Positions 1 to 33,246 are shown, numbered from the stretch's first letter. The stretch: 33,246 nucleotides of DNA from an uncultured Pseudomonadota bacterium (GCA_903839465.1 CAIMCI010000377.1:1-33246); one strand, 5' to 3'. A program made the numbers and translations. Notes: a model not told the origin generated them from the letters alone.

Positions 1-677
1 CCGCGCTCGCGGCCATCGCGCATGACGGCAAGCGCCGCCGCGACACTGGCAGCCGCCCCCTGGCGGAGGCCGGAATGCACGGCAATCGCCGCGTAGATGT
101 CGGGATACTCATTGCCAACGATCGTCGCCATCGCCCCGCCCGCCGACAGTCCGGCGACATAGATCCGATCGGCATCGAGGCCGTGGGCCGCGATCACCTC
201 GCGCGTCAGGCCGGCGATGATCTCCGGCTCGCCGCGACCGCGTTGCTGGTGCTCGGGCAGAAACCAGTTCCAGCAGCCCATCGGGTTCTGCTCGCGGCTC
301 TGCTCCGGATACAGAACCGCAAAGCCCTCCCTGCCGGCAAGCCGGTTCATGCGCGTGCCGACCGCGAAGTCCTCCGCCGTCTGGCGGCAACCGTGCAGCA
401 TGACGATCAGCGGCAGCGGCGCCGACGCGGTCACGGCGACCGGTGGCCGGTACAACCGGTAGTGGCGACCGCCGGCCGGGCCCGCATAGTCACCGCCGAC
501 CCAGGAGCCTCCCCCGGCAACCACGGCCGGGCCGGGCGCCGCGTCCGGCGACAGTCCGCCCGCACGGCCGACATCGACGGCGTCGGAGGCCGCAGGCGCC
601 GTTGGCCGTCCGGTCAGTCGGTGCCACCACTGGCGAAGCCGGCCTGACAGCGAGGAAGGAGGCGGAGGACGGGGCAT
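1..677 (-). CDS. PHB depolymerase-family esterase (partial, C-terminus outside window)
   Basis: The frame is open from an ATG at 677 to the left edge, so only the first 225 residues are seen. The alpha/beta-hydrolase core shows an oxyanion motif MLHGC (about residues 93-97), then the family block QTAEDFAVGTRMN, and a nucleophile elbow GLSAGGAM with Ser178. This is the pattern of the poly(3-hydroxybutyrate) depolymerase/LpqC esterase family, whose members hydrolyse polyester or aryl ester bonds. The catalytic Asp and His lie beyond the window. The first 55 residues are Pro/Ala/Arg-rich with no clear signal peptide, so secretion is not shown. A purine-rich GGACAGAGA precedes the ATG at a loose distance. 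The gene is divergent from the phosphatase at 839. Substrate is unknown; feruloyl or acetylxylan esterase activity is possible in this fold. Confidence 0.85.
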   Translation of the reverse strand, partial: MPRPPPPSSLSGRLRQWWHRLTGRPTAPAASDAVDVGRAGGLSPDAAPGPAVVAGGGSWVGGDYAGPAGGRHYRLYRPPVAVTASAPLPLIVMLHGCRQTAEDFAVGTRMNRLAGREGFAVLYPEQSREQNPMGCWNWFLPEHQQRGRGEPEIIAGLTREVIAAHGLDADRIYVAGLSAGGAMATIVGNEYPDIYAAIAVHSGLRQGAAASVAAALAVMRDGRER

Positions 678-838
678 GGGCGGCGATCTCTGTCCGATGC
701 CAGGGACAAGACAGCCCTCGGCGACTTTGGGTAGCATACACGCAGCTTGTTGCAATGCCGCATGATCGGCGGGAGGCGCGTTGGCGCCGCGAACCGCACG
801 CGGTCACCCGCCGCCCGCCGCGCCAGGAAACCGCTCCG

Positions 839-1612
839 ATGCCCGACTCCGAACCGTTGAATGCCGCGCTGGAAGCTGCCGAAGCCGCCGCCACCATCCT
901 GAAAGCCGGCTATCGCTCGGGCGTGGCCGTGACGATGAAGGCCGACCGGACGCCGGTCACCGAAGTCGACATCGCCGCCGAGCACGCGATCCTCGCCGTG
1001 CTCTCGCGCCGGTTGCCGAACTACGGATTTTACGGCGAGGAGACAGGCCGCTCCGGCGACACCTCTACCGCGTGGATCGTCGATCCACTCGACGGGACGA
1101 AGTCCTTCGTTCGCGGTTATCCGTTATTTTCCACGCAGATCGCCCTGATGAGGGACGGCGAGTTCGTGCTCGGCGTTTCATCGGCACCCGTGTACGGCGA
1201 ACTGGCCTGGGCCGAACGCGGTGCCGGCGCGTGGCTGAACGGGCAGCGCCTGAACGTCAGTACCACGAACTCGCTGGCCGACACCGCGCTCTCTGGCGGC
1301 AATCTGAAGAGCCTCGCCCGGAGTTCCGCCTGGTCGCGCTGGGGCAGCATCGTCGGCTCGGTGTCGCGCATCCGTGGCTACGGCGACTTTCTCCACTACC
1401 ACATGCTGGCCTCCGGCATGATCGATGCAGTCGTCGAGTCGGACGTCAGCATTTGGGATATCGCCGCACTGGCGACGATCATCGAGGAGGCCGGCGGGCG
1501 GTTTACCGACCTGGCCGGCGAACCCATCGGCCTGGCGACCACCTCGGTCTTGGCGACCAACGGCCACCTGCATGCGCCGCTGCTCGATGCGCTGCGCTAC
1601 GAGGCGCCCTGA
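839..1612 (+). CDS. Inositol-monophosphatase-family phosphatase (HisN-like histidinol phosphatase)
   Basis: The product is 257 aa, the usual length for the family. It carries all Mg-binding motifs: GEET (Glu67/Glu68), DPLDGT (Asp82, Asp85) and the late WDIAA block (Asp207). The sequence after the second motif (KSFVRGYPLFSTQIALM) resembles HisN-type histidinol-phosphate phosphatases more than inositol phosphatases, so a role in the last dephosphorylation step of histidine synthesis is plausible. Inositol-1-phosphatase or 3'-phosphoadenosine 5'-phosphate phosphatase cannot be excluded. The frame stays open upstream to 443, but the homologous part starts at the ATG at 839, which has AGGAAA about 8 nt ahead of it; the upstream part is Arg/Pro-rich shadow sequence. 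No other histidine gene is in the window. It converges on the dehydrogenase gene that ends at 1652. Confidence 0.85.
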   Translation: MPDSEPLNAALEAAEAAATILKAGYRSGVAVTMKADRTPVTEVDIAAEHAILAVLSRRLPNYGFYGEETGRSGDTSTAWIVDPLDGTKSFVRGYPLFSTQIALMRDGEFVLGVSSAPVYGELAWAERGAGAWLNGQRLNVSTTNSLADTALSGGNLKSLARSSAWSRWGSIVGSVSRIRGYGDFLHYHMLASGMIDAVVESDVSIWDIAALATIIEEAGGRFTDLAGEPIGLATTSVLATNGHLHAPLLDALRYEAP

Positions 1613-1633
1613 CACCCGGACGGCACGCGGCGA

Positions 1634-1649
1634 CCGCGCGTGCGCGCGG
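1634..1649. terminator. GC hairpin between convergent genes
   Basis: A perfect 6-bp stem, CCGCGC (1634-1639) with GCGCGG (1644-1649), closes a 4-nt loop in the 39-bp gap between two convergent stop codons. There is no U-tract on either side. Its position suits a shared bidirectional terminator, but in DNA this GC-rich such stems also arise by chance. Confidence 0.3.
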
Positions 1650-1651
1650 CA

Positions 1652-4600
1652 CTAGACGAGTACGCGCTCGATTCCCCCGCCATTGGCAGCGGCAACGTAG
1701 TCCCGCGCCCAGTTGGGACCTAAGATGCGCTGCGCCATCTCGACGACGACGTAGTCGGCCTTGGCACCGACATCGTCCTCGAACCGGCTGAGACCCTGCA
1801 GGCAGGACGGGCACGAGGTCAGGACCTTGACGGGCCCCTCGTGGCCGGCGGCGCGGATTGACGCCGTGTTGCGCTCCAGCTCCGCTTCCTTGCGAAAGCG
1901 CACCTGGGTCGATATGTCGGGACGTGACACGCCGAGCGTGCCCGACTCGCCACAGCAGCGGGCACTGGCAACCACCGGTCCGTTCACGGCGCCGTTCATG
2001 AGCTCGTTGACGAGCTTCAGCGGCTCGTGCTGCTTGATCGGTGAGTGGCAGGGGTCGTGGTAGACATAGCGCACCCCTGAAATGCCGTCGAGACGCACGT
2101 CCTTCTCGAGCAGGAACTCGTGGATGTCGATCAGACGGCTGCCAGGGAAGATCTTGTCGAACTGGTAGCCGGCGAGCTGGTCGAAGCAGGTGCCGCAGCT
2201 GACGACAACGGTCTTGATATCGAGGTACGTCAGCGTGTTCGCCACCCGGTGGAACAGCACGCGATTGTCGGTCACGATCTGGTCAGCCTTGTCGAACTCG
2301 CCGGCGCCGCGCTGCGGATACCCGCAACACAGGTAGCCTGGCGGCAATACCGTCTGTACGCCAACGTGCCACAGCATCGCCTGGGTCGCGAGACCGACCT
2401 GGGAGAAGAGCCGCTCCGAGCCGCAGCCCGGGAAGTAGAAGACCGCCTCGGAATCGACCGTCGTCCGGGTCGGGTGGCGGATGATCGGCACGTAATCCTT
2501 GTTTTCGACATCCAGGAGCGCACGGGCGGTCCGCTTCGGCAGTCCGCCCGGCATCCGCTTGTTCATGAAATGAACGACCTGCTCGCGCGCCGGCGGACGG
2601 CCGGTCGTGGCCGGCGGGTTCTGCACCTGACGGCGCGCCGCGGCGCGCAGGAGCGACGTCCCCAGCCGCTGCGCGCGATAGCCCACGTCGACCATCGCCA
2701 GTCGCGCGGCCTTGATGGTCTGCGGGTGCTTGGCGTTCAGGAAGAACATCGCGGCCGCCGTGCCGAGGTTCCTGGGCTTCCTGCCCATCCGCCTGAGCAG
2801 GTTGCGCATGCCCATGGACACCTCGCCGAAGTCGATGTTGACCGGGCAGGGGCTGAGGCATTTGTGGCACAGCGTGCAGTGATCGGCGACGTCCGCGAAT
2901 TCGTTCCAGTGCTGCAGGGATACGCCGCGCCGGGTCTGTTCCTCGTAGAGGAACGCCTCGATCAGGAGCGACGTCGCGAGGATCTTGTTGCGTGGCGAGT
3001 AGAGGAGATTGGCGCGCGGCACGTGCGTGGCACAGACCGGCTTGCACTTGCCGCAGCGCAGGCAGTCCTTGATGGCCGCCGAAACGTCGCCGACCGCCGA
3101 CTGCTGCATGATGAGCGACTCGGCACCCAGCAGGCTGAAGCTCGGCGTGTAGGCCCGACGCAGGTCCGCTCCGGCCTCGAACTTACCGGCATTGAATCGG
3201 CCCTGGGGGTCGATGCGGGCCTTGTAGTCGCGAAAAGCCGCGGTTTCTGCCGCGGTCAGGAACTCGAACTTCGTGATGCCGATGCCGTGCTCGCCGGAGA
3301 TGACGCCGCCGAGCTCGCGCGCCAGCTGCATGATCCTCGCCACCGTGGCATTGGCCCGCCGCAGCATCGCGTGATCGTCGGAATTGACCGGAATGTTGGT
3401 ATGGACGTTGCCGTCGCCCGCGTGCATGTGCAGCGCGACGAATAGCCTGCCCTTCAGGACCTCCGCATGCAGCGCGGCGATCCGCCGGAGCATCGGCTCG
3501 TAGGCAGGGCCGGAGAAGAGCCGCGTCAGCGGTTCGCGGATCTCGCGCTTCCAGGACAGCCGCACGAGCCGCTCCTGCAGAAGCTCGAGCAGGACCGTCC
3601 GGTCATCGATATCGGCGCGCCTGGCGAACTCGACCTGCAGGCGACCCGGTTCTCGGGCGATCAGCGCACTGCGCACGCCGCCGAGCGGTGAATCGAGATG
3701 GTCGCGCAGGTATCGCCAGTGCTCGCGGGTGGCGCGCACGACGCCGATGGCCTCGGCCACGCGCGCCTCGTGGCTCAGGTCGCCGGCGGCATCCGCCGGC
3801 TCGCCAGCCATCTGTGGCGGAGCAGGCAGGGGCCCGCCAAGGTAGTTCTCCAGCGCGTCAAGCATCTTGAGCTTGTTCTCCGTCGACAACTCGATGTTGA
3901 TGCGCTCGATTGCGTCCGTGTACGCCCCGAGCCGCTCAAGGGGTATGACGACGTCTTCGTTGATCTTGAAGGCGTTGGTGTGGCGCGCGATCGCCGCCGT
4001 CCGGGCGCGATCCAGCCAGAAACGGCGCCGCGCCTCGGCGCCGACCGCGGTGAATCCCTCGCCGCCGCGGGCGTTGGCGAGGCGGACGACGTGCGCGGCA
4101 CTCGCTGCCACCGCCTCCGGCTCATCGCCGACGATATCCGCCAGCAGGATGAGCTTCGGCAGTCCGCCGCGTTTGGACTTCGGCGTGTAGTCGACGGCGC
4201 GCAGATATCGCTCATCGAGATGCTCAAGACCCGCCAGCCGCACTCCGCTGCCACCACTGCGGGTGTCGAGATAGGTCTTGATCTCGACGATGGCGGGAAT
4301 CGCGTTGCGCGCCGGCCCGTAGAACTCGAGGCATACCGTGCGCACGTGCGCCGGACTGCGATGCAGGATCCACCGTGCCGCGGTCACGATGCCGTCGGTG
4401 CCCTCCTTCTGCACGGCCGGGAGCCCGCCGAGGAACTTGTCCGTGACGTCCTTGCCGAGGCCGGCGTGCCGAAAGGACGCTCCCGGCAGGCTGAGTCGCT
4501 CGGTGCGAATGACCGGGGCTACGTCGGGGGCATGACGGCCGTCCTTCCAGGTCAGGTCAAAGACCGCTGTTTCGACGTCGTGGATCTTGCCGAGGTTGTG

Positions 4601-5605
4601 GCCGATGCGCGCGACCTCCAGCCAGTTGCCGTCAGGATCGACCATCCGCCACCAGGCGAGGTTGTCCAGCGCCGTACCCCAGAGCACGGCCTTCTTGCCA
4701 CCCGCATTGACGGCGATGTTGCCACCGATGCAGGACGCGTCCGCCGAGGTCGGGTCGACTGCGAAGACGAGGCCGGCCGCCTCGGCGGCGTCCGCAACCC
4801 GCCGCGTCACGACGCCGGCGCCGGTCGCGATCGTCGGCACCGCGCCGGTCAGCCCCGGCAGCGGCGTGGCGGCGACCGGTCCGAGCGTCTCGAGCTTCTC
4901 CGTGTTGATGACCGCGCTCATCGGCGACAACGGCACGGCCCCGCCCGTGTAGCCGGTGCCACCGCCGCGCGGAATGATGGTCAGGCCGAGTTCGATGCAG
5001 GCCCGCACGATGCCCGGTACTTCCGCTTCGCTATCGGGATTAAGGACAACGAACGGGTAGGCGACACGCCAGTCGGTTGCGTCGGTCACGTGCGAGACGC
5101 GGGCGAACGGATCGAAGCGGATGTTGTCGGCCCGCGTATGCCGCCCCAGTACGCGCCGGGCCCGGCGTCGCAGCCGTTCGGTGCGGCCGAACGTCTCGGC
5201 AAACTCCGTCGTCGCCCGGCGTGCCAGTTCCAGGAGACGCACGACCCGCGGGTCACCGGCCGCGTCGCGACGCCGGTCAATCTCGCGCAGGCGGTGCTCG
5301 AGTGCCTCGCAGAGCAGGCGCCGGCGCTTGCGGTTGGCCAGCAGGTCGTCCTGCAGGTAGGGATTCCGCTCCACGATCCAGAGGTCGCCGAGCACCTCGT
5401 AGAGCATGCGCGCCGAGCGGCCGGTGCGACGCTCGCGCCTGAGCTCCTCGATCAGCCGGCGGCCCTCGGCGCCCAACAGTCGCTCGCAGATTTCGAGGTC
5501 GGCCAGCGACGTGTAGTTGTAGGGGATCTCGCGCAGGCGCACGCCCTCGAGCGGCGGTGTTGCCGGCTCGGGTCGCGTTCCGACGTTCACGTTTTCAGCT
5601 GTCAT
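1652..5605 (-). CDS. DUF3683-family FAD/4Fe-4S/CCG-domain D-2-hydroxyacid dehydrogenase
   Basis: This 1317-aa protein joins modules that are separate subunits in glycolate oxidase (GlcD/GlcF). In order: DUF3683 N-terminal region (about 22-110), FAD-binding domain of the PCMH type (about 165-340, with [12 protein letters not shown] and [10 protein letters not shown]), FAD-oxidase C-terminal domain ending in [15 protein letters not shown] and [13 protein letters not shown] (to about 810), two 4Fe-4S motifs (Cys848/851/854/858 and Cys910/913/916/920), and two CCG domains (about 1057-1140 and 1182-1268). The family oxidises D-2-hydroxyacids such as D-lactate or D-2-hydroxyglutarate and passes electrons through the clusters to the respiratory chain. 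E. coli YdiJ (1018 aa) is a shorter relative. I chose the ATG at 5605 because similarity begins soon after it; the frame runs to 5707 and an ATG at 5683 is possible. No strong Shine-Dalgarno precedes either. It lies 134 bp downstream of serC on the same strand. Confidence 0.88.
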
Positions 5606-5739
5606 GCGGGCGTGGCGGCGTTTCGGGTGGAATCCGGCCACCTCTCGGGGGCGGTCGCGCCAGAATGGCACATCGCCGTGCATCGCCGTGCAGGCAGCCA
5701 GCACCACCGGTGCTTGCGACCCAACCGACGGTTAGTGTC

Positions 5740-6915
5740 CTAGCGGACATCGCCCGACAGCGCGGCCTCTTCGGCATAGGCCCAGTCAATCCAGGGCAGG
5801 AGCGCGGCGATGTCGCTCGTCTCGACGGTGGCGCCACCCCAGATGCGAAGGCCGAGCGGTGCGTCCGGGTAATGGCGGATGTCGACAGCGACCGCGGCCG
5901 CCTCGAGTCGCGTCACCACGCCGTCGACGATCTGGCGCCGGCGGTCCTCACTCAAAGCGAGAAAATCCGCTGCGCAGAACTCAAGGCAGATCGAGGTGAC
6001 CGACCGGGTCGCAGGATCGCGGGCCAGAAACCGCAGGTAAGGACTCGCCGCGACCCACGCCTCGATGCAGGCGAAATTCCGCAAGGCCCGGCCGTGAAGC
6101 TCCGGCAGGCCGCCGATCGCGTCGGCCCAGCGCAGCCCGTCGAGGGCGTCCTCGACGCACAGCATGGAGGGCGTATTGATCGGTGATCCCTTGAAGAGCC
6201 CCTCGTTGAGACGGCCGCCGTCGGCGAGCCGGAAGACCTTCGGCAACGGTCGCTCAGGCCGGTAGCTCTGCAGCCGCTCGACCGCGCGCGGCGACAGCGC
6301 CAGCATGCCGTGAGCGGCCTCGCCACCCAGGACCTTCTGCCAGCTCCAGGTCACCACGTCGAGCCGGGGCCACGGGACCGGCATCGCAAAGACCGCCGAG
6401 GTGGCATCGCAGATGGTCAGTCCCGCGCGATCCGCCGGAATGGCGAATGACGCCGGCATCCTGACGCCGGAGGTCGTTCCGTTCCAGGCAAAGACAAGAT
6501 CGTGCGCAAAATCGATCGAGGCGAGATCCGGCAACTCCCCGTACGGGGCCGCCAGCACGCGGGCGTCGAGGCGAAGCTCGCGGGTGATGTCATGGGCCCA
6601 CGTCCGGCTGAAGGTGTCGAAGGCGAGCACATCGACCGGTCGCGCGCCGAGCAGCGACCAGAGCGCCGCCTCGACCGCGCCGGTATCGGACGCCGGAACG
6701 ATGGCGAGGCGCATGTCGTCCGGCATTCCAAGCAGGCGGCGGCTGCGCGCCAGCACTTCCTCGAGGCGCTGCTTCGCCGGCGCGGACCGATGCGAGCGAC
6801 CGGTCAGTGCGCCGGCCAGCGCATCGACGGTCCAGCCCGGCCGCTTGACGCAGGGACCCGAACCGAACTGCGGGCGCTTCGGCTTTTCGACGGGACGAGC
6901 TAAACGTGCGTTCAA
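5740..6915 (-). CDS. serC: Phosphoserine aminotransferase (second, Methanosarcina-type SerC family)
   Basis: A PLP enzyme of 391 aa that converts 3-phosphohydroxypyruvate and glutamate to phosphoserine and 2-oxoglutarate, the second step of serine synthesis. The N-terminus RPQFGSGPCVKRPGW is the family's phosphate-binding start. ICDATSAVFAM holds the pyridine-nitrogen Asp170 and TWSWQKVLGGE holds the PLP lysine Lys194. The sequence follows the alphaproteobacterial/Methanosarcina SerC branch, not the classical E. coli type. The start is a TTG at 6915: an in-frame TAA sits directly before it and no ATG or GTG occurs before the conserved RPQFGSGPC block, so TTG is the only reasonable choice. Ribosome-binding signal is weak. 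The giant dehydrogenase follows on the same strand 134 bp downstream, which may tie both to serine synthesis. No serA or serB is visible. Confidence 0.88.
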   Translation of the reverse strand: MNARLARPVEKPKRPQFGSGPCVKRPGWTVDALAGALTGRSHRSAPAKQRLEEVLARSRRLLGMPDDMRLAIVPASDTGAVEAALWSLLGARPVDVLAFDTFSRTWAHDITRELRLDARVLAAPYGELPDLASIDFAHDLVFAWNGTTSGVRMPASFAIPADRAGLTICDATSAVFAMPVPWPRLDVVTWSWQKVLGGEAAHGMLALSPRAVERLQSYRPERPLPKVFRLADGGRLNEGLFKGSPINTPSMLCVEDALDGLRWADAIGGLPELHGRALRNFACIEAWVAASPYLRFLARDPATRSVTSICLEFCAADFLALSEDRRRQIVDGVVTRLEAAAVAVDIRHYPDAPLGLRIWGGATVETSDIAALLPWIDWAYAEEAALSGDVR

Positions 6916-7013
6916 TTATGGGCAGCCCAGGTGCCTGCGGTCGGCCACCATGGTATCGCTCCGCGCCGGCGCCTGCCGGTCGAAGGCGCGGCGCCGGCGG
7001 GTGGAGAGAGCCC

Positions 7014-7685
7014 CTAGAAGCGAAAGCCCACCGTGATCGGTACGTATTCGATCGGCCGGGCGGTCTCGATCCGATTGAAGCGCGCCTCGATGAACCACGC
7101 CTGACCGTAATAGAGCGGGAATTCCACACCGAGGCCCGCATTCCAACCGAACCGGGTCGTCGCGTCAGAGGCCACCACGAGGTCGCCACCGGCCACGCCC
7201 GGATAGCAGTAACCCCAGTAGAAGTCACAGTACGTGCCGCCGACCAGCACCCGCTGGGTCAGCGACAGATCCGAGTGGTACACGCCGACGCCGGCGATGC
7301 CATAGGCGCGCACGCCGCTACCGAGCGGAATCCGGTAGACCCCGTTGACGGTCAGTGACGTGAACGTGCCCCGGCCGTCGTCGATCTCGTAGCTGGTCTG
7401 CTGTTGGCCCGCGTCGATCAACTGGTGAGTGGCCCGGTTGTCCGCGTAGGCGAAATCCACCCGCACGTCGAACGGTCCGCCGCGCGCGGGTGAGAACGAA
7501 AATCCGCCGCCGACCGCATAGCCGCCACCTTGCAGCAGGTCGCCCGTGCTGCCGGCAGGCTGACTGAACCCGGCCGTCACGTGCCAGCGCAGCGGCACGT
7601 AGGGCTCAGCGGCGCGCGCCGCCGGGGTGCCGAGTCCCGTCGCCACCAACAAGCCGACACACACCACCGATTTACCGTAATGCAT
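7014..7685 (-). CDS. Outer-membrane beta-barrel protein with signal peptide
   Basis: The 223-aa product begins with a clear signal peptide (MHYGKSVVCVGLLVATGLG, cleavage expected after ARA near residue 24). The rest alternates polar and hydrophobic residues in Gly/aromatic-rich strands and ends in VGFRF, a terminal aromatic typical of barrels inserted by the BAM complex. It looks like an 8-stranded OmpA/OmpW-size barrel; ligand or role is unknown. One loop contains the pair of cysteines in CDFYWGYC, a possible disulfide in an extracellular loop. The start at 7685 is supported by GGAG 7 nt upstream and by the signal peptide; the frame extends upstream to 7778 but without a signal-like sequence. 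It is divergent from the FN3-DUF1800 gene and lies 98 bp ahead of serC on the same strand, so its link to serC is unclear. Confidence 0.75.
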   Translation of the reverse strand: MHYGKSVVCVGLLVATGLGTPAARAAEPYVPLRWHVTAGFSQPAGSTGDLLQGGGYAVGGGFSFSPARGGPFDVRVDFAYADNRATHQLIDAGQQQTSYEIDDGRGTFTSLTVNGVYRIPLGSGVRAYGIAGVGVYHSDLSLTQRVLVGGTYCDFYWGYCYPGVAGGDLVVASDATTRFGWNAGLGVEFPLYYGQAWFIEARFNRIETARPIEYVPITVGFRF

Positions 7686-7917
7686 TCGTGCACTCCGTCG
7701 CCATCCACGCACCGCCGACAAACCTCTGCCGACTATGTCACAAGCGCTTGCGTCGTGATTCGGTTGACGACAGTGCACGAACCACTTGCGACATTGTCCT
7801 GTACGAAAGCGCCGGCGCGAAAGAGCGCAATTTCCGCCGTCCGAAAGTGTGACGTACGGCCGGCTCGCGCGTTGAACCTCTCGTCATAGTCGCCGCTCCT
7901 AACCGCAGGGCCAGCCC
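7686..7917. other. Divergent intergenic region between outer-membrane barrel and DUF1800 genes
   Basis: This 232-bp spacer must hold promoters for two exported-protein genes. It contains the 10-bp perfect palindrome CAAGCGCTTG (7741-7750), directly beside the sequence GTGACATAGT on the minus strand, where CATAGT could be a -10 element. A TTGACG (7764-7769, plus strand) is a possible -35, but no good -10 lies at a normal distance. I see no RNA gene and no convincing small ORF. Confidence 0.4.
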
Positions 7918-10527
7918 ATGCCGAGTCCGTTCCCCGCTGTCCTCCGGCACGCCGCCAGCCGTGTGCCGGCGACCGTCGTGCTCTGCCTCGCACTGGCCGC
8001 CTGTGGCGGCGGCGGCGGTTCATCCGCCCCCGGCGTCGGCGGCGCGGGCCTGAAGACGACGCCCAATCCCGCCGCCCCGACCGCGCTCAGCGGCAGCAGC
8101 GTGACCGCCACCAGCGTCACGCTGACGTGGACGGCGGCGACGGATACCGGCGGACCCGGCATCGCCGGCTACCGTGTCTACCGAAGCGGCACGACTGCCG
8201 CGATCGCGGCCGTCACGACGGGCACCGCCTATACGGACAACGGCCTTTCGCCAGCGACGGCCTATACCTACCAGGTCGAGTCGTACGACCGGAGCAATCC
8301 GGCTCTCGCCTCGCAAAGCCGCGCCAGCCTGACGGTCACCACAGCGTCCGCCCAGCCGCATCCGCAGGCTCCCGGCACGCCGGGCTCGGTGACGGTGAGC
8401 GCCGTGTCCTCGACGAGCGCGACACTGACCTGGGCCGTGGCCAGCGACGGCTTCGGACCGGGTGTCGCCGGCTACTACGTCTACCGCAACGGCAACACCA
8501 GCGTTCCGGTGGCCACGGTCACCAGCGGCACGACATATACCGATGCCGGACTGACATCGGCGACCGTCTATGAATACCAGGTTGCGGCCTACGACAAATC
8601 CGTCCCGGCGCTGGTCTCGGCACCGAGCGCTGTCGTCACGGCGACCACCACCGGTACGGCCGGCGGTCCGTCGGCGCCGTCGACGCCGGCCGGTCTGAAG
8701 ATCAGTGCGGTCACCAATTCGGGCCTCACGCTGTCGTGGGCCGCAGCCTCCGACGGCACGGGACCTGGGATCGCCGGCTATCGGATCTACCGCAACGGCA
8801 ACACGACGGCGCCGGTGGCCGTGACGGCCTCGACCTCGTTCTCGGATAGCGGTCTGACCGCCCAGACCAGCTACAGCTACCAGGTCGCGGCCTACGACAA
8901 GTCCGCGACGCCGGTCCAGTCCGCCCTCAGTGCCACGGTCTCGGCGACGACGCTTGCCAATCCTCCGCCACCGGTCTCCGCCATCGACGCGGCACGCCTT
9001 CTCGACCAGGCGACGTTCGGTGCCACCCAGGGCGATGTCGGCCACGTCCAGGCGGTCGGGGTCCAGAAGTACCTGCAGGAACAGATGGCCCTTCCTGCCA
9101 CGCTGTACTCGATCCCCTACGCACCGCTGCCGATGCCTACCAACTGCACGTTCAACAGCGCCGATCCGGTCGCTACGCTTTGCGCACGCGAGACCTACAG
9201 CTCTTACCCGCTGCAGCGGCAGTTCTTCCAGCGGGCCATAACCGCGTCCGACCAGTTGCGGCAACGGGTGGCCTTCGCGCTGTCGCAGATCTTCGTGGTA
9301 TCGGATCGCGACTTCTATCCGACCTACGCGATGGCTGACTACCAGAACATGCTGGCGCGCGACGCATTCGCCAACTACCGGACGCTGATCGAGGACGTGA
9401 CGCTCAACCCGGTGATGGGCAAGTACCTCGACATGGCCAACAACGACAAGAGCAACCCTGCGAAGGGCACCACGCCGAACGAGAACTACGCCCGCGAGAT
9501 CCTCCAGCTCTTCTCGATCGGCCTGGTGCAGCTGAAGGCCGATGGAACCGTCGTCACCGACGGCAGCGGCAACGCGGTGCCGACGTACGACCAGAACGTG
9601 ATCGAGGGCTTCGCCTACCTCTTTACAGGCTGGACCTATCCGCCGGTTGCCGGCGCCACGTCGAAATGGACGAACGCCACGAACTACGGGGCGCCGATGG
9701 TATCGTTCGCTGCCCACCACGAGACGGGCACGAAGCTCCTCCTGAACGGATTCACGGTGCCGGCCGGTCAGACGCCTGACCAGGACCTGAAGGTGGCGCT
9801 GGATACGATCTTCAATCACGCGAACGTCGGTCCGTTCATCGGCCGGCAGCTGATTCAGCATCTAGTGACCAGCAATCCGAGCCCCGCCTACGTCGCGCGG
9901 ATATCGGCCGTGTTCGCCAACAACGGCCACGGCGTGCGCGGCGACCTGGGCGCGGTCGTCGCGGCCATCCTGACCGACCCCGAGGCGCGCGGCGACCAGC
10001 CGTCCACGCTGAGTTTCGGCAAGCTCCGTGAACCGGCGCTCGTCCTGACAGCGGCGCTGCGTACACTGGGCGGCCAGACCGACGGCGTTGCGCTCGAGTC
10101 CGTTGCAAACAACATGGCCCAGCCGATCTACTCGCCGCCGACGGTGTTCAACTTCTTCCCGCCGAGCTACCAGATACCCGGCTCCACCAATCTCGGCCCG
10201 GAATTTTTCATCGACGACGCGGCGACCAGCCTGACGTACACGAACTACATCAACCAGCTCGTCTTCCACGGCGGCTACACGCCGGTGGCGAACGTCGCGA
10301 ACAGCACCGGCACCACGGTATCGCTGGCAGCCTACGCGGCGATCAGCGACCCGGGCGCACTGGTCGATCGCCTGAACGCCGTGCTGATGCACGGCTCGCT
10401 GTCGGCACCGGCCCGGGCGGCGATCCTGACCGCGGTGAACGCGGTACCCGCGACGAACCCGCTCGGCCGGGCCCAGACCGCCGCCTATCTGCTTCTGTCT
10501 TCCGGCCAGTACCGGGTGGAGCGCTGA
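7918..10527 (+). CDS. Lipoprotein with three FN3 domains fused to DUF1800
   Basis: The 869-aa product starts with a lipoprotein signal ending in LALAAC (Cys29), followed by a Gly-rich linker. Three fibronectin type III repeats follow at about residues 51-143, 153-245 and 255-346. Each shows TLTW or TLSW, GPGIAGY or GPGVAGY, a YRNG or YRSG turn, and YQV; repeats 2 and 3 share NGNT and YQVAAYDKS and are the closest pair. From about 355 to the end lies the DUF1800 domain (AARLLDQATFGAT, EQM, NENYAREILQLFSIG, FIGRQLIQHLVTSNPSP, FGKLREPALVLTAALRTLGG). DUF1800 has no established reaction. It is typically encoded beside DUF1501, as here. The ATG at 7918 has AGGG about 7 nt upstream. The protein is probably anchored in a membrane leaflet with the FN3 array as spacer or binding arm. 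The next gene starts 1 nt after the stop. Confidence 0.88.
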   Translation: MPSPFPAVLRHAASRVPATVVLCLALAACGGGGGSSAPGVGGAGLKTTPNPAAPTALSGSSVTATSVTLTWTAATDTGGPGIAGYRVYRSGTTAAIAAVTTGTAYTDNGLSPATAYTYQVESYDRSNPALASQSRASLTVTTASAQPHPQAPGTPGSVTVSAVSSTSATLTWAVASDGFGPGVAGYYVYRNGNTSVPVATVTSGTTYTDAGLTSATVYEYQVAAYDKSVPALVSAPSAVVTATTTGTAGGPSAPSTPAGLKISAVTNSGLTLSWAAASDGTGPGIAGYRIYRNGNTTAPVAVTASTSFSDSGLTAQTSYSYQVAAYDKSATPVQSALSATVSATTLANPPPPVSAIDAARLLDQATFGATQGDVGHVQAVGVQKYLQEQMALPATLYSIPYAPLPMPTNCTFNSADPVATLCARETYSSYPLQRQFFQRAITASDQLRQRVAFALSQIFVVSDRDFYPTYAMADYQNMLARDAFANYRTLIEDVTLNPVMGKYLDMANNDKSNPAKGTTPNENYAREILQLFSIGLVQLKADGTVVTDGSGNAVPTYDQNVIEGFAYLFTGWTYPPVAGATSKWTNATNYGAPMVSFAAHHETGTKLLLNGFTVPAGQTPDQDLKVALDTIFNHANVGPFIGRQLIQHLVTSNPSPAYVARISAVFANNGHGVRGDLGAVVAAILTDPEARGDQPSTLSFGKLREPALVLTAALRTLGGQTDGVALESVANNMAQPIYSPPTVFNFFPPSYQIPGSTNLGPEFFIDDAATSLTYTNYINQLVFHGGYTPVANVANSTGTTVSLAAYAAISDPGALVDRLNAVLMHGSLSAPARAAILTAVNAVPATNPLGRAQTAAYLLLSSGQYRVER

Positions 10528-10528
10528 C

Positions 10529-11935
10529 ATGGACCGCCGACAATTCCTGCGTCACTCAGGCGCGATCTCCGGTTCGCTCGCCTTCGGGCAGATTGCAGCG
10601 CTCTCGACGCGGGCCGCGGTACCCGGTGACTACAAAGCGCTCGTCTGCATCTTCCTCTACGGCGGGAACGATTCGAACAACATGATCGTCCCGGTGACGA
10701 CAGCCGGTTATCAGAGCTACGCGGCCGCGCGCGGTCCGCTTGCCCTCGGTGATCCGAAAAGCGGCAACCCGTTCGGCGGCGTCGACGCCGGTGGCAACTC
10801 GACCGCGCTGCTGCCGCTCGTTGACGGCTCCGGCCAGGCGACCTACGGAGTGCACAACGCCTTACCGGGCGTCCGCGACCTGTGGAATTCGGGCGAGCTT
10901 GCCGTCGTCGCCAACGTCGGCACGCTGACCGCACCGCTGACGAAGCCCGACTACCTCAGCGGCAAGTCGCGACCGGAGAACCTCTTTTCCCATATCGACC
11001 AGCAGCACCAGTGGCAGACGGCGGCATCGTCAAGCGCCGACATCGCCTCCGGCCTTGGCATAACGGGCTGGGGCGGTCGGCTGCTCGACCGGCTCGCCGC
11101 GCTGAATACCGGCTCGTCCGTGCCGGCCATGATCTCGACTGCCGGCAACAACCTCCTGATCACGGCGCCGGCCGCCCGCTCGCTGGTGGTTCCGGCAACC
11201 GGGTCCTTCGGCGTCCAGGGTTTCTCGAACTCCAGCGCCGATGTCGCCCGCCGGAATGCCCTTGCGCAGCTCCTTAGCATCGACAACCAGTACGATCTTG
11301 TCCATGCCACCGAGGGCGTCATGTCCAGCGCGCTGACCAGCAGCGCCCTCGTGAATCCGCTGCTGACCTCGACCACGACAACGTCCGCGACCTATTTCAG
11401 CGGCCTGACGTCGGGATTCGCGCAGCAGATGCTCGCCATCGCGAAGCTGATCGAGGGTCGCAGCGCACTCGGTGCACAGCGGCAGCTCTTCCTCGTCAAC
11501 CTGGGCTCGTTTGATACGCACACGAACGAAATCGCGACGCACCAGAAGCTCTATACCGACCTTGGCGTAGGCCTCAACGCCTTCCACGCCGCGATGACGG
11601 CGATCGGTGCAGCGGCAAACGTCACCTCGTTCACGCTGTCCGACTTTTCACGCACTCTCAAGCCGAACACGGGCGGCGGTTCGGACCACGGCTGGGGCAG
11701 CCACCACCTCGTAACAGGCGGCGCGGTCAAGGGCAAGGCGATCTACGGCACCATGCCGACGCTGCAGCTCGGCGGAACCGACGACGAAGGCGGCGAAGGC
11801 CGGTGGATCCCGACAACGGCCGTGGACCAGTACGCGGCCACACTGGCCACGTGGTTCGGCGCAAGCCCCGCCGATATCGCCGTCGCCCTGCCGAACTTCA
11901 AAGCCTTCCCGGCGGGCGTGCTGCACTTCCTCTGA
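10529..11935 (+). CDS. DUF1501 protein with twin-arginine signal
   Basis: The product is 468 aa. It opens with MDRRQFLRHSGAISGSLAFG, a twin-arginine export signal, so it is expected to be folded in the cytoplasm, perhaps around a cofactor or metal, and then exported. DUF1501 is related to the alkaline phosphatase/sulfatase fold. Its typical blocks are present: FLYGGNDSNNMIVP (Asp and Asn near the start of the mature domain), FLVNLGSFDTHTNE, and TLSDFSRTLKPN followed by GGSDHGWGSHH. The conserved Asp/His residues fit metal ligands, although catalysis is not demonstrated. The ATG lies 1 nt after the TGA of the FN3-DUF1800 gene, with GGTGGAG 7-8 nt upstream inside that gene. The two are therefore almost certainly one translationally coupled operon. 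Its stop is 13 bp from the convergent GH3 gene. Confidence 0.88.
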   Translation: MDRRQFLRHSGAISGSLAFGQIAALSTRAAVPGDYKALVCIFLYGGNDSNNMIVPVTTAGYQSYAAARGPLALGDPKSGNPFGGVDAGGNSTALLPLVDGSGQATYGVHNALPGVRDLWNSGELAVVANVGTLTAPLTKPDYLSGKSRPENLFSHIDQQHQWQTAASSSADIASGLGITGWGGRLLDRLAALNTGSSVPAMISTAGNNLLITAPAARSLVVPATGSFGVQGFSNSSADVARRNALAQLLSIDNQYDLVHATEGVMSSALTSSALVNPLLTSTTTTSATYFSGLTSGFAQQMLAIAKLIEGRSALGAQRQLFLVNLGSFDTHTNEIATHQKLYTDLGVGLNAFHAAMTAIGAAANVTSFTLSDFSRTLKPNTGGGSDHGWGSHHLVTGGAVKGKAIYGTMPTLQLGGTDDEGGEGRWIPTTAVDQYAATLATWFGASPADIAVALPNFKAFPAGVLHFL

Positions 11936-11948
11936 GCGCGGGCGCCAA

Positions 11949-13883
11949 TTAACGGCCCAGCCGCTCCTCGTAGGTCGCCACGGGCCCGGGCGTCGCGTAG
12001 CTCAGGCCAAAGCCGACCGGCAGTGCCGCGTCCTCGATGGCGTTGAAATACGGCGGGTCGCTCAGGCGCAGCGGCCAGCGGAACGGCAGGCGGCCGGAAA
12101 AGTCCCGGCGCGGCTTGCCGGTCGCATCGCCGACCAGCACGTCGGCAATACCGCCCGCCTCGGTGCCCGGCCACCACGCCGCGACGAAGGCATTGCTCGC
12201 GTTCAGCTCCGGGTTTACCCACAGCGGTCGCCCGGACAGGAAGACGCTCACCACCGGGATCCCGCGCCGCCTGAACTCGCGCAGCCGGGTCAGCGGCGCC
12301 CGGGCGTCGTACAGGCTGAGCTTCAGGTCGCCGAACATCTCGGCGTACGGCGATTCGCCAAAGACCACGATCGCGACATCGGGCCGCTGGACCTCCACGT
12401 CCTCGGTGTCTGCGATCACGGCGCCGCCGCCGGCGCTGAGGACTTCCTTCAGTCCGGCCAGCACCGACTGCGAGTGCGGGAAGTCGGCCTTCGTGTTGTG
12501 GTTACCCTGCCAGGATATGGTCCAGCCGCCCGACTGCAGGCCCACGTCGTCGGCGAACGGGCCGGTAACCAGCACGCGCGCGCCGGCGCGGATCGGCAGG
12601 ACGCCATCGTTCTTGAGGAGCACGAGGGACTTGGCGACCGCCTCCCGGGCGAGCGCCCGGTGCGACGGGCTGCCGATACGTGCCAGCTCCTGCTCGAAGG
12701 GGCGGTCGGCATCGAAGAGTCCCAGCCGGATCTTGACCCGCAAGATCCGCCTGACCGCGTCGTCGAGCCGCGCCATGGGCAGGGCTCCGGTACGCACATC
12801 GGCAATAGTCCTGTCGAAGAGCGACTGCCAGCCGAGCGGCGCCATCAGCATGTCGACGCCGGCGATCAGGGCCTTCGGACAGTGATCCCGCGTGCAGCCC
12901 GGGATCTGCGAATGACCGTTCCAGTCGCCGATCACGAAGCCGTCGAAGCCCATGCGACCCTTGAGCACGTCCGTCAGCAGCGCCTGATTGGCGTGCATCT
13001 TCGTGCCCTGCCAGGAAGAGAACGACGCCATCACGGTCAGGACCCCGGCGTCGAAGGCGCCGAGATACCCGGGGAGATGCGTGCCGATCAATTGCTCCTC
13101 GGACGCCAGGCTGTTGCCTTCGTCCTCACCCTCGAGCGTGGCGCCATCCCCGATGAAATGCTTGGCGGTCGCCGCCACGTGCCCGGACTGGATCACCCGC
13201 GGTGCACCGGGCGCTCCCTGCAGGCCCAGCACGGCGGCCTGCCCGAGTCGGCGGACGATCGCCGGGTCCTCCGAGAACCCCTCATAGGTCCGCCCCCAGC
13301 GCCGATCCTGTGGAACGGCGAGCGTCGGTGCGAACGTCCAGTCGATGCCGGTGGCCGCCACTTCCTCGGCAGTAGCCGCACCGATACGGCGCACGAGCTC
13401 ACTGTCGTTGGCGGCACCGAGCCCGATGTTGTGCGGATAGAGCGTCGCACCGACGATGTTGTTGTGCCCGTGCACCGCGTCGATGCCGAAGATCACGGGC
13501 ACCGGTACGTGCCCGGGCCGCTTCTCGACCGACACCGCGCGGAAGGCCCGCGCAAGGGACTGCCAGTCGGCCGCCGGCGCGCGCTCATCGCCATCGACCC
13601 CGCTGTCGCCGCCGGCCAGCACCGAGCCGAGCGGGTAGCGACGCAGATCCTCCGGCGTAACGGCGCCGATGTCGACCTGGATGATCTGCCCGACCTTCTC
13701 CTCGAGGCTCATTTGCCGCAACAGGGTCTCGACCCGCGCCTCGACCTTGGAATCGGGCCTGGGGCCGGCCGCGCCCGCCGGCCAGCGCCGGGGATCGACC
13801 GTCGGCGCAGCCGCACTTGCCAGGCAGACAAGCGCCGTGAGGATCGCAGCGCAGGATTGTTGAATACGCATCCGGTAGCCCAT
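11949..13883 (-). CDS. Glycoside hydrolase family 3 beta-glucosidase, exported
   Basis: The 644-aa enzyme has a signal peptide (hydrophobic CAAILTALVCLASAAA, residues 11-26), so it acts in the periplasm or outside. The GH3 N-terminal barrel (about 55-390) shows IFGIDAVHGHNN, a WGRTYEGFSEDP block, KHFIGDG and the nucleophile motif FVIGDWNG with Asp320. The second GH3 domain (about 415-625) contains LVLLKNDGVLPI and ends in GFGLSY. This order matches bacterial exo-1,4/1,3-beta-glucosidases that trim glucans and cello-oligosaccharides. Homologues of that group often reach about 830 aa through an extra C-terminal sandwich domain, which is absent here. The start could be the ATG at 13883 or at 13871; neither has a strong ribosome site. 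It lies 103 bp downstream of the TonB receptor on the same strand, suggesting shared uptake and cleavage of a sugar polymer. Confidence 0.88.
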   Translation of the reverse strand: MGYRMRIQQSCAAILTALVCLASAAAPTVDPRRWPAGAAGPRPDSKVEARVETLLRQMSLEEKVGQIIQVDIGAVTPEDLRRYPLGSVLAGGDSGVDGDERAPAADWQSLARAFRAVSVEKRPGHVPVPVIFGIDAVHGHNNIVGATLYPHNIGLGAANDSELVRRIGAATAEEVAATGIDWTFAPTLAVPQDRRWGRTYEGFSEDPAIVRRLGQAAVLGLQGAPGAPRVIQSGHVAATAKHFIGDGATLEGEDEGNSLASEEQLIGTHLPGYLGAFDAGVLTVMASFSSWQGTKMHANQALLTDVLKGRMGFDGFVIGDWNGHSQIPGCTRDHCPKALIAGVDMLMAPLGWQSLFDRTIADVRTGALPMARLDDAVRRILRVKIRLGLFDADRPFEQELARIGSPSHRALAREAVAKSLVLLKNDGVLPIRAGARVLVTGPFADDVGLQSGGWTISWQGNHNTKADFPHSQSVLAGLKEVLSAGGGAVIADTEDVEVQRPDVAIVVFGESPYAEMFGDLKLSLYDARAPLTRLREFRRRGIPVVSVFLSGRPLWVNPELNASNAFVAAWWPGTEAGGIADVLVGDATGKPRRDFSGRLPFRWPLRLSDPPYFNAIEDAALPVGFGLSYATPGPVATYEERLGR

Positions 13884-13986
13884 CGCCAGTCAGTAGTTCC
13901 GGACGCAAGTCTAACCGCACATCGTTACCGGCGGACGGGGACCTGGCCCCGGGGGGAGGCGTTCGAACGGCAGACGCCGGCCGGTC

Positions 13987-16203
13987 TCAGTCGTAATCGA
14001 ACGACGGGCTCTTGTTCTTTTTCTGGGCGCCGAACGTCCACGTCAGGCCGACATAAAAGATCCGCCCGACGATCTGCCGCTGGTAGGTCTGCTGCAGGGT
14101 CGGTGTACTGGCGTAGCGCCGGTAACGCTGGCCGTTGAAGACATCCGACGCGGTGGCGACAAGCGTCAGCTCCCTGTTGAGGACCCGCCTGTAGCCGAGG
14201 TTGACGACATCGATGGCGTCGACAAAGCCCTGGGGTGTCAGTCGCTTGTCGGAGCGGGTGAATGTCAGCTGCGCGGAATCCGCCGGCCGCGGATGGAAGT
14301 CGAACTGGGCCTTCAGGTTGATCCCGGCCGTCGACCGCAACCCCGGGTAGCCGAGAGACGACGCGTCGATCTCGCTGTGAAAGGCGTTGGCGCTGAGATT
14401 GTAGGAAAGCGCCGCGGCCAGGCGACCGCTCAACGCGGCCTCGAGGCCGAAGGCGTCGTTCTTCGGCAGGTTTGCCTTGGTCGTCAGCGAAAATCCGCCA
14501 CCGAGATAGCGCGTCACGTCGGTGACAGTGTCGGCATTGCGACGGGCATAGGCGGTGAGCGAATACGCATCAACCGGCGTTTCACGGGCGAACGTGAGCT
14601 CGACGCCGCGCGTGTCCTGCGGGCGCAGGTCCGGGTTGCCGGCGCGGAGATTGGGCGTGTACTCGCGATCGATGTAGGGATTTAAAGAGTCCGGATCGGG
14701 CCTCGCGATCCGCCGCGAGGCACCGAATGACAGTGTCGCGGTCTCGGACAGCGTGCGCTCGACACGAAGCGACGGGTAGATCCGGCGGGCCCGGTGCCGG
14801 GACTGTTCGTTGTCCGTCAGTTGCCGCAGGCGGAGCGTCTCGTCCTCGAGCCGCAGTCCGCCGAGGCCGCTCCAGGGCCCCGCGCTGTCGCGCAGGCTCA
14901 CGTAGGCGGCATGGATCTGGCGGACGACCTGGAATTCATTGCTGAGATTGGGGTCCGTCACGAACGTTCCTGTGCCGTCCTTCTCGGGCGCCGTGGACGC
15001 TCCGGATCGGTAGTTCTCCTCGCCGGCGTCATAGCCGGCCTTGAAAATCCGCGTCTTCGTCAGCGGCAGGACGTAATCGACCGATGCCCCGTTGTTGAGG
15101 GAATCCTCATCCAGCCGGAAGCGGCTGCGCGATTCCACCGCTGCCGGAACGTAGGCCGTGACGAGGTAGGCGTAGTCCTCGCGCTGGTAGAAGAACGAGC
15201 GGCTGACGGTCAGGGTCAGCTCTTCGCCCGCCGTTGCGAATCGGTGCCCGTAGCTGAGTTCCTGCTCGGAAGACATCGACCAGTCGTGTCCTGCACTTTG
15301 CCTGCGGTAGCTCGCCACCGTCGCCCCGTCGGCGTCGGCGCTCGAGCCCAGCTGGGTGTAGTAGCGATTGCCGGAGCGTACGGTCCGCGCGGCGGACGCG
15401 CTGACGGAGTCGGCTTCGGTGGGATCAAAGCCGATCGAGGCTTTAAACACCGGGACGTGGCGGTGGATGGTCTCGTCGATCGCATTGACACTGGTCAGTT
15501 CGGACCCGCCGGAGACCGTCGGGGCGACGAGCGTCGAATTCACGAGACGGCGACGCAGGTCCGAGCGCAGGGTCGCGTGGACGGACAGCGTCCACGGCCC
15601 GGACTTCCCGGCCAGTTGCCCGCCGTAGGTGGAGCGGCCACCGCTGCCGGCGCCGGCCTGCAGGCCGCCGGACGTGCCGGCGCCGGTTTTGCGCTTGAGA
15701 ACGATATTGATGACGCCCGCCGTGCCCTCGACCTTGAATTGCGGCGGCGGAGTCGTATAGACCTCGATCCGGTCGATATCGTTCGCCGGAATCTGTTGCA
15801 GGGCATCGCCCGCGGCCGGTCCGGAAAGCTCGGCGGAAGGGCGGCCATTGATCAGGATCAGCACGTGGCTGTCACCGCGCAGCGAAACCGACCCCTCGCC
15901 ATCGACCTCGACGGAGGGAATGTTGCCGAGGATGTCGGCCAGCGAGCCGAAATCGGCCTGCGCGTCGTCGGCGAGGTTATAGACCTTGCTGTCGAGCCGC
16001 GTTTCGACGCGAAGCCTGCCCGCGGTCACCACGACTTCGCGGCGGGTCGTGTCAGCGACCGGTACTGTCGCGTCCTCGCCGCTGGCGGCCCTCGCGGCGA
16101 GGAGCGACGCCGCCACGGTCAGGGTCGCGACGCGACCCGGCCACCGTCGACGGTGTATCGCGATGCTGCGGACCGCACTCGGGTCGTTACAGTGCCGTGA
16201 CAT
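13987..16203 (-). CDS. TonB-dependent outer-membrane receptor
   Basis: The product is 738 aa. After an Arg-rich N-terminus with a hydrophobic signal core (VATLTVAASLLAARAASG) comes a TonB-box-like EVVVTAG (about 56-62) and a plug domain (about 65-170) with LADILGNIPSVEVDGEGSVSLRG, VLILINGRPSAEL and the IEVYTTPPPQFKVEGTAGVINI block. The remaining 560 residues are beta-barrel strands ending near VGLTWTFG, with a 14-residue polar tail. It is closest to receptors with the OMP_b-brl_3 barrel; a substrate cannot be read from sequence, but the downstream GH3 enzyme suggests an oligosaccharide. The ATG at 16203 has AAGGA 4-5 nt upstream. The frame continues to 16377, but that part is not signal-like. 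The region upstream is a 340-bp divergent spacer shared with the efflux operon. Confidence 0.88.
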   Translation of the reverse strand: MSRHCNDPSAVRSIAIHRRRWPGRVATLTVAASLLAARAASGEDATVPVADTTRREVVVTAGRLRVETRLDSKVYNLADDAQADFGSLADILGNIPSVEVDGEGSVSLRGDSHVLILINGRPSAELSGPAAGDALQQIPANDIDRIEVYTTPPPQFKVEGTAGVINIVLKRKTGAGTSGGLQAGAGSGGRSTYGGQLAGKSGPWTLSVHATLRSDLRRRLVNSTLVAPTVSGGSELTSVNAIDETIHRHVPVFKASIGFDPTEADSVSASAARTVRSGNRYYTQLGSSADADGATVASYRRQSAGHDWSMSSEQELSYGHRFATAGEELTLTVSRSFFYQREDYAYLVTAYVPAAVESRSRFRLDEDSLNNGASVDYVLPLTKTRIFKAGYDAGEENYRSGASTAPEKDGTGTFVTDPNLSNEFQVVRQIHAAYVSLRDSAGPWSGLGGLRLEDETLRLRQLTDNEQSRHRARRIYPSLRVERTLSETATLSFGASRRIARPDPDSLNPYIDREYTPNLRAGNPDLRPQDTRGVELTFARETPVDAYSLTAYARRNADTVTDVTRYLGGGFSLTTKANLPKNDAFGLEAALSGRLAAALSYNLSANAFHSEIDASSLGYPGLRSTAGINLKAQFDFHPRPADSAQLTFTRSDKRLTPQGFVDAIDVVNLGYRRVLNRELTLVATASDVFNGQRYRRYASTPTLQQTYQRQIVGRIFYVGLTWTFGAQKKNKSPSFDYD

Positions 16204-16543
16204 GGGATCCTTGGCGTGGAGTGCGTGGCGCTCGACCGTTCCTGATGACCGCCTCTCGGGCTCGCCAGCCGGCAGCGGGCGACGGCCGCCCGGAACGACG
16301 GGGCACGGCCAACACGCATCAGGGACGGCAAGGTTAGGGCAAACGGACCGGTCTGGGTACACGCTGCGTTCCGTCAAACGTCGGCTCCGGCGTGGTCCGG
16401 TCGGGCGATGACACGACGGCTAATGCGCGGTTAATACTTCGCCGGCACTGTACGGCCCGTTACCATACCGCCACGCGCTTCGCAGCCGTCCCGGATCCGG
16501 TTCGGTCGGCGTCCGTGACCGTCCGAGCCCCTCCGAGCAGACC
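16204..16543. other. Divergent spacer between TonB receptor and efflux operon
   Basis: This 340-bp stretch has no convincing gene; the short open frames in it are Arg/Pro-rich and lack ribosome sites. It should carry promoters for both flanking operons. On the minus strand TTGACG (complement of 16372-16377) could be a -35 for the receptor, but the -10 at the proper distance is poor. The best plus-strand candidate is listed separately at 16408-16437. I see no regulator gene next to the pump, which is unlike many RND operons. Confidence 0.5.
16408..16437 (+). promoter_or_regulatory. Candidate sigma-70 promoter for the efflux operon
   Basis: ATGACA (16408-16413, five of six matches to the -35 consensus) is followed after 18 bp by TAATAC (16432-16437, a weak -10). 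The start codon of the outer-membrane factor gene lies about 105 bp further on. The weak -10 keeps this tentative. Confidence 0.3.
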
Positions 16544-17902
16544 ATGCCGAATTCCCGACGACCCCGGCCGATCCGCCTGCTGACGCTAGGCCTCGCGATG
16601 GCGCCGCTGCTGGACGCCTGTGCGCTGTACCACGCGGCGCCGCTGGACGAGACGGCCGGCAGGCCACTGGCCTCCCTGACCGTCCCGGCGGCGACGGCGC
16701 TGCCCGGGGGCGGGCGGGTGCACGCCTTCGATGCCACCGACGGGCTCGACGCCACCGAAGTGGCCATGGTGGCCGTCGTCTACAGTCCGCAGCTGCGCAT
16801 CCTGCGCGCGCAGGCCGCGGTGGGCAAAGCCCAGGCCTTTGCGGCCGGGCTGCTGCCGGATCCGGTCTTCGGGCTCAGCCGTGACCAGCCGAGCACCGGA
16901 CAGGTGGGCGCATCGACCGCCTATACACGCGGCGTGAGCTGGGATTTCGGCCAGCTCGTCACCTACGGGGCACGGCAGTCGGCCCGGGGCCACACGGACG
17001 AGCAGGTCCATCTCGACGTGCTCTGGGGTGAGTGGCAGGTGGTCAGCCAGTCGCGCCTGCTCTTTGTCAGGATCCAGCGCGGCCGCGCACTGGTTGAGCG
17101 GCTGGAGAAGGAAACGGAGGTGCTGCGTCCGTTCCAGCCGCGACTCGCCGCGGCACTCCGCCAGGGCACCCTTACTTTCGATGTCGCCACGACCGGCCTG
17201 ACCGCGGCGTCGGACGTCGCCCGGCAGCTCAGCGATGCCCGGACGTCGCTCTCGACGGCCGAGCACGACCTGCGAGAACTGCTGGGACTGGGCGCCGATG
17301 AACCGCTGCGGCTGGTAGGAGACGGCGAGCCACCGGCGCTGAGCGAAGCCGACGTTTACGTCGCGCTCAGCGCCTCGCCGCCGCGGCGCCCGGACCTGCG
17401 CGCGCTGCACGAGGGCTACGCGGCGCAGGACGCCCGTCTGCGGGCCGCCATTCTGGGCCAGTTCCCGATGGTGAACTTCGGCATCAACCGGTCACGGGAC
17501 AACAGCAACATCTCGAGTTCCGGGTTCACGCTGTCCGTCAGCCTGCCGATCTTCGACCGCAATCAGGGAGCCGTGCGCATCGAGCAGGCGACCCGCGAGC
17601 AGCTGAATGCCGAGTACAGCCAGCGACTGCTGGCGGCGCATTCCGACGTGTCGCGATTGCTCGCGGCCGAGAAGATTCTGCTCGATCGTGAAGCGACCCT
17701 GGCGCCGTACGCGAAGGACCTGGCGACGACGGTCGAGCACGCCGAACGCGCCTACGCCAAGGGACTGATGGACTGGACGACCTACCTCGGCCTGCGGCAA
17801 AGCGCGCTCGCCGCCGACGTCGAGCTGGTCGGCGTGAGGCTCCTGCTGGCCGAGACCCGCATCGGCCTTGCGACGCTGGCCACCGGTGACTGGCCGGCAT
17901 GA
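16544..17902 (+). CDS. TolC-family outer-membrane efflux lipoprotein
   Basis: The 452-aa product is the outer-membrane channel of a tripartite pump. A lipoprotein signal ends at LLDAC (Cys26). The mature part contains two copies of the outer-membrane efflux protein repeat, with long heptad-rich helices such as the region around VAMVAVVYSPQLRILRAQA and ADVELVGVRLLLAETRIGLA, and GFTLSVSLPIFDRNQGAVR, which is a typical strand-to-helix block of the family. Length is normal. Start is the ATG at 16544 with a weak GAG ahead. Its stop overlaps an ATG of the next gene (ATGA at 17899-17902), and the adaptor and pump follow, so it is the first gene of the operon. Substrate is unknown. Confidence 0.88.
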   Translation: MPNSRRPRPIRLLTLGLAMAPLLDACALYHAAPLDETAGRPLASLTVPAATALPGGGRVHAFDATDGLDATEVAMVAVVYSPQLRILRAQAAVGKAQAFAAGLLPDPVFGLSRDQPSTGQVGASTAYTRGVSWDFGQLVTYGARQSARGHTDEQVHLDVLWGEWQVVSQSRLLFVRIQRGRALVERLEKETEVLRPFQPRLAAALRQGTLTFDVATTGLTAASDVARQLSDARTSLSTAEHDLRELLGLGADEPLRLVGDGEPPALSEADVYVALSASPPRRPDLRALHEGYAAQDARLRAAILGQFPMVNFGINRSRDNSNISSSGFTLSVSLPIFDRNQGAVRIEQATREQLNAEYSQRLLAAHSDVSRLLAAEKILLDREATLAPYAKDLATTVEHAERAYAKGLMDWTTYLGLRQSALAADVELVGVRLLLAETRIGLATLATGDWPA

Positions 17903-17928
17903 AGCACGAGAGAACCCGGAGTCCGACT

Positions 17929-19068
17929 ATGATCAACTGGCTTACCTGGCGCTGGTCGCTGGCCGTCGCGCTTGGCGTGATGCTGGCGCTGACCGCGGGC
18001 CTTCATGCGAGCCGTGCGACCGACGGTCCCGACGCCAAGCCGGCAGCAGGCGGTGCGGCGCCCGCGTCGGCCACCGAGCCGGCTGCCGACAAGGCAGCGG
18101 AACCGGGCCCCTCGTCATACCCGATCGTGTCGGTCCTGCCCGTCGAGCGCGACGTGGCACAGACCGTCCGCGGCTTCGGCACGGTCAGGGCGGATGCGCG
18201 TACGGCCAAAACGCTCACGAGCCCGACCCAGATCGTGGTCACGGCGGTGCACGTGATCCAGGGCGAGCGGGTCAAGCGCGGCCAGCCGCTCTTCACCACG
18301 GAGCCTGATCCTGCCGCTCACCTCGCCTATCAGCAGGCACTCAGCGCCGCGCGCCTCGCGCGCCGGGAAGTCGATCGCCTGGTGGCCCAGCGGGCCGACT
18401 CGCTGGCCACCGAAAGTCAGGTCGATGCCGCCCAGAAAGCACTCGCCGATGCCAACGCCGGCGTCGAGGCAGCCCGTCGACTCGGTGCCGACGCCGGCAG
18501 CACGACCGTCGTCGCACCGGCCGATGGCGTCATCGTCGCGATCCTCGTTGCCGCGGGCGACCGGCCGGCCGTCGGTACGCCACTCGCCCAGCTCGCGCCG
18601 GATGCCGAGCGCATCAGCGTCGGGATCGAACCGGGCGCACGGCGCCTCGTCCATGTCGGCGACCGGGTCACGGTGCGCTCCGTGCAGACCGCCGACCCGC
18701 CGCGCACGGGCCGTGTCGCCGCCGTCGGGGCGGCGCTCGATCCGGAGACGCGCCTCGTCAACGTCGCCGTCCGGCTCGATCCGGGCGCCGGCGAGGCGCT
18801 CCTGTCCGGCCTGGCCGTGGACGTCGTGATCGAGGTTGCGAAGGTGCGGGCCTTCTCGCTGCCGCGCGCCGCCGTGCTCAGGGACGACAGCGAGACCTAC
18901 GTGTATGAAGTACACGACGGCAAGGCGCGGCGGGTCCCGGTCGGCATCGTCGCGGACGAAGGCGCGCGGATTGGCGTGACGGGCGACCTGTCGACGGAAC
19001 GCCGGGTCGTGACGACCGGCGCCTACCAGCTCGAGGACGGCGTCGTCGTGGAGGAAAGCCGGCCGTGA
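17929..19068 (+). CDS. RND efflux periplasmic adaptor (membrane fusion protein)
   Basis: The 379-aa product begins with an N-terminal hydrophobic segment (LTWRWSLAVALGVMLALTAG) that anchors or exports it, then an Ala/Pro-rich linker. The lipoyl/barrel-sandwich halves are visible as TVRGFGTVRADARTAKTLTS and STTVVAPADGVIVAILVAAGDRPAVG, separated by a short alpha-hairpin (about 130-180). A beta-barrel domain follows with VTVRSVQTADPPRTGRVAAVG and a membrane-proximal domain near the end. It bridges the inner-membrane pump and the outer-membrane channel. I chose the ATG at 17929 because GGAG lies 7 nt upstream; an ATG at 17899 overlaps the previous stop and is the alternative (389 aa). Its own TGA overlaps the GTG of the pump gene, so translation is coupled. 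Confidence 0.87.
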   Translation: MINWLTWRWSLAVALGVMLALTAGLHASRATDGPDAKPAAGGAAPASATEPAADKAAEPGPSSYPIVSVLPVERDVAQTVRGFGTVRADARTAKTLTSPTQIVVTAVHVIQGERVKRGQPLFTTEPDPAAHLAYQQALSAARLARREVDRLVAQRADSLATESQVDAAQKALADANAGVEAARRLGADAGSTTVVAPADGVIVAILVAAGDRPAVGTPLAQLAPDAERISVGIEPGARRLVHVGDRVTVRSVQTADPPRTGRVAAVGAALDPETRLVNVAVRLDPGAGEALLSGLAVDVVIEVAKVRAFSLPRAAVLRDDSETYVYEVHDGKARRVPVGIVADEGARIGVTGDLSTERRVVTTGAYQLEDGVVVEESRP

Positions 19069-22000
19069 ACTTCATGGCATGGCTGCAGAGCCACCGTCGC
19101 TCGGTCCTCTTCCTCGGCGCCCTGCTCGCCCTGGGCGGGCTGGTGTCGATCCCCGTCCTGCCGGTCTCGCTCTTTCCCATTGCCGACTTCCCGCGGGTTG
19201 TCGTCGCCGTCGACGCCGGCGACCGGGCAGCCGAGCAGATGGTGCTCCTGATCACCCAGCCGATCGAAGAGGCCGTCCGCCGCGTGCCTGGCGTGCACGC
19301 GGTGCGGTCGAGAACCAGTCGCGGCGCGACCGACGTATCGATCAGCTTCGACTGGGGCACGGACATGGCAACCGCCACCCTTGAGGTGAACGCCGCCCTG
19401 AGCCAGGTGCTGCCCAGCCTGCCCGCCGGCGTCACGACGACGACCCGGCGCATGGACCCGACGGTGTTCCCGATGCTGGCCTACAGCCTGCGCAGCGATA
19501 CCCTGACGCCGACGGCGCTGCGTGATCTCGCCGCCTACCAGCTGCGGCCGCTGCTCGCGGGCATCGACGGGGTTGCCCACGTCGACGTCCAGGGCGGCGC
19601 GGTCGAGGAATACCATGTCGACGTCGACCCGCGCCGCCTGCGCGCGACGGGCGTGGCGCTGGACGACGTCGTCAACGCCGTCACCGCCTCGACCACGCTC
19701 GACGCGCTCGGTCGGGCGGATGACTTCTACAAGCTCTACCTGATGCTCGGTGACAACCATCCGGCCGACATCCCGGCGCTGGCGGGCATCGTCGTCAAGT
19801 CGACCCCCGGTGGCCTCGTTCGTGTCGGCGATGTGGCCACGGTCACCACGGGCGCCGTTCCGCAGTGGATCCGGGTCACGGCCGACGGCCGCGACGCCGT
19901 GCTGCTGCAGGTCTATCAGCAGCGGGACGGCAATACCTCGGCCATCGCCCGGGCCGTGACCGCCCGGCTGGCGGCGTTCAAGCCACGCCTGCCCGGTGGT
20001 GTGACCGTGTCGGAGTGGTACAACCAGGCCGACCTGATCGCCGCCTCGGCAGGCAGCGTGCGTGACGCGCTCGTCATCGGCGTGATCCTGGCCGGGTTGA
20101 TCCTGTGGGTGTTCCTGCGCAGCAGCCGCATGATCGCGCTCGCGCTCCTGGTCGTGCCGGCCGCCCTCGCCGGTACCGTCGTCGTGCTGCGCATGCTGGG
20201 GCTGACCTTCAACCTGATGACCCTGGGCGGCATGGCAGCGGCCGTTGGCCTCGTCATCGACGATGTCATCGTGATGGCCGAGCACATCGCGCGCCGGCTC
20301 GCCGAAACGTCGGGTCCGCTCACCGCCAGGATCAGCACGGCCGCCTGGGAATTCACGGTGCCGCTCGCCGGTTCGTCGGCGGCGACGATCGTCATCTTCT
20401 TGCCGCTCGCATTCCTCGGCGGCGTGACGGGTGCTTTCTTCAAGTCGCTGTCGATCACGATGGCGAGCGCGCTGATCATTTCGTTCCTGCTGTCCTGGCT
20501 CGTCGTTCCGCTGCTCGCCGGCGCGATCCTCGGCCGGCACGCGCCGGGCCATGGGCTCGCCCGACCGCTGGCCCGGATCGACCGGGCCTTCGCGTCGCTG
20601 TCGGGCCGCCTGTCCGCCTCACCGCTGCTGCTCGCGGGCGCGCTGCTGCCGCTTCTCGTCCTCGGGGGCGTGGCCTTCCAGCGGGCGGGCACGGGCTTCA
20701 TGCCCGCCATGGACGAGGGCGGTTTCGTCCTCGACTACCGCTCCGCACCGGGCACCTCGCTCGAGGAGACCGACCGCCTGCTGCGGCGGGTCGAGGAGAT
20801 CATCCGCGCCAACCCGAGCGTGGACACGTACTCCCGCCGTACCGGCCTGCAGCTCGGCGCGGGACTGACGGAGGCCAACGAGGGCGACTTCTTCATCCGC
20901 CTCAAGCGCGGCCAGCGCGCGCCGGTCGAGGACGTGATGTCGACGATCCGCGCCGAGATCGCCGCGAAAGTGCCTGGTCTGGACATCGAACTCGCGCAGC
21001 TGATGGAAGACCTGATCGGCGACCTCGTCGCCGTGCCACAGCCCGTCGAGGTGAAGCTCTTCGGCGACGACCCGGCGGAACTTGAAGCCGCCGCGCTTGC
21101 GACGGCGAAGCGACTGGCCGCGCTGCCGGGCATCGTCGACGTCAAGAACGGACTGAACCCGGCCGGCGATGCCCTCATGATCGCAGTGGACCCGACCAAG
21201 GCGGCCACCGAGGGCATGACACCGGCAGCCATACACCAGCAGGTCGGCGCATTCGCCGACGGCACGGTCGCCACCCAGCTGCCACGCGGCCCGAAGACGG
21301 TGGGCGTGCGCGTCTGGATGCCGCCCGAGGGCCGCCAGCGGCTCGCCAGCCTCGGGCACCTGAATATCACGGCACCCGATGGCCACGTCTTCAGCCTGTC
21401 CCGGGTGGCGACGATCCGGGAGGTCCGCGGCCAGCCGGAAGTGACGCGGGATAACCTGAAGCGACTCGTCGCCGTGACGGCCCGCATCTCCGGTCACGAC
21501 CTCGGCGCCGCGGTGGCCGCCGTGAAGGCGAGCCTCGACCGGCCGGGCAGCCTGCCGGCCGGGGTCTACTACGCGATGGGCGGACTGTACGAGCAGCAGC
21601 AGCTCGCCTTTCGCGGCCTGCTGGGCGTGCTCGCCGCGGCCATCGCCCTCGTCTTCACGTTACTGCTGTTCCTGTACGAGAGGATGCGGATCGCGGCCCT
21701 CGTCCTCGCGATGCCGCTCCTCGCGCTGCCCGCCGTCTTCATCGGCCTGTGGGCCGCGGGTCTGACGCTCAACATCTCGGCAATGATGGGGCTGACCGTG
21801 GTCGTCGGCATCGTCACCGAGGTTGCCATCTTCTTCCTCTGCGAGCTTCAGGACCAGCTGCGCACCCAGCCACTCGCGGCGGCCATCGTCGCTGCCCGCA
21901 GCCACCGGATCCGGCCCATCATCATGTCGGCGCTGGCGGCCCTGCTGACGCTGCTACCCCTCGCCTTCGCCCTCGGCGAGGGCGCCGAGATGCAACAACC

Positions 22001-22130
22001 CCTGGCGATTGCGATCGTCGCCGGCCTCTGCCTCGAGGTGCCGCTGGTGCTCGTGATCCTGCCGGCTCTGCTGCAGCTGACCCTCGGCGCCGGGGCGACG
22101 TCGTTGCGGGGCAACGTCGCCGACACCTGA
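19065..22130 (+). CDS. RND efflux pump, inner-membrane permease
   Basis: The 1021-aa product has the duplicated RND plan: one N-terminal helix, a large periplasmic domain (about 30-330), a block of helices (about 335-500), a connecting segment, a second helix near 525-545, a second periplasmic loop (about 550-840) and a final helical block. The motif GLVIDDVIVMAEHIARRLAE in the fourth helix carries paired Asp residues used for proton relay in hydrophobe/amphiphile exporters; the heavy-metal exporters usually have a different sequence there. It is therefore likely a multidrug-type pump, though the substrate is unknown. The start is the GTG at 19065, overlapping the adaptor stop, with GAGGAA about 8 nt upstream; an ATG at 19074 is the alternative. 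Length is close to the family norm. Confidence 0.88.
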   Translation: MNFMAWLQSHRRSVLFLGALLALGGLVSIPVLPVSLFPIADFPRVVVAVDAGDRAAEQMVLLITQPIEEAVRRVPGVHAVRSRTSRGATDVSISFDWGTDMATATLEVNAALSQVLPSLPAGVTTTTRRMDPTVFPMLAYSLRSDTLTPTALRDLAAYQLRPLLAGIDGVAHVDVQGGAVEEYHVDVDPRRLRATGVALDDVVNAVTASTTLDALGRADDFYKLYLMLGDNHPADIPALAGIVVKSTPGGLVRVGDVATVTTGAVPQWIRVTADGRDAVLLQVYQQRDGNTSAIARAVTARLAAFKPRLPGGVTVSEWYNQADLIAASAGSVRDALVIGVILAGLILWVFLRSSRMIALALLVVPAALAGTVVVLRMLGLTFNLMTLGGMAAAVGLVIDDVIVMAEHIARRLAETSGPLTARISTAAWEFTVPLAGSSAATIVIFLPLAFLGGVTGAFFKSLSITMASALIISFLLSWLVVPLLAGAILGRHAPGHGLARPLARIDRAFASLSGRLSASPLLLAGALLPLLVLGGVAFQRAGTGFMPAMDEGGFVLDYRSAPGTSLEETDRLLRRVEEIIRANPSVDTYSRRTGLQLGAGLTEANEGDFFIRLKRGQRAPVEDVMSTIRAEIAAKVPGLDIELAQLMEDLIGDLVAVPQPVEVKLFGDDPAELEAAALATAKRLAALPGIVDVKNGLNPAGDALMIAVDPTKAATEGMTPAAIHQQVGAFADGTVATQLPRGPKTVGVRVWMPPEGRQRLASLGHLNITAPDGHVFSLSRVATIREVRGQPEVTRDNLKRLVAVTARISGHDLGAAVAAVKASLDRPGSLPAGVYYAMGGLYEQQQLAFRGLLGVLAAAIALVFTLLLFLYERMRIAALVLAMPLLALPAVFIGLWAAGLTLNISAMMGLTVVVGIVTEVAIFFLCELQDQLRTQPLAAAIVAARSHRIRPIIMSALAALLTLLPLAFALGEGAEMQQPLAIAIVAGLCLEVPLVLVILPALLQLTLGAGATSLRGNVADT

Positions 22131-22143
22131 GCCCGGACCGGGC
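22131..22143. terminator. Short GC dyad between convergent genes
   Basis: GCCCGG and CCGGGC flank a single A in the 24-bp gap between the pump stop and the convergent methyltransferase stop. A hairpin would use GCCC/GGGC with a 5-nt loop. No U-tract follows, so this is weak evidence for a terminator. Confidence 0.2.
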
Positions 22144-22154
22144 CCGGGGCGACC

Positions 22155-22754
22155 TCAGTGGCGCCGGGCTACGACCTGCACGACGGCGCTCAGGCCGCGA
22201 TGCCCGACGCCTTCGGCGACGGGCCGCTCGGTCTCGAGGCCGTGGACGATATCAAGCCCGGCCAGGTCCGCGCAGAGGTCCGCCAGCGACGGGGTGAGAT
22301 CCGGATCCGCCGGTCCGCCGCCGCCCCGGCCAATCTGCGCCGCACGGTAGGATTCCAGCAGGAATACGCCGCCGGGCTCCAGCGCGCGCACCACCTCGCC
22401 CAGCAGGCGCCGACGGATCACCGACGGCACGTGGCACCAGATCGAGACGATTCCCGCCCAGGGGCCGGGGGCGACAGCGTAGTCGGCCAGATCGGCAACG
22501 CAGGTTTCAATGCGCACACCGCGCGAGGCGGCGAGGCGCTCTGCCTTCGCGAGTCCGACGGCCGACTGATCGAGGGCGACGACCCGGTGGCCGAGCCCGG
22601 CCAGATAGACGGCATTGCGGCCCTCGCCTTCGCCGAGGCTGAGTATCCGGCCCGCACGCGGCAGCAGGGCGGCATGGGCGACGAGGAAGTCGTTCGCGTC
22701 CGTGCCGTACAAGAAGTCCATACCGGAATATTTCGCGTCCCATTTTCCGCTCAT
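22155..22754 (-). CDS. Class I SAM-dependent methyltransferase (TehB-like)
   Basis: The 199-aa protein has the Rossmann-type methyltransferase layout: motif I ILSLGEGEGRNAVYLA (about 37-52), the acidic end of strand 2 in VVALDQSAVGLAKAERLA, a motif-II-like VADLADYAV, and the late VVRALEPGGVFLLESYRAAQ. The N-terminal WDAKYSGMDFLYGTDANDFL and the EGRNAVYLA block resemble TehB-like tellurite-resistance and thiopurine-type enzymes. The natural substrate is unknown. GGAG lies 9 nt before the ATG at 22754 and 6 nt before a GTG at 22757, so the start is uncertain by one codon. It is divergent from the phosphoesterase lipoprotein. Confidence 0.82.
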   Translation of the reverse strand: MSGKWDAKYSGMDFLYGTDANDFLVAHAALLPRAGRILSLGEGEGRNAVYLAGLGHRVVALDQSAVGLAKAERLAASRGVRIETCVADLADYAVAPGPWAGIVSIWCHVPSVIRRRLLGEVVRALEPGGVFLLESYRAAQIGRGGGGPADPDLTPSLADLCADLAGLDIVHGLETERPVAEGVGHRGLSAVVQVVARRH

Positions 22755-22788
22755 CACACGTCTCTCCAGGCCGCCCGGCGGCGCTGCC

Positions 22789-22799
22789 TATAGTAGACT
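22789..22799 (+). promoter_or_regulatory. Candidate -10 region for the phosphoesterase gene
   Basis: Overlapping TATAGT (22789-22794) and TAGACT (22794-22799) stand out in the GC-rich 141-bp divergent spacer. No clear -35 is found 16-18 bp upstream, so the exact element is uncertain. Confidence 0.25.
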
Positions 22800-22895
22800 C
22801 GAATGCGGTCCGGGCCGCTCCCTGCACGCATATCAGCCGCTGCACGATGACAGCGCCCGCCCCAGTCACCGCGCCGCATCCTAAAGGAGATCGCC

Positions 22896-24110
22896 TTGCG
22901 CCCTGCACGTATCGCAACCCTGGCCCTGGGCCTGCTCGTCGCCTGCGCGACGTCGTCGGCAACGCCGCCACCGATCCACCACGTCTTCGTCATTGTTCTC
23001 GAAAACCAGGGCTACGAGGCGACGTTCGGCACGGCAACCAAGGCTCCCTATCTGGCGCGCGAGCTTCCCGCGCAGGGCGCCCTGCTGCGCCAGTACTACG
23101 GCACGACGCATTTCAGCCTCGGCAACTACATCGCCATGATCAGCGGCCAGGCCGGGACCCAGCAGACGCGCGACGATTGCGAGATCTACGCGGACTTCGA
23201 GCTGACCGGCGTGACCGTGGACGGCCAGGCGGTCGGCCGTGGTTGCGTCTATCCCGCCCGCATCCCGACGCTCGCCGATCAGCTGACGGCAGCGGGTCGT
23301 ACCTGGCGCGCCTACATGGAGGACATGGGCAACGACCGCCAGCGCGTCGCGCGTCGCTGCGGCCACCCCGCGCTCAATGCCAAGGACCCGACCCAGTCGG
23401 CCGAGGGCCGGTCGGACGCCGTACCGGAGGGCGATCAGTACGCGGTGCGCCACAACCCGTTCATGTACTTCCACTCGGTGATCGACTCGCCGGAGTGCGC
23501 CAATCGCGTCGTCCGCCTGGAGGAACTCGAGACCGACCTGAAGACGGCCGCAACCACGCCCGCGTTCGCGTTCATCGCGCCCAATCTGTGCAACGACGGC
23601 CACGATGCGCCGTGCAAGACCGGCGAGCCCGGCGGCTTGGTATCGGCGGACGCGTTCCTGCGCCAGTGGGTGCCGAAGATCCTCGCCTCACCCGCCTACC
23701 GCGACGGCGGCCTCCTGGTCATCACGTTCGATGAGGGCGAGACACCGGAGGTGCCGGACGGGCACGGTGGCTTCGTGATTACGGCCGACGGCGCGACCTG
23801 TTGCCACCAGCAGCCGGGGCCCAATCTGGGTGCCTTTCCGCAAACGGTCCGGGACGGAAACTACCTGGAGACCTTCCAGAGCTTCGGCGGCGACCGCACG
23901 GGAGCGGTACTCCTGTCGCCATACCTTGCACCAGGCACCGTGTCCGACGTGCCGTTCAATCACTACGCGCTGCTGCGCTCCGTGGAGGACGCGCTCGTGG
24001 GCGGCCGGCACCTCGGCTACGCGGGGGCACCGGGGCTGATCGGGTTCTTCGATGGCAAGGCGGCGGGCCTCGCGTTTCGCGGGCTCGGTGGGCCGGCGTC
24101 CGGCCACTGA
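22896..24110 (+). CDS. Phosphoesterase-family (acid phosphatase/phospholipase C-like) lipoprotein
   Basis: The 404-aa product starts with a short lipoprotein signal, MRPARIATLALGLLVAC (Cys17). The phosphoesterase (PF04185-type) core follows: FVIVLENQGYEATFG (metal-ligand Glu/Asn region), the THFSLGNYIAMISG block that carries the presumed nucleophile area, FAFIAPNLCNDGHD, and LLVITFDEGE, then GAVLLSPYL and a late NHYALLRSVED segment. The alkaline-phosphatase-like fold hydrolyses phosphomonoesters or phospholipid head groups; here substrate is unknown. Several Cys residues (in DDCEIY, RGCVYP, RRCGHP, PECANR, NLCNDG, APCKTG, TCCHQQ) suggest disulfides in the periplasm. The start is a TTG at 22896, chosen because AAAGGAGA sits 5 nt upstream and because the lipobox follows at the right distance; no ATG offers this. 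Confidence 0.82.
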   Translation: MRPARIATLALGLLVACATSSATPPPIHHVFVIVLENQGYEATFGTATKAPYLARELPAQGALLRQYYGTTHFSLGNYIAMISGQAGTQQTRDDCEIYADFELTGVTVDGQAVGRGCVYPARIPTLADQLTAAGRTWRAYMEDMGNDRQRVARRCGHPALNAKDPTQSAEGRSDAVPEGDQYAVRHNPFMYFHSVIDSPECANRVVRLEELETDLKTAATTPAFAFIAPNLCNDGHDAPCKTGEPGGLVSADAFLRQWVPKILASPAYRDGGLLVITFDEGETPEVPDGHGGFVITADGATCCHQQPGPNLGAFPQTVRDGNYLETFQSFGGDRTGAVLLSPYLAPGTVSDVPFNHYALLRSVEDALVGGRHLGYAGAPGLIGFFDGKAAGLAFRGLGGPASGH

Positions 24111-24119
24111 CCGCGGCCG

Positions 24120-24449
24120 CTACTTGTCGGAGTTGTCGGCCGCGGCCTTCTTGACGGTGATCCAGCGCGAAAGCGCCTGCAGGTCGGTGGGTCCGCGGCG
24201 TACGCCGGTGGCGTCCGAGGGCCCCTTGTACTCGTAGTACGGGCTGCTGCTCCGGACCATCCGGCCGGCGACACGCTGCCCGGCCGACGGCTCGATGCTG
24301 AGCGGCACGTCGGCGAGCGCGTCCTGCGCATCGGTGGAGCGGGTGCGGACCCAGACCGCCGTCCCGCGAGCGTCATGCTCGACGCGACCACCCGGACCGC
24401 CCTGACGGCGCTCGCTCGGCAATCGCGGAATTCGGACGGTATCGACCAT
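24120..24449 (-). CDS. Small conserved hypothetical protein
   Basis: This 109-aa gene has a good ribosome site (AGAGGA 4 nt before the ATG at 24449) and its own promoter candidate, so it looks real. The protein is basic and polar with no signal peptide or membrane segment. It contains RVEHDARGTAVWVRTR (about 22-37) and, near the end, LQALSRWITVKKAA. From memory these two blocks, an 'HDxRGxAVW' stretch and a C-terminal 'L..LS.WI..K' helix, recur in small uncharacterised proteobacterial proteins, but I cannot verify that here. Function is unknown. The GTG at 24452 is a poorer start because it sits almost on the ribosome site. Its stop lies 9 bp from the phosphoesterase stop. Confidence 0.68.
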   Translation of the reverse strand: MVDTVRIPRLPSERRQGGPGGRVEHDARGTAVWVRTRSTDAQDALADVPLSIEPSAGQRVAGRMVRSSSPYYEYKGPSDATGVRRGPTDLQALSRWITVKKAAADNSDK

Positions 24450-24511
24450 CACGTCCTCTGTGTGGCGAGGAGACCCGGCGACCGGAGCGTGCCGGAGTCC
24501 CTGATGACCCT

Positions 24512-24540
24512 GTTTTAGATATTTTGTGTACCCGCGTCAA
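24512..24540 (-). promoter_or_regulatory. Sigma-70-like promoter for the small hypothetical gene
   Basis: On the minus strand TTGACG (complement of 24535-24540) is followed after exactly 17 bp by TAAAAC (complement of 24512-24517). Five of six and four of six positions match the -35 and -10 consensus. The start codon is about 60 bp downstream. This is the best promoter match I found in the window. Confidence 0.5.
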
Positions 24541-24575
24541 TGGGTTGCATACGTTATGACACGAAAGTGCGCGGT

Positions 24576-24616
24576 GTTTCACATTTCGCAGCCGAAGCCC
24601 CGGCGTTAAGTGAAAC
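24576..24616. repeat. Inverted repeat GTTTCAC/GTGAAAC
   Basis: A perfect 7-bp inverted repeat, GTTTCAC (24576-24582) and GTGAAAC (24610-24616), is separated by 27 bp in the spacer before the sensor kinase. It could be a pair of regulator half-sites or a large stem. Chance occurrence is possible. Confidence 0.35.
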
Positions 24617-24811
24617 GACCAAGGCGGCGCGGCCCCGAGCGGCAGCCTCGGCCGTGAGCTGGCGCACATCCTCGTCAGGAAAGGCCCCGTCGCGGGTCGT
24701 TTGCGGTTTTTACCTATCGCTCTGTCCTGTACAGTTTTGGCTGCACGAGTCCACCGCCCGACCCGGACGGCCGGCCCGCCTCCGCCGAGTTCAGCCCAGG
24801 GATTGGTCACC

Positions 24812-26335
24812 ATGGTTGCCGCCATCGCACGATTGCAGCCCGAGCCGCAGGCCCTTCTGCCCGCGCTCCCGGCTCTGCTCGATGCGGTGGCCTCGCGGCA
24901 GACGCTCGCCTTGCAGCTCGATGCGGTGACGCGCTTCGTCGAGCGGCTCGCACCGTCGCTGCGCTGTTCGATTCTCCTTGCCGACACCGCGCACGGCACG
25001 CTGCACAATGGCGCATCGCCCCACCTGCCCGCCGGCTACACGGCGGCGATCGACGGCATGGCCTACGGCGAAGGACGTGGCTCGTGCGGCACGGCGGCCG
25101 CGCGCCTTGACATGGTGATCGTCGCCGACATCCAGCAGTCACCGCTGTGGATCGACTTTCGCGAGCTCGCGGCGGGATTTGGCCTCGCCGCCTGCTGGTC
25201 GATGCCGATTGCCGACGCCGATCGCCGGCTGCTCGGCACCTTCGCCATGTACTACGGCGAACCCCGGGAGCCGACCGCGGCCGAACTCGAGGTCCTGCGC
25301 GTGGCCGCGCCGATCACCGCCCTCGTGATCCAGCGCCACCGGGACAGCGTGCGCCTGCTCGCCAGCGAAATCCGCTACCGGGAACTGGCCGAGCGTTGTC
25401 CGGACGGCCTGCTCGCCCATCTGGCCGGCGACGTCACCTACGCCAATCCGGCGGCGGCCACGCTGCTCGGCTACGGATCCGCCGACGAGCTCGTCGGCCG
25501 GTCGCTGCGGTTGTTCGAAGCCTCGCCCGACGATGACCGGCTGCGCCACCACCGCTCCGGCACCCAGAGCGGCTGGCTGCGACGCCGCGACGGCACGCCG
25601 TTGCCGATCGAGACGACGGCCAACGTCTGCGAACTGGGCGGCGTCGAGTGCGTCCTGCTGACGATCCGCGACGTCACGAACCGGCGCGCCCTCGAGAGCG
25701 CCCTTTCCGAAGCCTCCAGCCGTGAACAGGAACGCGTGGGCTACTCCCTGCATGACGGCCTGTGCCAGGAGCTGACCGGCATTTCGATGCTGGTGAGCGC
25801 CCTGTCCGGTCGCGTGCGGCGGCTGGACAGCGCTTGCGGCAACGAGCTGGACGCGCTCAACGACCTGCTGACCCGCACCATCGGCGACACCAAGCGGATC
25901 GCGACCCGCATGGCGCCCGTGACCGCGGAAAGGGCGGGACTCACGGGCGCGCTGACGACACTGTGCGACCAGTTCGGCCACCGTCACGGAATCCATATCC
26001 GCCTGCGTATGCCGCCGGGTATCGACGGGGAGCTGGCCGCGACGGAGGCGACGCACCTCTATCGCATCGCGCAGGAGGCGCTCGCCAACGTCGCGCGCCA
26101 CGCCGGTGCCCGTCGCGTACAGGTCCGCCTGACGGCCAATCCGGTGCGCTACTCCCTCGTGATTTCCGACGACGGCCGGGGCCTCGGCGCCGGAACGACA
26201 GGCAGCGGCCTTGGCATGGCCGGCATGCGCTACCGCGCCGAACAGCTCGGTGGCTTCATCACCTTCGAGGCGCGCCGCCCGCACGGCACCCACGTCCGCG
26301 TGCTGTGCCCGCGCCACGCGGGGACCGTTCCCTGA
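24812..26335 (+). CDS. GAF-PAS sensor histidine kinase of the NarL/HisKA_3 type
   Basis: The 507-aa protein has no transmembrane segment and is likely cytoplasmic. Domains in order: GAF (about 25-175), PAS (about 185-290, with ERCPDGLLAHLAGDVTYANPAAATLLGY), dimerisation/phosphoacceptor HisKA_3 (about 303-370, QERVGYSLHDGLCQE with His314) and HATPase (about 405-500, N-box QEALANVARHAGA with Asn426, ISDDGRG, GLGMAGMRYRAEQ). It should phosphorylate a LuxR/NarL-type response regulator, but none is encoded in this window. The GAF domain has Cys92 (RGSCGTAA) and Cys128 (AACWS). I chose the ATG at 24812 because similarity begins close to it, with AGGGA about 9 nt upstream; the frame is open to 24701. 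The CoA-binding gene follows within about 40 bp. Confidence 0.86.
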   Translation: MVAAIARLQPEPQALLPALPALLDAVASRQTLALQLDAVTRFVERLAPSLRCSILLADTAHGTLHNGASPHLPAGYTAAIDGMAYGEGRGSCGTAAARLDMVIVADIQQSPLWIDFRELAAGFGLAACWSMPIADADRRLLGTFAMYYGEPREPTAAELEVLRVAAPITALVIQRHRDSVRLLASEIRYRELAERCPDGLLAHLAGDVTYANPAAATLLGYGSADELVGRSLRLFEASPDDDRLRHHRSGTQSGWLRRRDGTPLPIETTANVCELGGVECVLLTIRDVTNRRALESALSEASSREQERVGYSLHDGLCQELTGISMLVSALSGRVRRLDSACGNELDALNDLLTRTIGDTKRIATRMAPVTAERAGLTGALTTLCDQFGHRHGIHIRLRMPPGIDGELAATEATHLYRIAQEALANVARHAGARRVQVRLTANPVRYSLVISDDGRGLGAGTTGSGLGMAGMRYRAEQLGGFITFEARRPHGTHVRVLCPRHAGTVP

Positions 26336-26376
26336 TCGGGCCTTCGGCATCGGTCACGGACGCGCCACTCGCGGCC

Positions 26377-26772
26377 GTGCTGGAGCGGCCCGGCACCATC
26401 GCCATCGTCGGCCTGTCGGTCGACGAAACCCGCGCCTCCCATCGCGTCGCGCGCTACCTGCTGCAGGCGGGTTGCGAGGTGATACCGGTCAATCCGCTCT
26501 ACGAGCGGATCCTCGGCCTGCGCTCGTTCCCGACGCTCGCGGCCGTCGACCGGCCGATCGATCTCATCGACGTGTTCCGCCGCGCCGAGGAGTGCCTGGC
26601 CGTCGCCGAGCAGGCGAGCGTCAGCGGCGCGCGGGTCCTGTGGCTGCAGCAGGGGATACGCCATCCGGCCGCCGAGGCCCTCGCGGAAGCCGCCGGTCTT
26701 GTCGTTGTCGCCGACCGCTGCCTGATGGTCGACCACGCAGCTTACCGGGCAAGCCGCGGGGCCGGGAGTTAG
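26377..26772 (+). CDS. CoA-binding domain protein (YccU-like)
   Basis: The 131-aa protein is a single Rossmann-like CoA-binding domain. It shows TIAIVGLSVDETRASHRVARYLLQAGCEVIPVNP (read in two parts: the glycine-rich first strand and turn, then the VIPVNP second strand), LRSFPTLAAVDRPIDLIDVFR, and the end blocks VLWLQQGI and VVVADRCLMVDHA. This matches small YccU-type proteins thought to bind CoA or acyl-CoA; the cellular role is not known. The start is uncertain: GTG at 26377 gives a normal N-terminus but has no ribosome site, and the frame is open upstream through the kinase stop, so a CTG at 26331 or coupling with the kinase gene is possible. Its stop overlaps the stop of the convergent hydrolase gene by 4 bp. 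Confidence 0.78.
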   Translation: MLERPGTIAIVGLSVDETRASHRVARYLLQAGCEVIPVNPLYERILGLRSFPTLAAVDRPIDLIDVFRRAEECLAVAEQASVSGARVLWLQQGIRHPAAEALAEAAGLVVVADRCLMVDHAAYRASRGAGS

Positions 26773-27590
26773 CCAACCGCCCGCTCGCGACGGATCCCGA
26801 GATGCTGGCGGATCTCGGCCACGAGCTCGTTCGGCCGCTCCGCCATCAGCATGTGTCCTGCCCCGGGCATGACCGCGAGCCGCGAGCCCGGCACGGCTGC
26901 CGCCAGTGCACGGGCGCCCTTGAGCGGCGTCATCAGGTCGAGCTCGCCGGCAACGATCAGCGTCGGCACGCCAATCGCCGCACCGGACGCCAGACCTTCG
27001 GCATAGGCGTTGCAGGCCGCGAGGTCCGCGTGGAGGACACCCGGGGCGGAGGCCTCGAGGATCCGCTCGCCGATGCCCGTCATCCACAGGCCCGGCGCCG
27101 CGTTGGCGCCGATACCGGCGCGCGCCCCGTGGCCCCACAGGTTGACCATGTCGACGGCATCGTGGCGGTTGTCCTTGGCAGCACCGAGGAGCGCCGCACC
27201 GACCGGCATGGCCGCCGCCGCACCGATGAGCACCAGCGACGAGACGCGGCTGGCGTGCCGTGCCGCGCACTCGAGCGCGACGAGCGCCCCCATCGAATGG
27301 CCAACGAGTGCCGCCCGCTCGATACCGGCGGCCTCCTGCAGGCGGACGACCCAGTCGGCCAGCGCGGCGATCGACTCGAGTGGCGCCCCGGCGGACCTGC
27401 CGTGGCCCGGCAGGTCGACGGCCAGGACATTGACCCCGCGAAAGGCCAGCCAGCGGCTCTGCAGTGCCCAGACGGTGTGGTCCATGCCGGCCCCGTGCAG
27501 GAAGATCACGGCCGGCTGGCCCGGGCGATGGTCCTGTCCGCAGGTCGAGGCGTAGATCGCGGCGCCGTCGATATCAAGGTGGAATTGCAC
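26769..27590 (-). CDS. Alpha/beta hydrolase
   Basis: The 273-aa protein has the full alpha/beta-hydrolase set: oxyanion motif LHGAG (31-35), VLAVDLPGHGRS, nucleophile elbow GHSMGA with Ser99, an acid in IVAGELDLMTPL, and the late His in PGAGHMLMAE. It resembles MhpC-like or epoxide/lactone/ester hydrolases; the substrate cannot be named. There is no signal peptide. The start is the GTG at 27590, supported by AGGGAG 7-8 nt upstream; the longer open frame to 27725 overlaps metY and looks like shadow sequence. It begins 10 bp after the metY stop, so the two genes are very likely co-transcribed. Homoserine acetyltransferase shares the fold but is longer and has a different elbow. Confidence 0.84.
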   Translation of the reverse strand: MQFHLDIDGAAIYASTCGQDHRPGQPAVIFLHGAGMDHTVWALQSRWLAFRGVNVLAVDLPGHGRSAGAPLESIAALADWVVRLQEAAGIERAALVGHSMGALVALECAARHASRVSSLVLIGAAAAMPVGAALLGAAKDNRHDAVDMVNLWGHGARAGIGANAAPGLWMTGIGERILEASAPGVLHADLAACNAYAEGLASGAAIGVPTLIVAGELDLMTPLKGARALAAAVPGSRLAVMPGAGHMLMAERPNELVAEIRQHLGIRRERAVG

Positions 27591-27600
27591 GGTTCGCTCC

Positions 27601-28896
27601 CTAGACGCGCGTCGCCGCGCGCAGCGCCTGCGCGAGGTCGGCGACGATGTCCGCGGCAGACTCGATGCCGACCGACAGGCGCACCATGTCCTCGCTGATG
27701 CCGGCAGCCGCCAGCTGCCCGGCACTCATCTGCTGGTGGGTCGTCGTCGCCGGGTGGATGACGAGGGTCTTGGCGTCACCGACGTTGGCGAGATGGCTGG
27801 CGAGCTTCAGGCTCTCGATGAACCGGGCGCCGGCGCGGCGGCCACCCTTGACGCCGAAGCTGATCATCGAGCCCGCGCCACGCGGCAGGAGTGTCTTCGC
27901 CAGCTCGTGGTCCGGGTGATCGGGCCGCTCCGGATGGGTCACCCAGGCGACGGCCTCGCTCGTGCCGAGGAAGTCGAGCACCTGGCGCGTGTTGGCCGCA
28001 TGCCGTTCGATGCGCAGGCTCAGCGTCTCCACGCCCTGCAGGAGCTGGAACGCGTTGGCCGGCGACAGGCAGACGCCGAACTGGCGCAGGCCCTCGGTGC
28101 GCGCGCGCATGAGGTAGGCGGCCGGACCGAACTGTTCGGTGAAGACGATCCCCTGGTAGCCGGCAACGGGCTTCGACAGCGTCGGGAATTTGTCGGACGC
28201 CGACCAGTCGAACCGCCCGCCATCGATGATCGCGCCGCCGATGGCAGTGCCGTGGCCGCCGATCCACTTCGTGACCGAATGCATGACGAGGTCGGCACCG
28301 AACTCCAGCGGCCGGCAGAGATACGGCGTCGCGAACGTGCTGTCGACCAGCAGCGGCACGCCGTGCGCATGGGCGATGTCGGCGACGGCCGGAATGTTGA
28401 GAACCTCGAGCCCCGGATTGCCGATCGTCTCGCCGATCACCAGCTTGGTCTGGGGCGTAAGCGCCCGCCGGAAGCCGTCGAGATCGCGCGGCTGGACGAA
28501 GGTCGTCGTGATGCCGAAGCGCGGCAGCGTGTGGGCGAGCAGGTTGACGGTGCCGCCGTAGAGCGAGCTCGAGGCCACGATGTGATCGCCGGCACCGAGG
28601 AGGGTCGCGATGGCCACGTGCATGGCGGCCATGCCGCTCGCCGTGCACAGCGCACCGACCCCGCCTTCCAGGGCCGCGAGGCGCTCCTCGAGCACCGCGA
28701 CCGTCGGGTTCGAGATCCGGCTGTACACGTAGCCCGGACGCTCGAGATTGAACAGCGACGCCGCCTGGTCGGTGTCCTCGAAGACGTACGAGGTCGTCTG
28801 GTAGATCGGCACGGCGCGGGCCCGGTGCACGGGATCCGGATGCTGGCCGGCGTGCAGACTCAGGGTATCGAATCCGGGTGGTTTGGGACCGGCCAT
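27601..28896 (-). CDS. metY: O-acetylhomoserine (thiol)-lyase / sulfhydrylase
   Basis: The 431-aa PLP enzyme of the Cys/Met metabolism family makes homocysteine from O-acetylhomoserine and sulfide. Visible features are the N-terminal FDTLSLHAGQHPDP and VPIYQTTSYVFED, the cofactor-binding CTASGMAAMHVA, VDSTFATPYLCRP with Asp185, and the PLP lysine in MHSVTKWIGGHGTAIGG (Lys210). The late blocks TLVIHPATTTHQQMS and VRLSVGIE are standard. The length of about 430 residues and the HAGQHPDP start favour MetY over cystathionine gamma-synthase or the shorter MetZ. The ATG at 28896 has AGGAA 8 nt upstream; the frame extends to 29046 without conservation. The hydrolase gene follows 10 bp downstream. I saw no SAM riboswitch or MetJ-like operator upstream. 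Confidence 0.88.
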   Translation of the reverse strand: MAGPKPPGFDTLSLHAGQHPDPVHRARAVPIYQTTSYVFEDTDQAASLFNLERPGYVYSRISNPTVAVLEERLAALEGGVGALCTASGMAAMHVAIATLLGAGDHIVASSSLYGGTVNLLAHTLPRFGITTTFVQPRDLDGFRRALTPQTKLVIGETIGNPGLEVLNIPAVADIAHAHGVPLLVDSTFATPYLCRPLEFGADLVMHSVTKWIGGHGTAIGGAIIDGGRFDWSASDKFPTLSKPVAGYQGIVFTEQFGPAAYLMRARTEGLRQFGVCLSPANAFQLLQGVETLSLRIERHAANTRQVLDFLGTSEAVAWVTHPERPDHPDHELAKTLLPRGAGSMISFGVKGGRRAGARFIESLKLASHLANVGDAKTLVIHPATTTHQQMSAGQLAAAGISEDMVRLSVGIESAADIVADLAQALRAATRV

Positions 28897-29056
28897 GCGT
28901 GCAGTTCCTGGGCCGCTGGCGGGGCGAGCCCGGGCGCGACGGGTGTCAGACGAAACGATTTCCACGTGTCCGGGACAGGTTCCCGGCCCGGCCGCCGTCG
29001 CCGCCGGGGCGGGTCGGCGCCGAGCCGCAAGAATACCGCATTTCATGTCCTGGATT

Positions 29057-29080
29057 CGCTTGGGGGGTCGTTGCCAAGCG
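29057..29080. repeat. 24-bp dyad overlapping the acyl-CoA dehydrogenase promoter
   Basis: CGCTTGG (29057-29063) and CCAAGCG (29074-29080) form a perfect 7-bp inverted repeat with a 10-bp centre. It overlaps the predicted -35 and spacer of the plus-strand promoter, the usual place for a repressor operator. It does not resemble a PsrA or FadR site that I know. Confidence 0.4.
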
Positions 29081-29088
29081 GCTAGACT
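29060..29088 (+). promoter_or_regulatory. Candidate promoter for acyl-CoA dehydrogenase
   Basis: TTGGGG (29060-29065) and TAGACT (29083-29088) are separated by 17 bp, with the start codon 60 bp downstream. Matches are modest (three and four of six), but the spacing is ideal. Confidence 0.35.
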
Positions 29089-29148
29089 TCAGGCGAGGGA
29101 CACCGCCGTCCGCTCCTTCCGACCCACCGTACTCGAGGCACCCAAACG

Positions 29149-30915
29149 ATGTACCGCGCGCCGCTGAACGACATTCACTATGCCCTCGATACCGTCATCG
29201 GCGCGGATGCGCTGGCCGGTTGCGACGCGTTCGCGGATTTCACGCCGGAGCTTGCCCACGCCGTGCTGGAAGAGGCTGGCCGCTTCGCCGAAGGCGTCCT
29301 CGATCCGCTCTACACCAGTGCCGATCGGGAAGGCGCGCGCTGGTCGGAAGCCGGCGTGGCGACCCCGGCCGGGTTCAAGGCGGCCTACGAGGCCTTCGTC
29401 GCCGGTGGCTGGCCGCAGCTGCGTGCCTCGCCGGACTACGGCGGCCAGGGCCTGCCGATCCTGCTCGTAATCGCCGTCGAAGAACTGTTCGCGGCGGCCA
29501 ACCTGTCCTTCCGCCTGTGCCCGATGCTGACACAGGGGGCGAGCGAGGCCATCGCCCACGCCGGATCGGCGGCGATCAAGCAGCGCGACCTGCCGAAACT
29601 CGTCAGCGGCGAGTGGACCGGCACCATGAACCTGACCGAGCCGCAGGCGGGCTCCGACCTTGCCCAGGTACGGACCCGCGCCGTGCCCGAGGGTGATCAT
29701 TACCGGATCTTCGGCCAGAAGATCTTCATCACCTACGGCGAACACGATCTCGCTCCGAACATCGTCCACCTCGTCCTGGGCCGCGTCGAAGGCGCGCCCG
29801 CCGGAGTCAAGGGAATCTCCCTGTTCGTCGTGCCGAAGTTCCTCGTCAACGACGATGGCTCGCTGGGCGAGCGCAACGACGTCCGCTGCGCCTCGATCGA
29901 GCACAAGCTCGGCATACACGGCAGCCCGACGTGCGTGATGATGTACGGGCAAAAGGACGGCGCCATCGGTTATCTGGTCGGCGAGGCCAACCGCGGCCTC
30001 GAGTACATGTTCATCATGATGAACGCGGCGCGGCTGTCGGTCGGCCTCGAGGGATACGCCAACGCCGAGCGTGCCTACCAGCGTGCCCGGAGCTGGGCAC
30101 GCGAGCGGGTCCAGGGTCGCGCGCAGGGACCTGCCGAGCGCCAGCCGCTGCCGATCGCCTACCACCCGGACGTGCGGCGCATGCTGCTTCTGATGAAGTC
30201 ACAGATCGAGGCCATGCGCTATCTCGCGCTCTACGCGGCGACCCAGCTCGACATCGGCGGCGGGCACGGCGATCCCGCGGTGCGTACGGCGGCCCGCGCC
30301 CGCGGCGACCTGCTGATTCCCATCGTCAAGGGGTTCTGCACGGAGACGGGGCTCGATATCTGCTCGATGGCCGTGCAGGTCCACGGTGGCATGGGCTTCA
30401 TCGAGGACACGGGCGCGGCGCAGTCGCTGCGCGATGCGCGTATCGGCACCATCTACGAAGGGACGACCGGAATCCAGGCGCTCGACCTGATCGGTCGCAA
30501 GCTGCAGCGCGACGGTGGCGGAGCGCTGAACTCGCTGCTCACCGACATCCGCGCCGAACTCGGTGCAGCGGCGGGCGACGGGAATGACATCGGCGCGGCG
30601 GTACTGGCCGCGGTCGACAGGCTCGAACGGGCGGCGCGCCACATCCTCGCGCGTTCGGGCGTCGACGCGCAGGAGGCCGCCGCCGTCGCCGTCGCGTTCC
30701 TGCAGCTCGCGGGCGTGACGCTCGGTGGCTGGCTGATGGCGCGCGCCGCCCGTCGTGCCGGGGCGAGCCGGAGCGGCGATGCGGCCTTCGTCCGCCTGAA
30801 GCAGCAGACCGCGTCCTTCTACACGACGCACGTGCTGCCCCGCTCGCTGTCGTACCTCGCCGAGGTCGAAGGCGGCGCGGCGTCGGTGCTCGCCGTCGAC
30901 CCCGAGGCGCTCTGA
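29149..30915 (+). CDS. Acyl-CoA dehydrogenase (long form, DmdC/FadE-like)
   Basis: The 588-aa flavoenzyme removes two hydrogens from an acyl-CoA and passes electrons to ETF. It has an N-terminal extension seen in the roughly 590-aa subgroup (MYRAPLNDIHYALDTVIG), the FAD-binding TEPQAGSDLAQVRTRA and IFGQKIFITYGEHD blocks in the middle domain, KLGIHGSPTCVM, and in the C-terminal domain QVHGGMGFIEDTGAAQSLRDARI and the catalytic base in IYEGTTGIQALDL (Glu437). A last 120 residues carry the C-terminal extension of this subgroup. Members are often annotated as 3-methylmercaptopropionyl-CoA dehydrogenase, but many act on ordinary acyl-CoAs, so the substrate is open. The ATG at 29149 has GAGG about 10 nt upstream. 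No other beta-oxidation gene is in the window. Confidence 0.88.
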   Translation: MYRAPLNDIHYALDTVIGADALAGCDAFADFTPELAHAVLEEAGRFAEGVLDPLYTSADREGARWSEAGVATPAGFKAAYEAFVAGGWPQLRASPDYGGQGLPILLVIAVEELFAAANLSFRLCPMLTQGASEAIAHAGSAAIKQRDLPKLVSGEWTGTMNLTEPQAGSDLAQVRTRAVPEGDHYRIFGQKIFITYGEHDLAPNIVHLVLGRVEGAPAGVKGISLFVVPKFLVNDDGSLGERNDVRCASIEHKLGIHGSPTCVMMYGQKDGAIGYLVGEANRGLEYMFIMMNAARLSVGLEGYANAERAYQRARSWARERVQGRAQGPAERQPLPIAYHPDVRRMLLLMKSQIEAMRYLALYAATQLDIGGGHGDPAVRTAARARGDLLIPIVKGFCTETGLDICSMAVQVHGGMGFIEDTGAAQSLRDARIGTIYEGTTGIQALDLIGRKLQRDGGGALNSLLTDIRAELGAAAGDGNDIGAAVLAAVDRLERAARHILARSGVDAQEAAAVAVAFLQLAGVTLGGWLMARAARRAGASRSGDAAFVRLKQQTASFYTTHVLPRSLSYLAEVEGGAASVLAVDPEAL

Positions 30916-30932
30916 ACGCGGCGACGGCGTCA

Positions 30933-30950
30933 CGGCGCGGGCCCGCGCCG
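30933..30950. terminator. Perfect 18-bp palindrome after acyl-CoA dehydrogenase
   Basis: CGGCGCGGGCCCGCGCCG is a perfect palindrome starting 18 bp after the stop codon. As RNA it would form a very stable GC stem, so it may end transcription, although no U-tract follows. Confidence 0.38.
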
Positions 30951-31016
30951 ACAGACGGCGAACGCGCGCGCCTCACGCAACGCTAACCGCCGGCGATCGC
31001 CCTTCACGTCATTCGC

Positions 31017-31066
31017 GTACTCGCATTCGTACTTCCACGTACGGATGGCGGCGCGCCCTATAGAAT
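31017..31066 (+). promoter_or_regulatory. Promoter region of the chemoreceptor gene
   Basis: TATAGAAT (31059-31066) is a likely -10 element about 65 bp before the start codon; no good -35 is found at 16-18 bp. Just upstream, GTAC occurs three times (31017, 31029, 31039), twice within ATTCG-containing units, and CGTAC/GTACG form a short dyad at 31028-31043. The flagellar sigma-28 consensus (TAAA, then GCCGATAA) is not seen. Confidence 0.28.
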
Positions 31067-31129
31067 CGCCGGCCGCCGCCGACAGCGCTGTGGAGAAAGC
31101 CAACAACGGGCTTGCAGCGAGGTCCTGCC

Positions 31130-33246
31130 GTGCGCGTCAATCTGCCGGTCACCAGCGACGAGTATCTCCTCAAGGAGAACTCCGTCATCGTCTCGAATAC
31201 GGACCCCAAGGGCCGCATCACCTACGTCAACCAGGACTTTCTCGACGCCAGCCAGTTCAGCGAGGCGGAGCTCATCGGCAAGGCCCATAACATCGTCCGC
31301 CATCCGGACATGCCGCCGGAGGCGTTCGCCGACCTGTGGCAGACCCTCGAGGCCGGCAAGCCGTGGACCGGTGTCGTCAAGAACCGGCGCAAGGGCGGCG
31401 GATACTACTGGGTACTGGCCAACGTCACGGCCATCCGTGCCGGCGGTACCGTGACCGGCTACATGTCGGTGCGCACCCGCCCCGACCGCCAGACGGTCGC
31501 TGCCTGCGAAGAGATCTACCGCAAATTCCGCGACAAGCAGGCCGCGGGCCTCGCCATCCGCGACGGCAAGGTGGTCAAGGCCGGTCGCTGGCGCGAGGTG
31601 GCGAGGCTCGCCAACCTCCCGCTCGCCGGGCAGGCGGCCCTTGCCGCGGCGTTGCTCGCCCTGCCGTCGCTCCTCCTCGCCGGCTTTGCACTCAGCCGCT
31701 CGGTCCACCTGCCGGTGGCGCTGTGGGCCGGCGCCGTGGCGAGTGCCGCGCTCGGGTTACTTTCACTCGGCAGCTCGACGCGCCGCAGCCAGGCGGTGCT
31801 GGCCGCATCCGCGGCGCGGGTCGAGGCGATGACGCAGGGCAACTTCAACGACATCTTCCCGAGCGACGGCGAAGACGAGATCGCCGTCCTGCAGCGGGCG
31901 CTGCAGTCGCTCAGGACCAAGATCGGCTTCGAGCTCATCGACAGCCAGCGTCGCGCCGCCGATGCGACGCGGATCCGGGTGGCTCTCGACAATGTCGCCT
32001 CGGCGGTCCTGGTGGCCGACCGTGCCGACAACCTGATCTACCTCAACGACGCCGCGCGCACCCTCCTCGCCCGCATCGAGCCGGCCCTGCGGGCGACCCA
32101 GCCGGACTTCTCGCTCGACAAGGTGCTCGGCAGTCCGTTCGACATCGTCAGGGGTGCCGCCGGCGGCAGCGTCGACCTCACGCTCGGCGAGAGCAACGTG
32201 CGCGTCCTCGCCTCGCCGGTCGTCGCCGCGGACGGCGAGCGCATCGGCACGATCGCCCAGTGGATCGACCGTTCGGCCGAGGTCCTGACCGAACGGGAAA
32301 TCGGTGCGGTGGTCGACGCCGCGAGCGCGGGCCATCTGCACTCCCGCGTCCGGATGGACGACAAGGCCGGCTTTTTCGCCAGTCTCGCCGGCGGCATCAA
32401 CGCGATCCTCGATGCCAACGCCAACCTCGTCCGGGAGATGCAGGCCGCGACGCGCGAAGTGGCGATGCGTGCCGACGAGATCTCGCGCGGCAACCTGAAC
32501 CTCAGCCAGCGCACCGAAGAGCAGGCCTCGAGCCTCGAGGAAACGGCCGCCTCGATGGAACAGATGACCTCGTCCGTGCGCCAGACCGCCGACAACGCCG
32601 GTCAGGCGAACCAGCTCGCGGCGGCAGCCCGGACGCAGGCGGAAAAAGGCGGCCAGGTCGTAGCCGAGGCCGTGTCCGCGATGCAGGGCATCAACGTCGC
32701 GAGCAACCGGATTGCCGACATTATCGGTGTCATCGACGAAATAGCCTTCCAGACGAACCTGCTGGCGCTGAACGCCGCTGTCGAAGCCGCGCGGGCCGGT
32801 GACCAGGGTCGCGGCTTTGCCGTCGTCGCCGCCGAGGTCCGTAACCTCGCCTCCCGCAGCGCCGAGGCCGCGAAGGAGATCAAGCACCTGATCCACGACA
32901 GCGTCGAGCGGGTCGCGCAGGGCTCGCGCCTGGTGGACGACTCCGGTGCCACGCTCGCGGAGATCGTCGCGGCCGTGAACAAGGTGACGGCCATCGTCTC
33001 GGAGATTGCTCTGGCGAGCAACGAGCAGGCGACCGGCATCGACCAGGTCAACAAGGCGGTCACGTCGATGGACGAGGTCACCCAGCAGAATGCCGCGCTC
33101 GTCGAGGAAGCGGCCGCGGCGGCCGAGGCACTGCTCAAGCAGGCCCGCCAGCTCGACGAACTGCTGGCCAAGTACGATGTCGGCACGCCGGCAGTGGCGG
33201 CGCGCGAGCCGGCCCCGGCCGGCGCCGAGGCCCACGGCGGGTCGCG
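31130..33246 (+). CDS. Aer-like methyl-accepting chemotaxis protein (partial, C-terminus outside window)
   Basis: The frame is open from a GTG at 31130 to the right edge (705 codons and two bases), so the extreme C-terminus is missing. Domains: an Aer-type PAS (about 10-120; [37 protein letters not shown]), which in Aer binds FAD and senses redox state; two hydrophobic segments (about 163-188 and 193-214) with almost no periplasmic loop; a HAMP-like stretch; a second PAS-like domain (about 283-385; [20 protein letters not shown]); and the methylated signalling hairpin with tip [20 protein letters not shown] then [20 protein letters not shown] (about 530-570). It should signal to CheA/CheW in energy taxis. 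GAGG lies 7 nt before the GTG. No che or flagellar gene is nearby. Confidence 0.86.

Follow-up and report, generated by a model that had tools for sequence, protein, structure and literature searches.

The DUF1800-DUF1501 locus

The window, by which we mean the whole 33,246-nucleotide stretch of DNA analyzed here, comes from an uncultured Pseudomonadota bacterium and carries two adjacent genes on the same strand, the first encoding a DUF1800 protein with an N-terminal arm and the second a DUF1501 protein. As presented in Table 1, the open reading frames, Pfam matches, lipobox and junction bear out the original prediction of a lipoprotein with three FN3 repeats and a DUF1800 domain, followed after 1 nt by a DUF1501 protein with a Tat signal. 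Both domain assignments are full-length: the DUF1800 domain scored 292 bits against a curated cut-off of 26.1 and covered positions 1-417 of the 419 in the PF08811 profile, and the DUF1501 protein matched PF07394 at residues 36-415 (E 2.9e-28; 99.6 bits against a cut-off of 27; profile positions 2-342 of 390). The lipobox with Cys29 after the signal marks the first protein as a lipoprotein. The second begins with MDRRQFLR, a twin-arginine signal from which export by Tat is predicted, and TatC was found in the window's genome.

Table 1. Positions of the features of the DUF1800-DUF1501 pair in the window.
Feature	Position	Strand	Basis
FN3-arm and DUF1800 lipoprotein gene, 869 aa	7918..10527	+	ORF call; Pfam
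Sec lipoprotein signal, lipobox LAAC, Cys29 then Gly	7918..8004	+	sequence
Three FN3 repeats, residues ~53-125, 151-228, 253-325	8074..8892	+	limits of second repeat approximate
DUF1800 domain, residues 360-865	8995..10512	+	PF08811 E 9e-87; model pLDDT 96
NENYARE motif of DUF1800, invariant, residues 521-527	9478..9498	+	relatives compared
Junction TGA-C-ATG, gap 1 nt	10525..10531	+	read from DNA
DUF1501 protein with Tat signal, 468 aa	10529..11935	+	ORF, Pfam; model pLDDT 88
R3-R4 twin arginine, Tat signal	10535..10540	+	invariant, 59 sequences
D48, candidate metal ligand	10670..10672	+	invariant among DUF1800-paired proteins; Ser in PSD1-paired
S154-H155, candidate nucleophile and neighbouring His, helix start	10988..10993	+	conservation, model
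D329-T-H331, candidate metal ligands	11513..11521	+	conservation
D372-F-S-R375, conserved D/E-F-x-R	11642..11653	+	conservation
D386-H387, conserved DH	11684..11689	+	conservation

The single nucleotide between stop and start codons makes translational coupling of the two genes likely. Since an outer-membrane barrel gene lies upstream on the opposite strand and a convergent GH3 gene lies 13 nt downstream, the pair forms a two-gene unit; a scan for sigma-70-like promoters and terminators around it gave none above chance. Elsewhere in the window we observed a TonB-type receptor with an OMP_b-brl_3 barrel (13987-16377, minus strand), a three-gene RND efflux set adjoining it (16544-22130, plus strand), and a 1351-aa protein with DUF3683, FAD-oxidase, 4Fe-4S, cysteine-rich and DUF3400 domains (1652-5707, minus strand).

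Pairing of the two families across genomes

We surveyed 150 genomes of the phylum, each at least 90% complete, which held 44 DUF1501 places and 42 DUF1800 genes (one split across contig ends), in addition to one degraded DUF1800 fragment. In a coordinate tally, all 42 DUF1800 genes lay immediately upstream of DUF1501 on the same strand, and 42 of the 44 DUF1501 places were so paired; 40 of the paired loci were re-read from DNA. All 80 named relatives, which belong to Proteobacteria, Acidobacteria, Verrucomicrobia and Marinimicrobia, had the same gene order. Such near-obligate pairing is far beyond chance. The original prediction held that the two families commonly occur side by side and named as a point against itself that the genes might be mostly apart in other genomes; the opposite was seen in the survey and in the relatives alike.

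Two DUF1501 genes lack a DUF1800 gene. One adjoins a subtilase gene; the other, in G042, is a divergent twin-arginine DUF1501 gene that follows within a few nt a 553-aa lipoprotein without Pfam family (L201:9879-11540, minus strand), so that this lipoprotein occupies the position usually taken by DUF1800.

Protein distances of the two families correlated at r 0.94 over 120 pairs; two subfamilies taken singly gave 0.92 and 0.82. Shared genome ancestry is still contained in these values. The window's genome has two pairs, one per subfamily, the second on contig C323. Both families are also present in the laboratory organism Caulobacter vibrioides. Three to five pairs were present in several genomes, with up to five per genome in G145, and a Vibrio maritimus plasmid (NZ_CP090440.1) has five DUF1501 places. 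Complete pairs were also found on plasmids of Vibrio, Sphingomonas, Agarilytica and Acidisarcina, where the neighbours were not constant. Across Proteobacteria we found no constant neighbours outside the pair, hence no pointer to a substrate from this source. No DUF1800 match was found in a phage genome collection; an uncultured tailed-phage record in BFVD (A0A6J5M749) encodes a DUF1800 family protein, at 27% identity and TM 0.78.

In five Opitutae loci (L059, L075, L093, L094, L105), the pair lies upstream of pseudopilin genes of the GspG-M type. Twelve loci, among them L105 (10399-10926), have a small gene directly after DUF1501 whose C-terminus resembles GspG (profile E 0.00073) and which matched no Pfam family. 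This neighbourhood would suit a non-catalytic surface structure or a secretion accessory, for example one tied to type II pseudopili, a reading that we regard as most improbable. GspG was present in 12 of 29 pair-bearing genomes against 75 of 121 others, which rules out a requirement for type II secretion and makes the Opitutae neighbourhood a local association; moreover, catalytic-type residues are conserved in DUF1501, as described below.

Fold and conserved residues of DUF1501

A PDB sequence search with both window proteins returned nothing beyond FN3. The AlphaFold2 model of DUF1501, built from 59 sequences of the window protein and its relatives, had a mean pLDDT of 88, and all 50 listed structural alignments of it were to the alkaline-phosphatase superfamily. 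The best listed match was a phosphodiesterase (Z 18.0, 251 residues, 3.6 A), with a bacterial NPP nearly equal; the order given by Foldseek differed, with choline sulfatase first and MCR catalytic domains also at the top. Judged from the model, DUF1501 has the alkaline-phosphatase-superfamily fold, in agreement with the alkaline phosphatase/sulfatase-like superfamily to which the original prediction had assigned it. Within this fold, shared over about 250 residues, the Asp/His pattern of DUF1501 resembles the metal ligands of NPP and other enzymes of the superfamily. DUF1501 differs from NPP-type enzymes in a helical insertion at about residues 139-314, in the D-x-H spacing and in having no detectable sequence similarity to them, and a sequence-profile alignment for metal-ligand mapping gave no meaningful alignment.

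Residues D48, S154, H155, D329, H331, D/E372, R375, D386 and H387 are conserved among DUF1501 relatives. At the level of sequence conservation, the metal-site check that the original prediction had proposed yields candidate Asp/His ligands and a putative nucleophile that are kept across relatives, not the lack of conserved ligand residues that it had named as a second point against itself, and the invariance of R3-R4 in all 59 sequences is in line with the predicted export of DUF1501 by Tat. By our reading of the secondary structure in the model, S154 would lie at a helix start, in the position expected for the nucleophile of the superfamily fold. In eight PSD1-associated DUF1501 proteins, no variation was seen at H155, D329 and H331 and very little at E372, R375, D386 and H387, with D48 replaced by Ser and S154 by Asn or Ala. 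The nucleophile is thus not universal, and these replacements suggest that DUF1501 subfamilies may differ in chemistry.

The original prediction left a choice between a phospho- and a sulfo-ester substrate. The C/S-x-P/A-x-R formylglycine motif is absent from the window protein, which argues against an S1 sulfatase. In our judgement it is consequently very unlikely that DUF1501 works as a sulfatase on sulfated glycans to which the arm binds, even with choline sulfatase heading the Foldseek list, sulfatase genes often neighbouring PSCyt genes in Verrucomicrobia (PMC5615132) and modules of glycan-binding type in some arms; besides the missing motif, NPP-type phosphodiesterases ranked slightly higher in the finer structural comparison.

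Fold and conserved residues of DUF1800

The model of the DUF1800 domain was almost wholly helical, with a mean pLDDT of 96 and a pTM of 0.95. Foldseek against the PDB gave nothing below E 0.001 and a second structural comparison reached Z 3 at most, which is noise; because the search used the entire domain, more than 400 residues long, the missing PDB match does not prove that the fold is new. The DUF1800 subfamily of the window protein is a distinct one (about 290 versus 400 Pfam bits). In both subfamilies, E522, N523, R526, E527, G535, T570, G571 and R715 show little or no variation, and H601 is mostly kept. An invariant polar set of this density would be surprising in a purely passive holder, and DUF1800 therefore likely contributes actively to function.

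This polar core is more strictly conserved than the residues of DUF1501, and DUF1800 is the protein that bears the targeting arm. Together with the DUF1501 proteins that lack D48 and S154, these observations could indicate that catalysis, for example on a glycan, lies mainly with DUF1800, and that DUF1501 serves as an accessory or regulatory subunit. We consider this arrangement decidedly unlikely: DUF1800 has no match to a known enzyme fold, and most of the candidate metal residues of DUF1501 are kept across families.

Variability of the N-terminal arm

The length preceding the DUF1800 domain ranged from about 14 to 900 residues among homologues. In the 57 arms scanned, we found CHRD (20), TIG (8), PA14 (5), I-set, GLEYA, TSP3 and Calx-beta (4 each), fn3 (2), and SLH, NPCBM, FG-GAP, cadherin and others (one each). 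Modules of these kinds are typical of exposed proteins, and the arm therefore has the look of an exchangeable part for targeting or spacing. About a quarter of the homologues showed a lipobox pattern, most of them proteobacterial; many of those without it have an ordinary signal peptide, as judged by eye. FN3 repeats and lipid anchoring thus characterize the window copy, not the system. A substrate held or presented by a lipid-anchored FN3 partner, as had been proposed, cannot be the general mechanism, given the rarity of fn3 among the arms and a lipid anchoring that is not general.

Known and related systems

The DUF1800-DUF1501 pair is already on record. It was described in 2016 as an operon pair adjoining bacterial chitin synthase genes, in Dickeya, Pectobacterium and Agrobacterium vitis next to horizontally acquired chitin synthases, and its Tat motif was noted (PMC5122149). 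In SAR202, COG4102 and COG5267 have been mentioned together as families that are abundant and uncharacterised (PMC6946804). The literature mentioning DUF1501 or DUF1800 gave no tested function for either. The chitin-synthase-linked pair has the same two families, the same adjacency and the same DUF1501 Tat motif as the window; the window differs in its FN3 arm and its distinct DUF1800 subfamily. We rejected the window as an operon of that kind: it has no chitin synthase or epimerase, its neighbours being the outer-membrane barrel, GH3, TonB-type receptor and RND pump genes.

DUF1501 comes directly after PSD1 proteins in Verrucomicrobia, an order with which a published PSCyt2 neighbour pattern agrees (PMC5615132). 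The PSCyt2/PSD1 (DUF1549/DUF1553)-DUF1501 modules of Planctomycetes and Verrucomicrobia likewise place a large exported partner directly upstream of a twin-arginine DUF1501 protein; unlike the window, they have another partner family, along with the replaced D48 and S154. The window pair is not such a module, since its DUF1800 protein has no such Pfam match. Profiles of the canonical DUF1800 subfamily matched PSD1 profiles at E 0.0024 (20 sequences) and 0.0091 (28 sequences), a similarity centred on one 50-residue motif and equalled by 1 of 200 column shuffles, and the variant subfamily gave no match to PSD1; a distant DUF1800-PSD1 relation is suggestive only. At L119:1-3014, a PSD3/PSD5/PSD4/PSCyt3/PSD2 protein precedes a DUF1552 protein. 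The C-terminus of the former also matches PSD1 (E 0.00023), which suggests that PSD1 and PSD2 are related.

We summarize the general layout as follows: the gene of a large exported partner, which can belong to different families, precedes that of a Tat-signal protein. As DUF1501 is also found behind PSD1-type partners and one Pfam-less partner, its partners may be swapped. A different large exported protein ahead of DUF1501 in another lineage is also what an enzyme with a client would show, and the strict 1:1 pairing, fixed order and coupled translation would suit DUF1501 acting on DUF1800, the latter being, in place of a partner enzyme, a dedicated acceptor or client that undergoes modification or maturation once exported. 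We hold this to be unlikely, because the dense invariant polar set of DUF1800 resembles an active or ligand site more than a modification site, and because the client families would differ widely from one another.

Proposed function of the pair

Taken together, the gene pairing, the DUF1501 fold, the residue conservation and the arm variability lead us to propose, at about even chances, an exported metal-dependent phosphoesterase or phosphotransferase module with DUF1800 as obligate working partner and the arm setting where the module acts. DUF1501 would fold in the cytoplasm, probably with metal, leave by Tat, and act as a metal-dependent phosphoesterase or phosphotransferase using Ser154. 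DUF1800 would leave by Sec, to be lipid-anchored in the lineage of the window, and would serve as a dedicated partner whose own conserved pocket may function in substrate binding or assembly. The two proteins would form a physical complex, presumably acting on an envelope or surface-glycan substrate, and the N-terminal arm, FN3 in the window, would be an exchangeable spacer or binding module that sets the location of this complex. The general idea of an exported enzyme pair in the original prediction thus holds in part, through adjacency, fold and residues, without its lipid-anchored FN3 arm mechanism.

A broader and more speculative possibility, which we consider somewhat doubtful, is that a broad class of exported two-protein systems has DUF1501 as its constant, catalytic half. 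The other half would be exchanged among DUF1800, PSCyt2/PSD1 and unnamed families, possibly with a distant common core, and DUF1800 would represent a new fold and have an active site of its own.

The pair is spread across many phyla, and a single genome often has more than one copy. The strict pairing, an enzyme fold and a conserved, structurally unmatched partner make a focused bench test possible, for which the residues to mutate are named here.
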